64,000 nt of DNA from Allobosea sp. GTDB lineage: Bacteria > Pseudomonadota > Alphaproteobacteria > Rhizobiales > Beijerinckiaceae. Numbering within the stretch: position 1 is the first letter of the stretch; each line of letters opens with the position of its first letter. Below, in pieces: positions 1 through 64,000 of this stretch. Location: NCBI RefSeq assembly GCF_017308075.1, contig NZ_JAFKFX010000044.1, positions 1 through 64,000 on the forward strand, written 5' to 3'. The translations under genes and the position numbers were made by a program. The notes under the pieces are model-generated. The model did no database searches. It was not told the DNA's origin and worked only from the letters and a program-made list of their open reading frames with translations.

Positions 1-77
1 CCACGCGTATCCGTCGGTAGATGCCGCTCGATCCGTGCGAATTGCGCGTCCGTGAGCCAGAAACGATCCCGGTTCAT
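1..77 (-). CDS. IS5-family transposase, N-terminus only (runs off the window)
   Basis: The minus strand reads from an ATG at 77 into the window edge and encodes 25 residues beginning MNRDRFWLTDAQFARIE, followed by HLPTDTRG. This matches the typical start of IS5-family (IS427-like) DDE transposases. A good ribosome-binding site (GGGAGG) lies about ten bases upstream of the ATG. Only the N-terminus is visible, so integrity cannot be judged. Confidence 0.75.
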   Translation of the reverse strand, partial: MNRDRFWLTDAQFARIERHLPTDTR

Positions 78-128
78 CCGTGCTTCCTCCCGGAAGCCGT
101 GAATCACACCGAGCCCACGACGCCAATC

Positions 129-150
129 ATTTTATGGGTCCGGACCCTAC
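129..150. repeat. Terminal end of the IS5-type element
   Basis: A short palindromic stretch, GGGTCCGGACCC, lies some 60 bases upstream of the IS5-type transposase start. Ends of this form (GGGTCCGGACCCATAA read outward to inward) are common for IS5-family elements, so I take this as the element boundary. The other end is outside the window. Confidence 0.5.
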
Positions 151-328
151 AACGCCCACCGGCCGCATACGAGCCTTGGCGGCCTCACCCCGAACGAGTT
201 TGCAACCCGGTCCAGAACGGACCACAGCGAGAGCAGAGTCCAGTTATGAATGGAGAGCGCCCCGTGAGGCGGACAGCGTGACGGCGGGCGATTGACCGAG
301 GAGCCGGGCTTTCGAAGGATGAAAGCCC

Positions 329-679
329 ATGGTTCGACATCGTTCCCACAGTATCGAATTCAAGCGCCAGGTGGTTCAGGATTACCTGGCGGGCGAGACG
401 CTCCACAGCCTCGCTCGACGACACGATCTGTCGCGCAACCTGATCCGCATCTGGATCCAGAAGTTCGAGGCCGGCGCCTTCGACGACGAGGCCGACGCCG
501 CCGATACGATCGAAGCCTACGAGGCGCGCATCGCCGCACTGGAGCGGCTGGTCGGCAGGCAGGCCCTGGAGATCGAGTTCCTAAAGGGGGCTCTGAGGCA
601 CGGACCGCGGCCGAGAAGCGCGGCTACATCCGTCGTCACCGGCCCCGCGGCCTCTCCGTCGCAGAAGGATGCCGGCTGA
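329..679 (+). CDS. IS3-family transposase OrfA (helix-turn-helix)
   Basis: This 116-residue protein begins [20 protein letters not shown]. It carries the N-terminal helix-turn-helix that binds the terminal repeats (residues about 10-50, with [20 protein letters not shown]) and a leucine-zipper-like stretch (about 70-90, [20 protein letters not shown]). The reading frame continues past the orfB entry point, as expected for a frame used both for OrfA alone and for OrfAB by -1 frameshifting. An AAGGA ribosome-binding site lies about 8 bases before the ATG. Confidence 0.85.
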
Positions 680-1476
680 TGGGGATCGCGCGCTCAACCT
701 ACTACGACAAGCCGGCCATCAGCATCGACGACACCGCGCTCGTCGAGACGATGGTCGCGATCTCCGACAGCTTCGAGGCCTATGGCTATCGACGGATGCA
801 AGCGGCGCTGCGTCACCGTGGCTTCGTCGCCAATCATAAGAGGATCCGACGGCTGATGCGCGAGCATGACCTCCAGCCGCGCCGGCGCCGGCGCTATGTC
901 GCCACCACCGATGGCGATCATGACCTGCCGATCTTTCCGAACCTGGCGAAAGACATGGTCCCGGACGGGCCGAACCAGCTCTGGGTCGCCGACATCACCT
1001 ACGTCGCGATCACCACGGGCTTCGTCTACGTCGCGGTGATCCTCGATGCCTGGTCGCGCAAGGTCGTCGGCTACGCCATCGGCCGCTCAATCGATGTCAG
1101 GCTGACGCTGGCCGCTCTGCGCTCGGCCATCGAAAGCCGAAGACCGCCACCCGGCTGCGTGCATCACACGGACCGCGGGTCGCAATATGCCGCCGGGCTC
1201 TACCGGCAGACGCTTGCCGACCATGGTCTCGTCGGATCGATGGGGCGCCGCGGCAATCCTTACGATAACGCCAAGGCCGAGAGCTTCATGAAGACGCTCA
1301 AGGTCGAAGCCGTCTATCCGATGGCCTATGAAACCTTCGAGGACGTCGCCGCCGACCTTCCACGCTTCATCGATCAGGTCTACAACGCCAGCCGACTGCA
1401 CTCCGCACTCGGCTATCTCAGTCCGCAGCAGTTCGAGGATCAACACGCCCGGCTCATGGTCAAATCCGCAGCCTGA
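583..1476 (+). CDS. IS3-family transposase OrfB (DDE catalytic part, made by -1 frameshift)
   Basis: The frame lies -1 relative to orfA and overlaps it. A slippery CTAAAGGGGGC tract at 581-591 can shift ribosomes from ...EIEFLK into [14 protein letters not shown], giving the OrfAB transposase. An internal ATG at 679, overlapping the orfA stop, could also start OrfB alone. The catalytic rve core is intact: the first Asp in WVADITYV, the second in HHTDRGSQY, and the Glu in [16 protein letters not shown]. The protein ends with the usual [15 protein letters not shown] tail. No internal stop or gap is seen, so the element may still be active. Confidence 0.85.
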
Positions 1477-1517
1477 TCCTGTCTACCCGCAGGGGCGCAC
1501 TCCAGCAGGTTTGGTCC

Positions 1518-2933
1518 TTACTTCAGCGCTCCTCTGGAAGGCGTCCGGGCCTGCGTGACGGCGCGCTCGACGAGGACGAGGAGTTTGCGAGCCTCGACCT
1601 CCCAGCAGAGTTCTCTGGCCGCACGCAGTGAGGCTTTTTTCGCAGCTTCGATGGTCTTGGTGTCTAAGCGGGCTAATGCGGTGGCGATCGAGGACGGATC
1701 CGTGTTTCTGATAGTCTCACCGAGGCCGTAAGCCCCAACGAGCTGAGTCATCTCCGGCAGATCGGAGACGCAAAGCGCCAGGCCGGCCATGACATACTCA
1801 AAAAATTTGTTGGGGAGGACGTAGGTATTTTGTTCTGAATGGTTGGGTATCGCGAAAATGCCGATATCGAATTCATTGGCGCGAGCTACCAGTTCGACCA
1901 TGGGCACCGGGGTCGCGAAAATGATCCTGTGCGATGCACCGCAACTGCGGGCAAGGTCTTCGAGATGGGCGCGATAAGTCGGTGCGGCCGGACCGCGGAT
2001 AGTCAATGTCATGCCGGCCGGGAGCAGCGCCATAGCAGTAATGCAATTCTCAAGTCCGCGTCCGGGCGAGACAAGTCCGTGGTATAATATACGATAGGGA
2101 GGCTGTGCTGGACGAAACGGCAGCGCCTCGTAAGTTGGTATATTACGAACGACAGTCGGGATGGCGGACAATGCGTGCGCTTGCATCAGGCGCTTAGCGA
2201 TGCCTTCTGACACGCTCACGACAAATGCGGCCCCGCGCGCACCTTTGCGCTCGATCGCGCGTACCAATGGCCGATGGAGTAGCCGCCAACGCCTGCTATG
2301 CCCGTACTCATCGACCGCGAACTCGTGCGCGTCATAACCGTAAGGGACGCCAGCCTCCAATGCGAGGCGCTGGACAATAGGAAGGCTTGTCCAATCGCTG
2401 CCCAGCCAAAAATCCGCCATTTGCGCTCTGCCGAGTGACAGCAGTCGGCGATAGTCAGGACTGCGACGCCAATAAATGCCATCAGCGAGCGCTGGTGCGA
2501 CCACTGTGAAAACTCCCTCTACACTGCTCCAAGCTCGTTTGGCGAGCCATATAGCCGCGCTCCTGTCGCTGCGGAGCAGCGAGAAGACTGCCCGGGCTGC
2601 CTGCACGATGCCGCCGCCAGCCAACATCGATTTGATCGCTGTCCGTGCGGGGGTCGTGCGGGCCTCCATTCCCGCTGGTCCGTGAATTTCGGGCTCAATG
2701 GCATGAATCGGCCAAGTTGGTTGGGGGGAAAGGGAACCGCTCAGCCCAATTGCGAAGACATCCCAGCCGGCGGCCTGAAAGAGATCGCCTTGCCGACGCA
2801 CGCGAGGATCGTCCGCGATCGCCGATCGGCATACCAACCCTATGCGCGGAGGACGACCAGATCGTGCTGCAAAGGCACGAGAAAAAAAATTGAGATCGTT
2901 TTGATTGCAGAACGAAAGATCAGGGCTGGGCAT
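1518..2933 (-). CDS. GT4-type glycosyltransferase
   Basis: This GT-B fold glycosyltransferase probably acts in the cytoplasm on a polysaccharide precursor. It has an N-terminal Rossmann-like start (IGLVCRSAIADDPRVRRQ), a YDAHE motif after the acceptor domain, and a C-terminal donor-binding block with LPNKFFEYVMAGLALCVSDL, the E-x7-E-like region of family GT4. It resembles the glycosyltransferase at 10071 and the C-terminal half of the fusion at 11427. The start is uncertain: an ATG at 2933 gives 471 residues, and an upstream in-frame start at 3011 is possible. It is isolated between insertion sequences, is oriented opposite to the polysaccharide locus, and its stop lies 13 bases from the end of an IS3 element. 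It was probably part of the locus downstream before the insertions. Confidence 0.75.
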   Translation of the reverse strand: MPSPDLSFCNQNDLNFFSRAFAARSGRPPRIGLVCRSAIADDPRVRRQGDLFQAAGWDVFAIGLSGSLSPQPTWPIHAIEPEIHGPAGMEARTTPARTAIKSMLAGGGIVQAARAVFSLLRSDRSAAIWLAKRAWSSVEGVFTVVAPALADGIYWRRSPDYRRLLSLGRAQMADFWLGSDWTSLPIVQRLALEAGVPYGYDAHEFAVDEYGHSRRWRLLHRPLVRAIERKGARGAAFVVSVSEGIAKRLMQAHALSAIPTVVRNIPTYEALPFRPAQPPYRILYHGLVSPGRGLENCITAMALLPAGMTLTIRGPAAPTYRAHLEDLARSCGASHRIIFATPVPMVELVARANEFDIGIFAIPNHSEQNTYVLPNKFFEYVMAGLALCVSDLPEMTQLVGAYGLGETIRNTDPSSIATALARLDTKTIEAAKKASLRAARELCWEVEARKLLVLVERAVTQARTPSRGALK

Positions 2934-3058
2934 ATTGGTTGAAGCTATCGAGCTCAGCTGGGTGCCCAGCAACATTGCTCGCCAAATAGCGGAGAAGGAA
3001 GCTAAACGCAACGCGCTGTATCCGCGGCAGGATCACGCCTATGCTCAGGACTCATTGC

Positions 3059-3817
3059 TCATAGCCAAAAGATGACGGAGGCGGCGATGCAGATGGCTGA
3101 GAAGAAGGTGTGTGCGCATCGGTCATAGCGGGTCGCAATGCGCCGCTAGTCCTTGAGTTTGGCGAGGAGGTTCTCGATCCTGTGGCGCTGGCGGTAGAGG
3201 GCTTTGTCGTTGGGATAGGCGATCTTGCGAAGGGGGCTCGATGGAATGCAGGGCTCGATGCCTTTGGCGACGAGCGCCTGGCGGAACGGGGTGCTTCGTA
3301 GCCGCGATCGGCGATGACAATTATGGCCGGCGGCGGGGCAGCCAGCACGGGGCTTGCCCCCCCTATGGTCGCTCATCTGTTCTTCCGAGAGCAGCATGAC
3401 GAGCGGGCGGCCCTCGCCGTCGCAGACGGTGTGGCGCTTGGAGTTCAGCCCGCCCTTCGTGCGCCCGATACGGCGCGGAACAGCCCATTTTTTGAGCAGG
3501 CTCGCCGCCGAGCGGTGCGCCTTCAAATGCGTCACGTCTATCATGATCCGCTCCGGCTTCGGCCCGTCGCCGGCCAATCCTGCAAGGATCCGATCGAACA
3601 CGCCGAGCCGGCTCCAGCGGATGAAGCGGTTGTAAAGCGTCCTGAGCGGTCCGTAGCCCTTCGGCGCGTCCTTCCACTGCAGGCCGTTGCGGATCACGTA
3701 GACGATCCTGCTCACCACCCGCCGATCATCGACCCGCTGAACTCCATGCGACAGCAGAAAGTAACCCTCGATACGCGCCATCTGCCGCTCGCTCAGCAGA
3801 AGCAAATCACTCATCAC
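3059..3817 (-). pseudogene. Broken IS5-family (IS427-like) transposase
   Basis: Read on the minus strand from 3817, the protein follows the IS427-like pattern: LSERQMARIEGYF, then IVYVIRNGLQWKDAPKGYGP, IMIDVTHLKAHRSAASL, GLNSKRHTVCDGEGRP and SDHRGG. At a run of seven C on the plus strand (3357-3363) the frame shifts by one. The conserved VIADRGYEA lies in the shifted frame, and the original frame returns about 65 bases later at FRQALVAKGIEPCIP. A TAG at 3146-3148 then replaces the conserved Trp codon of AKLKDWRRIATRYDRCA, after which the coding sequence continues to a TGA at 3059. Two compensating shifts plus a nonsense codon make it inactive. Element ends were not identified. Confidence 0.85.
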
Positions 3818-3866
3818 GGCACCCGCCAGTGGACTTGCCGCGCGATTTTGGAGAGCTTTTTCGAGT

Positions 3867-4043
3867 TTACCCGGCCTGCCTCTCGAACTGAAGTGGGCTG
3901 ATGAAGTTTAGCGCCGAATGGCGCCGGACGGGATTGTAGACGCCATCGATATAGCGGCCGATCGCGGCGGTCGCCTCGGCGCGGCTCTGGAAGACGGTGC
4001 GCCAGACAAGTTCGCTCTTGAGCGTCTTGAAGAACGTCTCGAC
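3867..4043 (-). pseudogene. C-terminal fragment of an IS3-family transposase
   Basis: The minus strand encodes VETFFKTLKSELVWRTVF, then IGRYIDGVYNPVRRHSALNF and ISPLQFERQAG followed by a stop at 3867. This is the C-terminus of an IS3-family OrfB, including the ETFFKTLKSEL segment after the catalytic Glu. The rest is missing: the coding sequence stops at the left terminal repeat of the next element, so that insertion cut this gene. Confidence 0.8.
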
Positions 4044-4103
4044 TGGACTGCCCCCGGTCCGTTAGACACCGCCGACCTATCCTTTGAGCATAGGAGGTTG
4101 GTC

Positions 4104-4365
4104 ATGAGTTCGCAGAGATTTGCACCGGAGTTCAAGGAAGAGGCGATTACTCCGTCCTGATGTCGCAGCACGTCTGGGGGTGTCAGCGCATAGTCTGTAT
4201 AAATGGGTCAAGACGGCTTAACCCGACAGATCCGAGCAGCAATCGAAGGAGTTGCTGGAAGCCAGAAGCGAGATCCTCCGGCTGCGATCTGAGATGCGCA
4301 GGGTTGAAGAGGAGCGCGATCTTCTAAAAAAAGCCGCGCGGTACTTTGCCAGGCAACCCGAGTGA
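4104..4365 (+). pseudogene. IS3-family OrfA, disrupted
   Basis: A strong AGGAGG site precedes the ATG at 4104, and the protein starts MSSQRFAPEFKEEAIT. It then hits TGA, because the stretch leading to the recognition helix has been shortened and shifted. In another frame the family pattern resumes with DVAARLGVSAHSLYKWVKTA, is interrupted by an in-frame TAA, and continues PDRSEQQSKELLEARSEI to the AAAAAAA slippery tract (4326-4332) and KKAARYFARQPE. With a deletion/frameshift and a nonsense codon, no functional OrfAB can be made from this copy. Confidence 0.85.
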
Positions 4366-5216
4366 AGTACCGCTTCATGAACGAGAATCGGCATGAATAT
4401 GCCGTTACGCTGATGTGCCGTGTCCTGCGGGTTGCCCGGGCCGGATTCTATGCATGGCTTCATGCCCCGGTGTCTGATCGCGACACCGAGGATGCCCGGT
4501 TGCTGGAGCTCATTCGGCACTCCCACGCGGCCAGCCACGAGATTTACGGGGCCCGAAGGGTGTTCGGCGACCTGCGGGAAGTGGGCGAGACCTGCGGCCT
4601 GCATCGTGTCGAGCGGCTCATGCGGCGCCACAAGATCCGGGCCGTCCGTGGCTACAGGAAGCCTCGGGCGTTGGCCGGCCGCCCGTCCCTCGTCGCGCCC
4701 AACCGTTTGCAGCAAGCCTTCACGGTGGACGCGCCCAACAAGGTCTGGGTCACCGACATCATCTACATCCGGACCTGGCAAGGCTGGCTTTACCTGGCCG
4801 TGGTGCTGGATCTGTACGCCCGCAAGGTGGTGGGCTGGTCGATGAAACCGACGCTGAGCCGCGAACTGGCCCTCGATGCCCTGCTCATGGCCGTCTGGCG
4901 CCGCAAGCCCGACGGGCGTGTCCTGGTGCATTCCGACCAGGGCAGCCAGTACGGCAGCGACGACTTCAAACGGTTCTGCGCTGCCCATTCGCTCGAAACC
5001 AGCATGAGCAGGCGCGGCAACTGCTGGGACAATGCGGTCGCCGAATCCTTCTTCAGCAGCTTGAAAAAGGAGCGGATCCAGAAACGCATCTACAAGACCC
5101 GCGCCTTGGCGCGCGCCGACGTCTTCGACTATATCGAGACGTTCTACAACCGAACTCGCCGTCACAGCCATCTCGGCGGCATCAGTCCCGAGGCGTTCGA
5201 ACGCGCCTCGGCGTGA
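4362..5216 (+). CDS. IS3-family transposase OrfB, frame intact
   Basis: This 284-residue DDE transposase part overlaps the orfA stop and could start at a GTG at 4362. It shows the usual HTH-like start (MNENRHEYAVTLMCRVLRV), IYGARRVFGDLRE, and the catalytic triad in WVTDIIYIRTWQGWLYLA, LVHSDQGSQYGSDDFKRF and RGNCWDNAVAESFFSSLKKE. It ends in RRHSHLGGISPEAFERAS. The coding frame is complete, but without a working OrfA the element would need help from another copy to move. Confidence 0.85.
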   Translation: MKYRFMNENRHEYAVTLMCRVLRVARAGFYAWLHAPVSDRDTEDARLLELIRHSHAASHEIYGARRVFGDLREVGETCGLHRVERLMRRHKIRAVRGYRKPRALAGRPSLVAPNRLQQAFTVDAPNKVWVTDIIYIRTWQGWLYLAVVLDLYARKVVGWSMKPTLSRELALDALLMAVWRRKPDGRVLVHSDQGSQYGSDDFKRFCAAHSLETSMSRRGNCWDNAVAESFFSSLKKERIQKRIYKTRALARADVFDYIETFYNRTRRHSHLGGISPEAFERASA

Positions 5217-5251
5217 GGCTCGGCTTTGTCCACGAAACCGGGGACCGTCCA

Positions 5252-5535
5252 ACGGCGCCGACCACCATTGTGCCAACGCCAAAACCATGACCAGACATGA
5301 CTGGAAAGCCGACAATGCATTAGACTGTAAATGAGCCACCTAATAGGGGCGGACCAATGGAGCAATACTTAACATGAATTCACGATTATTTACAAAACAG
5401 CGACAATTCCAGATTTTTTTCTTAGATATTTGAATTGGATTAAGGGCGGAGTTTTCTTGGCATGGAAGCTGAACTATGGCAAAGGGGCTCCGGCAGCGGG
5501 CTTAGGCAGCGCTGCGAGCGGAGATTAGATCGTCT
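5252..5535 (+). other. AT-rich leader upstream of the polysaccharide locus
   Basis: These 284 bases between the insertion sequence and the first asnB-like gene are much richer in A and T than their surroundings, especially 5365-5450. No protein or RNA gene was recognised. The stretch probably contains the promoter of the plus-strand polysaccharide operon, but I could not settle on one -35/-10 pair. The first part (5252-5370) may be remnant insertion-sequence DNA. Confidence 0.4.
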
Positions 5536-7467
5536 ATGTGCGGAATTGCGGGTATCGTTGGACCAGCTGGCGAGGCACGTGCAGTGCACTCGTCCCTGGA
5601 AGCGATGGGACGAATCATCGCTCATCGTGGCCCTGACGGCGCCGGCGAATGGGTCTCACCTGATGGGAAATGCGGTCTCTGCCATCGTAGACTGACGATC
5701 ATCGAGCTGTCCGTGACCGGAAGCCAGCCCATGATCGGTCAGTCTGGCAACGTCATCAGTTACAATGGCGAAATCTACAACTACCTTGAGCTGCGGACAG
5801 AGCTGTCGTCGGGCTGGACGTTTCGTTCCCACTCAGACACGGAGACGATTCTGGCCGCTTACGATGCTTTTGGCGTCGATTGCCTAAGCCGACTCCGTGG
5901 CATGTTCGCCTTTGCGATCTGGGACGGGCATCGACTGTTTGCAGCACGCGATCGTTTCGGGATTAAGCCCTTCTACTACGTCATTTCCAACGGCGTTCTA
6001 CGCTTTGCGTCGGAAATGAAGGCGCTTTTGCCATTTCTGCCTGAAATCACCACGGATGCCGACGCGCTCGCCGAGTATCTGACATTCCAGCACACGATCG
6101 GTGATAAGACCTTGTTCCGCGGCGTCAGACAGCTGATGCCCGGCCACTATCTAACGTTTGAGAACGGCGTCCTCGAGATAAAGCGGTATTGGGACGTGTC
6201 CTACGAGCTGGACGAGAACCATACCGAGCGTTGGTTTGCGCAGAAATTGCGCGAAGAATTGCTCGATTCCGTGCAGCTTCATCTCCGCTCCGACGTACCG
6301 GTCGGCGCTTATGTGTCCGGCGGCTTCGATTCAAGCCTGGTCGCCTTGCTGGCTAGCCGGGAAGCGAGTTTCGCGCGGATAGGCTTTAATGGTCGCTTTA
6401 CCGATCACATGGGCTATGATGAAAGCGAGTATGCACGTGCCGCCTGCGAGATGGGAGGCATGAAACTCCACGTCGCCGATATAACAAGCGATGACTTTCG
6501 CCAATCCATTGCTAAAGTCATCTACCACCTCGATGCTCCAGTGGCCGGACCTGGCTCGTTTCCGCAATACGCCGTCTCGCGACTTGCATCCCAGCATGTT
6601 AAAGTTGTGCTTGGCGGTCAAGGCGGCGACGAGCTATTCGGCGGTTATGCGCGCTATCTCGTCGCTTACCTCGAACAGTCGCTGAAAGCGGCGATCGACG
6701 GCACTTATCGTGACGGCGCCTTCGTCGTTACGCCAGAGTCCATTATCCCCAACCTCAGCGTGCTGCGCGAGTACAAGCCGCTCCTCTCCAAATTCTTTGC
6801 GAAAGGATTGTTCGGGCCGCTCGACCAACGCTATCTCGCCCTGATCGACCGCTCCGCCGACATGACCCACGAGGTCGATTGGCAGGCTCTCGATATGCGT
6901 GGAGTCGCAGAGCGCTTCGGCGCGATCTTCAACTCCGAAAAGAACGTCCGCAAGGAAGCCTATTTCGACTCGATGACGCATTTCGACTTCAAGTGCCTGC
7001 TGCCAGCCCTGCTTCAGGTGGAGGATCGTATGTCGATGGCGCACGGGCTGGAATCGCGGGTGCCTTTCCTTGACGCCTCCATTGTCGAGCTTTCGGCAAC
7101 GATCCCGGCGTTGATCAAATTCAAGGGTGGGCAATTGAAGCGTTTTCTTAAAGAGGTCTTCGGCCCCGACCTGCCGCGCTCTATTGTCGAGCGCCGCGAC
7201 AAGATGGGCTTCCCCGTCCCGCTCAATGAATGGTTCTCCGGACCGCTCAAGGGCTTCGTCGGCGAAATTTTCGACCAGCAGCGCTCGCGTCAGCGCGACC
7301 TCTTCAATAGCGAAGCAATTCTCGCCAATTTCGACAAAGCGCAGCCGTTCTCGCGCAAGACTTGGGGCTTGCTCTCGCTCGAACTCTGGCATCAGATGTT
7401 CCATGACCGTGCCGCCGCATGGCGGGCGCTCGCCATCGATTCCAAAGCACCAATTCCCTCGCCGTGA
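5536..7467 (+). CDS. asnB: Asparagine-synthetase-like glutamine amidotransferase
   Basis: This 643-residue class II glutamine amidotransferase/synthetase has the catalytic Cys directly after the start Met (MCGIAGIVG), RGPDGAG around residues 31-37, and the glutaminase residues VISYNGEIYNY. The ATP-pyrophosphatase motif is SGGFDSS at about 261-267, with GGQGGDELFGGY further on. The reaction is glutamine-dependent amidation of a carboxyl group. The gene lies first in a locus for an exported polysaccharide, with wzm overlapping or only 8 bases behind. The likely role is therefore amidation of a sugar carboxylate such as a uronic acid rather than asparagine supply. This is inference: asparagine synthetase activity cannot be excluded. 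Confidence 0.85.
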   Translation: MCGIAGIVGPAGEARAVHSSLEAMGRIIAHRGPDGAGEWVSPDGKCGLCHRRLTIIELSVTGSQPMIGQSGNVISYNGEIYNYLELRTELSSGWTFRSHSDTETILAAYDAFGVDCLSRLRGMFAFAIWDGHRLFAARDRFGIKPFYYVISNGVLRFASEMKALLPFLPEITTDADALAEYLTFQHTIGDKTLFRGVRQLMPGHYLTFENGVLEIKRYWDVSYELDENHTERWFAQKLREELLDSVQLHLRSDVPVGAYVSGGFDSSLVALLASREASFARIGFNGRFTDHMGYDESEYARAACEMGGMKLHVADITSDDFRQSIAKVIYHLDAPVAGPGSFPQYAVSRLASQHVKVVLGGQGGDELFGGYARYLVAYLEQSLKAAIDGTYRDGAFVVTPESIIPNLSVLREYKPLLSKFFAKGLFGPLDQRYLALIDRSADMTHEVDWQALDMRGVAERFGAIFNSEKNVRKEAYFDSMTHFDFKCLLPALLQVEDRMSMAHGLESRVPFLDASIVELSATIPALIKFKGGQLKRFLKEVFGPDLPRSIVERRDKMGFPVPLNEWFSGPLKGFVGEIFDQQRSRQRDLFNSEAILANFDKAQPFSRKTWGLLSLELWHQMFHDRAAAWRALAIDSKAPIPSP

Positions 7468-7475
7468 CCCGCACC

Positions 7476-8276
7476 ATGTCGAATCCGGTCAAAGCTGGCC
7501 CGTTCAGCCTGCTCGTCACTCAGCGCCGGGTGACTGCTGCGCTGGTGCGTCAAAGCCTGCGCGACAGGGTGGCTGGAAGCGCGTTCGGCTTCTTTTTCCT
7601 AGCACTCTATCCGCTGCTTTTTCTGGGCGTCTACACCTTCGTCTTCGTGCACGTGCTCCAAGTGCGCGTGCCCGATCTATCGCCCGAGGCCTACACACTT
7701 GCGATCTTCTGCGGTTTGGTGCCCTTCTTGGCTTTTGCCGAAGCGCTGACGGTCGGATCGGGGAGCATCGTCAGCAATGCGACCATGGTCCGCAACCTGA
7801 TGTTCCCATACGAGATACTTCCGGTGCGCGATGTCGTTGCGAGCTACGTCGCCATGGCACCCGGCTTTATGATGGTGCTGGCGGCAGCGCTTTGGAAACA
7901 GGGCCCGCATCTTTCGCAACTGCTGGTTCCGATCGTTGTAGTTCTCCAGATCATGTTCTCGATTGGTTTGGTCTGGCTGCTCGCGACCCTGAACGTGTTC
8001 ATGCGCGATATCCAGAAGCTTCTGCCCATCTTGGTCCTAATGCTGATGATGATTTCACCCATCGCCTATACCCGGGACATGCTGCCTGCTGGCCTCGCAA
8101 CCTTGGCACTTTTCAACCCATTGGCCGGATTCATTTTCCTCTACCGGGACATGCTGTTCGAAGGAACGGTCTCCGTTCTGACCTTGTCGATTATGTCCGT
8201 AATCTCGTTGGCGGTTTTTTTTATCGGATTCTATGTGATCCGCCGCCTCCGGCCACTGGTGTTCGACTTTGTCTGA
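7476..8276 (+). CDS. wzm: ABC-2 type polysaccharide export permease (Wzm-like)
   Basis: This inner-membrane permease of about 266 residues has six predicted hydrophobic segments (for example GFFFLALYPLLFLGVYTFVF and ILVLMLMMISPIAYT). The SPIAYT and NPLAGFIFLYRDMLF motifs are typical of Wzm/KpsM-type exporters. It pairs with the overlapping ATPase gene that follows. The ATG at 7476 is chosen; a GTG at 7464, overlapping the stop of the upstream asnB-like gene, is an equally possible start. It would move a lipid-linked polysaccharide across the inner membrane. Confidence 0.88.
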   Translation: MSNPVKAGPFSLLVTQRRVTAALVRQSLRDRVAGSAFGFFFLALYPLLFLGVYTFVFVHVLQVRVPDLSPEAYTLAIFCGLVPFLAFAEALTVGSGSIVSNATMVRNLMFPYEILPVRDVVASYVAMAPGFMMVLAAALWKQGPHLSQLLVPIVVVLQIMFSIGLVWLLATLNVFMRDIQKLLPILVLMLMMISPIAYTRDMLPAGLATLALFNPLAGFIFLYRDMLFEGTVSVLTLSIMSVISLAVFFIGFYVIRRLRPLVFDFV

Positions 8277-10074
8277 GTTTGCAATCTCGATCCGCGACCT
8301 GCGTAAGATCTACCAGCGCTACACCACCAACGGGTGGCGGGCATTGGGTCTGCTCGGCTTTCCTGTCCCGAAAGGGCGCTATGACGAGTTCTTGGCGCTT
8401 GACGGGTTGAGCTTCGACATCAGGCGCGGCGAGCGTGTTGCGCTGGTTGGGCGCAACGGCGCTGGCAAATCGACCTTATTGCGCCATGTCTCCGGAGAGT
8501 TGACGCCCACCTCCGGCGAGGTGATCGTCAATGGCCGAGTCAAGGCGCTGTTCGGTCTGGGCGAGGGCTTTCATCCCGAATTCAGCGGGCTAGACAATGT
8601 GCGTTCCTCGCTTGCGATCCAAGGCGTGCCGGCTGCCGAGATGGCCGCGGCAGTCGAAGAGGTGATCGATTTCTCGGAGCTCGACGACTTCATCCACAGG
8701 CCGATGAAGGAGTATTCCGCCGGCATGTATGCGCGCCTCGCCTTCGCCGCAGCGACGGCGCGCCCGCCGGACATCCTGATCATCGACGAGATTCTCGGCG
8801 CCGGCGACGCCTATTTCCTCGGCAAATGCCTGCAGCGCGTGCGCGATATCACAGCTCACGGTGCGACGGTACTGTTCGTCTCCCACGATATGGGCTCCGC
8901 CTTGATGCTGTGCGAGCGCGGAGTCTGGATTCACCAAGGCTGCATGCGCGCGGAGGGCAACATGACGAGTGTCGCTCGCGCCTATCAGGCCCACATCCGC
9001 GAGGAACAGGAAGTTGCATTGCAGGCCCGTGCCATGCGCCTGTCACGCCGTGCGGTCCAAGCGGGCGGCCTCAATCGTGCCCTATTTCGCCTGATCGGCG
9101 AAGGAGATATCGCCCCGAAGGAGGCATTGCATATCTCGCGCATCGGCGTAGGTGCCGGCGCAGAGACATTGGGAGAAGTTGCACTGGGCGGTCGCGACGT
9201 CGCTGGTCAGGTCGCGGTGGTAATCGAGGCCAACCGGACCAACTGGGCTGCGCCAATGACGAGAAATGGGCGCCTGGGGCGCGCATTCGGCGATTTTGGC
9301 GGCACCTTCCTGCATGCCCCGTTCACAGTCGACCGCTCGCTGATCGTTCCTGGCGCTTGGATCGAGCTCGATGTTGTTCCCGGGCGCAGCACGCGTACGC
9401 TGGTGGAGCGCTGGGATGCCGAGCTCGACGGCTATATTGCCCTGGGCGCAATCGACCCCGATCCGACTGGAGGGTGGCGCACGATCCGATTGGACCTGCC
9501 CAGCCAGCTGAATGAGGATGACAATTCAGAAGCGATCGAGAGCCCCGACGCGTTTACACCGGCTGCTGCCTCTCCCCCCCCCGACGTGGCGCTCCGGGAC
9601 GGCGTGGCTCGTATCGTCGACTTCCATTTTCGCGACGCTCAAGACGTAGAGCGGCGCACGCTGGTATCCGGGCAGCCCGTCTCAGCGGTATTCGAGATCG
9701 AGTGTGGCCGCCTCGAAGACCGCCCGATCGGTGTCGTCGCCATATATCGGCCGGACGGTGCGGTCACGACCCAATTGATCAGCCCACGCGAAGCTCCGCC
9801 GGAGCCGGTACCTGGCCCTGCCCGTGTGACCATACGGCTCGACATGGGGGAGCTTCTGATCGGAGCCGGCGACTATATTGTATCGGCCGCGATTTTTCGT
9901 CTGCTCGATCCGACACGTGCACCGGAAGATGCAGCATACGATCTCCATGACCGCCGCTATCCGATCAAGGTCGTCGAGGAGGATTTCGAGCCATATCCCC
10001 GCGGCATGGTTCGCCAGAGCGGGCGCTGGTCACAGCTCGTTGAGCCGCTGGCCCGATCCGGAAAACGCCGATGA
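8269..10074 (+). CDS. wzt: ABC polysaccharide export ATPase with long C-terminal domain (Wzt-like)
   Basis: This 601-residue protein starts at a TTG that overlaps the permease stop by eight bases. The ATPase domain spans about residues 5-245: Walker A GRNGAGKST at 61-69, a signature near YSAGMYARLAFA, and Walker B ILIIDEILGAGD. About 350 residues follow, more than twice what transport needs. The last 170 (VARIVDFHFRDAQDVE onward) look like the beta-sandwich Wzt C-terminal domain that in studied systems binds the finished end of the O-polysaccharide. The middle part (about 260-430) holds a second possible sugar-binding region. It couples ATP hydrolysis to Wzm export, and the C-terminal domain suggests that a modified chain end is recognised. 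Confidence 0.88.
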   Translation: MSEFAISIRDLRKIYQRYTTNGWRALGLLGFPVPKGRYDEFLALDGLSFDIRRGERVALVGRNGAGKSTLLRHVSGELTPTSGEVIVNGRVKALFGLGEGFHPEFSGLDNVRSSLAIQGVPAAEMAAAVEEVIDFSELDDFIHRPMKEYSAGMYARLAFAAATARPPDILIIDEILGAGDAYFLGKCLQRVRDITAHGATVLFVSHDMGSALMLCERGVWIHQGCMRAEGNMTSVARAYQAHIREEQEVALQARAMRLSRRAVQAGGLNRALFRLIGEGDIAPKEALHISRIGVGAGAETLGEVALGGRDVAGQVAVVIEANRTNWAAPMTRNGRLGRAFGDFGGTFLHAPFTVDRSLIVPGAWIELDVVPGRSTRTLVERWDAELDGYIALGAIDPDPTGGWRTIRLDLPSQLNEDDNSEAIESPDAFTPAAASPPPDVALRDGVARIVDFHFRDAQDVERRTLVSGQPVSAVFEIECGRLEDRPIGVVAIYRPDGAVTTQLISPREAPPEPVPGPARVTIRLDMGELLIGAGDYIVSAAIFRLLDPTRAPEDAAYDLHDRRYPIKVVEEDFEPYPRGMVRQSGRWSQLVEPLARSGKRR

Positions 10075-11402
10075 GCACTGCGCGCAAAGTCGCAATCCTC
10101 AATCTGAACGACACACGGCGTGACCCCCGCGTGCTGCGCACTGCCCGGAGCCTGCGAGCGCGCAACTTCGATGTCTGGGTGCATCACCTCGTCTCGGATG
10201 CGCCCGGGCGGGAGACGACTGCCGATGGCCTGCCATTGCTGCGCATCGACGTCCCCTCCGATTACAGCGACATGGCTATGGCACAGCTTGCGGCGGAGTC
10301 GCCGTTGGCGGGCGAAATCATCGAGCAAGCCCACCCGGCCGTAATGTCGCTTGACCGGGCGCGCGGGCTGCGCCGTCTCATCGATGAGGCTCAGGAGCAA
10401 GTCAATTCGCTACGCTGCCTCTTGGGAGGCAAGAAGGGGCCGCGCCGGCGTCTGGAGGACGAGATCGCGGCAATCCGCTCGATAGCGGTGATCAATCTCG
10501 CAATTTTCCGCGACGTTTCCAAACTGGCCCCCGACATCGTGTTCTGCAACGATCTCGACACATTGCTTGCTGGGGTGATGCTCAAGGAGGCCTGCGGGGC
10601 ACGACTGATTTACGATGCCCATGAAATCTATCCCGAGCAACTCTCCAACGAGATGCGCTCGCAGTTCTGGCGCAACTATTATCACCGCCTAGAAGGGCTG
10701 CTGGCGCCGCGCAGTGACGGCATCATGACCGTCTGCGACACGATCGGGACCTATCTCTCCCAGGTGCATGGGGCGAGCGGAGCGCAAACCGTGCTCAACG
10801 TTCCCGACTCCTCGCTCCAGGTTGAGCCCTCGCTTCTTGAGAGGCGGAACTCACCTCGCCGCGTGCTGTATCACGGCGCCTACTACCCCTATCGCGGCCT
10901 TGACGAGATCATCGCAGCCATTCCACTGGTCGAGCACGCGGTGTTCGAGTTCCGCGGTGTTGGTGGTTATGAGACTAATTTACAGAAGAAGGCCGACGCC
11001 CTCGGATTAGGCGGTCGACTCGTCTTCCGGTCGCCGGAGCCGGTGCTGCGCCTCATCCCCGCCGCTAGCAACTGCGACATCGGTCTTAGTCCTTTCGTCA
11101 ATTCTTGCCTCAACACCGAAGCCGCTTTACCGAACAAAATCTTCGAATACATGATGGCAGGGCTGGCGACCGCGAGTTCGGATCTGCCGGAGATGCGAGC
11201 ATTGACCCGACGCGAGCGGACCGGGACACTGTTTGGCGACCTGTCGCCCCGTACCATTGCGGACGCTTTGAATACCATGCTTGCAGATGAAGGCGAGCTG
11301 GATGCCTCTCGGCGCCGCGCCTGGGAAGCGGCGCACACACGCTACAACTGGCGCGAGGAAGAGCCGATCTTTCTGCGCTTCTTCGAGAACGCCGTCGCCT
11401 GA
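10071..11402 (+). CDS. GT4-type glycosyltransferase
   Basis: This 443-residue protein overlaps the upstream ATPase gene by four bases (ATGA). A GT-B glycosyltransferase is indicated by the N-terminal VAILNLNDTRRDPRVLRTAR, RLIYDAHEIYPEQLSNEM in the acceptor half, VLYHGAYYPYRGLDEIIAAI at the domain hinge, and LPNKIFEYMMAGLATASSDL in the donor-binding half. An insert of about 60 residues (130-190) rich in charged residues separates the first strands from YDAHE. It probably adds one sugar to the exported polysaccharide; donor and linkage cannot be read from sequence. Confidence 0.85.
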   Translation: MSTARKVAILNLNDTRRDPRVLRTARSLRARNFDVWVHHLVSDAPGRETTADGLPLLRIDVPSDYSDMAMAQLAAESPLAGEIIEQAHPAVMSLDRARGLRRLIDEAQEQVNSLRCLLGGKKGPRRRLEDEIAAIRSIAVINLAIFRDVSKLAPDIVFCNDLDTLLAGVMLKEACGARLIYDAHEIYPEQLSNEMRSQFWRNYYHRLEGLLAPRSDGIMTVCDTIGTYLSQVHGASGAQTVLNVPDSSLQVEPSLLERRNSPRRVLYHGAYYPYRGLDEIIAAIPLVEHAVFEFRGVGGYETNLQKKADALGLGGRLVFRSPEPVLRLIPAASNCDIGLSPFVNSCLNTEAALPNKIFEYMMAGLATASSDLPEMRALTRRERTGTLFGDLSPRTIADALNTMLADEGELDASRRRAWEAAHTRYNWREEEPIFLRFFENAVA

Positions 11403-11426
11403 GCGCGCCGCAAGGGATTCACGAGA

Positions 11427-14400
11427 ATGGCTAAGGACAGCGCGGCGACCGAATACCGCTATGAGCAGGACTACTTCGACTCTGCACACTGGGGCGGGGC
11501 GCCAGATTATCTGCGTGAAGTCGTTGCCGATATTCTGGCTGTGCTGCCCGAGGATGCGACCCGGATCCTAGACGTGGGTTGTGGCGACGGTTTCATCACG
11601 GACCGGCTGCCCGCGGACCGCGATGTCATAGGCGTCGACCTCAGCCCGGTCGCGCTCGCCCATGTGAAGCGGCCAACTCAGATTGCCGACGCCACCGCAT
11701 TGCCCTTCGCCGATCGCTCCTTCGATCTGGTGATGGCCAACGATATCATCGAGCATTTCGAAGCATCGCCGCGAGCCAAGGCTCTCGCCGAGATCGGGCG
11801 CGTCGCAGCTCGTTATGTGATCATCACCACCCCGTTCGCGGAATGGCTGGCGCGCGGTCAACTGCTGGTCGACGGCCTCCGCCAGCATGTGAACCGGCAT
11901 TGCCACTCCTTTGATCTGGACATGATGAAGTCCCTTGTCCCGTCCTTCCGGCTGGTGCGTGCGGTATTCTCTGGCGTAGAGTGGGAGGATGAGACCCACC
12001 CCGTCGAAGAGCTTCGGCGTAGAATCCGTGAGGAAGGGACAACCCCCGCGCTGGAAGCGGCGCTCTCCGACGCCCGTCGCGAGCAGGCCCAATTGCTCTG
12101 CGAGATGCCTGAACGGATCGATGGCTATCAGCGTCGTACCGAGATAATGGCCCTTTACATGCGGTCGGAAGGCGACGATGTCGCGACTTGGCCCAGAGCT
12201 TGGGCTACGGAGACGGCTCTCGATTACAACGCAGCGCTGGCCACTGGATCGCAGCTGGATCGACTATCCCTCGCCGGTAGCCGCTTCGAGGCCCTGCAAC
12301 GCTCGGATCTCCCGACCGTCTCGCCTGCTCCCTATGCCTGCCCCGAACAGGGTGTCACGCTCTCGCAGGAAGGCGCCAGCCTGATACCCGGAAGCGCTCT
12401 GCGATTCGGCTTCTTCGCCCCACTCGAGCCGGACGCCGTTCTTGCGCTGAGCTTCGCAGGGCTGGCTGCGCCGGCCACCGCCCGCGTGCTCGTTCATGAA
12501 AAGGGCGACTATCGCATTCTGGCAGAATTGAAGTTGCCAGCCGGCGACAACACGCTGAGCACGCCCCTGGAGATGATCCTCCCGTCCGAGTACGGCTACC
12601 TTTTCCATGTGAGCGTCGATGCCCCGGCCTGCCTGAAGGCAGCCGTCATCATACAGCAGCGGACAAGTGCGTCCCGCGCAGCGCCAGGAGAGGCCCGCTA
12701 TCTTGTGCGCCAAGCAGGCGATATAGAGATAGCCACCTCGCTGCGCGGCCCGGAGCGGCGGATTCCGGACTGGTTCGCGCAAGCTGAGCATTATCCCGCT
12801 CGCGAGGGCGCCCTCGATCAGCCGCCTCGCACTCTTAAGCAACTCCTTTTCAGTTTCAGCGAGGCCCAAGCCAATCAGCGCCGGCTCGAGGCCCGGGCCG
12901 CTCGTGATCGCTGGGCCACCGCTGCGCTCAAAGCCCGCCTGCAGGAGATTTCCGCGTCCGCACTGCCCCAGGGAAGCGCCCCCATCGCTTGGGCTGAGGA
13001 GCGTAATGCGGCGATGGCGGCTCACGAATCCCGCATGCAGCAGATGTCCGCAGCGGTGGAGGCGCAGGCGCTCGAAACTGTCGCTGTAGTGGAGAAGCGC
13101 CTGCAGAATCTCGGCGAAGCGCTCGATACGCAAGCCGGCATTCTATCGAATTGTGAACTCGCAGCGGCCCGCCTCACCTTCAAGCTGAAGTCCATTACCG
13201 ATCGTTTGGACACTTTGGAACAGTCGACCTTCCATCTGCGCAAGGTTATGGACCGAACGCGGCTGTTTCTGCGCCCCATGGTGCATGGCCTGCGCAACCT
13301 CTCGCGCCGCCGCGGCCCGCCGATTCTAGTGCCGGCCCCGGAGTTGCCTGCGCCGTTAGAGACGCCCGCGAATTTGGAACCTTTGGGCGGCTCGCCAGCC
13401 GAGCTGGCGCCGGTGCCGCGCGCCAGCCCTCGCTATGGCGAGTTGCCACGAACCGTGACGATGATAGTGCCGGACGACCGCATCGACCGGCGCGTGCTGC
13501 TCGAGGCGCGCACGCTGACTCAGGCCGGAGCCAAGGTACTGGTCGTCGCCGCGCCCTATCCCGAGCCGATAGATCTGGATCGATTGCAGTTTCCGGAAGT
13601 CGATATCATCCGCATCGACACGATGCGGCCTCCCGAATTCCGTCGAGACGTCTCGCAGACTCGGCTCGGCCGCTTCGACTTCAATTGGGAAGAGGTCTAT
13701 TTCTACACGCACCAGTTCCTGAATGCAGCGCTCACCCGTCCGGCTGAACTTGTCGTGGCCCACGACCTGCCTGTCTTGCCCGCCGCCATCGCGGCTGCCG
13801 ACATGATGGGCGCTCGTATCATCTACGACGCGCACGAGCTCTATCCCGAGCAGCAGTATTTCGGCCCCGAGCGCATCGAGCTGTACCGCCGCGCCGAAAA
13901 GGCGCTAGCCTCGCTTCCCGATGGCGTGTTGACGGTGAACAAGTCGATCGCAGAGGAAATGGCCCTGCGCTACGACATTCCTGAGCCGACCGTGCTGATC
14001 AACGCGCCCGACGCCTCCACACTAACCTTGCCGCTTCCCCGTACGTCCAAGCTGCGCGAAACCTTCGGCTTCGGCGACAACATCAAACTCTTCCTCTATC
14101 AAGGCGGGCTGTCCCTCAACCGCAATCTCGAGGCGCTTGCGGTCTCGCTAGCGTATGTACGCGACCCGAATGTCGTCCTTGTTTTCATGGGTCCGGGCGA
14201 CGAGAAGCGGCGGGAGCTCGAGGCGCTTGCCAGTGAGCGCGACCTGCTCGGCAAGCGAGTGTTTTTCCATCCGGCCGTGCCCCAGGATGTCCTGCTCAGC
14301 TACACGAGTTCGGCCGATGTCGGCATCATTCCTTATCCGGGCATCGATGTGAACACGACGCTTTGCACGCCCAACAAAATGTTCGAGTTCCTGGTCGCAG

Positions 14401-14639
14401 GCCTACCGATCCTGGCCAATGACCTGCCCGAACTGCGACGCTACGTGGTTGATCAAGGAGCCGGCATTGCCCATGCCATGACGAGCCCGCAAGCCATCGC
14501 CGCCGGCATTGACCGCATGGCCGAGATGGATTTGGCTCGCTACCGCAGTGGCGCGCAGGCTGCTGCCCCGCGCATGGTATGGGCGGCGCAGGAGCCGATA
14601 TTCCTCGACGCCTGCCTGCGCTCGATGGCGCCGCGGTGA
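11427..14639 (+). CDS. Methyltransferase-coiled coil-glycosyltransferase fusion
   Basis: This 1070-residue cytoplasmic protein has four visible parts. Residues about 1-210 are a class I SAM methyltransferase (ILDVGCGDGF at 47-56, then VIGVDLSPVAL and DLVMANDIIEHFE). Residues about 250-470 are a region of unknown fold. Residues about 480-640 are a helical, probably coiled-coil segment (EKRLQNLGEALDTQ, LKSITDRLDTLEQS). Residues about 670-1070 are a GT4 glycosyltransferase (IIYDAHELYPEQQYF, LFLYQGGLSLNRNLEAL, TPNKMFEFLVAGLPILANDL). A methylating terminator joined by a coil to a transferase recalls chain-length-controlling terminators such as WbdD, which modify the chain end that Wzt then recognises. 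This function is inferred. It follows the glycosyltransferase by 24 bases in the same operon. Confidence 0.82.
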   Translation: MAKDSAATEYRYEQDYFDSAHWGGAPDYLREVVADILAVLPEDATRILDVGCGDGFITDRLPADRDVIGVDLSPVALAHVKRPTQIADATALPFADRSFDLVMANDIIEHFEASPRAKALAEIGRVAARYVIITTPFAEWLARGQLLVDGLRQHVNRHCHSFDLDMMKSLVPSFRLVRAVFSGVEWEDETHPVEELRRRIREEGTTPALEAALSDARREQAQLLCEMPERIDGYQRRTEIMALYMRSEGDDVATWPRAWATETALDYNAALATGSQLDRLSLAGSRFEALQRSDLPTVSPAPYACPEQGVTLSQEGASLIPGSALRFGFFAPLEPDAVLALSFAGLAAPATARVLVHEKGDYRILAELKLPAGDNTLSTPLEMILPSEYGYLFHVSVDAPACLKAAVIIQQRTSASRAAPGEARYLVRQAGDIEIATSLRGPERRIPDWFAQAEHYPAREGALDQPPRTLKQLLFSFSEAQANQRRLEARAARDRWATAALKARLQEISASALPQGSAPIAWAEERNAAMAAHESRMQQMSAAVEAQALETVAVVEKRLQNLGEALDTQAGILSNCELAAARLTFKLKSITDRLDTLEQSTFHLRKVMDRTRLFLRPMVHGLRNLSRRRGPPILVPAPELPAPLETPANLEPLGGSPAELAPVPRASPRYGELPRTVTMIVPDDRIDRRVLLEARTLTQAGAKVLVVAAPYPEPIDLDRLQFPEVDIIRIDTMRPPEFRRDVSQTRLGRFDFNWEEVYFYTHQFLNAALTRPAELVVAHDLPVLPAAIAAADMMGARIIYDAHELYPEQQYFGPERIELYRRAEKALASLPDGVLTVNKSIAEEMALRYDIPEPTVLINAPDASTLTLPLPRTSKLRETFGFGDNIKLFLYQGGLSLNRNLEALAVSLAYVRDPNVVLVFMGPGDEKRRELEALASERDLLGKRVFFHPAVPQDVLLSYTSSADVGIIPYPGIDVNTTLCTPNKMFEFLVAGLPILANDLPELRRYVVDQGAGIAHAMTSPQAIAAGIDRMAEMDLARYRSGAQAAAPRMVWAAQEPIFLDACLRSMAPR

Positions 14640-14641
14640 GT

Positions 14642-14660
14642 GGGCGACACGACGTCGCCC
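14642..14660 (+). terminator. Small hairpin after the fusion gene
   Basis: GGGCGAC and GTCGCCC pair around a five-base loop, starting two bases after the stop codon of the large fusion gene. There is no T-run, so it is more likely an RNA-processing or attenuating hairpin than a full terminator. It separates the first five genes of the locus from the second asnB-like gene. Confidence 0.35.
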
Positions 14661-14776
14661 CGCAAACCGGTATCGTAGATCCGCCGAAGGCAGGTGCGCC
14701 GGACGCTCTGGATCAACGTCGGTATGTCGGATAAGCGTCCAGCCAGAAGCAATTCCCGAACGAGGAAGGTTGATCC

Positions 14777-16750
14777 ATGTGCGGCGTCTCCGGTCTTGTG
14801 TGGCGCGACCCGTCTCGGCCCGCCGGCTTAGCCGAGGTCGAGGCGATGAATGCTGCGATCTTCCATCGCGGCCCCGATGACGGCGGCGTTCATGTCCACG
14901 GAACCGCTACGCTCGGCCATCGTCGCCTGTCGATTATCGATCTGTCTGAAGGCGGCCATCAGCCGATGATCAGCCAAGACGGCGCTCTCGCGATCGTCTT
15001 CAATGGCGAGATATACAATTACATTGAGCTGCGCGAGGAACTAAAGGCGCACGGCCGGCGATTCCTGACGGCTTCCGACACAGAAGTCTTGCTGCAGGCC
15101 TTTGAGCAATGGGGACCCGATTGTCTCCACAAGCTGAACGGCATGTGGGCCTTCGTCGTCTTCGACCAGCGTACGAAGCGCCTGTTTGCCGCGCGCGATC
15201 GTTTCGGCATCAAGCCTCTGCACTATGTCTTCGACGAACGACGCTTTGCCTTCGCCTCCGAAGCGAAGGCCCTGCTCGCCGCCTTTCCCGATCTGCGCCG
15301 CGCTGATCACGCTATGCTTGCCCATTTCCTTCCGTCGGGAGCGGTCGACGACGGGCCGGAGACTTTTTTCAAGAATGTGTTCCAGCTCGAGCCTGGGCGA
15401 AGCCTGACGCTGGACGTATCGCGCTGGAGCATGTCCATCGACCGCTACTGGCATGTCGATCCGGCCGCCTTCGCAGATCGCTGGGTGCAGGGCGACCCCG
15501 TCGAGCGGATGCGTGAACTGCTCGACAGCGCCGTGGCTCTGCACATGCGCGCCGACGTACCGGTCGGTACCTGCCTTTCAGGCGGCATCGATTCAAGCAC
15601 GCTAGTCGGCCTGATGAGTCGGCTGCATCCGGAGCCGATCCGCGCCTTCTCCGGCCTCTACAAGGGCAAGGAGTATGACGAGGAGGAATTCGTTCAGGCC
15701 GTGCGGGACCATACCGGCTGCCAGGGCTACGATATCCGCCGCACTCCGAACGGCGACCTGCTCGACGATCTGGCGACGATCACCTGGCACCAGGACATGC
15801 CGACGGCCGGCCCCGGCCTTTACACGCAGTTCAATGTGATGGAAATGGCGTCGCGCCATGTCAAAGTCATCCTCGATGGCCAGGGCGCTGACGAGCTGTT
15901 CGCAGGATATCTGCCCTACTACGCGCTCCGCGTGAACGACCTGCTCGCCTCCGGCCGCAAGGCCTCCGCTGCGGCGCTCGTCCTGCAGGTGATGCGCCAT
16001 CATGGCGGGGCCTGGATCGCGGGAGTCCAAGGCTCGTCGCTGCTCGACACCGGCCGACGCGCCTGGCGAAAATTCCAGGCCCGGCGGGCCGCCGCGAGCG
16101 GCGCTGCGCTGGCCCCATCGGAGCCGCCCTTCTTCCATCCGTCGTTGACTGAGCGGGTCGGCACGGCGCGCATCGAGCGTCAGCTCGAGAGCCACTATCC
16201 TGACAGCCTGTCAAACGCGCTATGCAATCACGTGCTCACGCAGTCCATTCCGGCACTGCTGCACTATGAGGATCGGAACTCGATGGCCTATTCCATCGAG
16301 GCGCGCGTGCCGCTGCTCGACTACCGCATCGTCGAATTCGCGCTCGGGCTCGGCGCCGAATGGAAGATCCGGGATTCTTGGACCAAATGGGTCCTGCGCA
16401 AGGCGGCTGAGCCGATCTTGCCCGCCAAGGTGGCTTGGAGGCGCAGCAAGATGGGCTATCCAACCCCCGCCGCCCGCTGGATTCGCGAAGGCCGCGACAA
16501 AGACGCCGCGCACGAGCTGCTGTTCTCACAGCGCTTCCTCGAGCGCGGCATCGTCTCGCGCGACAGCGTCCAGTATTACTGGGATCAGCATCAGTCTGGT
16601 GCGGTGGACCGCAGCTGGCTGCTCTACCGGTACATCACCGTGGAACTCTGGCACCGGCACTATGTCGACGCCTTCCTGCCGCGCACAGCCCGTCCCGCTC
16701 CCGAGCCGATCCGGCGCACACTCGAACATTCCAGCCGCCAGGCTGCCTGA
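14777..16750 (+). CDS. asnB: Second asparagine-synthetase-like amidotransferase
   Basis: This 657-residue protein has the catalytic Cys at position 2 (MCGVSGLVW), HRGPDDGG at 30-37, FNGEIYNYIELREEL for glutamine binding, SGGIDSS at about 268-274, and DGQGADELFAGY. It is homologous to the enzyme at 5536 but clearly diverged from it, so it may amidate a different carboxylate. A strong GAGGAAGG site lies before the ATG. UDP-GlcNAc 2-epimerase follows 15 bases later, which ties it to sugar metabolism. Two such enzymes in one glycan locus suggest two amide modifications, or one redundant copy. Confidence 0.85.
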   Translation: MCGVSGLVWRDPSRPAGLAEVEAMNAAIFHRGPDDGGVHVHGTATLGHRRLSIIDLSEGGHQPMISQDGALAIVFNGEIYNYIELREELKAHGRRFLTASDTEVLLQAFEQWGPDCLHKLNGMWAFVVFDQRTKRLFAARDRFGIKPLHYVFDERRFAFASEAKALLAAFPDLRRADHAMLAHFLPSGAVDDGPETFFKNVFQLEPGRSLTLDVSRWSMSIDRYWHVDPAAFADRWVQGDPVERMRELLDSAVALHMRADVPVGTCLSGGIDSSTLVGLMSRLHPEPIRAFSGLYKGKEYDEEEFVQAVRDHTGCQGYDIRRTPNGDLLDDLATITWHQDMPTAGPGLYTQFNVMEMASRHVKVILDGQGADELFAGYLPYYALRVNDLLASGRKASAAALVLQVMRHHGGAWIAGVQGSSLLDTGRRAWRKFQARRAAASGAALAPSEPPFFHPSLTERVGTARIERQLESHYPDSLSNALCNHVLTQSIPALLHYEDRNSMAYSIEARVPLLDYRIVEFALGLGAEWKIRDSWTKWVLRKAAEPILPAKVAWRRSKMGYPTPAARWIREGRDKDAAHELLFSQRFLERGIVSRDSVQYYWDQHQSGAVDRSWLLYRYITVELWHRHYVDAFLPRTARPAPEPIRRTLEHSSRQAA

Positions 16751-16765
16751 TCCCAAGGATTTCCG

Positions 16766-17809
16766 ATGCCCAGAGTTCTCACCATCGTCGGCGCGCGGCC
16801 GCAGTTCATCAAGGCGGCACCGGTTTCGCGCGCGCTGCGTCAGGCTGGGCTGGAAGAAATCCTGGTCCACACTGGGCAGCATTTCGATCCGATGATGTCT
16901 GATGTCTTTTTCGAAGAGCTCGAAATTCCCAAACCCGCCCGCAATCTGGACGTCCACGGCCTCTCCCATGGCGCGATGACGGCGCGTATGCTTGAGGGCC
17001 TCGAGGCGGCAATGGTTGCGGACAAGCCCAACCTCGTTCTCGTCTATGGTGACACAAACTCGACTCTAGCGGGCGGGCTAGCTGCCGCCAAGCTACGGAT
17101 TCCGCTCGCCCATGTCGAAGCCGGGCTACGCTCTTTCAACCGGGCCATGCCGGAAGAGGTCAACCGGGTTCTAGTCGACCATGTCAGCGACCTGCTGTTC
17201 TGCCCGACACAGGCGGCGGTCGACCATCTGGCAGCGGAAGGCATCACGCGGGGTGTCAGCGTGACCGGCGACGTGATGTACGACACAACGCTCGCCGCCA
17301 TCGACAAGGCGCGCAGCCGCTCCGAGGTGCTCGCGCGGCTCGGCGTCGCTCGCGGACAATATATGGTTGCCACGATTCACCGTGCCGAGAACACCGACGA
17401 TCCCGCTCGGTTCGAACAAATCTGCCGCTATCTAGAGGATATGGCTCGAGACATCCAGATCATCTTGCCGGCTCATCCCCGCACAGCCGCGCTAATGCGT
17501 CGCACCGGCCGCACGCCCAAAGGCGTGCGCGTGGTCGAGCCACTTGGTTATCTGGACATGGCACTGCTCGTGAACGCATCGGTCGGCGTATTGACCGATT
17601 CCGGCGGGCTGCAAAAGGAGGCCTACTTCCACCGCGTGCCCTGCGTCACCCTCCGCGACGAGACCGAATGGGTCGAGACGCTCGCAGCCGGCTGGAATAG
17701 GCTATGGACTGATAGCGAGCCGCAACCGCAGCGGACGGACATTCCCGACTATGGAGATGGCCGCGCGGCCGAAACAATTGCATCTACCGTCGCCCGCTTT
17801 CTGGCATGA
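16766..17809 (+). CDS. wecB: UDP-N-acetylglucosamine 2-epimerase (non-hydrolysing)
   Basis: This 347-residue protein starts VLTIVGARPQFIKAAPVSRA, typical of WecB/MnaA enzymes that interconvert UDP-GlcNAc and UDP-ManNAc. Conserved catalytic or binding residues are present in VYGDTNSTLAG (Asp about 96), HVEAGLRSFNRAMPEEVNR and TIHRAENTDD. The C-terminal uridine-binding region has LTDSGGLQKEAYFHRVPCVT. It is slightly shorter than the usual 370-380 residues. It would supply a ManNAc-derived building block for the polysaccharide. It is the last gene of the plus-strand locus. Confidence 0.92.
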   Translation: MPRVLTIVGARPQFIKAAPVSRALRQAGLEEILVHTGQHFDPMMSDVFFEELEIPKPARNLDVHGLSHGAMTARMLEGLEAAMVADKPNLVLVYGDTNSTLAGGLAAAKLRIPLAHVEAGLRSFNRAMPEEVNRVLVDHVSDLLFCPTQAAVDHLAAEGITRGVSVTGDVMYDTTLAAIDKARSRSEVLARLGVARGQYMVATIHRAENTDDPARFEQICRYLEDMARDIQIILPAHPRTAALMRRTGRTPKGVRVVEPLGYLDMALLVNASVGVLTDSGGLQKEAYFHRVPCVTLRDETEWVETLAAGWNRLWTDSEPQPQRTDIPDYGDGRAAETIASTVARFLA

Positions 17810-18135
17810 CGCAAGCTGGTGTCCTTTTCGGCTTCGGCGAGCGAGCCGGAGCCTGCATTCGGACCGAGAGTTTCGATACTCTTTGGGATTGAAGCCAGCA
17901 GTTGGTCTCCTCCCCAGGAACCGCGAAGACCTGTCTCAGCGACTTTGAGCCGTGATCTGAAAGATGGCTGGTTGCTAGTGATCCGCCGCCGAGAGGTCCA
18001 AGGTGATTGTTAGTGGACGGTTGGCCTCGGCGCCAGCGCGGGCAGCGTAGCAGGTCCGGGTTGCGCAGCCCGCGCGGCCATGGAGGGGATGAAGACCTCC
18101 GGCGCGGGAGACCGCGCGCGAGCGCCGGCGGTCCC
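17810..18135. other. Non-coding stretch after the polysaccharide locus
   Basis: No gene, RNA or clear terminator was recognised here. Codon structure is lost in all frames, and the stretch leads into recognisable gene remnants. It probably consists of decayed mobile DNA. Confidence 0.4.
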
Positions 18136-18139
18136 TCAA

Positions 18140-18283
18140 GGATGCTCATCGACACCTGCGCCGAGAAGGCATCGATTGGCGTTGGGCGGACAAGGGGGGA
18201 AGCGCTGTCAGGCCATCGCCCGCTCGCGCCGCGGCTGCTCGACCAAAATCCTCGCGCTGATTGATCGCGCCGGAAATCCCTGA
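18140..18283 (+). pseudogene. Scrap of an IS5-family transposase
   Basis: In one frame the segment reads QAIARSRRGCSTKILALIDRAGNP followed by a stop. This resembles the conserved QAIGRSRGGLSTKIHALVDALGNP segment of IS5-family transposases. The upstream part (MLIDTCAEKA...) looks like the preceding MLIDST region in a shifted frame. Nothing of the rest of the gene is left. Confidence 0.55.
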
Positions 18284-18545
18284 TCGACAACCATAAAATC
18301 ACTGAAATGCATGTCGAAAATCCCTGCCCGGGTTACGTCGGCAGTTGCCGTTAAAGCTTGAATCGGCACATCTTTCGCCTGAATGGCCGGCTCGCCGCAC
18401 CGCAGATTCGGATAAGAATTCCCTGCGAATTCCTTGTAAGCAGGGAAACGCCCGGACGGCTTTGCAGCCCCAGACCGGCGCTAGCATGATGAGGGCCGGC
18501 CTCGGTAGCAAGGCCGCGCTGGGCGGAAACCGCATTTCGTCCAGA

Positions 18546-18895
18546 TTGACCGGACCGTTCGCCTCGACCGGCCGACAGATCGAGGCGGCTACGAACCTCT
18601 ATATCGCCCAGCACGGCGACACCGTCGCCGGCAGGGAGATCCAGCTCGTGGTGCAGGACGATGGAGGCGTCGCCGACCAGACCAAGCGCATCGCACAGGA
18701 GATGATCGTCAAACAGAAGGTTTCCTTCCTCACCGGCTTCGGCCTGCCCCGCTCGTCTTCGCGGTCGCGCCGCTCTCGACCCAGGCCACGGTGCCGACCA
18801 TCGTGATAGCAGCCGCGACCGCCTCGATCACCGAGAAATTGCCTATATCGTGCGCAGTTCCTTCACGCTGCCAAAGGCGACCGTGCCTCGACTGC
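18546..18895 (+). pseudogene. Remnant of a LivK-like ABC binding protein
   Basis: LTGPFASTGRQIEAATNLYI, then AQHGDTVAGREIQLVVQDDG and GVADQTKRIAQEMIV match the N-terminal lobe of branched-chain-amino-acid-type binding proteins. The frame then shifts: APLVFAVAPLSTQATVPTIV continues in a second frame, and YIVRSSFTLPKATVP in a third. The signal peptide and the C-terminal two thirds are missing. It is a dead fragment. Confidence 0.8.
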
Positions 18896-19189
18896 TATTT
18901 CATGGAATGGGACAATGACCGCTCCGGTGGCTTCGAGCCGCTGCGCTTCCTGCCGAAGGGCAAGCATCTCGTTCTCGGCCTCGTCACCTCCAAGACCGGT
19001 GTGCTGGAGAGGAAGAACGATCTCGAGCGCCGCATCGACGAGGCCAGCAGGTTCGTTCCGCTCGACCAGCTCTGCCTCTCGCCGCAATGCGGCTTCGCCT
19101 CGACCGAGGAGGGCAACACGCTGGCCGAGGAGGAGCATTGGGCCAAGCTCGCCATGATCGTCGAGGTCGCCAGGGAAGTCTGGGTCTGA
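18896..19189 (+). pseudogene. C-terminal remnant of a MetE-like methionine synthase
   Basis: Starting at YFMEWDNDRSGGFEPLRF, the frame encodes about 98 residues resembling the C-terminus of cobalamin-independent methionine synthase-type proteins: PKGKHLVLGLVTSKTGVLE, ERRIDEASRFVPLDQLCLSP and QCGFASTEEGNTL, ending VAREVWV. The Cys of SPQCGFAS corresponds to the last zinc ligand of that family. The N-terminal part is absent. The fragment is joined directly to the LivK remnant, so this is a deletion junction, not a real fusion gene. Confidence 0.75.
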
Positions 19190-19203
19190 GCCTGGTCCTG
19201 CGT

Positions 19204-19288
19204 AATGCCCGGGCTTGACCGGGGCCTGACTCGGGCATCTCCCGCTGGAGATTCCCGGGCCTGCGCTTCGCTCCGCCCGAGAATGACG
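19204..19288. repeat. Intergenic palindromic repeat
   Basis: Inverted CCCGGGC-type segments (AATGCCCGGGCTTGACC ... ATTCCCGGGCC ... GCCCGAGAATGACG) fill the gap before the carbamoyltransferase stop. It belongs to the same broad class of GC-rich palindromic repeats seen elsewhere in the window and may end the minus-strand transcript. Confidence 0.5.
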
Positions 19289-19295
19289 CCTTCGC

Positions 19296-21128
19296 TCAAT
19301 CGAGCTCGAACGCGTCCTTGTAGTCGAGCTTCAGCGCCGGGTCCTGATCCTCCTTGCGCAGGATGCAGTTGCCGACGACCAGGAGCTCGATCTCCGAGCC
19401 CATGAAGCAGCGGAAGGCGTCGGTCGCATTGCAGACGATCGGCTCGCCGCGGACATTGAAGGAGGTGTTGACCACCACCGGGCAGCCGGTCAGCACCTTG
19501 AAGCGCGAGATCAGCCGGTGATAGCGCGGATTGGTCGCTTCATGAACGGTCTGGATCCGGGCCGAATAGTCGACATGGGTGACGGCCGGAATGCTCGAGC
19601 GCGGCACGTTCAGCTTGTCGATGCCGAACAGCGCCTTTTCCTGTGCCGTCATCTCGCGCCGCAGCTCCTCGCGGACATCGGCGACCAGCAGCATATAGGG
19701 CGAGTCGCCGTCGAGATCGAACCAGTCGGCGACATCCTCGCGCAGTACCGAAGGCGCGAAGGGCCGGAAGCTCTCGCGATACTTGACCTTGAGATTCAGC
19801 GTCTTCTGCATCGCCGGTGAGCGCGGATCGCCGAGGATCGAGCGGCCGCCGAGCGCGCGCGGGCCGAACTCCATTCGCCCCTGCATCCAGCCGACCGCCT
19901 TGCCGTCGGCGAGACCCTGTGCCGTCGCCTCGATCAGCGCGGCATCATCCAGGACCGCGAATTTCGCTCCGGCGGCCGTCAGCTCGGCCTCGATCTCGGC
20001 CGTGCTGAAGCTCGGGCCGAGATAGCTGCCGCGCATGGCATCGCCGGCTTCCGGAACCTCGCGCGGCTTGCCGTGGAAGAGATGGTAGCCGGCCAGCGCC
20101 GCCCCGAGCGCGCCGCCGGCATCGCCCGCCGCCGGCTGGATCCACAAGCCCTCGAAAATGCCCTCGCGCAGCAGCTTGCCATTGGCGACGCAGTTCAACG
20201 CGACACCGCCGGCGAGGCAGAGATTCTTCATGCCGGTCTCGGCCCGCACCGAACGGGCGAGCCTGAGCACGATCTCCTCGGTCACCGCCTGGATCGAGGC
20301 CGCCATGTCCATGTGAAACTGGGTCAGCAACTGCTCCGGCCCACGCACCGGCTCGCCGAACAGCGCGGCGAACTTGTCGTTGGTCATGGTCAGGCCGACG
20401 CCGTAGTTGAAATAGCTCTGGTCGAGATGGAAGCTGCCGTCTTCCTTGAGGTCGACCAGCTTCTCCAGCATCAGCTGGGCGAAGCGCGGCTCGCCATAGG
20501 GGGCGAGCCCCATCACCTTGTACTCGCCGGAATTGACCTTGAAGCCGATATAATAGGTCACGGCGGAGTAGAGCAGCCCGAGCGAATGCGGGAAATGCAG
20601 CTCCTTATGGACCTTGAGGTCCTTCCCCTTGCCGATGGCGAGCGTCATCGTCGCCCATTCGCCGACCCCGTCCATGGTCAGGATCGCCGCTTCCTCGAAG
20701 GGCGAGGGATAGAAGGCCGAGGCGGCGTGCGAGAGGTGATGCTCGGTGAAGAGCAGCTTCCCGACATCGAAGCCGGGACTGAGCTTCTTCAGCTCCTTGG
20801 CGATGATCTGCTTCTGGAACAGCTTTTCGCGCAGCCAGAGCGGCATCGCCATCTTGAACGACTGGAAGCCGCGCGGCGCGAAGGAGAGATAGGTCTCGAG
20901 CAGGCGCTCGAACTTGATGAAGGGCTTGTCGTAGAAGACGACGGCGTCGAGCTGATCGAGCCCGCAACCGGCGACCGAGAGGCAGTACTCGACCGCATGT
21001 TTCGGGAACTCGGCGTCGTGCTTCTTGCGCGTGAAGCGCTCCTCCTGCGCCGCCGCCTCGATCCGCCCGTCGACGACCAGCGCCGCCGCGCTGTCGTGAT
21101 AGAGCCCCGATATCCCCAGAACGCGCAT
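19296..21128 (-). CDS. Carbamoyltransferase (NodU/CmcH family)
   Basis: This 610-residue protein starts at the ATG at 21128 (MRVLGISGLYHDSAAALVVD); longer in-frame starts would add unrelated residues. The N-terminal ASKHA-like part has the metal-binding TEHHLSHAASAF (His130/His134) and MDGVGEWATM. The C-terminal YrdC-like part has MEFGPRALGGRSILGDPR and SFRPFAPSVL. Such enzymes transfer carbamoyl from carbamoyl phosphate to a hydroxyl group, via carbamoyl-AMP, on sugars, Nod factors or antibiotics. It lies 11 bases downstream of the DUF5989-type gene and probably forms an operon with it and the SxtJ-like gene. Its proximity to the glycan locus suggests glycan or lipid decoration; this is inference. 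Confidence 0.88.
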   Translation of the reverse strand: MRVLGISGLYHDSAAALVVDGRIEAAAQEERFTRKKHDAEFPKHAVEYCLSVAGCGLDQLDAVVFYDKPFIKFERLLETYLSFAPRGFQSFKMAMPLWLREKLFQKQIIAKELKKLSPGFDVGKLLFTEHHLSHAASAFYPSPFEEAAILTMDGVGEWATMTLAIGKGKDLKVHKELHFPHSLGLLYSAVTYYIGFKVNSGEYKVMGLAPYGEPRFAQLMLEKLVDLKEDGSFHLDQSYFNYGVGLTMTNDKFAALFGEPVRGPEQLLTQFHMDMAASIQAVTEEIVLRLARSVRAETGMKNLCLAGGVALNCVANGKLLREGIFEGLWIQPAAGDAGGALGAALAGYHLFHGKPREVPEAGDAMRGSYLGPSFSTAEIEAELTAAGAKFAVLDDAALIEATAQGLADGKAVGWMQGRMEFGPRALGGRSILGDPRSPAMQKTLNLKVKYRESFRPFAPSVLREDVADWFDLDGDSPYMLLVADVREELRREMTAQEKALFGIDKLNVPRSSIPAVTHVDYSARIQTVHEATNPRYHRLISRFKVLTGCPVVVNTSFNVRGEPIVCNATDAFRCFMGSEIELLVVGNCILRKEDQDPALKLDYKDAFELD

Positions 21129-21139
21129 GCGCTTGCGGC

Positions 21140-21289
21140 TCAGAACAGCGTGTAGATGAAGGGCGCGATCGCGCTGCCCTTGGTCAGGAACAGCAGGCCG
21201 CCGAGCAGCACGCACATCAAGAGGATCGGCGCCAGCCAGAACTTCTTTCGCGCCGCCATGAAGCGGAAGAACTCGCGCAGGAACGACAT
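21140..21289 (-). CDS. 49-residue DUF5989-type membrane protein
   Basis: A short frame between the SxtJ-like and carbamoyltransferase genes encodes MSFLREFFRFMAARKKFWLA, then PILLMCVLLGGLLFLTKG and SAIAPFIYTLF. One transmembrane helix (about residues 19-36) follows a basic, aromatic N-terminus. The pattern (FxxFMxxRKKFWLAPI...LxxGSAxAPFIYTLF) is that of DUF5989 proteins, which occur between SxtJ-like proteins and carbamoyltransferases. Spacing of 13 and 11 bases to its neighbours supports one transcript. Function is unknown; a membrane anchor or assembly factor for the carbamoyltransferase is a guess. It is easily missed because of its size. Confidence 0.85.
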   Translation of the reverse strand: MSFLREFFRFMAARKKFWLAPILLMCVLLGGLLFLTKGSAIAPFIYTLF

Positions 21290-21302
21290 CGGTTATTCCC
21301 TG

Positions 21303-21740
21303 TCAGAACTGGTCTTTCATCGAGACCGGCTCCGGTCCCGGCGGATCGCGGACGACCCAGTAGCTCTTCGCCTGCGGCTGAGACTTGAGCTTGAGAAAAT
21401 CCTTGCCGACCAGCCGGGCGACCAGCGCCGTCGGCGTGAAGACGAGGAAGAACAGGATGCCGAGCACGATCGGGTTGATGATCGCAGCCAGCAGCAGGCC
21501 GAACTTCATCCAGAGCCTGTTCAGCGGCGCAAGCACCGCCGGCCGGATCAGCGCGACGGCGAGGAAGCCGGCAGCGACGAGCGCGAGCCAGGGCCAGGCC
21601 CGGCCATCGTGCCAGGCGTTGTAGAGGCCGATCAGCGCGAAGACGGCCGCGAAGACGAGGCCGAAGGAGCGATCGCTCGATCCCTCACCATCGTCATGGC
21701 CGGCCCCGGCCCCGAATTCGTGATGCACGCCCTTCGCCAA
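21303..21740 (-). CDS. SxtJ-family membrane protein
   Basis: This 145-residue protein has a hydrophilic start (MAKGVHHEFGAGAGHDDGE), about three hydrophobic segments (SFGLVFAAVFALIGLYNAW, AWPWLALVAAGFLAVALI, IINPIVLGILFFLVFTPTA), and a tail with KSQPQAKSYWVVRD. This layout fits SxtJ-family proteins, named after a saxitoxin-cluster gene and often found beside carbamoyltransferases. It is the first gene of the minus-strand trio. Its role is unknown. Confidence 0.82.
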   Translation of the reverse strand: MAKGVHHEFGAGAGHDDGEGSSDRSFGLVFAAVFALIGLYNAWHDGRAWPWLALVAAGFLAVALIRPAVLAPLNRLWMKFGLLLAAIINPIVLGILFFLVFTPTALVARLVGKDFLKLKSQPQAKSYWVVRDPPGPEPVSMKDQF

Positions 21741-21814
21741 GCCGCCGCTCCTGTCCAGGCGGCATCCTCTAGGCGATTAAGGGGCGAAGGTCGAGGGCAA
21801 GCGGGCCGCGAGCT

Positions 21815-21915
21815 CTGCCGTCATGGTCGGGCCTGTCCCGACCATCCACGTCTTCCTTCCTAAGGTGTCGAGTTCAAGCCGTGGATGCTCGCCACAAGGG
21901 TGAGCATGACGCCAG
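21815..21915. repeat. Two adjacent inverted repeats between a stop and a divergent start
   Basis: GGTCGGG and CCCGACC form one hairpin at about 21826-21845 (ATGGTCGGGCCTGTCCCGACCAT). A second imperfect one (GATGCTC ... GAGCATG) lies just upstream of the SDR stop. Together they could end the SDR transcript and insulate it from the SxtJ-like promoter. Confidence 0.4.
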
Positions 21916-21919
21916 CGCC

Positions 21920-22696
21920 TCAGCTCAGCATCCGCGTATCGCCGCAGACCGAGATCTCCTGGCCGGAAATCGTCTTGGCGAAGGGCGAAGCCAGGAAGAC
22001 GATCTGCTTGGCGATGTCGCTGGGATCGACGAACTGCTTGATCGAGACGCCGGCGAAGAGCCGCCCGGTCATCTCCTCATGCGAGACGTTGAGCGAGCGC
22101 GCCTTGTTGGCGATCACGCTCTGGATGCGTGGCCCGTCGACGAGGCCGGGGCAGATCGCGTTGGCGCGGATGCCGAACTCGCCGAGCTCGGCCGAGAGCG
22201 CCTTGGTGAAGCCGATCACGCCCCATTTCGCCGCCGCATAGGGCGAGCGCAGCGGGAAGCCGTGCTTGCCGGCCTGGCTGGAGAGATTGACGATCGAGGC
22301 GTTCTTCGACTGCTTGAGGTGCTCGACCGCCAGCCGCGTGCAGTTGAACTGGCCGGTCAGGTCGATGGCGACGCAGGAATCCCAGTCCTCGGGCGCGATC
22401 TCGTCGACACGACCGGTCGGCCCGGCGATGCCGGCATTGTTGACGAGGCAATCGAGCCCGCCGAGCGCGATCAGGGCCTCGTCGAACAGCCGCGCCACTG
22501 CCTTGCGGTCGGAAACATCGCAGACCGAGCGCGTGATCGCAGGATCGCTTTGCGCCATCGCGGCCAGCGCCTTCTCGTCGACATCGCAGATATGGACCCT
22601 CGCCCCTTCCGCCGCGAAGGCCCGCGCCGTCGCGCGGCCGATACCATTGGCGCCGGCCGTCACCAGCACGCGCAGGCCCTTGATCGTCATATCCAT
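21920..22696 (-). CDS. Short-chain dehydrogenase/reductase
   Basis: This 258-residue SDR has the NAD(P)-binding TAGANGIG at 13-20, CDVSD in the cofactor pocket, NNAG, and the catalytic Ser with YAAAK (SSQAGKHGFPLRSPYAAAKW). A Asp after the second strand (ICDVDEKAL) suggests NAD preference. GGGACGG lies before the ATG. It lies downstream of the GntR gene on the same strand and opposite a Liv-type importer. It probably oxidises a hydroxyl group of the imported compound. Confidence 0.85.
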   Translation of the reverse strand: MDMTIKGLRVLVTAGANGIGRATARAFAAEGARVHICDVDEKALAAMAQSDPAITRSVCDVSDRKAVARLFDEALIALGGLDCLVNNAGIAGPTGRVDEIAPEDWDSCVAIDLTGQFNCTRLAVEHLKQSKNASIVNLSSQAGKHGFPLRSPYAAAKWGVIGFTKALSAELGEFGIRANAICPGLVDGPRIQSVIANKARSLNVSHEEMTGRLFAGVSIKQFVDPSDIAKQIVFLASPFAKTISGQEISVCGDTRMLS

Positions 22697-22764
22697 CGTT
22701 TCCGTCCCTTTGCCTTTTGTCGTTTGCCGGCCATTGCCGGTCGTGATTGCAATCCTTGCCGGCC

Positions 22765-23532
22765 CTATCCCTCGGCCAGCCTTCCCGTGCCCTCGATATG
22801 GTCCGCGGCCTGCTGGATATCCTCGGCCAGCGCCTCGCGCGCCGCCGCCGTGTCGCGTTCGCGCAGCGCGACGACGAGCGCCGCGTGCATCAGGACGGCG
22901 CTGCCGCGGTCGAGCCGGCGCGCCTCGGCGCGCATGTCGAGATTGAGGATCGGGCCCGCCTTGAGCCAGAGCCGCTCGATCGTCTCGACCAGGAGAGGCA
23001 TCCCGGCCGCCTCGTAGAGCGCAAAATGCAGGTTTCGATTCGCTGCGACCGCCCCCGCCAGATCTGGTGGGTCAGCGCTCGCCGCCTGCCGGAACGCGTC
23101 TTCATGGCTGGCGATCACGGCGATCTGGTCGGGCGTCGCGATCTTCGTCGCCTCCTCGGCGGCGAAGCCCTCGACGACGAGACGCACCCGGGTCAGCTCG
23201 CGGAACTGCGCCAGGGTCAGCACCGGCACCCGTACGGCCCGGCCCGGCAGGACCTCGAGAGCCTTGTCGGCGACGAGCCGGTTCACCGCCTCGCGCACCG
23301 GCATCATCGAGACCCCGAGCGCTTCGGCGACGCGGCGAAGCGAGAGCTTTTCGCCGGGCGCCAGCCGTCCGGAAATGAGCAGCGCGCGCAGTTCCTCCGT
23401 GACCCGCTCGCCCAATGTCTCGCGGGCGAGCGAACCGATTTCATCCAGGGCAGCGCCCTCCGGCGCCGCGGGCGCAGCGGCAGCGGCATCCAGCTCGGAC
23501 GACCGGCGGGAGGACTGGACAGGGACCGTCAT
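22765..23532 (-). CDS. GntR-family regulator (FCD type)
   Basis: The protein is about 255 residues from the ATG at 23532. A winged helix lies near residues 40-105 (RLAPGEKLSLRRVAEALGVS, then MMPVREAVNRL). The alpha-helical FCD effector domain follows, with the metal-binding pattern typical of the family (ASHEDAFRQAASA, NRNLHFALYEAAG, HAALVVALRERD). A longer start (GTG at 23556) would overlap a perfect palindrome that is probably its operator, so the shorter start is preferred. It likely controls itself, the SDR and the divergent importer. Confidence 0.88.
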   Translation of the reverse strand: MTVPVQSSRRSSELDAAAAAPAAPEGAALDEIGSLARETLGERVTEELRALLISGRLAPGEKLSLRRVAEALGVSMMPVREAVNRLVADKALEVLPGRAVRVPVLTLAQFRELTRVRLVVEGFAAEEATKIATPDQIAVIASHEDAFRQAASADPPDLAGAVAANRNLHFALYEAAGMPLLVETIERLWLKAGPILNLDMRAEARRLDRGSAVLMHAALVVALRERDTAAAREALAEDIQQAADHIEGTGRLAEG

Positions 23533-23546
23533 GTCTGCCAACCTAA

Positions 23547-23558
23547 CTGTGATCACAG
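23547..23558. promoter_or_regulatory. Palindromic operator candidate in the divergent GntR/importer promoter
   Basis: CTGTGATCACAG is a perfect 12-base palindrome placed 15 bases upstream of the regulator start and 93 bases upstream of the importer binding-protein gene. Short palindromes of this kind are typical targets of FCD-type GntR dimers. Position and symmetry are seen; regulator binding is inferred. Confidence 0.6.
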
Positions 23559-23650
23559 ATCACGACAAGCGGCACGAAGACCGCAAACGAGACGAACGAC
23601 ATCGAAGCCCCGACGCCAAGAGGCGCGGAATGCGTTCTGGGAGGAACCAA

Positions 23651-24907
23651 ATGTCAGATCAAAAGAAAACCGGCCTTTCGCGCCGCCAGGCGCTGGCCGG
23701 GCTCGGCGTGACCGCGACGGGGCTGATCGCCAGCCCCTCGATCATCCTGGCGCAGACACCGGACGCGATCCGCTTCGGACATCTGACGCCGCGCACCGGT
23801 TTCCTCGGCCCGCTCGGCGAATACGGCGTTATGGCGGCCGACCTCGCCGCCGAGGAAATCAATGCCGCCGGCGGCATCATGGGCCGCAAGCTCGAACTGC
23901 TGAAGGAAGACTCGGTCAACCCCCAGACCGCCTCGACCAAGGCCGAGCGCATGGTCGAGCGCGACAAGGTCGCCTGTATCATCGGCGAGATTTCCTCCGC
24001 CTCGGCGCTGACCATCGCGCAGGTCGCCGGCCGGACCAAGACGCTCTTCGTCAACACCGGCGCCAATTCGGACGCGCTGCGCGGCGAGAACTGCAACCGC
24101 TACATGTTCCATGTCGAGCATCAGAACTCGATGTATGTGAAGAGCTGCGGCCGGGCGCTGATGGAGCAGGGCCTGGTCAAGGGCAAGAAATGGTTCTCGC
24201 TCACCGCCGACTACGCCTTCGGTCATGACCTGCTCAAGGTCGCCAAACGCTTCATGGAAGCCAATGGCGGCCAGTTCGCCGCCGACAAGCTGGTGCCGAC
24301 CGACGCGACCGACTTCTCCGCCCTGCTGCTCGAGATCCGGGCCGCCAAGCCCGACATGGTGATCTCGAACCTCGCCGGCAACCAGATCACCAACTTCCTC
24401 AAGCAGTATTCCGAGTTCGGCCTGACCTTCCCGGTCGCCGGCTTCGGTTTCGACACCGCCCTCGCCTGGGCTGCCGGCAAGGACAATTTCGGCGGCATCT
24501 GGCCCTGCGTCTGGCACCATCTCATCGAGACCCCCGGCACCAAGACCTTCGTCGCCGCCTTCACCAAGAAGTACGGCAAGCCCCCGGAGAACCAGGCCTG
24601 GGGCGACTACATGGCCGTGAAGATGATGGCCCAGTCGATGAACGAGCTGAAGAGCGCCGAGACCGCCAAGATTCTCGAACATCTCGAGAAGGGCGCCAAG
24701 TTCGACGTGCTGAAGACGCGCGAGGGCTATTTCCGCGCCTCCGACCATCAGCTGATCAGCGAGATGTACGCGATCACCGCGCTGCCCGCCGCCAAGGTCA
24801 AGAACCAGTGGGACCTCTTCACCTCCTCGCCGCCGATCCCCGGCCCGAACGAGAGCATGGAGGTCATCGCGACCCAGGGCGACGAAGCCGTCTGCAAGAT
24901 GAGCTGA
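23651..24907 (+). CDS. Periplasmic binding protein of a Liv-type ABC importer
   Basis: This 418-residue protein has a Tat-like signal (twin Arg at 11-12, RRQALAGLGV, cleavage after about ILAQ). The mature part follows the branched-chain amino acid/amide-binding fold: FGHLTPRTGFLGPLGEYGVM, then INAAGGIMGRKLELLKEDSV, IIGEISSASAL and DFSALLLEIRAAKPDMV. GAGGAA precedes the ATG. It begins the operon for the permease LivH and the fused LivMGF protein. The substrate is unknown; neighbouring enzymes suggest an organic hydroxy acid rather than an amino acid. A palindromic repeat lies just after the stop. Confidence 0.88.
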   Translation: MSDQKKTGLSRRQALAGLGVTATGLIASPSIILAQTPDAIRFGHLTPRTGFLGPLGEYGVMAADLAAEEINAAGGIMGRKLELLKEDSVNPQTASTKAERMVERDKVACIIGEISSASALTIAQVAGRTKTLFVNTGANSDALRGENCNRYMFHVEHQNSMYVKSCGRALMEQGLVKGKKWFSLTADYAFGHDLLKVAKRFMEANGGQFAADKLVPTDATDFSALLLEIRAAKPDMVISNLAGNQITNFLKQYSEFGLTFPVAGFGFDTALAWAAGKDNFGGIWPCVWHHLIETPGTKTFVAAFTKKYGKPPENQAWGDYMAVKMMAQSMNELKSAETAKILEHLEKGAKFDVLKTREGYFRASDHQLISEMYAITALPAAKVKNQWDLFTSSPPIPGPNESMEVIATQGDEAVCKMS

Positions 24908-24929
24908 GGCCGCCTGCGCTTCTTTGCGG

Positions 24930-25030
24930 GGTCATCCCGGACAAGCCGCGGCAGCGGCGCCGATCCGGGATCCATGCCTGAACCGTTTAGGCATGGATCC
25001 CGGGTCTCCCTTCGGTCGCCCGGGATGACC
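24930..25030. repeat. Palindromic repeat after the binding-protein gene
   Basis: The outer arms GGTCATCCCGG and CCGGGATGACC are exact inverted copies. Inner arms ATCCATGCCT and AGGCATGGAT form a second hairpin. The 101-base element fills the gap between the binding-protein gene and livH and shares its ends with elements at 30623 and 33281. It may hold back transcription or protect the upstream mRNA. Confidence 0.8.
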
Positions 25031-25066
25031 GCGCGGTAGACGGATCGAAACTGCAAAGGCATTCCC

Positions 25067-25942
25067 TTGCTCACCCTTTTCATCCAGCAGGTGCTGAACG
25101 GGCTGCTCGACGGGGTCTACTACCTCCTGATCGCGCTCGGCCTGTCGCTGATCTTCTCGCTCGGCGGCATCGTCAACCTCGCGCATGGCGCCTTCTATGC
25201 GATCGGCGCCTATCTCACGATCGTGCTCGCGCCCCATCTCGGCTTCGGCGGCGCGATCATCGCCTCGCCGGTGCTGGTCGCTTTGCTCGGCATCGTCATC
25301 GAGCGCGGGCTGTTCCAGCGCTTCTACAGAGCCGATCCCATTCTCTCGCTGCTGCTCACCTTCGGCCTCGCCATGGTCGCCGAGCAATCGCTGCGCATGA
25401 TCTTCGGCGCGCCACCGCTTTCCTTCTCGATCCCGCCGGAGCTGCGCGGCCAGATCTTCATCGGCGACTTCATCTATTCGCGCTACCGCGCCTTGCTGCT
25501 GCTGATCGCGGCGGCCTGCGTGCTCGGCCTCTGGTTCCTGCTGCAGCGCACCGCCTTCGGGCGCGTCGTGCGCGCCGGCGTCCAGAACCCCGACATGGTC
25601 GGTGCGCTCGGCATCTCCCTGCAGCCCTACATGATGACGATCGCCGGCATCGGCATCGGCCTTGCCGGCCTCGCCGGCGTGCTTCTGGCGCCGATCTACT
25701 CGATCCATCCCGCCATGGGCCAGGAGATCATCACCCCGGCCTTCGTCGTCGTCGTCATCGGCGGGCTCGGCTCCTTCTGGGGCGTCGTCGTCGCGGCCAT
25801 CATGGTCGGCCTCGTCAAGGGCATCACCATCGGCCTCGGCTTCACGCAATGGTCGACCGCGGTGATCTATCTGATGATGCTGCTCGTCCTCCTCTTCCGT
25901 CCGCGCGGCCTGTTCGGCGAGCGCATCCAGCGCTTCGAGTGA
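25067..25942 (+). CDS. livH: Liv-type ABC permease (LivH-like)
   Basis: This 291-residue inner-membrane permease has eight or so hydrophobic segments and the family signatures FIQQVLNGLLDGVYYLLIAL, FSLGGIVNLAHGAFYAIGAY and VVVIGGLGSFWGVVVAA. It starts at a TTG with AAAGG seven bases upstream. It forms the translocation channel with the LivM part of the next protein, which starts 7 bases after its stop. Confidence 0.9.
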   Translation: MLTLFIQQVLNGLLDGVYYLLIALGLSLIFSLGGIVNLAHGAFYAIGAYLTIVLAPHLGFGGAIIASPVLVALLGIVIERGLFQRFYRADPILSLLLTFGLAMVAEQSLRMIFGAPPLSFSIPPELRGQIFIGDFIYSRYRALLLLIAAACVLGLWFLLQRTAFGRVVRAGVQNPDMVGALGISLQPYMMTIAGIGIGLAGLAGVLLAPIYSIHPAMGQEIITPAFVVVVIGGLGSFWGVVVAAIMVGLVKGITIGLGFTQWSTAVIYLMMLLVLLFRPRGLFGERIQRFE

Positions 25943-25949
25943 GGCCGCG

Positions 25950-28475
25950 ATGAACCCGACCGCACGCGACTACCTCCCACTCGCCATCGCCGCCATCGGC
26001 CTGGCCGCCCTGCCCTCGCTGATGCATGCGATCGGGCTCGGCACCACCTCCGCGACCGAGATCGTCGTCTTCGCCATCGCCTGCATGGCGCTGAACATCC
26101 TGGTCGGCACCACCGGCCTGGTCTCCTTCGGCCATGGCGCCTGGTTCGGCCTCGCCGCCTATGCGGCAGGCCTAATCCAGCGCAACTGGCTACCCGGCCA
26201 GTTCGTGCTGCCGATCCTGCTGGCGCTCGTCTTCGTCGGGCTCGTCGCCGTAGGCTTCGGCGCGCTGATCCTGCGCCGCAGGGGCGTCTATTTCTCGCTG
26301 CTGACGCTGGCACTGACCGCGATGGTCTATTCGGTCGCCTTCCGCTGGACCAGCGTGACCGGCGGCGAGGACGGGCTCGGGGGCATCAAGCGCCCGCTCT
26401 TCGCCGGCATCGACTTCGAGACCGCCCTGCCCTTCTACGCACTGGTCGCAACGATCGGTTTTGGTGTGGTCTACTGCCTCTGGCGCTTCCATCGCTCGCC
26501 GGTCGGTACCGTCCTGGTCGCGATCCGCGAGAACGAGCAGCGCGCCCGCTTCCTTGGCTACGCCACCACCCGCTACAAGCTCGTCGCCTTCACGCTTTCG
26601 GCGATGCTGACCGGGCTCGCCGGCACGCTCCTCCTCTTCAACAACCGCATGACCTCGGCCGAGCCGATCTCGGTCGCCTTCTCCGGCGAATTGCTGGCGA
26701 TGGTGGTGATCGGCGGCATGCGCTCCTTCCTCGGGCCGGCGCTCGGCGCGCTCTTCTTCGTCGTCTTCCGCGACTATCTCTCCAGCGTCACCGAGAACTG
26801 GCTGTTCTGGTTCGGCCTGCTCTTCGTCGCCTTCATCGTCTTCTCGCCGGACGGGCTCGTCGGCGTCGGCCAGCGCCTGCTGAAGCCGTTCCGCAAGGTC
26901 CCGGCCGAGGATGCCGCAATGTCGGCGCGCAAGGCCGGCGCGGTCGAGCTCCCGGCCTTCATGAAGCCGGCCGATGCCGGCGACGGCACGATCCTCGCCG
27001 CGAAAGGCCTCGCCAAGAGCTTCGGCGGCATCAAGGCGGTCGAGGGCGTCGACATCACCATGCGAGACCGCAAGCTACATGCGCTGATCGGCCCCAATGG
27101 CGCCGGCAAGACGACCGCCTTCAATCTGATCTCCGGCCTGTTCCCGCCGGATCGCGGCGAAGTCCGCCTGCGCCAGCGCGACATTGCCGGGCTCTCGCCG
27201 GAGGCGATCACGCAAGCCGGCATCGGCCGCGCCTTCCAGATCACCAACCTGTTCCCGACGCTCTCCGTCGCCGAGAACGTTCGCCTCGCCGTGCAGGCGC
27301 GGGCTCCGGAACGCTTCGGCTTCTGGCGCGCGGCCGGTGCGCTGGAAAAGATCAACGACGAGTCCCGCCAGGTCATCTCGACCATGGGGCTTTCCGGCAT
27401 CGAGACGGCGGAAGCGGGCTCGCTGAGCTATGGCGGCCAGCGCCTGCTCGACATGTCGCTGGCATTGGCGACGAGCCCGCGCGTGCTTCTGCTCGACGAG
27501 CCGCTCGCCGGCCTCGCTGCGGCCGAGCGCGAGCGCGTCGGCAACCTCATCAAGTCGATCTCGCGCGACCTGCCGGTGCTGCTGGTCGAGCACGACATCG
27601 ACCGCGTTTTCGCGATCGCCGACCATGTCACGGTGATGAACGAGGGGTCCGTCCTGGTCGACGGCACGGTCGAGGATGCTCGCTCCTCCCCCAAGGTGCA
27701 GGAGGTCTATATCGGCTCCGGCGCCCATGCGCTCGCCGAGAAGCCCCGCGAAAGCGCCGCCGGCTCCAAGGTCCTGCTGGGGCTCAATGAGGTCGACACC
27801 TTCTACGGCAAGAGCCACATCCTGCGGCAGGTCTCGCTCGACGTGCACGAGAACGAGATCGTCGCTTTGCTCGGGCGCAACGGCGCCGGCAAGTCGACCC
27901 TGCTCAAGACGATCACCGGCATCGCTCCGCCGGCCCAGGGCGCGATCATGCTGGCCGGCAGCGACATCGCCCGGCTGCCGCCTGCCCGAATCGCGCGCGC
28001 CGGCATCGCCTATGTCCCGCAGGGGCGCGGCCTCTTCGCCGGCATGAGCGTCAAGGACAATATGGAGCTCGGCCGCCTCAAGCGCCTGACCGGCAATGGC
28101 GTACGCTGGGAGGACGAGAAGATCTTCTCCTTCTTCCCGCGCATTCGGGAACGCTGGCATTCGCCGGCGGACTACCTCTCCGGCGGCGAACAGCAGATGG
28201 TGGCGGTGGCCCGGGCCCTGTCCGGCGACACCAGGGTGCTCCTGCTCGACGAGCCTTTCGAGGGGCTGGCGCCCGCCGTCGTCGAGGAGCTGTTCGAGGC
28301 CTTCGACAAGCTGCGCCGGGAGATCGCCATCGTGATCGTCGACCATCATCTCGATCTCGCGCTCGCACTCTCCGACCGTACCGTCGTGCTCGAACGCGGC
28401 CAGGTCACCCATACCGGCCCCTCGCGGGCGCTGAGCCAGGACCTGGCGCTGCGCCGGCAGGTTCTGTGGCTGTGA
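25950..28475 (+). CDS. LivM-LivG-LivF triple fusion (permease plus two ATPases)
   Basis: One 841-residue frame carries three usually separate importer parts. Residues about 1-315 are a LivM permease (LNILVGTTGLVSFGHGAWFG, VVIGGMRSFLGPALGALFF). Residues about 345-590 are LivG, with Walker A GPNGAGKTT at 381-389, a signature in LSYGGQRLLD and LLLDEPLAGL. Residues about 608-841 are LivF, with Walker A GRNGAGKST at 642-650, YLSGGEQQMVAVAR and LLLDEPFEGL. Linkers near 320-345 and 590-608 are short and hydrophilic. All key motifs are intact, so the whole should be functional. LivM-LivG fusions are familiar; the three-part form is less usual. The single chain fixes the ratio of its three components. 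Confidence 0.92.
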   Translation: MNPTARDYLPLAIAAIGLAALPSLMHAIGLGTTSATEIVVFAIACMALNILVGTTGLVSFGHGAWFGLAAYAAGLIQRNWLPGQFVLPILLALVFVGLVAVGFGALILRRRGVYFSLLTLALTAMVYSVAFRWTSVTGGEDGLGGIKRPLFAGIDFETALPFYALVATIGFGVVYCLWRFHRSPVGTVLVAIRENEQRARFLGYATTRYKLVAFTLSAMLTGLAGTLLLFNNRMTSAEPISVAFSGELLAMVVIGGMRSFLGPALGALFFVVFRDYLSSVTENWLFWFGLLFVAFIVFSPDGLVGVGQRLLKPFRKVPAEDAAMSARKAGAVELPAFMKPADAGDGTILAAKGLAKSFGGIKAVEGVDITMRDRKLHALIGPNGAGKTTAFNLISGLFPPDRGEVRLRQRDIAGLSPEAITQAGIGRAFQITNLFPTLSVAENVRLAVQARAPERFGFWRAAGALEKINDESRQVISTMGLSGIETAEAGSLSYGGQRLLDMSLALATSPRVLLLDEPLAGLAAAERERVGNLIKSISRDLPVLLVEHDIDRVFAIADHVTVMNEGSVLVDGTVEDARSSPKVQEVYIGSGAHALAEKPRESAAGSKVLLGLNEVDTFYGKSHILRQVSLDVHENEIVALLGRNGAGKSTLLKTITGIAPPAQGAIMLAGSDIARLPPARIARAGIAYVPQGRGLFAGMSVKDNMELGRLKRLTGNGVRWEDEKIFSFFPRIRERWHSPADYLSGGEQQMVAVARALSGDTRVLLLDEPFEGLAPAVVEELFEAFDKLRREIAIVIVDHHLDLALALSDRTVVLERGQVTHTGPSRALSQDLALRRQVLWL

Positions 28476-28500
28476 TGAACCGCCCGAGAGACGACAGAGG

Positions 28501-28657
28501 CGCGGGGACCCCTCTCCTGGAAGGAGAGGGCAGGGTGAGGCGCAGGCGGCTCGACCCGTTGCGCGAGCGCTCGCCGCACGGCCATGTTCAAGCCAACGAC
28601 TTCTCTCCCGCACACCTCACCCCTGCCCCTCTCCTTCCAGGAGAGGGGTTCCCCGCG
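28501..28657. repeat. Long inverted repeat with about 40-base arms
   Basis: The left arm (about 28501-28540) and right arm (about 28615-28657) are near-perfect inverted copies built on CCCCTCTCCTGGAAGGAGAG, ending in GGTGAGG/CCTCACC. About 75 bases lie between them. The arms themselves also fold (CTCTCCTGG/AAGGAGAG). It separates the importer from the dehydrogenase gene and differs in sequence from the CCGGGATGAC repeats. Confidence 0.75.
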
Positions 28658-28686
28658 TCCGACCACACCAATCGAGACACTGCCTT

Positions 28687-29628
28687 ATGACCAAGATCGC
28701 CATCGTCGGCTCGGGCCTGATCGGCCGTGCCTGGGCCACCGTCTTCGCCAGCCATGGCTTCGAGGTCGCGCTCTATGATCTGAAGCAGGAGGCCGCTCAG
28801 GCGGCGCGCGCCCATATCGGCACCAATCTCGAGGAACTCGCCGGCCACGGGCTGGTCGACGATCCCAAGGCGGCGCTGGCCCGCATCCGTGTCGCCGCCG
28901 ATCTCGCCGATGCGCTGAAGGACATCATTCTCGCCCAGGAGAACGGTCCCGAAACGGTCGAGGCGAAGCGCGAGCTGTTCGCGGAGATGGACCGGCTCGC
29001 GCCGGCGGGCGCCATCCTCGCTTCCTCGACCTCGTTCATCATGGCCTCAGCCTTTTCCGACGCGCTGCCGGGACGCTCCCGCTGCCTCGTCGCCCATCCG
29101 GTCAACCCGCCGCATCTGGTGCCGATCGTCGAGCTCGCCCCGGCGCCCTGGACCGATCCGGCTGTCGTCGCCGAGGCCAAGCGGATCTACGAGCAGGCTG
29201 GCCAGGTGCCGATCACCCTGCGCAAGGAGAAGGCCGGCTTCGTGCTCAACCGTCTCCAGGCCGTGCTGCTCGCCGAAGCCTTCCGCCTTGTCGGCGAAGG
29301 CGTCGCCAGTGCCGAGGATGTCGACAAGACGATCCGTGACGGGCTCGGTCTGCGCTGGTCCTTCATGGGCCCGTTCGAAACGATCGAACTCAACGCGCCG
29401 GGCGGCATTCCCGACTACTGCGCCCGCTATTCCGAGTCGCTCGACCGCATGGTCAAATCCTCGGAAGGGCTCGGCAACCCGTTCAAGCCGGAGACGGTCG
29501 CCGAAGTCATGCGCGAATGGCGTGGCGCGCAGGAGGCAGAGCGCGTCAAGCGCCTGAGCGACTGGCGCGACAGCCGCCTCGCCGCGCTGCAGGCGCACAA
29601 GCGCGCCTCGCAGCACAAGCCGGACTGA
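28687..29628 (+). CDS. 3-hydroxyacyl-CoA dehydrogenase-family enzyme (L-gulonate/carnitine dehydrogenase-like)
   Basis: This 313-residue NAD-dependent dehydrogenase has an N-terminal Rossmann fold (IAIVGSGLIGRAWATVFASH, glycines 8-10-13). AILASSTSFIMAS and AHPVNPPHLVPIVEL lie around the catalytic His, followed by the helical dimer domain (KAGFVLNRLQAVLLAEAF, GLGLRWSFMGPFETIEL). Length and motifs fit lambda-crystallin/L-gulonate 3-dehydrogenase and L-carnitine dehydrogenase relatives, not fatty-acid oxidation multienzymes. It oxidises a 3-hydroxy acid to a 3-keto acid. The next gene encodes an enzyme class that cleaves 3-keto acids, so the two probably act in sequence. Confidence 0.85.
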   Translation: MTKIAIVGSGLIGRAWATVFASHGFEVALYDLKQEAAQAARAHIGTNLEELAGHGLVDDPKAALARIRVAADLADALKDIILAQENGPETVEAKRELFAEMDRLAPAGAILASSTSFIMASAFSDALPGRSRCLVAHPVNPPHLVPIVELAPAPWTDPAVVAEAKRIYEQAGQVPITLRKEKAGFVLNRLQAVLLAEAFRLVGEGVASAEDVDKTIRDGLGLRWSFMGPFETIELNAPGGIPDYCARYSESLDRMVKSSEGLGNPFKPETVAEVMREWRGAQEAERVKRLSDWRDSRLAALQAHKRASQHKPD

Positions 29629-29662
29629 ATTCAAGACCAATCAGCCTCGAAGGACGTATCGC

Positions 29663-30595
29663 ATGGCGAAGAACCGCAAAGTCATCATCACCTGCGCCGT
29701 CACCGGCGCGATCCATACGCCATCCATGTCGCCCTATCTGCCGGTGACGCCCGATGAGATCATCGACGCCGCCGTCGGCGCGGCCGAGGCCGGCGCGGCG
29801 CTCGTCCATGTCCATGCCCGCAATCCGAAGACCGGCCAGCCCGACCAGTCGCCCGAGGCCTTCGAGCCCTTCCTCAAGGTGATCAAGCAGCGCTCGAACT
29901 GCGTCATCAACATCACCACCGGCGGCGCGCCGACCATGCTGGTCGAGGAACGCCTGAAGCCCTGCGCCCATTTCAAGCCCGAGGTCGCATCGCTCAACAT
30001 GGGCTCGATGAATTTCGGGCTCTACCCGATGCTGAACCGCTTCAAGGAGTTCAAGCACGACTGGGAGCGCCCCTATCTCGAAGGCTCGGACGACCGCGTC
30101 TTCAAGAACACCTTCAAGGACATCGCCAACATCCTGACCACCTGCGCCGAGAACGGCACGCGCTTCGAGATCGAGTGCTACGATATCGGCCATCTCTACA
30201 CGCTTGCGCATTTCGTCGACCGCGGGCTGGTCAAGCCGCCTTTCTTCGTCCAGTCGGTCTTCGGCCTCCTCGGCGGCATCGGCCCGCATCCGGAAGACGT
30301 CATGCACATGAAGCGCACGGCGGACCGGCTCTTCGGCGACGACTATCACTGGTCGGTGCTCGGCGCCGGCCGCCACCAGCTGCCGATCGCGGCGATGGCA
30401 GTCGCGATGGGCGGTAATCTGCGTGTCGGCCTCGAGGATTCGCTCTGGCTCGGCCCGGGCCAGCTCGCCAAGTCCAACGCCGATCAGGTCCGCGCCGCCC
30501 GCCAGATCGTCGAGGGCCTCGGCTTGGAGATCGCGACACCGGACGATGCCCGCGAGCAGCTCCAGCTCAAGGGCGCCGACAAGGTCAATTTCTAG
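29663..30595 (+). CDS. Beta-keto acid cleavage enzyme (BKACE, DUF849)
   Basis: This 310-residue TIM-barrel enzyme has the zinc-binding HVHARNPKTG (His49, His51), NITTGGAPTMLVEERL, GSMNFGLYPML, FEIECYDIGHL and MGGNLRVGLEDSLWLG. BKACE enzymes condense a beta-keto acid with acetyl-CoA, releasing acetoacetate or acetoacetyl-CoA-type products and a shortened CoA ester; known substrates include 3-keto-5-aminohexanoate and dehydrocarnitine. Substrate specificity cannot be read here. It lies 34 bases after the dehydrogenase and ends the plus-strand catabolic operon. Confidence 0.9.
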   Translation: MAKNRKVIITCAVTGAIHTPSMSPYLPVTPDEIIDAAVGAAEAGAALVHVHARNPKTGQPDQSPEAFEPFLKVIKQRSNCVINITTGGAPTMLVEERLKPCAHFKPEVASLNMGSMNFGLYPMLNRFKEFKHDWERPYLEGSDDRVFKNTFKDIANILTTCAENGTRFEIECYDIGHLYTLAHFVDRGLVKPPFFVQSVFGLLGGIGPHPEDVMHMKRTADRLFGDDYHWSVLGAGRHQLPIAAMAVAMGGNLRVGLEDSLWLGPGQLAKSNADQVRAARQIVEGLGLEIATPDDAREQLQLKGADKVNF

Positions 30596-30622
30596 GGCCT
30601 GCCGGCTTTCCGCACACCCGTT

Positions 30623-30670
30623 CCGTCATCCCGGACAAGCCGCGCCAGCGGCGCAGCTCCGGGATGACGG
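30623..30670. terminator. Palindromic element between convergent genes
   Basis: CCGTCATCCCGGA and TCCGGGATGACGG are exact inverted arms around an inner GC-rich loop. It lies between the convergent ends of the BKACE gene and the DUF1537 kinase gene. It is a short member of the repeat family at 24930 and probably acts as a two-way transcription end. Confidence 0.6.
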
Positions 30671-30697
30671 CCTGATTCCGAACGAGAGCGGCGCGCT

Positions 30698-31978
30698 TCA
30701 GCGCCCCGCCACCAGCGTGAAGAAGTCGGGCGGCCCCATCTGGCCGCCCTTCAGCACCATCTCGATCCCGTCGAGCCGTGGATCGTCGCTATGGGCGAGG
30801 CAGAGCGGCGCGCCCGGCACCAGGGCTGCGCGATGCGACAGCCCCCAGATGTCGAGCATGCGCACGGCCAGCGTCGAGGTATCGCCGCCGGCCACCACGA
30901 GCCGGCCGATCGCAGCCTCCGCCACGATGGCGCGCAAGAGTTCGCCCGTCGCTTTCGCGACGCTGGCGGTATCGCCCGGCGCGCCGGCAGGCCGGTCGGT
31001 GACCAGCATGACATCACCTTCCCCAAGCAACCGCCGCGCCTCGTCGCGCAGCGCCGCCGCATGGCCGGACTCCCCGAGCAGGCGGGCGGGATCGACGGCG
31101 ATCCGGGCATAGCCCGAAGCGGCCTCGACCTGCGCCCGCGTCACCGGCGAGAGGCTGCCGACGAGGGCGAGCACCGGGCTTGACGGCTTCGGTGTCGTTG
31201 AAGCGCAGCTCGCCTTGTCGCCACCGCCGAGCAGCGGCGTGCCGGCCAGCGCCTGCGCCACCGAACTCGGGCCGACCACGAGCATGGGCGAAAGCGCCGC
31301 CCGTGCGGCGATCGCCCGGCCAGCCACGGCGAGATCCTCGACGCGCGCAATGTCGAAGAGCAGCGGGCCGGCGCCCTTGGCGAGACGCGCCGCGAGGCCA
31401 CCGGGATCGCCATAGCTGCGATAATCGACCAGCCCGATATCGCCGAGCCCCTGCGCCGCAAGATGCAGGCGCAGATCCGCTTCGCCCATGGGGGTCGCCG
31501 GATGGACGCTCATCGTCGGATGGCGGTCGATGCGGTGCACGGTGCCGCCGGTGCCGGCTGCCGCGAACAGGTTTCCGAACAGGCAGTAGCGACCGAGATT
31601 GGGTTGGCCGCCGATGATCGGCAGGAGGCTGTTGGGAAAATGCGGCTGCAGCGCCCGCACCGCCGCGCCGATGCTGCCGAGATGCGGCGCGCTGTCGAAG
31701 GTCGAGCAGCACTTGTAATGCAGCAGACCGATGCCGAGCCCGGCAAGGAAGCCGCCGGCCGCCTCGAGTTCGGCCGCCATCGCCTCGGGAGCCATCGCCC
31801 GCGTCGCGCCTGCGATGCCGAGCGCGTCGAGATCACCGGCACGGGCCAGTTGCTCTGAGGTCGGAATCCGCAGGAAGAGCAGCGCCTTCTGCCCGCCCTC
31901 GGCGAGCACCGCGAGCGTATCGGTCGAGCCGGTGAAATCGTCGCCATACCAGGCGTAACGGGGCAGCGCTCCGGCCAT
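30698..31978 (-). CDS. Four-carbon acid sugar kinase family protein (DUF1537)
   Basis: This 426-residue protein has the N-terminal sugar-acid-binding YAWYGDDFTGSTDTLAVLAE, then HYKCCSTFDSAPHLGSIG and IGGQPNLGRYCLFGNLFAA. The C-terminal nucleotide-binding part has RLVVAGGDTSTLAVRML and LKGGQMGPPDFF. Members phosphorylate sugar acids or their 2-keto/3-keto forms with ATP, for example 3-oxo-tetronates and 3-oxo-isoapionate. Its start lies 6 bases after the RuBisCO-like stop, so the kinase probably provides the phosphorylated substrate of that enzyme. An OiaK-like role is the leading guess. Confidence 0.87.
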   Translation of the reverse strand: MAGALPRYAWYGDDFTGSTDTLAVLAEGGQKALLFLRIPTSEQLARAGDLDALGIAGATRAMAPEAMAAELEAAGGFLAGLGIGLLHYKCCSTFDSAPHLGSIGAAVRALQPHFPNSLLPIIGGQPNLGRYCLFGNLFAAAGTGGTVHRIDRHPTMSVHPATPMGEADLRLHLAAQGLGDIGLVDYRSYGDPGGLAARLAKGAGPLLFDIARVEDLAVAGRAIAARAALSPMLVVGPSSVAQALAGTPLLGGGDKASCASTTPKPSSPVLALVGSLSPVTRAQVEAASGYARIAVDPARLLGESGHAAALRDEARRLLGEGDVMLVTDRPAGAPGDTASVAKATGELLRAIVAEAAIGRLVVAGGDTSTLAVRMLDIWGLSHRAALVPGAPLCLAHSDDPRLDGIEMVLKGGQMGPPDFFTLVAGR

Positions 31979-31984
31979 GGCAGC

Positions 31985-33262
31985 TCAGCCCGCCGACTGG
32001 CCGAAGAAGGCGAGCGCCTGCTTCAGTTCGGGGTGCTGCTGCGCCGCCTCCGCGACCGGCACCCCGCCGGCGACCGCCTCCCAGGCCTGGCGGATGCTGG
32101 CGACACCGGCCGCCGGCCCGCCGGGATGGGCGAGGATGCCGCCGCCCGACATGAACAGCAGGTCGGCATGGCCGATCGCGTCGAAGGTCGGCTGGGCCGT
32201 GCCGGCCCATTGCCCCGAGGAGAAAGCCGGCATGACGCGGTCATCGGCGCCGTCGGTCAGCGGCGTCACGCAATCCCGCGCCGAGGTAACGACCTCCTCG
32301 TCCTCCTGCGCGAATTTCCCCTGCACGCCATGGACATGCATGTGGTCGACGCCGGCGAGGCGCCAGAGCGTTTGATAGGCCTGGAAGGAGATGCCGAGCA
32401 GCGGATGACGCGAGATCGCGCCATAGCCGTTGCGGTGCCCGTGCAAAGCGAGATCGGTCGAGCGCCGCAGCGTCTCGATGGCAGAGAAGCCGCAACAGTT
32501 CAGGCTCGCCATCACGCAGGTGCCGCCCTCCTGCGCCACGAGGTCGGCATGGCGGCGCATCGCATCGGTCTCGTCGGTGATGTTGAAGGCGATCATCACC
32601 GCCTTGCCGGTCCTGTCCTGATGGCGCCTGACGGCGGACATCACCGCCGGTACGCGTTCGGCCAGCGGCGCATGCACCGGATCGGCGCAGATCTCGTCAT
32701 CCTTGATGAAATCGAGCCCGGCCGCGCAGAGCCCCGCGACCAGCTCGGCCGTCTCATATGCGCTCAAACCGACATTGGGCTTGATGATCGAGCCGACCAA
32801 CGGCCCGCTGGCGACCCCGGCGAGCCGGCGCGTTCCGGCGATGCCCTGCGTCGGCATGGCAAAGCGTCGGCGGAAGGACCAGGGCAGCGTGATCGTGTCG
32901 AGCCTGAGACCCGTGACCTCGCCGAGATCATAGAGATTACCGGCAACGATCGAGGCCAGCGTCGCAAGATTGGCGCCGACATTGTCGACCGGGAAGGAGA
33001 TCGTCACCCGCGCCCGCCGCCACGGCCCGTCGACGCCCTTGCGCGCCAGCCAGGCATTGGGAAGGCTCGGCTCGTCCACCGTTTCGAGAACCGCGACATT
33101 GGTGACCACGGCCCGCGCCCGCTCGCGCAGTTCATCGGTCTCCCCGGCGACGCGGGTGAAGGTGCCACAGGACTGCTCGCCCGCCATCACCTCCGCAACC
33201 TTGCGCGGGTCGAGCGGCGTCTCGATCAGATAGGAGGCTTCGAAACGGTCGGCTGCGGACAT
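31985..33262 (-). CDS. RuBisCO-like protein (form IV type)
   Basis: This 425-residue protein is homologous to the RuBisCO large subunit. Conserved active-site features are SIIKPNVGLS (Lys161), GLDFIKDDE with the carbamylation-type Lys187 and metal ligands Asp189/Glu190, the loop-6-like HVHGVQGKF with Lys316, and phosphate-binding SSGQW and MSGGGILAHPGG. It lacks the small subunit and the full RuBisCO context. RuBisCO-like proteins beside a DUF1537 kinase act in apionate catabolism (OiaX type) on 3-oxo-isoapionate 4-phosphate. No apionate oxidoisomerase is in the window, so the exact substrate is open. It is in an operon with the kinase and probably with the VOC and TRAP genes. Confidence 0.88.
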   Translation of the reverse strand: MSAADRFEASYLIETPLDPRKVAEVMAGEQSCGTFTRVAGETDELRERARAVVTNVAVLETVDEPSLPNAWLARKGVDGPWRRARVTISFPVDNVGANLATLASIVAGNLYDLGEVTGLRLDTITLPWSFRRRFAMPTQGIAGTRRLAGVASGPLVGSIIKPNVGLSAYETAELVAGLCAAGLDFIKDDEICADPVHAPLAERVPAVMSAVRRHQDRTGKAVMIAFNITDETDAMRRHADLVAQEGGTCVMASLNCCGFSAIETLRRSTDLALHGHRNGYGAISRHPLLGISFQAYQTLWRLAGVDHMHVHGVQGKFAQEDEEVVTSARDCVTPLTDGADDRVMPAFSSGQWAGTAQPTFDAIGHADLLFMSGGGILAHPGGPAAGVASIRQAWEAVAGGVPVAEAAQQHPELKQALAFFGQSAG

Positions 33263-33280
33263 GTCGCTATACTCACCAAG

Positions 33281-33398
33281 GCGGTCGTCCCGGACAAGCC
33301 GCCTTCGGCGGCGCCGATCCGGGACCCATTCCTGAGCCTAATTCAGCGAGGCTCAGGCATAGGTCCCAGGTCTCCCTACGGTCGCCCGGGACGACCGC
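33281..33398. repeat. Palindromic repeat inside the RuBisCO-like/TRAP operon
   Basis: The outer arms GCGGTCGTCCCGG and CCGGGACGACCGC are exact inverted copies. Inner arms CCTGAGCCT and AGGCTCAGG form a second stem. It lies between the VOC gene and the RuBisCO-like gene and matches the element at 24930 in layout, with compensating G/C for A/T changes in the outer stem (GTCGTC versus GTCATC). Confidence 0.8.
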
Positions 33399-33416
33399 AG
33401 AGCTAAGACGAAAGCC

Positions 33417-33956
33417 TCAAAGCCTGCTCAGATCCGGAAACGGCCGCACCGGGTCCTTTCCGTCCCAATTGTCCGCCGCCTCGCGGATCAGGCGGAACAT
33501 CTCGCCCTTGGGGCCGGCGACCTCCGAGAGCTCGATCACCGTGCCGGGATGGTAGTGGGTGTCGAAATAGACGAAGCGGCCGCGTTCGCCGACCTCACCC
33601 GACATCACCGGCTTGAAGCCCTCGGCAAGCAGCCGCTCCATGTCGGCATCGTAGTCCGAGGTCCAGTAGGCGACATGCTGCAGGCCGGTATGCCCGGCAT
33701 CGGTGAAGTCCTTGTACATCGACGGCACCGCGTTGCGGCACTGGATCAGCTCGATCTGCAGCGGCCCGGAATTGGCGAGCGCCACCGAATTATGCGGCTC
33801 GTATTCCTCGCCCTTGTACCGGTAGTTTTTGATCGGAACCTTCGGATTGTAGAAGAACGGGCCGACGCCGAGCACCCGGCTCCAGTAATCCATCGCCGCC
33901 TCGATATCGGGGACGACATAGCCCGCCTGGCGGATCTGGCCGAAGAAGCGGCTCAT
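33417..33956 (-). CDS. VOC-superfamily protein (glyoxalase/dioxygenase fold)
   Basis: This 179-residue protein has two beta-alpha-beta3 modules. Likely metal ligands are the Glu of LQIELIQ, the His of LQHVAYW and the Glu of TVIELSEVAGPKG; the first-strand ligand position (IRQAGYVV) lacks His. FVYFDTHYHPG lies in the C-terminal module. It resembles lactoylglutathione-lyase-like or epimerase-type VOC members, but no specific reaction can be assigned. Its place between the TRAP transporter and the RuBisCO-like gene suggests an isomerase, lyase or epimerase step in the same sugar-acid pathway. Confidence 0.75.
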   Translation of the reverse strand: MSRFFGQIRQAGYVVPDIEAAMDYWSRVLGVGPFFYNPKVPIKNYRYKGEEYEPHNSVALANSGPLQIELIQCRNAVPSMYKDFTDAGHTGLQHVAYWTSDYDADMERLLAEGFKPVMSGEVGERGRFVYFDTHYHPGTVIELSEVAGPKGEMFRLIREAADNWDGKDPVRPFPDLSRL

Positions 33957-33986
33957 GGTTTTGGTCTTTCGCTGTCGAGAGGGGAA

Positions 33987-35864
33987 TCAGAGGAAGCCGA
34001 TGGAGATCCACGGCACGGCCGCGACGATGACGAGGCCGACAAGCAGGGCGAGCACATAGCCCCAGATGTATTTCAGCCCCTCGTCGGGATTGATCTTCGA
34101 GATCGCGCAGGCGCCGTAATAGCCGACGCCGAAGGGCGGCGCGAAAAGCCCGATGCCCATCGCGAAGATCACGACCATGGCATAGTGCACCTCGTGCACG
34201 CCGATCTGCTTGGCGATCGGGAAAAGGAGCGGTCCGAACAGCACGATCGCCGGGATGCCTTCGAGCACGCTGCCGAGGATGACGAAGGCGACGATCGAGA
34301 TCGCGAGGAAGCCCCAGCTGCCGCCGGGCACCGCCGCCATGACCTTGGCGAGGTCCTGCGAGAAGCCCGACTGCGTCAGCCCCCAGGCCATCGCTGTCGC
34401 GCAGCCGATGATGAAGATGATCGCGCCGGTGAGCGACGCCGTGTCGACCAGCATGCCTTTCAGCCGGCGCCAATCGAACTGGCGGTAGATCAGGATGCCG
34501 GCCAGCACGGCATAGGCGATGCCGATGGTCGAGACCTCGGTCGCGGTGGCGACGCCCTCGACCACCGCAGCGCGGATCACGAAGGGCAGCGCGATGGCGG
34601 GCGCCGCAATCAGGCAGAGCCTACCGATCTCGCGCTTCGAATATTTGGTGACGTCGCTGAGGTCCTCAGCCCTATTGCGCCGCCAGACGACGAAGCAGAG
34701 CGCGATGCCGAGCACGACAGCCGGCAGCATGCCGCCGGTGAACAGGGCCGCGATCGAGACGCCGGTGACCGAGCCGATGGTGATCAGGACGATCGAGGGC
34801 GGGATCGTCTCGGTCTGCGCGCCGGTCGCCGAGAGCAGCGCGACGAGGTCGCCCGGCTTGGCGCCGCGCTTCTGCATCTCCGGGAACAGGACAGGCGCGA
34901 TCGCGGCCATGTCGGCGATCTTCGAGCCGGAGATGCCGGAGACCAGATACATCGCGCCGACCAGCACATAGGAGAGCCCGCCGCGGACATGGCCGAGCAA
35001 CGAGGCCAGGAACTGGATCATGGCGCGGGCCATGCCGGTCATCTCGATCAGCGCACCGAGGAAGATGAAGAGCGGCACGGCGAGCAGGATCAGGTGGCTC
35101 ATACCCTCGTCGAGCCGGCCGACCATGACGATCATCGGCGTCGAGGTCGTCAACGAGAGATAACCGAAGGTGGCGAGCGCAAAGGAGAAGGCGATCGGAA
35201 CGCCGGCGAAGACGTTCGCCGCCACGATGCCGACGAAGAAGATCAGGAGGTTGAGCTTGCCGAGCGGCTTCAGCGCCGGACCTGCGACATAGAACAGCAC
35301 GACCAACGCCACGGTTATCCCGGCTGCCAGCACGACGGTTTTCCAGGAGCCGAAGCGCAGCAGCCGGCAGAAGGCGGCGAACAGCATCAAGACGATGCCG
35401 ATCGGCAGCGCCGCGGCGCGCCAGCTATTGGCGATCTCCAGCGCCGGCGTGACGATGAAGCGCTCCTCCTCGGCATAGTCCAGCGCATCCGGCAGGATCA
35501 TCACCAGGAAGGCGATGGCGGCGGTGATCGCGAGCGCCTCGAGCAGGAGCCGCGTCTGCGGCCCGACGCGGGAAACGAGGCCGGTCATCCGCATATGCTC
35601 GCCGCGCCGAAGCGCGACGACCGCGCCGAGCATGGAGAGCCACAGGAACAGGATCGAGGCGAGCTCGTCCGACCAGACCAGCGGGGCGTGGAAGGCATAG
35701 CGGGCGGTGACCCCCGCACCGAGGATGACGATCTCGGTGAGGACGAGCACCGCCGCGATCGCCTCGACCATCGCTCCGACGGCCCGGTCGAGCCGGTCGG
35801 CGAGGCGTCCGAGCCCGGTCGCAGGCACGGCCTGCGTCGGCATCAAGGCGATGTGCCCGGCCAT
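33987..35864 (-). CDS. TRAP transporter fused small and large permease (DctQM)
   Basis: This 625-residue inner-membrane protein has a DctQ-like N-terminus (residues about 20-165, four hydrophobic segments, VWSDELASILFLWLSMLGAV) joined to a DctM-like large permease (about 200-625, GVPIAFSFALATFGYLSL, VPLFIFLGALIEMTGMA, VSGISGSKIADMAAIAPVLF, TIPPSIVLITIGSV). TRAP transporters use an ion gradient to import organic acids with a periplasmic binding protein. The dctP gene lies just upstream on the same strand. The VOC gene follows 30 bases later. Confidence 0.9.
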   Translation of the reverse strand: MAGHIALMPTQAVPATGLGRLADRLDRAVGAMVEAIAAVLVLTEIVILGAGVTARYAFHAPLVWSDELASILFLWLSMLGAVVALRRGEHMRMTGLVSRVGPQTRLLLEALAITAAIAFLVMILPDALDYAEEERFIVTPALEIANSWRAAALPIGIVLMLFAAFCRLLRFGSWKTVVLAAGITVALVVLFYVAGPALKPLGKLNLLIFFVGIVAANVFAGVPIAFSFALATFGYLSLTTSTPMIVMVGRLDEGMSHLILLAVPLFIFLGALIEMTGMARAMIQFLASLLGHVRGGLSYVLVGAMYLVSGISGSKIADMAAIAPVLFPEMQKRGAKPGDLVALLSATGAQTETIPPSIVLITIGSVTGVSIAALFTGGMLPAVVLGIALCFVVWRRNRAEDLSDVTKYSKREIGRLCLIAAPAIALPFVIRAAVVEGVATATEVSTIGIAYAVLAGILIYRQFDWRRLKGMLVDTASLTGAIIFIIGCATAMAWGLTQSGFSQDLAKVMAAVPGGSWGFLAISIVAFVILGSVLEGIPAIVLFGPLLFPIAKQIGVHEVHYAMVVIFAMGIGLFAPPFGVGYYGACAISKINPDEGLKYIWGYVLALLVGLVIVAAVPWISIGFL

Positions 35865-35889
35865 GGCGAGTTCCTTCTTAGCTGTTCCT

Positions 35890-35926
35890 GGTCGTCCCGG
35901 GGCTCACGGAGAGGCCCGGGACGACC
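35890..35926. repeat. Inverted repeat between dctP and dctQM
   Basis: GGTCGTCCCGGG and CCCGGGACGACC are exact inverted arms around a 13-base loop. It lies in the gap between the binding-protein and permease genes of the TRAP operon and is a minimal member of the CCGGGACGAC repeat group. Confidence 0.75.
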
Positions 35927-35948
35927 TTGATCCGGTGGGTCGGCTCGC

Positions 35949-36965
35949 TCAAGCGAGCTTGCCGACCGCGCCTTCGAGCAGGCTCCAGGCCTCGGCGCCG
36001 AAGCGCTCCTGCCATTCCTTGTAGAAGCCGCCCTCGCGCAGCTTGGCCCGGAAGCTGTCCGGATTGGTCTTGTTGAAGGAAAGCCCCTTCGACTGCAGAT
36101 CGGCCTGCACGGTCTCGTTCAGGCTCTTGATGTCGCCCCGCTGGGCGACGCCGGCATCGTTGATCGCGGACGCCACGATCTTCTGGATATCCGGCGGCAG
36201 GCCGCGCCAGGCGCGCCCGTTGGCGATGAACCAGAAGCCGTCCCAGATATGGTTCGAGATCGCGCAATGCTTCTGCACCTCGAACAGCTTGGCGACCTGG
36301 ATGATCGGCAGCGGATTCTCCTGCGCGTCGACGACCCTGGTCTGCAGCGCCGAATAGACCTCCGAGAACTGCAGGCTGGCCGGCGCGGCTCCGAGCGCCT
36401 TGAACATCGAGATCGAGAGCGGCGAGACCGGAACGCGGATCTTCAACGAGGCCATGTCGGCGGCCTGCTCGATCGGCTTGCCCGAGGTCGTCATCTGGCG
36501 GAAGCCGTTGTCCCACATCTTCTCGAAGGCGTAGAGGTTGACCTTCTCGATCGCGGCGCGGACATGCGCGCCGACCGGCCCGTCCATCGCCTTCCAGACC
36601 TGGTCGTAATCGGCGAAGGCGAAGCCGACCGCATTGATCGCCGCGACCGGCACCAAGGTCGCGATCACCAGCGCCGACGGCGTGAAGAAGGTGATGCCGC
36701 CATTGCGGACCTGGCTCAGCATGTCGGTGTCGCCGCCGAGCTGGTTGTTCGGGAAGATCTTGATTTCGACCCGGCCGTTCGTCTCCTTGGCGACGCGCTC
36801 CGCCGCCTGCTGGGCGCGGATGTTGAGCGGATGGCTGAGCGGCAGGTTGTTGCCGTATTTCAGCTCGATCTCGGCGGCCCGCGCGATCATCGGCATGCCG
36901 ATCAGCGAAGCAGCGGGAACGGCGGCAAGGCTCTGCAACGCAGCGCGGCGGGTCAGTCCGGTCAT
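35949..36965 (-). CDS. TRAP transporter periplasmic binding protein (DctP)
   Basis: This 338-residue protein starts at the ATG at 36965, preceded by GGGAGGA. A twin-arginine-type signal (TRRAALQSLAAVPAASLIG, cleavage after ARAAE or nearby) precedes the DctP fold: LKYGNNLPLSHPLNIRAQQA, VEIKIFPNNQLGGDTDMLSQ, and KIRVPVSPLSISMFKALGA with the conserved Arg that binds the substrate carboxylate. It begins the minus-strand operon opposite the LacI-type regulator. A sugar-acid substrate fits the downstream kinase and RuBisCO-like protein; this is inferred. Confidence 0.9.
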   Translation of the reverse strand: MTGLTRRAALQSLAAVPAASLIGMPMIARAAEIELKYGNNLPLSHPLNIRAQQAAERVAKETNGRVEIKIFPNNQLGGDTDMLSQVRNGGITFFTPSALVIATLVPVAAINAVGFAFADYDQVWKAMDGPVGAHVRAAIEKVNLYAFEKMWDNGFRQMTTSGKPIEQAADMASLKIRVPVSPLSISMFKALGAAPASLQFSEVYSALQTRVVDAQENPLPIIQVAKLFEVQKHCAISNHIWDGFWFIANGRAWRGLPPDIQKIVASAINDAGVAQRGDIKSLNETVQADLQSKGLSFNKTNPDSFRAKLREGGFYKEWQERFGAEAWSLLEGAVGKLA

Positions 36966-37060
36966 GATGTCCTCCCAGATTCGCTTGATGCGATTTGATT
37001 GCTCTTGATCGTCTTGCACTCAGGATAGAAATCACGTCTGATGGTCATCAAGCTCATTTT
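36966..37060. promoter_or_regulatory. Divergent promoter region, TRAP operon versus LacI regulator
   Basis: The 95 bases between the two starts are richer in A and T than the genes and contain symmetric motifs: GATGGTCATC at 37040-37049, and CATCA...TGATG arms across about 37046-37067. Such symmetry near the regulator start is what a LacI dimer would bind. No single operator can be fixed. Confidence 0.45.
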
Positions 37061-38167
37061 ATGATGGTTTTTGATGGAATGAATATCCCGATTTCAACAC
37101 CGGCGCTGCCTTTGGACGTCAGCTCGGAGGTCGCCCCGCGCCGCCGCCAAATGGCCCGGGTCGAAGATGTCGCGAAGCTCGCCGGCGTCTCGACCGCGAC
37201 CGTCGACCGGGTGCTGAACCAGCGGCCGGGCGTGCGGGCGGCGACTGTGCAGCGCGTGCTCAAGGCGGCCGGAGAGCTCGGCTACGTCATGGAAGGCGCG
37301 CTACCGGCGAGCGCCCTGCGGCCGCTGCGGCTCGCCTTCCTGCTGCCGGCCGGCACCAACCGCTTCCTCACCCTGCTCGGCCGCCAGATCGCCGGCGCGC
37401 AGGATCAGCTCACCTCCTTCAACATGCGGGCCCGGGTCGAGTACATCGAGAGTTTCAAGCCCGAGCTCCTCGCCCAGCATCTGCGCCAGGCGGCGCGCGA
37501 CGTCGACGGCATCGCCTTCATGGCGCTGGAGCACCCTTCCGTGCGCGAAGCGGTCGACGGCCTCGCCGAGCGCGGCGTGCCGACGGTGACGTTGATCTCC
37601 GACATCGCCAACAGCCGCCGCGTCGCCTATGTCGGGCTCGACAACCGCTCGGCCGGGCGCACGGCGGGCTATCTCGTCGCCCGCTTCATCGGCCGCCGCC
37701 CCGCCAAGGTCGCAATGATCGCCGGCAGTCTGAGCTACCGCGCCCATGAGGAGCGCGAGATGGGCTTCCTCCATCTGTTCCAGGAGCTCTACCCGGCAAT
37801 CGATGTGGTCGGCCTGCGCGAGGGCCATGACGACGAGGGCCAGAACTACCGGCAGACCAGGACACTGCTGGCGCAGCACCCTGATCTCGCCGGCATCTAC
37901 AATATCGGCGGCGGCGCCGAGGGCATCGGCCGGGCCCTGAAGGAGACCGGGCGCCAGCACGAGGTCGTCTTCGTCGGCCACGGGCTGACGCTGGACACGC
38001 GTGCCCTGCTGATCGACGGCACGATGGACGCCGTGATCACCCAGCACCCGCAGGCGACGCTGATGACCTGCGTCTCGATCTTCGCCAATCTGCGTGCCGG
38101 CCGTCCTGCGACCGAGGGCACGAGCCGGCCGAGCACCGAGATCGTGCTGCGCGAGAACCTGCCCTGA
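37061..38167 (+). CDS. LacI-family transcriptional regulator
   Basis: From the ATG at 37061 the protein has 368 residues; starts at 37079 or 37151 (MARVEDVAKLAGVSTATVDR) are also possible and would shorten the N-terminus. The LacI DNA-binding domain VEDVAKLAGVSTATVDRVLN and hinge LGYVMEGALPAS are followed by a periplasmic-binding-like effector domain (LRLAFLLPAGTNRFLTLLGR, VAMIAGSLSYRAHEEREMGF, GIYNIGGGAEGIGRAL). It probably represses the divergent TRAP/RuBisCO-like operon until a sugar acid or phosphate ester binds. Confidence 0.88.
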   Translation: MMVFDGMNIPISTPALPLDVSSEVAPRRRQMARVEDVAKLAGVSTATVDRVLNQRPGVRAATVQRVLKAAGELGYVMEGALPASALRPLRLAFLLPAGTNRFLTLLGRQIAGAQDQLTSFNMRARVEYIESFKPELLAQHLRQAARDVDGIAFMALEHPSVREAVDGLAERGVPTVTLISDIANSRRVAYVGLDNRSAGRTAGYLVARFIGRRPAKVAMIAGSLSYRAHEEREMGFLHLFQELYPAIDVVGLREGHDDEGQNYRQTRTLLAQHPDLAGIYNIGGGAEGIGRALKETGRQHEVVFVGHGLTLDTRALLIDGTMDAVITQHPQATLMTCVSIFANLRAGRPATEGTSRPSTEIVLRENLP

Positions 38168-38188
38168 GACCGATGTGCCGGGCGCCCC

Positions 38189-39202
38189 TCAGCGCCCGGT
38201 CAGGAAATAGCCGGAGAGGAGATAAGCGGCGGCCGAGATCGCGCCCGCGGCCGGCATCGTCACGATCCAGGCGAAGACGATGCCGCGCGCCACGCCCCAG
38301 CGCACCGCCGCCATCCGGCGCGCCGCCCCGACGCCGATGATCGCGCCGGTGATGGTGTGCGTGGTCGAGACGGGGATGCCGAGATAGGTCGCCATGAACA
38401 GGGTGATCGCCCCGCCGGTCTCGGCGCAGAACCCCTGCTGCGGCGTCAGCCGGGTGATCTTCGAGCCCATGGTGTGGACGATGCGCCAACCGCCGCAGAG
38501 CGTGCCGAGCGCCATCGCCGCCTGGCAGGAGATCACCACCCAGAACGGCACCGAGAAGCTGTCGCCCATCAGACCATGCGAGAACAAGAGCACGGCGATG
38601 ATGCCCATGGTCTTCTGCGCGTCATTGGCACCGTGACCGAGGGAATAGAGCGAGGCGGAGACGAATTGCAGCGAGCGGAAGGTGCTGTCCGCCTTGATCG
38701 GCGCCACTTTGAGGAAGCTCCAGGAGACGAACAGCACGAGCAGCAGCGCCAGCGCGAAGCCGATCGCCGGCGACATGAAGATCGCGACGAAGGTCTTGCC
38801 CAGCCCCCACCAGACGATCGAGGAGAAGCCCGCCTTGGCGAGCCCGGCGCCGACCAGCCCGCCGATCAGCGCATGCGAGGAACTCGACGGGATACCGGCG
38901 ATCCAGGTCAGCACATTCCAGGCGATAGCTCCGGTCAGCGCCCCGAAAATCACCCGGTCGTCGACGATCGCCGCCTGGATGATGCCCGAGCCGACGGTCT
39001 GGGCGACATGCAGGCCGAAGAACAGGAAGGCGATGAAATTGAAGAAGGCGGCCCAGAAAACCGCCCAGCGCGGCGGCAGGACCCGCGTCGAGACGATGGT
39101 CGCGATCGAGTTCGCGGCGTCATGCAGGCCGTTCAGGAAGTCGAACAGCAGGGCGACGGCGATCAGGAAGATCAGGGAGGTGGCGACGGCGGAAAGGTCC
39201 AC
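38189..39202 (-). CDS. pit: Low-affinity inorganic phosphate transporter (PiT)
   Basis: This 337-residue membrane protein has the PiT family repeat: FDFLNGLHDAANSIATIVST near the N-terminus, SLGHGANDAQKTMGIIAVLL in the C-terminal half, and GIPSSSSHALIGGLVGAGLA and GIPVSTTHTITGAIIGVGAA. It imports metal-phosphate or phosphate with protons. It follows the DUF47 gene by 12 bases on the same strand, the well-known DUF47-pit pair. A Pho box lies upstream of the pair. Confidence 0.95.
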   Translation of the reverse strand: MDLSAVATSLIFLIAVALLFDFLNGLHDAANSIATIVSTRVLPPRWAVFWAAFFNFIAFLFFGLHVAQTVGSGIIQAAIVDDRVIFGALTGAIAWNVLTWIAGIPSSSSHALIGGLVGAGLAKAGFSSIVWWGLGKTFVAIFMSPAIGFALALLLVLFVSWSFLKVAPIKADSTFRSLQFVSASLYSLGHGANDAQKTMGIIAVLLFSHGLMGDSFSVPFWVVISCQAAMALGTLCGGWRIVHTMGSKITRLTPQQGFCAETGGAITLFMATYLGIPVSTTHTITGAIIGVGAARRMAAVRWGVARGIVFAWIVTMPAAGAISAAAYLLSGYFLTGR

Positions 39203-39214
39203 GGCGCGCGCCGC

Positions 39215-39859
39215 CTAGAGATGTTCGAGCACGATGCGGCTGACCCGCTTGGCGACGTCCTCCAGCCGGTCGACCACTTTTTCAAGATGGTCGTAGACCT
39301 CGGCGCCGACGATGAAGCCCATCGCCTCGCCGCCGCGATGCGCCCTGAACAGCGCCTTCAGTCCCTGGCCGTGCAGCACATCGGAACGTTCCTCGATCGC
39401 GCCGATCTCCTTGGCCAGCGCCCCGATCGCGACGGCGTTCTTCTTGATGTCCCGCAACATCGGCAGGAGCCGCGCGACGCGCTCCGACGCCTGCACCACC
39501 ACCACGCCGAGCTCGGCCATATCAGGCTCGAAGCGTTCGACCTCGTAGAGCGCGATCGCCTTGGCGGTCTTGCGCATCTGGTCGATCGCGTCGTCCATCG
39601 AGCCGATCAGCTCCTCGATGTCGCCGCGGTCGAACGGGGTGATGAAACTCCGGCCGGTCTCATGCATGACCTCTCCGGCGATCTCGTCGGCCAGGTGCTC
39701 CTGCTTGAAGATCTCGGCGCAGCCGCTCTCGATCGAGACGCGGCCGGCGAGCAGGGAATCCAGCGCCCTGGCGCCCGCGACCAGCGTGACCGCATGCGCC
39801 TCGAACAGATCGAAGAACTTGGGTTCTTTCGGGAGCAGCTTCTGAAACCAGCCGAGCAC
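39215..39859 (-). CDS. DUF47 family PhoU-like regulator of the PiT transporter
   Basis: The protein is 214 residues from the GTG at 39859 (MLGWFQKLLPKEPKFFDLFE). It is all helical, with PhoU-like repeated segments (LVAGARALDSLLAGRVSIES, EIFKQEHLADEIAGEVMHET, IDQMRKTAKAIALYEVERFE). A much longer frame extends upstream, but it is not protein-like and overlaps the Pho box. DUF47 proteins are partners of PiT transporters and modulate them. Confidence 0.88.
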   Translation of the reverse strand: MLGWFQKLLPKEPKFFDLFEAHAVTLVAGARALDSLLAGRVSIESGCAEIFKQEHLADEIAGEVMHETGRSFITPFDRGDIEELIGSMDDAIDQMRKTAKAIALYEVERFEPDMAELGVVVVQASERVARLLPMLRDIKKNAVAIGALAKEIGAIEERSDVLHGQGLKALFRAHRGGEAMGFIVGAEVYDHLEKVVDRLEDVAKRVSRIVLEHL

Positions 39860-39939
39860 CGCGCACCTCGTCGTGATCGCACGGCCAGCCGCGCCGCCTT
39901 CGTCGCGGCAGGATACGAGCCGAATTGCCGCCAGCTTGT

Positions 39940-39957
39940 GTGACAGTTTCATGACCG
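39940..39957 (-). promoter_or_regulatory. Pho box upstream of the DUF47-pit pair
   Basis: On the minus strand the site reads CGGTCAT-GAAA-CTGTCAC: two 7-base half-sites 11 bases apart, as in the PhoB consensus CTGTCAT-N4-CTGTCAT, with 12 of 14 positions matching. It lies about 80 bases upstream of the DUF47 start. In Sinorhizobium meliloti the equivalent orfA-pit operon is repressed by PhoB under phosphate limitation, which suggests the same here. Confidence 0.8.
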
Positions 39958-40147
39958 CTGCAACCATATCCTGCGCCGCTGCACAGATGCTTTCTCCCTG
40001 CCGTCTCGCGGGAGCGAAGGGAGTACCTCGCCGGAGCAATGCGCGCCGGGGCCAAAGCGCCCTCCCTTGCGTCATCTTGAATTGGCAAGCACTGCGCGCA
40101 GGCGCATAGCTATCGCGGCTGGCGGGGCCTTGAACGGAGGACTGGCC

Positions 40148-40438
40148 ATGCACGCGATCGTCAGAACCTATTCCGGCAAGGGCGCCAAGGAGCTTTTCGA
40201 CCTGCTCGAGAAGCGCAAGGCAGATGTCGAGAAGCTGATGCGGACGGTAACGGGCTTCTCGAACTACGCGCTGATCCGCACCGCCGATGGCGGGGTTTCC
40301 GTCACGGTCTGCAAGGACAAGGCCGGCACCGATGAAAGCCTGAAAATGGCGAAGGAGTGGATCAAGGAGCACGCAGGCAATACCGGCGTCGGCGCTCCCA
40401 CCGTCCTGGAAGGCGCCGTTCTCCTGCATGTGAAGTGA
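40148..40438 (+). CDS. Small conserved-type protein, ABM-like fold possible
   Basis: This 96-residue cytoplasmic protein has a strong ribosome-binding site (GGAGG) before the ATG. The sequence MHAIVRTYSGKGAKELFDLL ... TGFSNYALIRTADGGVSVTV alternates short strands and helices in a way that fits small dimeric alpha+beta barrel (antibiotic-biosynthesis-monooxygenase-like) proteins. No catalytic motif is recognised. It lies alone between the DUF47-pit pair and the sensor operon, and its function is unknown. Confidence 0.75.
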   Translation: MHAIVRTYSGKGAKELFDLLEKRKADVEKLMRTVTGFSNYALIRTADGGVSVTVCKDKAGTDESLKMAKEWIKEHAGNTGVGAPTVLEGAVLLHVK

Positions 40439-40542
40439 CAGGCACGACATGAGCGAAGGGCCGCCGACCGCGGCCCTTCCCCCGGCCCGGCGACTGCACG
40501 GCCGATCTATGCCTGCCGATTGCCCGGCTATATGACGGTGCG

Positions 40543-41916
40543 ATGAGCCGCCGCGCCCTCTGTCTCTGGCTTGCCCTTTCCGCATTTGGCTGGCTCGCCG
40601 CCGGCCCGGCGCAGGCGCGTCGCGTCCAGGTCGTCACCTCGTTCCCGCCTTCCTTCTTCGAGCCTTTCCGCGTCGCCTTCCGCGCCCGTCACCCGGACAT
40701 CGCCGTCGAGATCGTGCAGCGCAAGACGACCGCCGCGCTCGCCGACATCCACGCTCAGAAGCGGCCGGAGGCCGATCTGTTCTGGGCTTCGGCACCCGAT
40801 GCCTTCGAGCTGCTGAAGCAGGCCGGACTGCTGGCGCCTCTGCAGGCGCGCCCCACCGGCGCCCCGGAGAGCATCGCCGGCTATCCGGTCAACGACCCTG
40901 CCGGCCGCTATCTCGGCTTCGCCATTTCCGGCTACGGGCTGGTCTACAACCCCGGCTATCTCTCGGCGCGCAATCTGCCCGTGCCGCGCAACTGGTCCGA
41001 CCTCGCCGCTCCCGCCTATGCCGGCCATATCGGCCTGACCTCGCCGGCCCGCTCCGGGACCACCCATCTGATGGTCGAGGCGCTGCTGCAATCGCTCGGC
41101 TGGGAGCGCGGCTGGGCGCTCTGGTCGGCGATCGGCGGCAATCTCGCGACACTGACCGCGCGCAGCTTCGGCGTCACCACCGGCGTCGCGCGCGGCCGCT
41201 TCGGCATCGGCATCTCCATCGATTTCCTGACGGATTCCGGCACCGGCGAAGCCGAAACCAACCGTTTCGTGCTGCCGGAGGAGACGCTGTTCGCGCCGGC
41301 CAGCATCGCGCGGCTCGCGACATCGCCCAATCCCAAGGAGGCCGAGCTCTTCGTCGACTTCGTGCTGTCTCCCGAAGGCCAAAGGCTGCTGCGCGAGCCG
41401 CGGATCGGCCGCCTCGCGGTCTCGCCGGCCGCCTATGGCCCTAACGAGACGCCGCCGCATCTCTCGGAAACAGCGGGTCTGTTCAGCAAGACCCGTTTCG
41501 ACGCCGGCCTCTCGGCCAGCCGCTACGAACTCGTCAACATCATCTTCGACGAATGGATCACCTTCCGGCGCGCCGAGCATGCCCGGCTCTGGCGCAGCCT
41601 ACAGGCCATGGAAGCGGCGCTCCTTCGCCATCCCGACGAGCAGGCGGCGCAGTTTCTGACGCAGGCCCGCACCGCCCTCACCCGTCCGCCGGTCGCGGCC
41701 GCGCAGCTGGAGCAGCCCGAGCGCTTCCGCAACCTCGTCCGCGTCCCGCGCGGCGTTGCCCCGCCCGAAGCGCAGGCGAAGCTCGAGGCCGAGATCCGCG
41801 CCGCGATCGCCGGCCATGCCGCGGAGGCCGCCGACGCCCTGCGGAGGGCGACCGAACGGCTCGTCGGCCTGGGCTGGGCCGGGGCAGAGGACGGCCTTGC
41901 GGGAGCGAGGCCGTGA
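40543..41916 (+). CDS. Periplasmic sensing protein of a PgtC-like three-gene signal system
   Basis: This 457-residue protein has a signal peptide (MSRRALCLWLALSAFGWLAA, then GPAQA). The binding-protein core has VTSFPPSFFEPFRVAFRARH, ADLFWASAPDAFELLKQAGL, YPVNDPAGRYLGFAISGYGL and SPARSGTTHLMVEALLQSLG, plus a helical C-terminal extension of about 110 residues. It is clearly paralogous to the transport binding protein at 45411. Its stop overlaps the start of the histidine kinase gene, as in PgtC-PgtB. It probably detects the same ligand in the periplasm and passes the signal to the kinase. Confidence 0.82.
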   Translation: MSRRALCLWLALSAFGWLAAGPAQARRVQVVTSFPPSFFEPFRVAFRARHPDIAVEIVQRKTTAALADIHAQKRPEADLFWASAPDAFELLKQAGLLAPLQARPTGAPESIAGYPVNDPAGRYLGFAISGYGLVYNPGYLSARNLPVPRNWSDLAAPAYAGHIGLTSPARSGTTHLMVEALLQSLGWERGWALWSAIGGNLATLTARSFGVTTGVARGRFGIGISIDFLTDSGTGEAETNRFVLPEETLFAPASIARLATSPNPKEAELFVDFVLSPEGQRLLREPRIGRLAVSPAAYGPNETPPHLSETAGLFSKTRFDAGLSASRYELVNIIFDEWITFRRAEHARLWRSLQAMEAALLRHPDEQAAQFLTQARTALTRPPVAAAQLEQPERFRNLVRVPRGVAPPEAQAKLEAEIRAAIAGHAAEAADALRRATERLVGLGWAGAEDGLAGARP

Positions 41917-43856
41917 GACGCCTCTGGCCCGGCCGGCGTTTCGGCATCGGCGGCCGCCTGATCGCCGCCTTCCTCGGCGTCGGCCTCTTCGCCGTCGGCG
42001 CCGGCATCGTCGGCGTCATCTCCTATGAGCGGCTGAGCAAGGAGCTCGCCGCCATCGCCAGCGACCACCTTCCCGGCCTCGCCTCGGCAGCAAGGCTGGC
42101 CGAGGCCAGCGCGCGCGTGATCTCGGCGATGCCGGAGCTCGCCAATGCCGAGCGGCGCGACGTCTATGAGCGCAGCCGGCGCGCCGTCGGCGAGCGCCTG
42201 GACGAGCTCGACCGCGTCCTCTCCGAACGCAAGCAGGGCGGTTTCGACGTGCCGGCGTTGACTTCGGTCGCGACCGCGATCCGCGGCAATCTCGCGGCGA
42301 TCGATGCCGTCTCGGAACGCCGTTTCCCGCTTGGCGAGCGCAACCGCGCCCTCGGCGAGGAATTGCGCTGGCTCCAGGCCGATCTGCTCGACGAGATCGA
42401 GCCGCTGACCGACGATGCCCGGTTCAACATCGAGACCGCGCTCGGGCAGGCGAATACGGTCGCGACGCAAACCAGCCGCCCGAACGCCATCCGCGAGGAG
42501 ACCCGCAAGAGCGAGGCGCTGATGACGCTGAACGCCCAGGCGAACCTGATCGTCGGGCTGTTCGGCCGCTTGGGCGCGGTGCGGACCCGCGAGGACATGG
42601 AGCAGACCGGCCATGTCATCGGCGAAGCGGTCGACCAGCTCGAGGTCGAGGCCAAGGCCCTCACCGGCTGGCCCGACACCATCACCGTCCGCCAGATCAC
42701 CCAGCGCCTGATCGGCCTCGCCGACACGACGACCGGGCTGCCTGCGATCAAGCGCGCCGAGCTTTCGGCGCTGGCCGACGCGCAGCGCCTGATCTTCGAG
42801 AGCCGGCGCCTCGTCACCGAGCTCGGCACGCTGGTCTCGCAGGAAGTCCAGCGCACCGAGGCCGTGGCCAAGGCCGCCGCCGAGCGTTCGGCCGAGGCGA
42901 TCCTGCTGGGGCGCAACCTCTTGCTGGCGATCGCCGCCGCCTCGCTGCTCGGGGCGCTGCTGATCGGCTGGTTCTATGTCCGGCGCCATCTCGTGGCGCG
43001 GCTGCGGGTCCTCACCGAGGCCGCGACCAGCATCGCCAGCGGCCAATCCTCCGCCGTTCTGCCCAAGGCCGGCAATGACGAGCTCGGCGATCTCGCCCGC
43101 GCGCTCGCCGTCTTCCGCCAGACGCGCGACGACCTGATTCAGGCCGCCAAGCTCGCGGCCCTCGGCCAGATGGCCGCGGGGCTCAGCCACGAGCTCAACC
43201 AGCCGCTCGCCGCGATCCGCTCCCATGCCCATAACGGCGCGCTGCTGCTCGAGCGCGACCGTCCGGAAGATGCCCGCCAGGCCCTCGCCCGAATCCAGGC
43301 CCTGACGACCCGCGCCGCCGAGCTGATCGCCCATCTCAGGCGCTTCGCCCGCAAGCCCGGCGTCGTGCTCGCCCCGGTCGAGGTCGGCGAGGTCTTCGAA
43401 ACCGCCCTGTCCCTGTTCGAGCCGCGCCTAGCGGCAGAAGGCGTGACGCTGAAGCGCGAGCTGCCGAGCGACCGGCTCCATGTCCACGCCGAGGAGATCC
43501 GGCTCGAGCAGGTGCTGGTCAATCTCATCGCCAACGCGCTCGACGCCGTCGCCGGCCGGGCGGGCGCGACGCTGACGGTCGGCGCGCGGCGAAGTGGCCG
43601 CAGCGTCGGGCTCTGGGTCGAGGACAACGGTCCCGGCATCGACCGCCCGCATGTCGAGCGGATCTTCGATCCTTTCTTCACGACCAAGCCAGTCGGCTCG
43701 GGGCTCGGCCTCGGTCTTTCCCTGTCCTACAACATCATCAAGGACCTGGGTGGCACCCTCGCCGTGGCGGAAACCGGCCCCGCGGGCACGCGTTTCCTGA
43801 TCACGCTCGAGGGCACGACCACCCATGTCATGGCCCCATTGGATGCGAACGCATGA
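41913..43856 (+). CDS. Sensor histidine kinase (PgtB/DctB-like)
   Basis: This 647-residue kinase starts at a GTG overlapping the upstream stop (GTGA). It has an N-terminal membrane segment (GRLIAAFLGVGLFAVGAGIV), a periplasmic helical domain of about 290 residues, a second membrane segment (LLLAIAAASLLGALLIGWFY), HAMP, and a dimerisation domain with the phospho-accepting His426 in GLSHELNQPLAAIRSHAHNG. The ATPase follows (N-box IANALDAVAG, G-boxes DNGPGI and GSGLGLGLSLS). Kinases of this NQPL type pair with NtrC/DctD-like regulators, and such a gene follows with a four-base overlap. Confidence 0.9.
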   Translation: MRRLWPGRRFGIGGRLIAAFLGVGLFAVGAGIVGVISYERLSKELAAIASDHLPGLASAARLAEASARVISAMPELANAERRDVYERSRRAVGERLDELDRVLSERKQGGFDVPALTSVATAIRGNLAAIDAVSERRFPLGERNRALGEELRWLQADLLDEIEPLTDDARFNIETALGQANTVATQTSRPNAIREETRKSEALMTLNAQANLIVGLFGRLGAVRTREDMEQTGHVIGEAVDQLEVEAKALTGWPDTITVRQITQRLIGLADTTTGLPAIKRAELSALADAQRLIFESRRLVTELGTLVSQEVQRTEAVAKAAAERSAEAILLGRNLLLAIAAASLLGALLIGWFYVRRHLVARLRVLTEAATSIASGQSSAVLPKAGNDELGDLARALAVFRQTRDDLIQAAKLAALGQMAAGLSHELNQPLAAIRSHAHNGALLLERDRPEDARQALARIQALTTRAAELIAHLRRFARKPGVVLAPVEVGEVFETALSLFEPRLAAEGVTLKRELPSDRLHVHAEEIRLEQVLVNLIANALDAVAGRAGATLTVGARRSGRSVGLWVEDNGPGIDRPHVERIFDPFFTTKPVGSGLGLGLSLSYNIIKDLGGTLAVAETGPAGTRFLITLEGTTTHVMAPLDANA

Positions 43857-45205
43857 GCGCCCCGAAGGTGATCCTCGTCGATGACGACGCCGAGGTCCTC
43901 GAAGCCTGGCGGCTGACGCTGGAGCTCGACGGTTTCGAGGTCGCAGCCAGGCGCTCCGGCGATGCCGCGCTCGCCCTCCTCAACCGCGACAGCGCCGCCG
44001 TCATCGTCAGCGATGTCCGCATGCCCGGCCGCGACGGCTTCGGCCTGCTGTCGGCGGTGACCGCGATCGACTCGGAAATCCCGGTCGTGCTGATCACCGG
44101 CCATGCCGATGTCCCGATGGCGGTGAAGGCGATCCGCGACGGCGCCTGGGATTTCGTCGAGAAGCCGGCCGATCCCGTGCTGCTGATCGAGACGGTGAGG
44201 CGCGCCAGCGAGTATCGCCGGCTGATCATCGAGAACCGTGCGCTGCGCGCCGGCGTCGCGCCGGAAGACCCCTGGGCCGCGCGCCTGGTCGGCAATTCGC
44301 CGGCCATCGCCAAGCTGCGCGGGCGGCTCGCGCTCCTCGCCGACGCCGACACCGACGTCCTGCTCTTCGGCGAGACCGGCACCGGCAAGGAGGTCGCGGC
44401 GCGTGCTTTGCACGATCTCGGCCAGCGCCGTGCCGGCCGCTTCGTCGCCGTGAACTGCGGCGCCATCCCCGAGACCATGATCGAGAGCGAGCTTTTCGGC
44501 CACGAGGCCGGCGCCTTCACCGGCGCGCGCGAGCGCCGGATCGGCAAGATCGAGCATGCCAGCGGCGGCACGCTCTTCCTCGACGAGATCGAATCCATGC
44601 CGATGGCGGCGCAGGTCCGCCTGCTGCGCGCACTGCAGGAGCGCCGCATCGAGCGGCTCGGCTCCAATCGCGAGATCGCCGTCGACATCCGCATCGTCGC
44701 CGCCACCAAGGCAGACCTTGCCGCCCTCGCCAAGACCGGCGGCTTCCGCGAGGATCTGGTCTACCGGCTCAATGTCGTGACCTTGCGCCTGCCGCCGCTG
44801 CGCGACCGGCGTGAGGACATCCCGATGCTGTTCCGACACTTCCTGACGCTGGCCGCGGCCCGCGTCGGCCGTTCCGCGCCACCGCTCGGGCGCGATCTCC
44901 TGCAGCGCCTGTCACGGCAGGACTGGCCCGGCAATGTCCGCGAACTGCGCAATGCCGCCGAACGCAGCCTGCTCGGCATGGACGAGGATTTCGAGGACCT
45001 CGATACCGCCGCCACCGCAAGCGGCATCGAGCGGACGCTCGAGGAAGAGGTCGCTCTCGCCGAGGCGGAAGCGATCGGGGCCGCGCTGAAGCGCCATGGC
45101 GGGCGCATCGGCGTCACCGCCGGAGCGCTCGGCATCACCCGCAAGACGCTCTACCTCAAGATGCGGCGCTACGGGCTCGGCGGCTCGGCCGCGCTCGCCG
45201 ACTGA
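43853..45205 (+). CDS. NtrC/DctD-family sigma-54-dependent response regulator
   Basis: This 450-residue protein has a receiver domain with VILVDDDAEVLEAWR and phospho-accepting Asp54 in IVSDVRMPGRDGFG. The AAA+ domain has GETGTGKE, the sigma-54-contacting GAFTGA at 220-225 and GGTLFLDEIESMP. A Fis-type helix-turn-helix at the end reads KRHGGRIGVTAGALGITRKT. All residues needed to activate sigma-54 RNA polymerase are present. A -24/-12 promoter and repeated sites lie directly downstream, before the importer operon, giving a clear target. Confidence 0.92.
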   Translation: MSAPKVILVDDDAEVLEAWRLTLELDGFEVAARRSGDAALALLNRDSAAVIVSDVRMPGRDGFGLLSAVTAIDSEIPVVLITGHADVPMAVKAIRDGAWDFVEKPADPVLLIETVRRASEYRRLIIENRALRAGVAPEDPWAARLVGNSPAIAKLRGRLALLADADTDVLLFGETGTGKEVAARALHDLGQRRAGRFVAVNCGAIPETMIESELFGHEAGAFTGARERRIGKIEHASGGTLFLDEIESMPMAAQVRLLRALQERRIERLGSNREIAVDIRIVAATKADLAALAKTGGFREDLVYRLNVVTLRLPPLRDRREDIPMLFRHFLTLAAARVGRSAPPLGRDLLQRLSRQDWPGNVRELRNAAERSLLGMDEDFEDLDTAATASGIERTLEEEVALAEAEAIGAALKRHGGRIGVTAGALGITRKTLYLKMRRYGLGGSAALAD

Positions 45206-45226
45206 GCGGCCAGGCTGCCGCCTCAT

Positions 45227-45298
45227 GTTACCGCGCTGACCCATCGCCCATACCGGCAGGTTACCGGAGCGACCCCGTTATCGGGCCATCCAGGTAAC
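45227..45298 (+). promoter_or_regulatory. Repeated upstream activating sites of the sigma-54 promoter
   Basis: GTTACCGCGCTGACCC (45227-45242) and GTTACCGGAGCGACCC (45260-45275) are direct repeats 33 bases apart, about three helical turns. A third GTTACC core lies in inverted orientation at 45293-45298. The outer copies also form CATGTTACC/GGTAACATG. They sit 60-110 bases upstream of the -24/-12 element, where NtrC-type activators bind. Confidence 0.7.
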
Positions 45299-45338
45299 AT
45301 GCCGCCGGATTCCTGAATGGTTTCAAAGGCAGCAGCGG

Positions 45339-45355
45339 TTGGCATCGCAGTTGCT
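45339..45355 (+). promoter_or_regulatory. Sigma-54 (-24/-12) promoter of the importer operon
   Basis: TTGGCATCGCAGTTGCT matches the RpoN consensus TGGCAC-N5-TTGCW, with the essential GG and GC pairs exactly ten bases apart. It lies 55 bases upstream of the binding-protein ATG and directly follows the sigma-54 regulator gene. Confidence 0.8.
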
Positions 45356-45410
45356 GTCCAGGATGCATCGACCTCGAGGTCGAACTGAAGAAATTGCCCT
45401 GGAGGAAACC

Positions 45411-46748
45411 ATGCTCAATCGCAGAGCCGCACTGGCGGCCACCCTCGGTCTTTCGCTGAGCGCCTCGTTCGCGACCATCGCCATCGCCCAGGCGCCTGCC
45501 GGCAAGGTCACGGTCGTCACCTCCTTCTCCAAGGACGTCACCGACCCCATCAAGAAGGCCTTCGAGAAGGCGGCTCCCGGCGTCACCCTCGAGGTCCAGA
45601 ACCGCAACACCAATGCCGGTGTGAAATATGTCGAGGAGACCAAGGCCAACAACCAGGTCGACCTGTTCTGGGCCTCGGCGCCGGACGCCTTCGAGGTGCT
45701 GAAGGGCAAGAAGCTGCTCACCGCCTACAAGCCCAAGGCCACCGGCATCCCCGAGAAGATCGGCTCCTATCCGATCAACGACCCGCAGGGCTTCTATTTC
45801 GGCTTCGCGGCCTCCGGCTACGGGATCATGTGGAATGACCGCTACGCCAAGGCCAACAAGCTGCCCGAGCCGAAGGACTGGCAGGACCTCGCCAAGCCGG
45901 TCTTCTACGACCATGTCTCGATTGCCTCGCCCGCCCGCTCGGGCACCACGCATCTGACCATCGAAACCATCCTCCAGGGCGAAGGCTGGGAGAATGGCTG
46001 GCGCACCATCAAGAACATGGCCGGCAATTTCCGCTCGATCACCGAGCGTTCCTTCGGCGTGCCGGAGGCGGTCAACTCCGGGCAGGTCGGCGTCGGCATC
46101 GTCATCGACTTCTTCGCCCTCTCGGCGCAGGCCTCGGGCTTCCCGGTCAAGTTCGTCTATCCGAGCGTGACCACCGTCGTCCCGGCCAATGTCGGCATCG
46201 TCGCCAACCCGCCGAACAAGGCGGCCGCCGAGGCCTTCATCGAGTTCCTGCTCTCCCCGACCGGCCAGGAAGTGCTGCTCGAGCCCGGCATCCGTCGCCT
46301 GCCGGTCAATCCGGCTGTCTACGCCAAGGCCGGCGACGACTATCCCAACCCCTTCACCGATCCGCGCTTCCAGAAGATGATCGGCTTTGACGTCGACAAG
46401 TCGGAGGCCCGCACCGCCGTGGTCGACACGCTGTTCGACCAGCTGATCTCCTTCCAGCTCGATGCGCTGAAGGGCGTCACCAAGACGCTGCACGAGGTCG
46501 ATGCCGCGCTCGCCAAGAAGCCTAACCCGCAGGCCAAGGCGCTTGCCGACGAGGCCCGCGCCCTGATCGCTGCGCTCCCCGTGACGCAGATCCAGGCCTC
46601 GAGCCCTGAACTGCGCGCCGCCTTCACCGGCGGCAAGGAGAAGGGCGCGCGCCAGGCCGAGGTCGAGGCGCAATGGGCGAGCTTCGCCCGCGAGAACTAC
46701 GCCAAGGCCAAGGTCAAGGCGGAAGAAGCGCTCAAGGCCGCCAAGTAA
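45411..46748 (+). CDS. Periplasmic binding protein of a ferric/AEP-type ABC importer
   Basis: The protein is 445 residues from the ATG at 45411, with GGAGG 6 bases upstream. A signal peptide (MLNRRAALAATLGLSLSASF, cleavage near AIAQA) precedes VTVVTSFSKDVTDPIKKAFE, VDLFWASAPDAFEVLKGKKL, YPINDPQGFYFGFAASGYGI and SPARSGTTHLTIETILQGEG. A helical extension of about 110 residues follows the usual fold, as in the sensing paralogue at 40543. The permease and ATPase genes downstream are of the Fe(III)/2-aminoethylphosphonate/spermidine type. The substrate is unknown; by analogy with PgtCBA it may be a phosphorylated or carboxylated organic compound. Confidence 0.87.
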   Translation: MLNRRAALAATLGLSLSASFATIAIAQAPAGKVTVVTSFSKDVTDPIKKAFEKAAPGVTLEVQNRNTNAGVKYVEETKANNQVDLFWASAPDAFEVLKGKKLLTAYKPKATGIPEKIGSYPINDPQGFYFGFAASGYGIMWNDRYAKANKLPEPKDWQDLAKPVFYDHVSIASPARSGTTHLTIETILQGEGWENGWRTIKNMAGNFRSITERSFGVPEAVNSGQVGVGIVIDFFALSAQASGFPVKFVYPSVTTVVPANVGIVANPPNKAAAEAFIEFLLSPTGQEVLLEPGIRRLPVNPAVYAKAGDDYPNPFTDPRFQKMIGFDVDKSEARTAVVDTLFDQLISFQLDALKGVTKTLHEVDAALAKKPNPQAKALADEARALIAALPVTQIQASSPELRAAFTGGKEKGARQAEVEAQWASFARENYAKAKVKAEEALKAAK

Positions 46749-46765
46749 GGCCCTCGAACCGCAAC

Positions 46766-46868
46766 GTCACCCCGGACCCGCGGCGAAGCCGCACGGGTCC
46801 GGGGCCCGTCCCGGCGCCCCAAGCCGCGCCGGTTCCCGGCTGGCCCGCGAGGCTGCGGCCCGGGTGAC
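46766..46868. repeat. Palindromic repeat after the binding-protein gene
   Basis: The ends GTCACCCCGG and CCCGGGTGAC are inverted. Inner stems include GGACCCG...CGGGTCC and GCCGCGC/GGCTGCGGC-type pairings. It fills the space between the binding-protein and permease genes. Confidence 0.65.
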
Positions 46869-46900
46869 GCTGCGCCCTTTCGTCGACGATCAGGATCACC

Positions 46901-48616
46901 ATGACCGCAATCCCGACCTCGGCTCCCCGCGCCCGACGCCTGGCGGCAACGCCCGGCCAGATCGCGCTCGCGCTCGCCATCGCCGCCTTCCTGCTGATGT
47001 TCCTGGTACTGCCAGTGGCGACGGTGATCTACGTCGCCTTCACCGAGAAGGGCACCTCGAACTTCACGCTGGTGAACTTCTACGACTTCTTCCGCACCGA
47101 GCTGTTCATGCGCTCGCTGTGGAACTCCTTCTACGTCTCGGCGATGTCGGTGGTCTGGGCCTCGGTCTTCGCCCTGCCGCTGGCTTACCTGACCACGCGC
47201 TTCGTCTTCCGCGGCGCCGCCATCGTCCAGACCCTCGGCTTCCTGCCGCTGATCATGCCGCCCTTCGTCGGCGCGGTCGCGATGCAGCTCTTCTTCGGCC
47301 GCAACGGCTCGATCAACCTGCTGCTCGACGACTGGTTCGGCTTCAAGATCGATTTCATGGAAGGGCTGAACGGCGTCATCTTCGTCCAATCGGTCCATTA
47401 TTTCCCATTCATCCTGATCAATCTCTCGGCGGCGCTGCGCAATATCGACCGCGCCATGGAGGAGGCCGCGCAGAATCTCGGTTCCTCGGGTTTCCGGCTG
47501 TTCCGGCGCATCGTCTTCCCGCTTGCCATGCCCGGCTATCTCGCTGGCGCCTCGCTGGTCTTCGTCAAGGTCTTCGACGACCTCGCGACCCCGCTCCTGC
47601 TCAACGTCAAGGACATGCTGGCGCCGCAGGCCTATTTACGCGTCACCTCGATCGGCATCGCCGACCCGATGGGCTACGTCATCTCGGTCGTACTGATCGT
47701 CGCCTCGGTCACCGCCATGTGGCTTTCGGCGCGGGCTCTGAAGGGGCGCGACTACGCCACCACCCAGCGCGGCGGCGGCGGTCTCGCCAAGCGCGAGATG
47801 ACGCGCTGGGAGGCCGTGCTCGGCTACGGCACCGTCTTCCTGATCCTGGCGCTGGTGCTGGCTCCGCATATGGGCCTCCTGCTGCTCTCCTTCGCGACGA
47901 TCTGGTCGTACTCGCCGCTGCCCGACGCCTTCACGCTCGCCCATTACGGCCGCGTCTTCGGCGAGAGCTCGGTCTACATCAAGAACACGCTGATCTATGC
48001 CACCCTCGCCGGCGGCATCGACATCGTGCTCGGCGTGGCGATCGCCTATCTCGTGCTGCGCACCAAGCTGATCGGCCGCGAATGGCTGGACTGGATGGCC
48101 ACGGCCGCGCTCGCCATCCCCGGCGTCGTGCTCGGCATCGGCTATCTCAGGACCTTCTACGGCGTGACCCTGCCTGACGGCACGCCGCTGGCGTCGCTCT
48201 GGATCACCATCGTGCTGGCGCTCGCCATAAGGCGCCTGCCCTATGCGCTGCGCGCCTGCTATGCGGCGCTCCAGCAGATCTCGGTCTCGCTCGAGGAAGC
48301 TGCGGAGAATCTCGGGGCGACCAAGTCGCGCACCGTGCGCCGCATCGTCGTGCCGCTGATGGCCGGCGGCATCCTCGCCGGCTTCGTCACCTCGTTCTCG
48401 ACCGCCGCGGTCGAGCTCTCGGCGACGCTGATGCTGGTGCAGTCGAACTCGGACGCGCCGCTCGCCTACGGACTCTACGTCTTCATGCAATCGGCCGCCG
48501 GCCGGGGGCCCGGCGCCGCGCTCGGCGTCGTCGCGGTCCTCCTCGTCGCCGCCTGCACCTTCATCTCGCATCTCATCATCGAACGCAGCCAGAAGGCCAA
48601 GGGAATGGGCCACTGA
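46901..48616 (+). CDS. Double-length ABC permease (two fused half-permeases)
   Basis: This 571-residue inner-membrane protein has twelve predicted helices in two homologous halves. Each half has an EAA loop that contacts the ATPase: MEEAAQNLGSSGFRLFRRIV in the first and LEEAAENLGATKSRTVRRIV in the second. This two-domain form is typical of Fe(III)/AEP-type importers (FbpB/PhnV-like). The overlapping-frame reading from 46864 is a shadow. The ATPase gene starts 2 bases after the stop. Confidence 0.9.
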   Translation: MTAIPTSAPRARRLAATPGQIALALAIAAFLLMFLVLPVATVIYVAFTEKGTSNFTLVNFYDFFRTELFMRSLWNSFYVSAMSVVWASVFALPLAYLTTRFVFRGAAIVQTLGFLPLIMPPFVGAVAMQLFFGRNGSINLLLDDWFGFKIDFMEGLNGVIFVQSVHYFPFILINLSAALRNIDRAMEEAAQNLGSSGFRLFRRIVFPLAMPGYLAGASLVFVKVFDDLATPLLLNVKDMLAPQAYLRVTSIGIADPMGYVISVVLIVASVTAMWLSARALKGRDYATTQRGGGGLAKREMTRWEAVLGYGTVFLILALVLAPHMGLLLLSFATIWSYSPLPDAFTLAHYGRVFGESSVYIKNTLIYATLAGGIDIVLGVAIAYLVLRTKLIGREWLDWMATAALAIPGVVLGIGYLRTFYGVTLPDGTPLASLWITIVLALAIRRLPYALRACYAALQQISVSLEEAAENLGATKSRTVRRIVVPLMAGGILAGFVTSFSTAAVELSATLMLVQSNSDAPLAYGLYVFMQSAAGRGPGAALGVVAVLLVAACTFISHLIIERSQKAKGMGH

Positions 48617-48618
48617 CC

Positions 48619-49716
48619 ATGAACGCAAACGTCTCACTGACCACGCCGGCTGTCTCCGTCGACATCGAAGGCGTCAACCTATCCTACGGCACCAACCATG
48701 TGCTGAAGGATGTCAGCCTCGCGATCCAGCCGGGCGAGTTCTTCGCCTTCCTGGGCCCCTCAGGCTGCGGCAAGACCACGTTGCTGCGCCTGATCGCCGG
48801 GTTCAACCAGGCCGATACCGGCCATGTCCGGATCGGCGGCAAGGAGATCACCGACCTGCCGCCCTGGAAGCGCGATGTCGGCATGGTCTTCCAGTCCTAT
48901 GCGCTCTGGCCGCATATGACGGTTCGCCGCAACGTCGCCTTCGGGCTCGAGGAGCGCGGCGTGAAGCGCGCCGAGGTCGAGCGCCGCGTCGAGGCCGCGC
49001 TCGGGCTGGTCGGGCTCGCCCATCTCGCCGACCGGCGGCCTTCCCAGCTCTCCGGCGGCCAGCAGCAGCGCGTCGCCGTCGCCCGCACCGTCGCGGTCGA
49101 GCCCAAGGTGCTGCTGCTCGACGAGCCGCTCTCCAATCTCGACGCCAAGATGCGCGTGCAGGTCCGCCGCGAGCTGCGCGACCTGCAGCAGCGCCTCGGG
49201 CTGACGACGATCTTCGTCACCCACGATCAGGAAGAGGCCAACACGATCTGCGACCGCATCGCCGTGATGAGCGACGGCGTGGTCCAGCAGGTCGGCACGC
49301 CGATGGAGCTCTATGAGCGCCCCGCGAACCTGTTCGTCGCCAACTTCCTGGGAACGGCGAACATCCTGGAAGGCAAGGTCACCGGCGCCGGCGCGGCGCG
49401 TAGCTTCGCGATCGAGGGCGGCTTTTCGCTGCCGATCCCGGCCGATCGCAAAGTGCCGGAAGGCGCCCGGCTGGTCTTCCGTCCGCAGCACGCCAACCTG
49501 CTGGCCGCGGGTGCTGCCGCCCCCGGGCTGATCGCCCTGCCCTGCCGGATCGTCCATCGCGAATTCCTCGGGGCGAGCGTCCGCTACGGCGCCCGGATCG
49601 GCAATGCGGAGGTCTCCGTCGATCTGCCTTTCCAGTCCGGCGCGGACCTCCACGAGATCGGCAGCGACGCGACTTTGACCCTGCCGCAGCACGCTTTGAT
49701 GTGGCTTGCCGGCTGA
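48619..49716 (+). CDS. ABC importer ATPase (FbpC/PotA-type)
   Basis: This 365-residue protein has Walker A GPSGCGKTT, a Q-loop in VFQSYALWPHMTVRRNVAFG, the signature LSGGQQQRVAVAR, Walker B LLLDEPLSNLDAKM and the switch His in FVTHDQEEA. A C-terminal TOBE-like domain (residues about 240-365, NFLGTANILEGKVTGAG, LVFRPQHANLLA) can regulate activity. It energises the permease encoded just upstream. Confidence 0.93.
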   Translation: MNANVSLTTPAVSVDIEGVNLSYGTNHVLKDVSLAIQPGEFFAFLGPSGCGKTTLLRLIAGFNQADTGHVRIGGKEITDLPPWKRDVGMVFQSYALWPHMTVRRNVAFGLEERGVKRAEVERRVEAALGLVGLAHLADRRPSQLSGGQQQRVAVARTVAVEPKVLLLDEPLSNLDAKMRVQVRRELRDLQQRLGLTTIFVTHDQEEANTICDRIAVMSDGVVQQVGTPMELYERPANLFVANFLGTANILEGKVTGAGAARSFAIEGGFSLPIPADRKVPEGARLVFRPQHANLLAAGAAAPGLIALPCRIVHREFLGASVRYGARIGNAEVSVDLPFQSGADLHEIGSDATLTLPQHALMWLAG

Positions 49717-49740
49717 TGGTCTTTGCCGCATGACTGGATT

Positions 49741-49758
49741 GTGACAGTTTTGTGTCAC
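49741..49758 (+). promoter_or_regulatory. Candidate Pho box upstream of phnD
   Basis: GTGACAG-TTTT-GTGTCAC has two 7-base half-sites 11 bases apart. The second matches the PhoB half-site CTGTCAC at six of seven positions and the first is weaker; the whole is nearly symmetric. It lies 57-74 bases upstream of the preferred phnD start. Phosphonate uptake genes are classical PhoB targets. Confidence 0.6.
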
Positions 49759-49814
49759 ATAGTACCGACAAGGCTTCCTCGAGTGGAGCTTCGTCGAAAG
49801 GGAGTGAAGACGCC

Positions 49815-50873
49815 TTGTTCAACCTGAAATCCGCTTGCTTCGCCACGGTCGCGCCGCTGGCCCTCGCCCTCGCGACCGTCGTCGCCGCCCCCGCCCAGGC
49901 GCAGGATTCCTGCCCGAACCGCGGCCAGCTCGACACCAATTACTGCGATGCGAACAATGATCTCGTCGCCGACGTCCCGACCGATGCCTCCAAGCTGAAG
50001 GACCCCTCGGCGCTGGTCTGGGCCTATACGCCGGTCGAGGATCCCGCGGTCTATGCCAACATCTTCAAGCCGCTGACCGACCATCTCGCGACCTGCACCG
50101 GCAAGCGCATCGTCTACTACCCCGTCCAGTCCAACTCGGCCGAGATCGAGGCCATGCGGTCCGGGCGCCTGCATTTCGCCGGTTTCTCGACCGGCCCGAC
50201 GGGCTTTGCCGTCAATCTCGCCGGCGCGATCCCCTTCGCCGCCAAGGGCTCCGAGGCCGGCGTGCGCGGCTACAACCTGGTCGCCGTCGTCAAGAAGGAC
50301 AGCCCCTACCAGAAGCTTTCCGACCTCAAGGGCAAGAAGGTCGCCCACACCTCGCCCTCGTCCAACTCGGGCAATCTCGCCCCGCGCGTGCTCTTCCCCG
50401 AACATGGGCTCGAGGCCGAGAAGGACTACAAGCCGCTGATGTCCGGCGGGCACGACAAGTCGATCCTCGGCGTCGTCTCGGGCGACTACGACATGGGCGC
50501 CGTCGCCGGCGACGTCTATGAGCGGATGATCGTGCGCGGCACGATCAAGAAGGACGACACGCGCGAGATCTACCGCAGCGCCGTGTTCCCGACCTCCTCC
50601 TTCGCTTATGCGCACGATCTGAAGCCCGAGCTCGCCAAGAAGCTGACCGACTGCTTCTTCTCCTTCCGCTTCACCCCGGAGATGACCAAGGAGTTCAACG
50701 GCGACGACCGCTTCCTGCCGATCACCTACCAGAAGGACTGGGCGATCGTGCGCGACGTCGCCGAGAAGTCGGGCACGCCCTACAACAAGTCCGCCTACGA
50801 CGCCGAAGCGAAGCGCGAGGCGGATGCCGCCGCCAAGAAGAAGGCGCAGCCCGCGCCGGCCAAGGCTCCCTGA
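49815..50873 (+). CDS. phnD: Phosphonate/phosphite-type ABC binding protein (PhnD)
   Basis: The preferred start is the TTG at 49815, preceded by AAGGGAG. It gives a standard signal peptide ([20 protein letters not shown], cleavage after AQAQ). A GTG at 49752 would add 21 hydrophilic residues and overlap the candidate Pho box. The mature protein has the PhnD pattern: [60 protein letters not shown] and [16 protein letters not shown]. It ends in an Ala/Lys/Pro-rich tail. It delivers a phosphonate or reduced phosphorus compound to PhnE. No C-P lyase genes are in the window. Confidence 0.9.
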
Positions 50874-50893
50874 TCGGAAAGCAGCCGCATCTC

Positions 50894-51682
50894 ATGAGCG
50901 CCCTGCCAAACGAAGCGTCCGGCACTTGCCGGACGCTGATCATCCGCAATCTCGTCAAGGAATACCGGGCCGGCCAGCCCGTCCTGCGTGATATTTCCCT
51001 CACCATCGACGAGCCCGGCACCGTCGCCATCATCGGCCCGTCCGGCACCGGCAAATCGACGCTGATCCGCTGCATCAACCGGCTGGTCGACCCGACCTCG
51101 GGCTCGATCATGCTCGACGGCGTCGATCTGGCGAAGCTCCAGGGCGACGCACTGCGCCAGGCGCGGCGCCGCCTCGGCATGGTCTTCCAAGAGTACAATC
51201 TCGTCGAGCGGCTGACCGTGATCGAGAACGTGCTCTGCGGCCGGCTCGGCTACGTCCCGGTCTGGCGCAGCTGGACCCGGCGTTTCCCGGAGGCCGACAT
51301 CGCCCGCGCCTTCGCTTTGCTCGAATCCGTCGGGCTCGGCGATTTCGCGACGCGCCGGGCCGACCAGCTCTCCGGCGGCCAGCGCCAGCGCGTCGGCATC
51401 GCCCGCGCCGTGATGCAGGAACCGGATCTCGTCCTCGCCGACGAGCCGACCTCCTCGCTCGATCCGAAAACCTCGGTCGAGATCATGGAGCTGCTCGCCG
51501 AGGTCGGCCGCGAGCGCTCGATCCCGGTCCTGGTCAACATCCACAATGTCGCGCTGGCGAAGCGTTTCGCCCGGCGCATCATCGGCATGTCGAAGGGCCT
51601 TATCGTCTATGACGGCCCGCCGGAGGGCCTGCAGGATTCCCATCTCGCCGAGATCTATGGCGGCGAAGGCTGGATGGAATGA
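50894..51682 (+). CDS. phnC: Phosphonate-type ABC importer ATPase (PhnC)
   Basis: This 262-residue ATPase has Walker [10 protein letters not shown], a Q-loop in [20 protein letters not shown], the signature [15 protein letters not shown] and Walker [17 protein letters not shown]. PhnC-specific features include [20 protein letters not shown]. It starts 20 bases after phnD and overlaps phnE by four bases (ATGA). Confidence 0.93.
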
Positions 51683-53304
51683 GCGCGCTTCCCGCCACCG
51701 GCAGCCTGCGCAGCCGCGCCTTCCCGCCGAACTGGCCATTGCGCATCGGCGCCCTGCTGTTCCTTGCCTATGTCGCCTATGCCGCGCAGATCCTCGACAT
51801 TCGCTGGGAGCGCTTCGTCCAGGGGCTCGACAACGGTGCCCGCTTCCTTGGCCGGATGTTCCCGCCCAACACCGCAGCCGACAAGATGCAGCTGCTCTTG
51901 GACGGCATGCTGGAATCGCTGCAGATCGCGATCATCGCGACCGGCGCCGGCGTTCTCCTCGCTTTGCCGCTCGGCCTGTTCGCCGCCCGCAACCTGATGC
52001 CGCTGCCGGTGACGGTGGCGGCGCGGGGGTTGATCGCGCTCTGCCGCACCTTCCACCCGGTCATCGTCGCGATCCTGTTCGTCAAGGCGGTCGGCTTCGG
52101 TGCGCTCGCCGGCATCCTCGCCCTGATCGTCGCGACGCTCGGCTTCATCGCCAAGCTGATCGCGGAGGCGATCGAGGAAATGTCGATGAAGCCGATCGAG
52201 GCGCTGCGCGCCGCCGGCGCGCCGTTCCTCTCCGTCGTGGTGATGGGCGTGGTGCCGCAGGTCCTGCCGCGCTTCATCGGCTTCGCCGCCTATCAGCTCG
52301 ATTCCAATCTCAGGAACTCGGCGCTGGTCGGCCTGGTCGGCGGCGGCGGCATCGGTGCGACCCTGTTCACCGCCTTCCAGCGCTTCGACTATGACTTCGT
52401 GCTGACCATCATCATCGCGATCATCGCGGCCGTGATGGCGGGCGAGGTGCTCTCGGCCTTCATGCGCCGGATCTACCAGGACGAGGCGCCGACAGGCGAG
52501 GTCAAGCGCGGCCCCTCCGGTATGGTCTGGCACCGCTTCACCACGACGGAGCGGACGCTGCGGCTCGCCTTCTGGGGCATCGCCGCTTTGGCGCTCGGCT
52601 GGTCGTTCCAGACCATCGAGATCATCCCGGAGTTCCTCTACGACGCGCCGCAGCAGACGGTCGACCTGTTCGCCCGGATGTGGCCGATCGACTGGAGCTA
52701 CTATGCCAGCACGGTGCAGACGGCCTTGGTCGAGACGCTGCACACCGCCACGCTTGGAACCATCCTGGCGATCCTGCTGGCGACGCCGGTCGCGCTGATG
52801 TGCGCCCGGAACGTCTCCTCCTCCGTTTGGGTCAACACGCTCGGCCGCTTCATCCTGGTCGCGACCCGTTCGGTCCACACCCTGGTCTGGGCCCTGCTCT
52901 TCGTCGCGGTCTTCGGTCCCGGCGCGCTCGCCGGCGTGATGGCGGTCGCCGTCCACTCGATCGGCTTCACCGGGAAATTCCTGGCCGAGGCGATCGAGGA
53001 GGCCAAGCCCGGCCCGATCGAGGCGCTGCGCGCCGCCGGGGCACCCCGCCGCGCCGTGCTGCTCAAGGGCTTCTGGCCGCAGGTGAAGCCGGCCTTCCTG
53101 GCCGTCAGCCTGTTCCGCTGGGACATCAATGTCCGCGAGAGCGCCGTGCTCGGCCTGGTCGGCGCCGGCGGCCTCGGCGTCGCGCTCCAGGCGGCGATGG
53201 ACAATCTCTACTGGGACCAGGTCGGCCTCGTCCTCGTGGTGATCTTCGCCGTCGTCGTCGCGACCGAGCTCGTCACCTCGGTAATCCGCGCCCGCGTCAT
53301 CTGA
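51679..53304 (+). CDS. phnE: Fused double PhnE permease
   Basis: This 541-residue membrane protein consists of two PhnE-type permease halves (about 1-270 and 280-541), each with an EAA-like loop: [20 protein letters not shown] and [20 protein letters not shown]. Each has the [15 protein letters not shown] / [15 protein letters not shown] segment near its end. In many genomes these are two genes, phnE1 and phnE2. It completes the phnDCE importer. Confidence 0.92.
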
Positions 53305-53305
53305 C

Positions 53306-53344
53306 CCCGGGCTCGTCATCGGCCACGATATCGCCGCGCCCGGG
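53306..53344 (+). terminator. Inverted repeat after phnE
   Basis: CCCGGGC and GCCCGGG pair across a loop of 25 bases, beginning two bases after the phnE stop. There is no T-run. It may mark the end of the phn transcript or belong to the GC-rich palindromes of this genome. Confidence 0.35.
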
Positions 53345-53442
53345 CTTCGCGTCCGGGCCGGCATCGCGCCAGGGCGCGAACCCCGGCTATTGCTGGGCGC
53401 GGGCGGACGCAGGCGAAGGCCGCCGCGCCGGAGGACAGGCCG

Positions 53443-53790
53443 ATGCCCGCCACGCGCTCTGTCCTGTCTCTGGCTGCGCTGCTCGCTCTTTGCGCCAGCG
53501 CCAGCACCATGGATGCGCTGCCGAGATTTCCAAAGGGACAGGACTATGGCCGGGCTCGCAAGGCGCTGCTGGCCCAGGGCTGGGCACCACTGCACCTTCC
53601 GGGCGCCGATCCGTGCCGACCGGGCGACAGGCGCTGCGCCGGCCGGCCGGAAATGTTCGCCTGTGCCGGCACGGGCGTGGCGCCCTGCCTCTTTCTCTGG
53701 CGCCGCGGCGCCGTGACGATCGAAGTCGCGACCTATGGCGAGGAGCGTGCGAGAGTCAGCCGCATCACCTGTCGTACGGGCTGCGGCTGA
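53443..53790 (+). CDS. Small secreted cysteine-rich protein of unknown function
   Basis: This 115-residue protein has a signal peptide (MPATRSVLSLAALLALCASA, then S). The mature part contains six Cys in three pairs (CRPGDRRC, CAGTGVAPC, CRTGC), suggesting three disulfides in the periplasm or outside. No known domain was recognised. It sits after the phn importer, with its own start, and converges on the TRAP operon. Confidence 0.65.
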   Translation: MPATRSVLSLAALLALCASASTMDALPRFPKGQDYGRARKALLAQGWAPLHLPGADPCRPGDRRCAGRPEMFACAGTGVAPCLFLWRRGAVTIEVATYGEERARVSRITCRTGCG

Positions 53791-53820
53791 GCCGGGACAC
53801 AGAGGTGCCAGAAACAAAAC

Positions 53821-53847
53821 GTCCTCCAGGGCCCGGCCCGGGAGGAC
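53821..53847. terminator. Rho-independent-type terminator between convergent genes
   Basis: GTCCTCCAGGGCC and GGCCCGGGAGGAC pair with one mismatch. On the minus strand the hairpin is followed by GTTTTGTTTC, a T-rich tail, so it should end the TRAP/hydantoinase transcript. It may also stop the plus-strand transcript. Confidence 0.7.
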
Positions 53848-53881
53848 GGAAGATGTCGGTGCGAACCGAAGACCGGCTCTT

Positions 53882-55168
53882 CTAATCGCCGTAATGCGTC
53901 GGCAGCCACATCGCGATCTCGGGGAAGGCCAGCAGCAGCCCGATCAGCGCGAACATGCTGACGACGAAGATCAACGAACCGGCGATGACGTCCTGGATGC
54001 TGCCCCGGCCGCGGATCGCCTGGACAACGTAGAGATTGATGCCGACCGGCGGGGTGATCAGCGCCAGCTCGAGCAGGATCGTCAGGATCACGCCGAACCA
54101 GATCGGGTCGTAGCCGAGGCCGATCACGATCGGCGCGACCAGAGGCGTGATCGTCACCAGCATCGACAGCGATTCCAGGAAGCAGCCGAGCACCACGAAG
54201 AAGGCGATGATCACCAGCATGGTCTGCAGCGGCGACAGGCCGAGCCCGGAAATGAAGCTGGTCAGCTGCTGCGACAGCCCGATCACCGAGAGCACGAAAT
54301 TGAGGAAATAGGAGGCGAGCACGATCAGCATGATCATCGCCGTCGCCTTCATCGCGCCGATGAAGCTTTCATGCAGCAGCGCCAGCGAGAGCTTGCCATA
54401 CCACCAGGAGAGCGCCACCGCGAAGACGAGCCCGAGCGAGGCCGCCTCGGTCGGGGTTGCGAAGCCGGCATAGATCGAGCCGATGACGACGAGGAAGAGC
54501 AGCAGGATCGGGACGAGATCGACCAGGCTGGTAAGGCGCTGGCGCCAGGTCGCCCTGATCGGCTCGCCGCCGAAACCGGGCTTGGCCATGCAGATCACGA
54601 CGATGATCAATGAGAACAACGCCGCCAGCAACAGCCCAGGAATGGCCGCGGCGAGATAAAGCTTCGGCACCGAGGTGTTGGTGATCATCCCGTAGATGAT
54701 CAGGTGGATCGAGGGCGGGATCAGGATGCCGAGCGTGCCACCGGCGGCGAGGCTGCCGAGGAAGAGGCGTTCATTGTAGCCGCGCCGGCGCACCTCGGGC
54801 AGCGCCACAGTGCCGATCGTCGCCGCGGTCGCGACGCTGGAGCCGGAGGTAGCAGCGAACAGGGTCGAGGCGCCGATATTGGCATGCAGCAGCCCGCCGG
54901 GCAGGCGGTTGAGCCAGAGCGCGACGGCGCCGTACATGCGCTCCGCGATGCCCGCCCGCAGCAGGATCTCGCCGAGCAGGATGAAGAGCGGCACGCTGGT
55001 GAGGGTGAACTCGGTCGAGACCTTCCAGAAGATCTCGGAGGCCGCCAGGAACAGCGGCAGCGGCGAATAGATCGCACTGAGCAGCAGCGCGCAGATGATC
55101 AGCGTCGCGGCGATCGGCAGGCTAGCGCCGATCAGAATGGCCAGCAGCAGCGAGGCATTGGCGAGCAT
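53882..55168 (-). CDS. TRAP transporter large permease (DctM)
   Basis: The protein has 428 residues from the ATG at 55168, which overlaps the dctQ stop (ATGA). The DctM signatures include TSVPLFILLGEILLRAGIAE, ATSGSSVATAATIGTVALPE, GILIPPSIHLIIYGMITNTS and LITPPVGINLYVVQAI. A much longer frame upstream is an artefact. It forms the ion-coupled transport channel with DctQ. Confidence 0.92.
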   Translation of the reverse strand: MLANASLLLAILIGASLPIAATLIICALLLSAIYSPLPLFLAASEIFWKVSTEFTLTSVPLFILLGEILLRAGIAERMYGAVALWLNRLPGGLLHANIGASTLFAATSGSSVATAATIGTVALPEVRRRGYNERLFLGSLAAGGTLGILIPPSIHLIIYGMITNTSVPKLYLAAAIPGLLLAALFSLIIVVICMAKPGFGGEPIRATWRQRLTSLVDLVPILLLFLVVIGSIYAGFATPTEAASLGLVFAVALSWWYGKLSLALLHESFIGAMKATAMIMLIVLASYFLNFVLSVIGLSQQLTSFISGLGLSPLQTMLVIIAFFVVLGCFLESLSMLVTITPLVAPIVIGLGYDPIWFGVILTILLELALITPPVGINLYVVQAIRGRGSIQDVIAGSLIFVVSMFALIGLLLAFPEIAMWLPTHYGD

Positions 55169-55788
55169 CAGGCTTTCTCCTCGCGGGCGCCGAGCGCTTC
55201 CTGGGCCTCTTCCGAAGCCGACATGATGCCGAAGCGTGCCGCCAGCTCCGGATGCCGTCCGGCCGCGAGGGCAAGGCAGGCCTGAAGCGAGGACACCAGC
55301 AGCGCAGCCAGGAAGACGAGCATCCCGGCGAACCAGAGCGCCTGAGGGATCACCAGCGGCACCTGCAGCACGCTCGCCGAACGCGAAGCCATGCCCCAGG
55401 AACCGGACACCACCAGCCAGCCGCTGAAGGCGAGAAAGGCGGCGGCAAAGCCCAGCGCCAGGATCGATGAAACGTCCAGCAGAGAGCGCAGGCCGGGCGG
55501 CGCTTTCTGGTAGAGGAAGTCGATCCGGACATGGCTGCGGGCGTAGAAGGCCTCGGCCAGCGACCAGGAGATCCCGATGGCGAAGATGTAGCCGGCGATC
55601 TCGTCGACGCCGCCGATATTGCGGCCGATCGTGTTGCGCGCCGCGACGTCGACCGCGACCAGCATGCCGAGCAGCAGCAGGCCCCAGCCCGCGACCAGCA
55701 GCATCGCCCGCGCGAGGCGGCGCAAGGTATCGTCCAGCCGGCCCAGCGTACCGCCTTCTCGCCCCTGCGGGCGCGTCACCGGATCCAT
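55168..55788 (-). CDS. TRAP transporter small permease (DctQ)
   Basis: The protein is 206 residues from the ATG at 55788, with GGGAAGAG upstream. Four hydrophobic segments (for example AMLLVAGWGLLLLGMLVAVD and SLAEAFYARSHVRIDFLY with the typical Arg-Ile-Asp) fit DctQ. In contrast to the TRAP system at 33987, DctQ and DctM are separate genes here. Confidence 0.88.
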   Translation of the reverse strand: MDPVTRPQGREGGTLGRLDDTLRRLARAMLLVAGWGLLLLGMLVAVDVAARNTIGRNIGGVDEIAGYIFAIGISWSLAEAFYARSHVRIDFLYQKAPPGLRSLLDVSSILALGFAAAFLAFSGWLVVSGSWGMASRSASVLQVPLVIPQALWFAGMLVFLAALLVSSLQACLALAAGRHPELAARFGIMSASEEAQEALGAREEKA

Positions 55789-55939
55789 CACTCTCTTCCC
55801 TCGCGCTGGTTGGGCTCGCATCGGGGCAAAGGCACTGCGATGCGATTTGCGGAGCCGTGCGAACCGCACGGCTGGCGCCAAGACGAAAGACCGTATCGCG
55901 GCCCCTCTGGCAATGCCCGCTTGCCGGCTCCGGCAAACA

Positions 55940-55972
55940 ATCTCGCCCGGCGCCTGACGCGCCGGGCGAGAT
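55940..55972 (-). repeat. Strong hairpin between dctP and dctQ
   Basis: ATCTCGCCCGGCGC and GCGCCGGGCGAGAT pair perfectly (14 base pairs, 5-base loop), starting six bases after the dctP stop. No T-run follows. Such a hairpin typically lowers read-through or protects the upstream mRNA, favouring more binding protein than permease. Confidence 0.8.
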
Positions 55973-55977
55973 CGCGA

Positions 55978-57021
55978 TCAGGGAGCCGCGGTGACGCCGG
56001 CGACCTTGCCGACCGTGGCGTTCCACTGCTCGACGCAGGCCTTGTCGCAGCGGCCCGCCCACTTCTTCAGCACGACATCCTGGAGGATGCGCTTGCGCTC
56101 GGCCTCGTCGGCCGCCGAGGGCTCGACCAGCGCCATGGCGGCAGGGGCGCCATAGGGGCAGGCGGCGCGGCCGGTATTGCAGTCGACGCCGGCCTTGTCG
56201 TCGGAGGCGGCCAGCGCCCAGAGTTCCTGCTCCAGGGTGCCGACGGCCTTGCGCGTCGCCTCCTGGCGATCCTTCGGCAGCGCATCCCACTTCGCCTTGC
56301 TGGCGGCGATCAGGGTCAGGCCCCAGCCGAAGCGCATGGTGTAGAGGTTCTTGGTCACCTCCGGCCATTTGAACGAATAGCCGGTCAGCGTGCCGGTGAT
56401 GCCGCAATCGACCACGCCGCGCTGCAGCGAAGGCACGACCTCGGCCAGCGGCACGCTGACGCCGACCGCCCCGGCCGCCGAGATGAAGTCGTTCATGCTG
56501 GCGCCGTAGAAGCGGACCTTGCGGCCCTTCAGATCGGCGAGGCTCTTCACCGGCTCGCGGCAATAGAGCACCTGGCTCGGATTGGGATAGGCGCCGAGCA
56601 GGACGAGATTGTGCTTCTTCAGCAGCGTCTCGGCGACGGCCGGGCGATAGGCGTCGAGCGCCTTCTGGCCGGTCGGAATGTCCTGGATCAGGGTCGAGAG
56701 CTCGAGCCCCTCGATCACCGGATCGTCCGCCACCGAATAGCCGACGACGATATGGGCGATGTCGAAGACGCCGAGCTTGGCGAGACGCAGCAGCTCGACG
56801 CCGGACAGTCCGAGCTCCGAATAGGAGGTGACCTGGGCCGTGACCTGCCCGCCGGTGAGCTCGCCGAACGTCTTCGACCAGAAAGGCTGCTCGACCTTGC
56901 CATAGGCATTGAGGTTCGACCAGGGCGCCACGACCTTGAGATTGGTCTGCGCGGCGGCCTGGCCGCTTACGGCCATGGCCGCAGTGATGAAGGCTCCTCC
57001 GAGCCAGTTCAGGACGGACAT
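55978..57021 (-). CDS. TRAP transporter periplasmic binding protein (DctP)
   Basis: The protein is 347 residues from the ATG at 57021, with AAGAGGGG upstream. A signal peptide (MSVLNWLGGAFITAAMAVSG, cleavage after QAAAQ) precedes a DctP fold: LKVVAPWSNLNAYGKVEQPF, VKSLADLKGRKVRFYGASMN with the conserved Arg, and VVPSLQRGVVDCGITGTLTG. A Cys-containing stretch (DCNTGRAACPYG, GRCDKACVEQW) near the C-terminus is unusual and may form disulfides. It begins the three-gene TRAP set downstream of hyuA. Confidence 0.9.
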   Translation of the reverse strand: MSVLNWLGGAFITAAMAVSGQAAAQTNLKVVAPWSNLNAYGKVEQPFWSKTFGELTGGQVTAQVTSYSELGLSGVELLRLAKLGVFDIAHIVVGYSVADDPVIEGLELSTLIQDIPTGQKALDAYRPAVAETLLKKHNLVLLGAYPNPSQVLYCREPVKSLADLKGRKVRFYGASMNDFISAAGAVGVSVPLAEVVPSLQRGVVDCGITGTLTGYSFKWPEVTKNLYTMRFGWGLTLIAASKAKWDALPKDRQEATRKAVGTLEQELWALAASDDKAGVDCNTGRAACPYGAPAAMALVEPSAADEAERKRILQDVVLKKWAGRCDKACVEQWNATVGKVAGVTAAP

Positions 57022-57060
57022 GACACGACCCCTCTTCTTGGTTGTAGCTTTCGGTTTCCC

Positions 57061-57118
57061 TGCTGAAATACCTTGAATTTTCAGCAGCTTGATCGTCAAA
57101 TACCCAGTTCGTATACGA
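57061..57118. promoter_or_regulatory. Symmetric sites upstream of dctP
   Basis: Two features lie in the AT-richer gap between hyuA and dctP: the stem TGCTGAAA ... TTTCAGCA at 57061-57086, and the perfect palindrome TCGTATACGA at 57109-57118. They suggest a regulated promoter or attenuator for the TRAP genes. The binding protein is unknown; the LysR and IclR regulators nearby are candidates. Confidence 0.5.
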
Positions 57119-57168
57119 TTATTAGCCTGCGCATATGATGCCTGCGAAAACGGCGACAGCGCCGGGTT

Positions 57169-59235
57169 TCAGGCACCGGGCCGCGGCTTCAGCGCAATGT
57201 CGAGCCAGCCGAGCCCGTTGACGCCGAGCTTGTCCCCATCATTCAGCACCACGGTGGTCGTCTCCGCCTCGACGATCGCCGGCCCCTCGACCGCGTTGCC
57301 GGGGCCCAGCGTCTCGAAGCGGAAGACCGGCACCTCGCGCCATTCGCCGAAAAAGGCACGGCGCGTCCCCGCCGGCTGCGGCGCCTCGCCGGAAACGGCG
57401 ACGCCCGGCTCGTCGCGCGGCGGCTCGACCAGGCCGACGGCCGCGACGCGGGCATTGACCAGCACCACCTCCTGGCCGGGCGAGCAATAGGTGTAGAGTT
57501 CCTCGTGGCGGCGATGGAAGCGCTCGACCAGTTCGGTCATCGCGCCCGCATCGTCGAGGTCGAGCCCGTCGAGCGGCACGTCGACCTCGAAAATCTGCTC
57601 GCCATAACGCATCTCGGCCGAGCGCTCGATCCGGATCGGTCCGTTGAACCAGGACTTCAGATGCGCCGTCGCCTCACCCGCCAGGCTGTCGAAGGCGGCA
57701 CGCAGCGCCTTGCCGTCGAGTTGCGCCATGTCGCCCAGATGGCTGCGGGTGACCTCGTAGCGCAGGTCGCTGGCGAGCATGCCCCAGGCCGAGAGCACCG
57801 AGGCGACGGTCGGCACCACGACCCGGCGCATCTCCATCTCGCGCGCCACCTCGACAGCGTGCAGACCGGCCGCCCCGCCGAAGCTGAGCAGGGTATAGCC
57901 GCGCGGGTCGACACCGCGGCGCAAAGTCATCAGGCGGATACCGTCGGCCATTTTCAGATTGATCAGCCGGTAGATGCCGGCGGCGCAGTGCATCCGGTCG
58001 ATGCCGAGCCGGGCCGCGAGCCGGTCGACGGCGGCTTCAGCCGCTGCTGTATCGAGCTTGCGGCGCCCGCCCATGAAGGTCTCGGCGCCGAGATAGCCGA
58101 GCAGCACGTTCGCGTCGGTGACGGTCGGCTCCTCCCCGCCATTGCCGTAGCAGGCCGGCCCCGGGACCGAGCCGGCGCTGCGCGGGCCGACATGGAAGGT
58201 GCCGCCGGCATCGGCATAGGCGATCGAGCCGCCGCCGGCGCCGATACTGGCGATGTCGAGGCTGCGCAGCGCGATCCGCTGGCCGGCGAGGCCGCGCTCG
58301 GCCGAGAGCGCGATCTCGCCATCCTCGATCAGCGAGATGTCGGTGCTGGTGCCGCCCATGTCGAAGGGCACGAGATTGCGGGTCTCGATCAGTTCGGCGA
58401 CGCGGCGCGAGCCGGCAATACCGCCGGCCGGGCCGGAGAGCACCGTCGCGGCGGCGAGCCGCGCGGCCTCCTGCAACGGCGCCATGCCGCCATGCGAGAG
58501 GATGATGAAGAGCGAGCCGGCAAAGCCCGCCTGCTCCAACCGCGTCTCGAGGCTCTGCAAGTATTTGCGCACCGCCGGACCGACATAGGCGTTCACCACG
58601 GTCGTCGAGACGCGCTCATATTCCTTGATCTGCGGCAGCACCTCGCTCGACAGCGAGACGAAGGCCTCCGGCAGGGCTTGCGCCACGGCCAGCGCCGTCT
58701 CGCGCTCATGCGCGGCATTGCGGTAGGAATGCAGGTAGCAGATTGCGACCGAGGTTACACCCTCCTGTTTGAGGCGCGCGATCTCCGCGTCGAGCGATGC
58801 CTTGTCGAGCGGCACGGAGACGCTGCCGTCGAAGGCGATGCGCTCCTGGACGCCGCGCCGCAGCTGGCGCGGCACCAGCGGATCCGGCGGCGGCAGCAGG
58901 AGGTTGTAGCGCTCGGGCTTCAGCCCCTCGCGCATTTCGAGCACGTCGCGATGACCCTGCGTCGTCAGCAGGCCGACCTTGGCGCCCTTGCCTTCGAGCA
59001 GCGCATTGGTCGCGACCGTGGTGCCGTGGACGATACGCTCGATCGCCGCCAGGAAATCCGCCAGCTCGAGCCCCACACGCCCGGCCAGATCAGCGAGGCC
59101 GTTGAGCACGCCGATCGACTGGTCCTGCGGCGTCGAAGGCGATTTGGTGAAGGTGGTGACGCCGGCCTCGTCGATCGCGACGAGATCGGTGAAGGTTCCG
59201 CCGACATCTATGCCGACGCGGAAAAGCTTGGTCAT
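57169..59235 (-). CDS. hyuA: Hydantoinase/oxoprolinase family subunit A (HyuA)
   Basis: The protein is 688 residues from the ATG at 59235 (MTKLFRVGIDVGGTFTDLVA). It has the ASKHA-type ATP-binding motifs GIDVGGTFTD and VPFDMGGTSTDISLIEDGE, IVHGTTVATNALLEGKGAKV, and YTLLSFGGAAGLHAVEVARE. HyuA/HyuB enzymes hydrolyse hydantoins, oxoproline or related amides, or carboxylate ketones (acetone, acetophenone), using ATP. The substrate is unknown. The adjacent TRAP system implies import of an acidic precursor. Confidence 0.9.
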   Translation of the reverse strand: MTKLFRVGIDVGGTFTDLVAIDEAGVTTFTKSPSTPQDQSIGVLNGLADLAGRVGLELADFLAAIERIVHGTTVATNALLEGKGAKVGLLTTQGHRDVLEMREGLKPERYNLLLPPPDPLVPRQLRRGVQERIAFDGSVSVPLDKASLDAEIARLKQEGVTSVAICYLHSYRNAAHERETALAVAQALPEAFVSLSSEVLPQIKEYERVSTTVVNAYVGPAVRKYLQSLETRLEQAGFAGSLFIILSHGGMAPLQEAARLAAATVLSGPAGGIAGSRRVAELIETRNLVPFDMGGTSTDISLIEDGEIALSAERGLAGQRIALRSLDIASIGAGGGSIAYADAGGTFHVGPRSAGSVPGPACYGNGGEEPTVTDANVLLGYLGAETFMGGRRKLDTAAAEAAVDRLAARLGIDRMHCAAGIYRLINLKMADGIRLMTLRRGVDPRGYTLLSFGGAAGLHAVEVAREMEMRRVVVPTVASVLSAWGMLASDLRYEVTRSHLGDMAQLDGKALRAAFDSLAGEATAHLKSWFNGPIRIERSAEMRYGEQIFEVDVPLDGLDLDDAGAMTELVERFHRRHEELYTYCSPGQEVVLVNARVAAVGLVEPPRDEPGVAVSGEAPQPAGTRRAFFGEWREVPVFRFETLGPGNAVEGPAIVEAETTTVVLNDGDKLGVNGLGWLDIALKPRPGA

Positions 59236-59251
59236 GACGCGTGGGCTCCGC

Positions 59252-60892
59252 TCAGGCGCTCGTGAATTCGGTGTCGATGTCGCGCTGGCGCGCTTCGGCG
59301 GAGCGCCGTTCCGGCGGCCCCCAGCCGCCGCCGCCGGAGGAGCGGATCTCCAGCCGGTCGCCGGCCGCAATGCCGATACCGAACTCCTTGGTCTTCAAGG
59401 CACGGCTGCTGTCCCCGGAGACGATCCGATAGTCATGCGGCGCGCCGTCCTTGCCGCCGAGCATGCCGGCCGAACCGTGTTTGGCACCCTCGCCCGCAGT
59501 ATGGGCATAGGCCGGAACCTCGACCACGAGGTCCATGCTGGTGCCGAGCCCGCCGCGGTGCTCGCCATCACCGCCGGAGCCTGGGCGGAACTCATGGCTC
59601 CCGAAGCGCAAGGGGAAGCGCGCCTCGGCGACCTCGATGCTGCCGAACTTGATGCCGCCGACCGAATGCCATTCGCCGGCCGCCGACCAGCCATCGCCGC
59701 GCGGCGAGCCGCCGCCGCCCGGCCTTGCATGGAACATGTGCCAGATGAAGCGCTTGCCGGTACGCGGATTATCGCCCGTGATCGAGATCCGGAAGCGCCG
59801 TCCCCAGCCGCCCATCGCCCGGTCGGGGCAGGCCTGGCTCAGCGCCCGGATCACCGCCTCGACGATCTCGTTGGCGGGATGGGTGGTGCACAAAGTCACC
59901 GGAACATTGTCGTCGGCGCAGACGATCGTGCCGGGCTTGAGCTTCACCGAAAGCGGCCGGAAGCAGCCGTCATTCTTCGGGATCTCGGCATCGACGAGAT
60001 AGGCGAAGGCCATCGCCACCGCCGCCTGGGTGTTGGCATGGGGCGAGTTGGCGAAGCTCTTCGACTGCGGATCGCTGCCGGTCAGATCGATTTCGAGATC
60101 GCTGCCGCGCTTGGTGACCTTTGCGACCACCTTGATATCGGTGCGGCCACGCCCGTCATCGTCGAGCAGCGCCTCGCCGTGATAGACGCCGTCCTTCCAG
60201 CTCTCGACGATGGCGCGCGACTGGCGCTCGGCGCCGTCGAGGATCGCCTCGATCGCATCGGAGACCGTGTCGGTGCCGACATCTGCGAAGAGCCGGCCGA
60301 TCCGCTTCTCGCCGAGATGGGCCGCGCCGATCATCGCCGCGAGATCGCCGCGGAAATCGCGGGGAAAACGCACGTTCAGCGCCAGCATGTCGAGGATGTC
60401 CTCGCGCATCCGCCCGGCCTCGGCGAGGCGGATCGGCGGAATACGCAGGCCTTCCTGCCAGATCTCGGTCGCCTGCGGGTTGTAGGCGCCGTGCGTCGCG
60501 CCGCCGATATCGCCCATATGGGCCCGCACCACGCTCCAGAGCAGGCGTCTGCCATCGCCATAGACCGGCACGAAGGCGGTCACGTCAGGCAGATGGCTGC
60601 CGCCGCAATAAGGGTCGTTGAGCAGGTAGACGTCGCCCGGCTGCACCGCGTCGCCGAACTTCTCCTCGACGGCGCGCACCGCCCAGGTCAGGGCGCCGAC
60701 ATGGATCGGGATATGGTCGGCCTGCGCGATCAGCCGGCTCTGCGGATCGCAGATGCCGATCGAGAAATCGCGGCTGGCGTTGAGGATCTGCGAATAGGAG
60801 GTGCGAAGCATCGCCTCGCCCATTTCCTCGACGATCGAAATCAGCCGGTGCTGGACGACGGATCGGGTGATCGGATCTACGGAATTGCTCAC
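59252..60892 (-). CDS. hyuB: Hydantoinase/oxoprolinase family subunit B (HyuB)
   Basis: The protein is 546 residues from the GTG at 60892, preceded by GAGAGG; an ATG at 60907 would add five residues. Family motifs are VVQHRLISIVEEMGEAMLRT, SYSQILNASRDFSIGICDPQ, GDVYLLNDPYCGGSHLPDVT, LTGSDPQSKSFANSPHANTQ and a Gly-rich end (IRSSGGGGWGPPERR). It forms the catalytic complex with HyuA, whose gene starts 16 bases after its stop. Confidence 0.9.
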   Translation of the reverse strand: MSNSVDPITRSVVQHRLISIVEEMGEAMLRTSYSQILNASRDFSIGICDPQSRLIAQADHIPIHVGALTWAVRAVEEKFGDAVQPGDVYLLNDPYCGGSHLPDVTAFVPVYGDGRRLLWSVVRAHMGDIGGATHGAYNPQATEIWQEGLRIPPIRLAEAGRMREDILDMLALNVRFPRDFRGDLAAMIGAAHLGEKRIGRLFADVGTDTVSDAIEAILDGAERQSRAIVESWKDGVYHGEALLDDDGRGRTDIKVVAKVTKRGSDLEIDLTGSDPQSKSFANSPHANTQAAVAMAFAYLVDAEIPKNDGCFRPLSVKLKPGTIVCADDNVPVTLCTTHPANEIVEAVIRALSQACPDRAMGGWGRRFRISITGDNPRTGKRFIWHMFHARPGGGGSPRGDGWSAAGEWHSVGGIKFGSIEVAEARFPLRFGSHEFRPGSGGDGEHRGGLGTSMDLVVEVPAYAHTAGEGAKHGSAGMLGGKDGAPHDYRIVSGDSSRALKTKEFGIGIAAGDRLEIRSSGGGGWGPPERRSAEARQRDIDTEFTSA

Positions 60893-60924
60893 GCCTCGGC
60901 CTCTCATCGACGAAGGCGCTGGGA

Positions 60925-60940
60925 TCGATATGATTATCGA
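60925..60940. promoter_or_regulatory. Palindromic operator candidate upstream of hyuB
   Basis: TCGATA-TGAT-TATCGA is a perfect inverted repeat 33 bases upstream of the hyuB start, in the gap before the LysR gene. It is a plausible LysR-type or IclR-type binding site for control of the hyuBA-TRAP operon. Regulator identity is inferred. Confidence 0.55.
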
Positions 60941-61040
60941 GGCAACACCGACTGGATGAGGCTAGTTGCCGGCTCGGACCAGGGTCCAATATCGAGTTTC
61001 TATCCTATTATAGCGCTACGCATATCGCGCCGGCCGGCGT

Positions 61041-61955
61041 CTATACCGGCGTCGGGTCGAGATCGACGGCCTGCGTGATACGCGCCTCGTCGATCACGGC
61101 CAGCAATTCCTCAATCAGCACCGAGTGCCGGTCGCGCGGCCAGGCGGCATAGAGCTCGATCAGCGGCGTGTCGTCGAGGATCGGCCTGAGCACGACGCGC
61201 TCAGGGGTGAGATGCCTCGCCGAGCGCGGCACCAGCGCGACCCCGACCCGCGCAGCGACGAGCGCCAGCATCGTCACCATCTGGTGCGCCTCCTGGACCC
61301 GCGCCGGAAAAAAACCGGCGCTCTGGCACAGATGCATGATCAGGTCGCGGAAACCCGGCGCCTCGTCGCGATCGAAGATCACCAGTGCCGCGCCGGCGAG
61401 ATCGGCGAGACGGACCGCAGGCGAGGCTGCCAATGGGTGGCTCTCCGGCAGCGCCAGCAGGAAAGGCTCCTGATGGACGAGGCGGATGCCGAGCGTGTCG
61501 TCGAGGATCGGCGGGCGCACGAAGCCGACATGGATCTCGCCCTTCTCCAGCGCCAGGAGCTGGGCGGGCGAGGACATCTCGCGCAGCGACAGCGTCACAT
61601 CCGGCCAGCGCTCGTAGAAGGCTTCGAGGATCGGCGGCAGGAACTCGGCCGCCGCCGAGCCGGTGACGCCGATGACGAGGCTGCCCTCCTGGCCCCGGCC
61701 GACGCGCTTGGTCATCGCCTGAGCACGCGACATCTGCTGCAGGATCTGGCGGGCCTCGCGCAGCAGGGTCTTGCCGGCCGGCGTCAGTTCGATCGGGCGC
61801 ACGCTGCGGTCGAACAGCGTGACCTGAAGCTCTTCCTCCATCGCCTTGATCTGCTGCGACAATGGCGGTTGCGCCATGTGCAGGATCTCGGCGGCGCGGC
61901 CGAAATGGCGCTGCTCGGCCAGCACGACGAAATAGCGCAGATGCCTCAGTTCCAT
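61041..61955 (-). CDS. LysR-family transcriptional regulator
   Basis: The protein is 304 residues from the ATG at 61955 (MELRHLRYFVVLAEQRHFGR). The winged helix reads AAEILHMAQPPLSQQIKAME, followed by the linker helix and a periplasmic-binding-like effector domain (GSLVIGVTGSAAAEFLPPIL, VTLSLREMSSPAQLLALEKG). It resembles CbbR/CatR/BenM-type regulators that respond to small organic acids. It lies upstream of hyuB in the same direction and likely regulates the hyu-TRAP genes. Confidence 0.9.
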   Translation of the reverse strand: MELRHLRYFVVLAEQRHFGRAAEILHMAQPPLSQQIKAMEEELQVTLFDRSVRPIELTPAGKTLLREARQILQQMSRAQAMTKRVGRGQEGSLVIGVTGSAAAEFLPPILEAFYERWPDVTLSLREMSSPAQLLALEKGEIHVGFVRPPILDDTLGIRLVHQEPFLLALPESHPLAASPAVRLADLAGAALVIFDRDEAPGFRDLIMHLCQSAGFFPARVQEAHQMVTMLALVAARVGVALVPRSARHLTPERVVLRPILDDTPLIELYAAWPRDRHSVLIEELLAVIDEARITQAVDLDPTPV

Positions 61956-61997
61956 GGCAAGGCTGATACAGGCCCGGGCCGGAGCCGCCAAGTCCGC

Positions 61998-62810
61998 TCA
62001 GTCCGGCAGAAGCCTGCTGCCGATCCGCCTGGCCGCATCGAACAGGGCCTCGAGATGCACGGGGTGACCGTCCGGCGCCACGATCGAGGTCAACGACGAA
62101 ATGCTGAGCGCACCGGCGAGCGCGCCCGAACGGTCGAAGATCGGCACGCCCACTCCGGTCAGGCCGATGAAGAAATCGTCCGCCGCCAGCTCCCAGCCCT
62201 GGGCCCGGATCCGCTCGGCCTCGCGCCAGAGCAGTTCGGGATCGGTCTGGCTCGCCGGTGCGCGCCTGGGCATTTCGATCGACAGCGCGAGCCGGCGCTG
62301 CTCGTCATCGAGATAGGCGAGCAGCACGCGCGGGCCGCCCCCGCAATTCAAGGGCGCCTGCGCCCCGACCGCGAACCAGGTCGCGTCGACATGTGGCAGC
62401 GAGGCCCGTACGCGATCGACGCAGAGACCGCGCCCGGCGACATGGACCCAGAGGAAGGAGGTCGCGCCGGTCTTCTCGGCGATCTCGGTCAGACAGGGGC
62501 CGGCGATATCGCGCAGTTCACGCCCGGTCGGGACGGCGCTGCCGAGCTCGGCGAGCCCGACCGCCAGAGCATAGGTCTGGGTGCGCTCGTCATGCTCGAC
62601 CAGCTCATTGAGCTGCAGCGTCGATAGCAGCCGCCTCGTCGTGCCCTTGTCGAGCCCCACCTGCCGCGAAAGCTCGCTGAGACCCAGGCGCGGCTGCTCC
62701 GGACGAAAAGCGCGTAGCAGCGCTATCGCCCGGTCGACCGCCCTGACGATCGGAACACCCGGCGGCAGGCGCGCTGCCCGGTCTCCCCCCGCCCCATCGG
62801 TTGCGCTCAC
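61998..62810 (-). CDS. IclR-family transcriptional regulator
   Basis: The protein is 270 residues from the GTG at 62810. The winged helix spans about residues 20-85 (AIALLRAFRPEQPRLGLSEL, SRQVGLDKGTTRRLLSTLQL) and the effector domain about 100-265 (LTEIAEKTGATSFLWVHVAG, LLAYLDDEQRRLALSIEMPR, GVGVPIFDRSGALAGALSIS). It faces the DppA-like gene across a 220-base gap and lies 42 bases upstream of the LysR gene. It may control the peptide importer, the hyu operon, or both. Confidence 0.9.
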   Translation of the reverse strand: MSATDGAGGDRAARLPPGVPIVRAVDRAIALLRAFRPEQPRLGLSELSRQVGLDKGTTRRLLSTLQLNELVEHDERTQTYALAVGLAELGSAVPTGRELRDIAGPCLTEIAEKTGATSFLWVHVAGRGLCVDRVRASLPHVDATWFAVGAQAPLNCGGGPRVLLAYLDDEQRRLALSIEMPRRAPASQTDPELLWREAERIRAQGWELAADDFFIGLTGVGVPIFDRSGALAGALSISSLTSIVAPDGHPVHLEALFDAARRIGSRLLPD

Positions 62811-62858
62811 GATCCGCCCGCCACCTGAACACTCGCTGTGTCGCCTATTAACACGGCA

Positions 62859-62873
62859 TGTCAGAGATTGACA
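62859..62873. promoter_or_regulatory. Inverted repeat and -35-like box in the IclR/DppA divergent region
   Basis: TGTCA-GAGAT-TGACA is an inverted repeat that includes a perfect -35 hexamer TTGACA (62868-62873) reading toward the peptide-binding gene. The overlap of an inverted repeat with a -35 box suggests an operator for the IclR-type repressor. No convincing -10 was found at the right distance. Confidence 0.5.
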
Positions 62874-63029
62874 CGAATTTTGAGTCTCGCTTTCAATGGC
62901 ACGGAGCTTGCCAATCGGCGTGTGATCGGGTGCGATCCGGTCAGGCCGCGGAGCAGGTCAAAACAGAGGTCGCCCCGGCAGCGCTGCCTGCTGCTGACGG
63001 AAGCAGGCCAAGGGAACGGAGAACGACGA

Positions 63030-64000
<971 letters not shown>

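What the first reader, a model, noticed from the sequence alone, without database searches (positions are those of the whole stretch)
30698..36965. RuBisCO-like protein, DUF1537 kinase, VOC protein and TRAP importer under a LacI regulator
The RuBisCO-like protein keeps Lys187/Asp189/Glu190, Lys161, the loop-6 Lys316 and phosphate-binding glycines, so it is probably an active enzyme on a phosphorylated substrate. The kinase gene is 6 bases away. The pair resembles OiaK/OiaX of apionate catabolism, but no apionate oxidoisomerase or lactonase is present and a VOC protein takes part instead. This may be a variant pathway with a new entry step.
Basis: partly seen in the sequence, partly recalled or inferred. 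Interest (0 to 1): 0.7.

Follow-up and report, generated by a model that had tools for sequence, protein, structure and literature searches.

The report
RuBisCO-like sugar-acid operon with VOC
A soil bacterium carries a compact, widely shared set of genes, a relative of the CO2-fixing enzyme RuBisCO among them, that probably imports and breaks down a small sugar acid by a route whose first enzyme and substrate are not yet known.

Summary
Confirmed: an intact minus-strand operon DctP, fused DctQM, VOC protein, RuBisCO-like protein (RLP) and DUF1537 kinase (36965-30698), with a divergent LacI regulator. It is a conserved cassette. In the 80 nearest RLP loci, VOC lies directly upstream in 80, the kinase directly downstream in 79 (one cut), LacI in 77 (three cut), and no ApnO/ApsD/ApnL-like gene was found. 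The RLP belongs to a clade of its own, with the unassigned PDB chain 3nwr, keeps the RuBisCO active-site positions checked, and fails the OiaX model (441 of 700 bits), as the kinase fails OiaK (298 of 700). In a few genomes VOC and its importer persist while the RLP-kinase pair is exchanged for an apionate-type pair (G127) or for PdxA plus an OiaK-like kinase (Azospirillum thermophilum; a sister VOC group likewise), or is missing while an apionate-type pair lies elsewhere (G809, G100). Best reading: VOC, with an invariant Q/E/H/E metal-site pattern, converts the imported acid into a 3-oxo acid like 3-oxo-isoapionate; the kinase phosphorylates it; the RLP decarboxylates or cleaves it. Substrate, VOC chemistry and product are inferred. 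A new variant of a known kind.

The parts
35949..36965 (-). DctP, TRAP solute-binding protein (338 aa), first gene of the operon; GGGAGG ribosome site 5 bases before the ATG
   Evidence: NCBIfam dctP 240.6 bits over cut-off 175; PDB 4oan_A 425 bits; start checked
33987..35864 (-). fused DctQ-DctM TRAP permease (625 aa)
   Evidence: Pfam DctQ 91.6 and DctM 342.8 bits
33417..33956 (-). VOC-family protein (179 aa), proposed isomerase/epimerase acting on the free acid
   Evidence: Pfam Glyoxalase_4 91.3 bits; Q10, E69, H94, E142 in 111 of 111 aligned sequences
31985..33262 (-). RuBisCO-like protein (425 aa), proposed decarboxylase or C-C cleavage enzyme on a phosphorylated 3-oxo acid
   Evidence: Pfam RuBisCO_large 233 bits; clade with 3nwr; active-site residues
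30698..31978 (-). DUF1537 sugar-acid kinase (426 aa)
   Evidence: Pfam SBD_N 157 and NBD_C 93 bits; OiaK model 297.6 bits, below cut-off 700
37079..38167 (+). divergent LacI-family regulator (start chosen by eye)
   Evidence: Pfam LacI 54.4 and Peripla_BP_4 144.4 bits; facing the operon in 77 of 80 loci
36966..37078 (.). divergent promoter region, with TGATGGTTTTTGATGG at 37062-37077 as a candidate regulator site (not tested)
   Evidence: its 10-base core recurs in 32 of 63 orthologous intergenic stretches

Best explanation
A LacI-regulated catabolic operon for a small sugar acid. The TRAP importer brings in the acid. The metal-binding VOC protein converts the free acid to a 3-oxo acid (an isomerisation, or rearrangement, of an acid that is already oxidised; in a minority of operons an extra SDR may do the oxidation first). 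The DUF1537 kinase phosphorylates it, and the RLP decarboxylates or cleaves the phosphorylated 3-oxo acid to products that need no dedicated enzyme, such as a ketose phosphate, or 3-phosphoglycerate plus glycolate as I recall for OiaT. The 3-oxo acid is most likely 3-oxo-isoapionate or a close C2-branched analogue, so the operon works like the lower half of the D-apionate pathway with VOC in the place of ApnO. Shown: gene content, conservation, residues, phylogeny, exchanges. Inferred: order of steps, substrate, VOC reaction, products.
For: VOC directly upstream of the RLP in 80 of 80 nearest loci, kinase directly downstream in 79 of 80, one cut. Plasmid collection: the 18 listed records whose RLP is at least 57% identical all carry VOC beside it; of the other 42 listed (365 records matched in all) none is among the VOC matches of 64% or more. 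Azospirillum: VOC in 34 of 45 genomes, RLP adjacent in 32. The two exceptions: G830 (VOC at the coordinates of A. thermophilum) has no OiaX-model match at 1e-50 and A. thermophilum has PdxA + DUF1537 kinase beside LacI-TRAP-VOC; G809 has its only such RLP on another contig with an ApnO-like gene and kinase. G127 has VOC 82% with an apionate-type pair (RLP 55%, kinase 38% to the window's) and no ApnO-like match at 1e-10; its RLP and kinase are sisters (100/98, 100/100) of the ApnO-linked pair of G100. The VOC tree places G127, G100, A. thermophilum and G809 inside the cassette clade, so the pair was probably lost or exchanged there. E29, T34, N109, K161, K187, D189, E190, H276, R277, H309, K316, S348, G350, G373-G375 are kept in 96 of 96 clade sequences.
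Against: No biochemical data. No ApnO-, ApsD- or ApnL-like gene in the flanks of 80 of 80 loci, and no ApnO-like match in 17 of 21 genomes. The importer too is changed in at least 10 of the 80 loci while VOC, RLP and kinase stay, so VOC is not tied to the importer alone, which weakens the argument that it acts first. The PdxA exchange fits a 3-hydroxy substrate at least as well as a 3-oxo one. G100's VOC has H56, H74 and G75 where the others have N56, R74 and N75 and its operon has no permease match, so it may be a remnant. Bosea sp. WAO (G007) has this operon and an ApnO-RLP-kinase locus, so the two need not share a substrate. The PdxA-linked sister VOCs differ at N37, H55 and N56. No VOC enzyme known to me does a ketol-acid rearrangement.
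Confidence: 0.42

Rival explanations
1. Linear C4 route: VOC plays the role of OtnI (2-oxo- to 3-oxo-tetronate), the kinase that of OtnK, and the RLP that of OtnC, giving dihydroxyacetone phosphate directly.
For: Would explain the lack of a downstream enzyme, the extra SDR in 6 of 80 loci, and the exchange of RLP for PdxA: the PdxA of L233 scores 301 bits on D-threonate 4-phosphate dehydrogenase, which I recall gives DHAP (cut-off 583, not met; it passes the general PdxA model, 314 of 290). Glyoxalase-type proton transfer suits the isomerisation.
Against: The kinase is nearer OiaK (298 bits) than OtnK (138) or DtnK (54), and so is the PdxA-linked kinase of L233 (401, 134, 52). The exchange in G127 is for an apionate-type pair.
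Confidence: 0.2
2. VOC is an accessory (glyoxalase-like repair or detoxification) enzyme and not a step of the pathway.
For: VOC homologues of 47-63% identity occur in 25 of 385 genomes of the class that have no RLP match at 1e-80, next to varied genes; the nearest solved relative, 3gm5, is named only as lactoylglutathione lyase and related lyases, 56 bits.
Against: 80 of 80 adjacency, kept when importer, RLP or kinase change; VOC identity to the window (77-99%) exceeds that of the kinase (43-91%) in the 80 loci; H55 and N56 are kept in 102 and 101 of 102 cassette-type sequences but not in the 9 others.
Confidence: 0.15
3. The RLP is an oxygenase of the kind reported for a D-hamamelose pathway, or acts on hamamelonate-type C6 branched acids.
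For: The RuBisCO positions checked are kept; a review says one RLP oxygenates 3-keto-D-ribitol 1,5-bisphosphate to 3-phosphoglycerate and phosphoglycolate (PMC10173188, passage).
Against: A bisphosphate needs two phosphorylations and one kinase is present; sister operons with SDRs, one with a hydrolase, look to me a better fit for that pathway. The primary paper is not held.
Confidence: 0.1
4. The RLP is OiaT, the known transcarboxylase/hydrolase, or a form of OiaX, in an ordinary apionate pathway whose other genes lie elsewhere.
For: Same family pair; the genome has an ApnO-like gene on contig C20.
Against: Below the OiaX cut-off; no apionate-type gene near in 80 of 80 loci; no ApnO-like match in 17 of 21 genomes; the ApnO-linked RLPs in the tree fall outside the clade.
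Confidence: 0.08

Closest known systems
D-apionate catabolism through OiaK and OiaX or OiaT (Carter et al. 2018, Nat Chem Biol; not held, known here through passages of PMC6302742 and memory)
   Same: RLP and DUF1537 kinase as an adjacent pair; RLP 47-55% identical to the 14 ApnO-type loci collected; one case of direct exchange (G127).
   Different: No ApnO-, ApsD- or ApnL-like gene near; VOC protein instead; RLP and kinase below the curated cut-offs and in clades of their own.
LysR-RLP-kinase-TRAP-SDR operons (Azospirillum oryzae, Bradyrhizobium elkanii, Rhizobium phaseoli, Caballeronia, Cupriavidus)
   Same: RLP, kinase and a related TRAP importer (DctP 51-53%, permease 49-68%).
   Different: SDR, sometimes with pyruvate kinase or a hydrolase, and no VOC; RLP 51-52% identical.
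L-threonate pathway LtnD-OtnI-OtnK-OtnC (recalled)
   Same: Logic of isomerase, DUF1537 kinase, decarboxylase.
   Different: OtnI and OtnC are, as I recall, of other protein families; the kinase is 29% identical to the OtnK of Cupriavidus.
PDB 3nwr, 'A rubisco-like protein'
   Same: Same clade, 653 bits to the window RLP.
   Different: The molecule name gives no function.
Glyoxalase I and methylmalonyl-CoA epimerase (VOC superfamily)
   Same: Glyoxalase_4 domain and Q/E/H/E at the positions I recall as metal ligands of human glyoxalase I.
   Different: Methylmalonyl-CoA epimerase model 22.7 bits against cut-off 115; no CoA or glutathione gene in the operon.

Membership tests
3-oxo-isoapionate-4-phosphate decarboxylase OiaX | NF042437 score of at least 700 bits | tested here: not met
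   441.3 bits; the eight ApnO- or SDR-type and hybrid relatives scanned also fall short, 416-472 bits
3-oxo-isoapionate kinase OiaK | NF042436 score of at least 700 bits | tested here: not met
   297.6 bits in two stretches
D-apionate pathway | ApnO, with ApsD or ApnL, in the neighbourhood | tested here: not met
   none in the window at 1e-5; none in 80 loci. Queries are my assignments, PGDH_C and GFO_IDH_MocA proteins and a long hypothetical protein of plasmid operons
D-apionate pathway | ApnO anywhere in the genome | tested here: inconclusive
   ApnO-like gene on C20, 62% identity to that of G620, with no RLP in the 19 kb around it
D-apionate pathway | kinase and RLP act on 3-oxo-isoapionate and its 4-phosphate | not testable with these tools
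   needs assays
OiaT transcarboxylase/hydrolase | clade membership with the characterised Xanthobacter protein | not tested
   the named sequence was not obtained
MtnW (methionine salvage enolase) | TIGR03332 score of at least 513.6 bits | tested here: not met
   125.2 bits
RuBisCO form III carboxylase | TIGR03326 score of at least 497 bits | tested here: not met
   233.4 bits
RuBisCO superfamily, catalytically competent | carbamate Lys-Asp-Glu, base Lys, loop-6 Lys, phosphate-site glycines | tested here: met
   K187, D189, E190, K161, K316, G373-G375 in 96 of 96 clade sequences; activity itself not tested
VOC superfamily, metal-dependent | VOC domain and four metal-ligand positions | tested here: met
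   Glyoxalase_4 over its cut-off; Q10, E69, H94, E142 invariant. Geometry not tested, structure prediction off
Methylmalonyl-CoA epimerase | TIGR03081 score of at least 115 bits | tested here: not met
   22.7 bits
3-oxo-tetronate kinase OtnK | NF043035 score of at least 350 bits | tested here: not met
   138.5 bits

The most novel reading that the evidence does not exclude
The VOC protein is a stand-alone, redox-free ketol-acid isomerase: it binds an imported 2-oxo-3-hydroxy (or related) sugar acid through its vicinal oxygens on a metal and moves a carbon group to give a C2-branched 3-oxo acid, the second half of what ApnO does alone. It would be, to my knowledge, the first VOC enzyme doing an alkyl shift, would open a second door into RLP metabolism, and would show RLP and PdxA to be interchangeable decarboxylases behind it.
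Probability: 0.17. Interest if true: 0.78.

Novelty: new variant of a known kind. Interest (0 to 1): 0.5.

Why it matters
Few RLPs have a function, and this clade, with a structure solved (3nwr) but no function that I know of, is carried by Bosea, Azospirillum, Variovorax, Polaromonas, Roseomonas, Paracoccus and others. The constant VOC and the natural exchanges of the RLP-kinase pair narrow the search to a small set of 3-oxo acids and name proteins that can be tested together in vitro. If right, it adds an entry enzyme of an unexpected family to RuBisCO-superfamily catabolism.

Tried and rejected
Rejected: methionine salvage (MtnW) and form III carboxylase, by score. The neighbouring 3-hydroxyacyl-CoA dehydrogenase and BKACE (28687-30595) as pathway parts: of the 80 loci only L003, the closest relative, has both beside the kinase; L054, L058, L064, L066 and L072 have a BKACE of 72-73% on the far side of LacI. 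A role of VOC read from its wider family: neighbours outside the cassette were varied (amidohydrolase in two, CMD, sulfate permease, TauD, FGGY kinase and others; 20 regions fetched, my gene caller and blastp found VOC in 16, 10 neighbouring proteins were scanned).

Led nowhere: the ligand of 4oan_A, nearest solved DctP. I recall its title as density modelled as (S)-2-acetolactate, a 2-hydroxy-3-oxo acid; this was not confirmed ('4OAN' found no paper; a review names 2-acetolactate among new TRAP ligands, the passage seen does not give the entry). An 81% homologue in G053 lies by what looks like an acyl-CoA synthetase (by eye) and no RLP match in the 20 kb fetched, so the lead is weak. The primary papers on apiose and hamamelose are not held. 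Searches of the held library found nothing on this operon; that says little about subscription journals. LacI operator: no inverted repeat of 14-22 bases with at most one mismatch in the window's intergenic stretch, a direct-repeat motif only.

Rows set aside: of 386 related contigs only the best 80 were returned, 63 of them 20 kb or longer. The RLP tree used 68 of 128 collected sequences, class A thinned to 34 loci; the VOC tree used 47 rows and the kinase tree 43. itself counts 78 kinases; L049 is cut by its contig end and in L056 the kinase match overlaps the RLP match, hence 79 of 80. The plasmid RLP list shows 60 of 365 records.

Full report
THE OBSERVATION. The window lies in a genome of 5.55 Mb (G000, contig C30) whose RLP is 96% identical to that of Bosea sp. 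WAO. The operon runs on the minus strand: DctP 36965-35949, fused DctQM 35864-33987, VOC 33956-33417, RLP 33262-31985, kinase 31978-30698, with LacI divergent from about 37079. The five operon frames start with ATG and are open. The gap between RLP and kinase is 6 bases.

FAMILIES. The RLP scores 441 bits on OiaX (cut-off 700), 233 on form III RuBisCO (497) and 125 on MtnW (514); the kinase 298 on OiaK (700), 138 on OtnK (350), 54 on DtnK (450); VOC is Glyoxalase_4 (91 bits) and scores 23 on methylmalonyl-CoA epimerase (cut-off 115). RLP and kinase lean to the apionate side of their families but are in neither curated family.

LABELS. I call ApnO, ApsD and ApnL the PGDH_C protein, the Gfo/Idh/MocA protein and the long hypothetical protein that accompany RLP-kinase pairs in plasmid operons; the names rest on my memory of the apionate pathway, and only one neighbour, a kinase in Paraburkholderia sprentiae, is annotated as OiaK in the records seen. 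Reactions of OiaK, OiaX, OiaT, ApnO, OtnI, OtnK, OtnC and PdxA and the spinach RuBisCO and glyoxalase numbering are recalled.

CONSERVATION. Of 386 related contigs the best 80 were returned (RLP 72-96% identical). VOC is directly upstream of the RLP in 80 of 80, the kinase directly downstream in 79 of 80 (one search counts 78; L056's kinase match overlaps the RLP match and L049 is cut), LacI divergent in 77 (three contigs cut), DctP in 68, permease in 65. Eight loci have an amino-acid-type ABC importer instead (SBP_bac_3 and BPD_transp_1 in L050), two another TRAP (L077, L080), and L082 has 125 bases between LacI and VOC matches; L012, L016 and L017 have DctP without a permease match. Six have an extra SDR between LacI and DctP, as have Neorhizobium NCHU2750 and G725. 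No ApnO-, ApsD- or ApnL-like match at 1e-10 is in the flanks held, up to 10 kb a side. These loci were chosen by RLP similarity only. Check in named plasmids: the 18 listed records with RLP at least 57% identical all have VOC next to it; none of the other 42 listed records is among the VOC matches of 64% or more. The deeper members in Rhodobacterales keep the gene order with a TRAP importer that is only 27-31% identical in DctP.

PHYLOGENY. In a tree of 68 RLPs, the window, 34 further cassette loci and 3nwr form one clade of 36 (bootstrap 88, under the 95 mark; SH-aLRT 100; stem 0.6); the ApnO-type and SDR-type RLPs lie outside. The 15 cassette kinases in the kinase tree are one clade too (98/97).

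ACTIVE SITE. In 96 of 96 clade sequences and 25 of 25 others of the ApnO, SDR or hybrid type, E29, T34, N109, K161, K187, D189, E190, H276, R277, H309, K316, S348, G350, G373 and G375 are kept; G374 is kept in 96 and 24. By alignment with part of the form III chain 8dht (not the N-terminal stretch) and by recalled spinach numbering these correspond to E60, T65, N123, K175, K201, D203, E204, H294, R295, H327, K334, S379, G381 and G403-G405. W66 is F35 in both groups. Clade-specific residues include D112, N163 (S in the others), H238, H311 (N), T355 (Q) and A346 (V). The RLP is therefore very likely an enzyme, with a pocket that differs from that of its sisters. In VOC, Q10, E69, H94 and E142 are invariant in 102 cassette-type, 3 PdxA-type and 6 distant sequences, the set I recall as the zinc ligands of human glyoxalase I. 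H55 and N56 are kept in 102 and 101 of the 102 but not in the other 9.

NATURAL EXCHANGES. (a) G127: LacI 69%, DctP 79%, permease 78%, VOC 82% to the window, but RLP 55% and kinase 38% (OiaK 551 bits), sisters of the ApnO-linked pair of G100 (RLP 74%, support 100/98; kinase 74%, 100/100); no ApnO-like match in G127 at 1e-10. (b) G100: LacI, DctP and VOC without permease, RLP or kinase match; its VOC, sister of G127's, has H56, H74 and G75, so it may be a remnant. (c) G809: LacI, TRAP, VOC without RLP or kinase match in 19 kb; the genome's only OiaX-model match at 1e-50 sits with an ApnO-like gene and kinase on another contig. (d) Azospirillum thermophilum: LacI 69%, DctP 79%, permease 76%, VOC 79%, with PdxA and a DUF1537 kinase on the other side of LacI; genome G830, whose VOC has the same coordinates, has no OiaX-model match at 1e-50. 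(e) G044, G060, G017: VOC 58-60% divergent from DctP and permease (54-61%), with a kinase 71% identical to that of (d) (G060; OiaK 401 bits), an aldolase-family protein below its models' cut-offs, and PdxA; no related RLP beside, G060 and G017 having only matches of 214 bits or less elsewhere and G044 none. In the VOC tree (a)-(d) nest inside the cassette clade (99/91) and (e) is its sister. In Azospirillum 34 of 45 genomes have VOC; 32 have RLP adjacent, the other two are (c) and (d). In a family draw around Polaromonas, 11 of 250 genomes have VOC at 1e-50 and all 11 have RLP next to it, one (G620) with the RLP in two frames beside an apionate-type cluster. In a family draw around Azorhizobium, 17 of 149 genomes gave 18 VOC matches: 7 with the cassette RLP, (a), (b), the three of (e), and 6 distant ones of 52-55%. 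In a class-wide draw of 385 genomes only the window's own has a cassette RLP, while 25 others have VOC homologues of 47-63%: the VOC family is wider than this operon.

READING. VOC stays when the importer changes and also when the kinase and the decarboxylase change. Where the pair is gone, VOC remains with regulator and importer, so it probably acts on the imported acid before phosphorylation. The pairs that replace its partners are an OiaK-like kinase with an ApnO-type RLP, or an OiaK-like kinase with PdxA. The simplest common intermediate is a 3-oxo acid like 3-oxo-isoapionate, which in the apionate pathway is made by ApnO (recalled). The minimal operon has no dehydrogenase, so the imported acid should already be at that oxidation level; where the SDR is present it may be one step more reduced. 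The lack of downstream enzymes suggests a product of central metabolism. [quoted passage not shown] Against this reading: the PdxA exchange also fits a 3-hydroxy acid or a C4 acid; Bosea sp. WAO has both this operon and an ApnO-RLP-kinase locus; 17 of 21 genomes searched have no ApnO-like match; the exchanges are few.

KNOWN OR NEW. The kind (RLP + DUF1537 kinase catabolic operon) is known; the variant with VOC, its clade and the exchanges I did not find in the held library (open-licence papers only). Papers were seen as search listings or passages only. I score it a new variant with moderate interest.

Noticed in passing
L083:8048-13149 (G000:C6): The same genome has a second RLP (47% to the window's) between two SDRs and near a divergent DUF1537 kinase (34%); one SDR is 56% identical to the extra SDR of some cassette operons.
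   Followed up: partly
37062-37077: TGATGGTTTTTGATGG, a direct repeat before LacI; its 10-base core recurs in 32 of 63 orthologous intergenic stretches.
   Followed up: partly
28687-30595: 3-hydroxyacyl-CoA dehydrogenase (PRK06129, over cut-off) and a BKACE scoring 564 bits on the 3,5-dioxohexanoate:acetyl-CoA acetone transferase model (cut-off 430), convergent with the kinase.
   Followed up: partly
25950-28475: One 841-aa frame joins a branched-chain-type permease and two ABC ATPase domains.
   Followed up: no
L236:9024-10454 (G620): The cassette RLP lies in two frames next to an apionate-type cluster (RLP, kinase, ApnL-, ApsD-like, ABC importer, ApnO-like).
   Followed up: partly
L287, L288 and L254 (G817, G831, G816): Three Azospirillum RLPs match the OiaX model only to position 327-330 of 412, although VOC lies beside each and, in the two regions fetched, the kinase follows.
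   Followed up: no
L253 (Roseinatronobacter sp. S2): Half a VOC match (62%) behind TRAP genes annotated in several short pieces: perhaps a decaying copy of the cassette.
   Followed up: no
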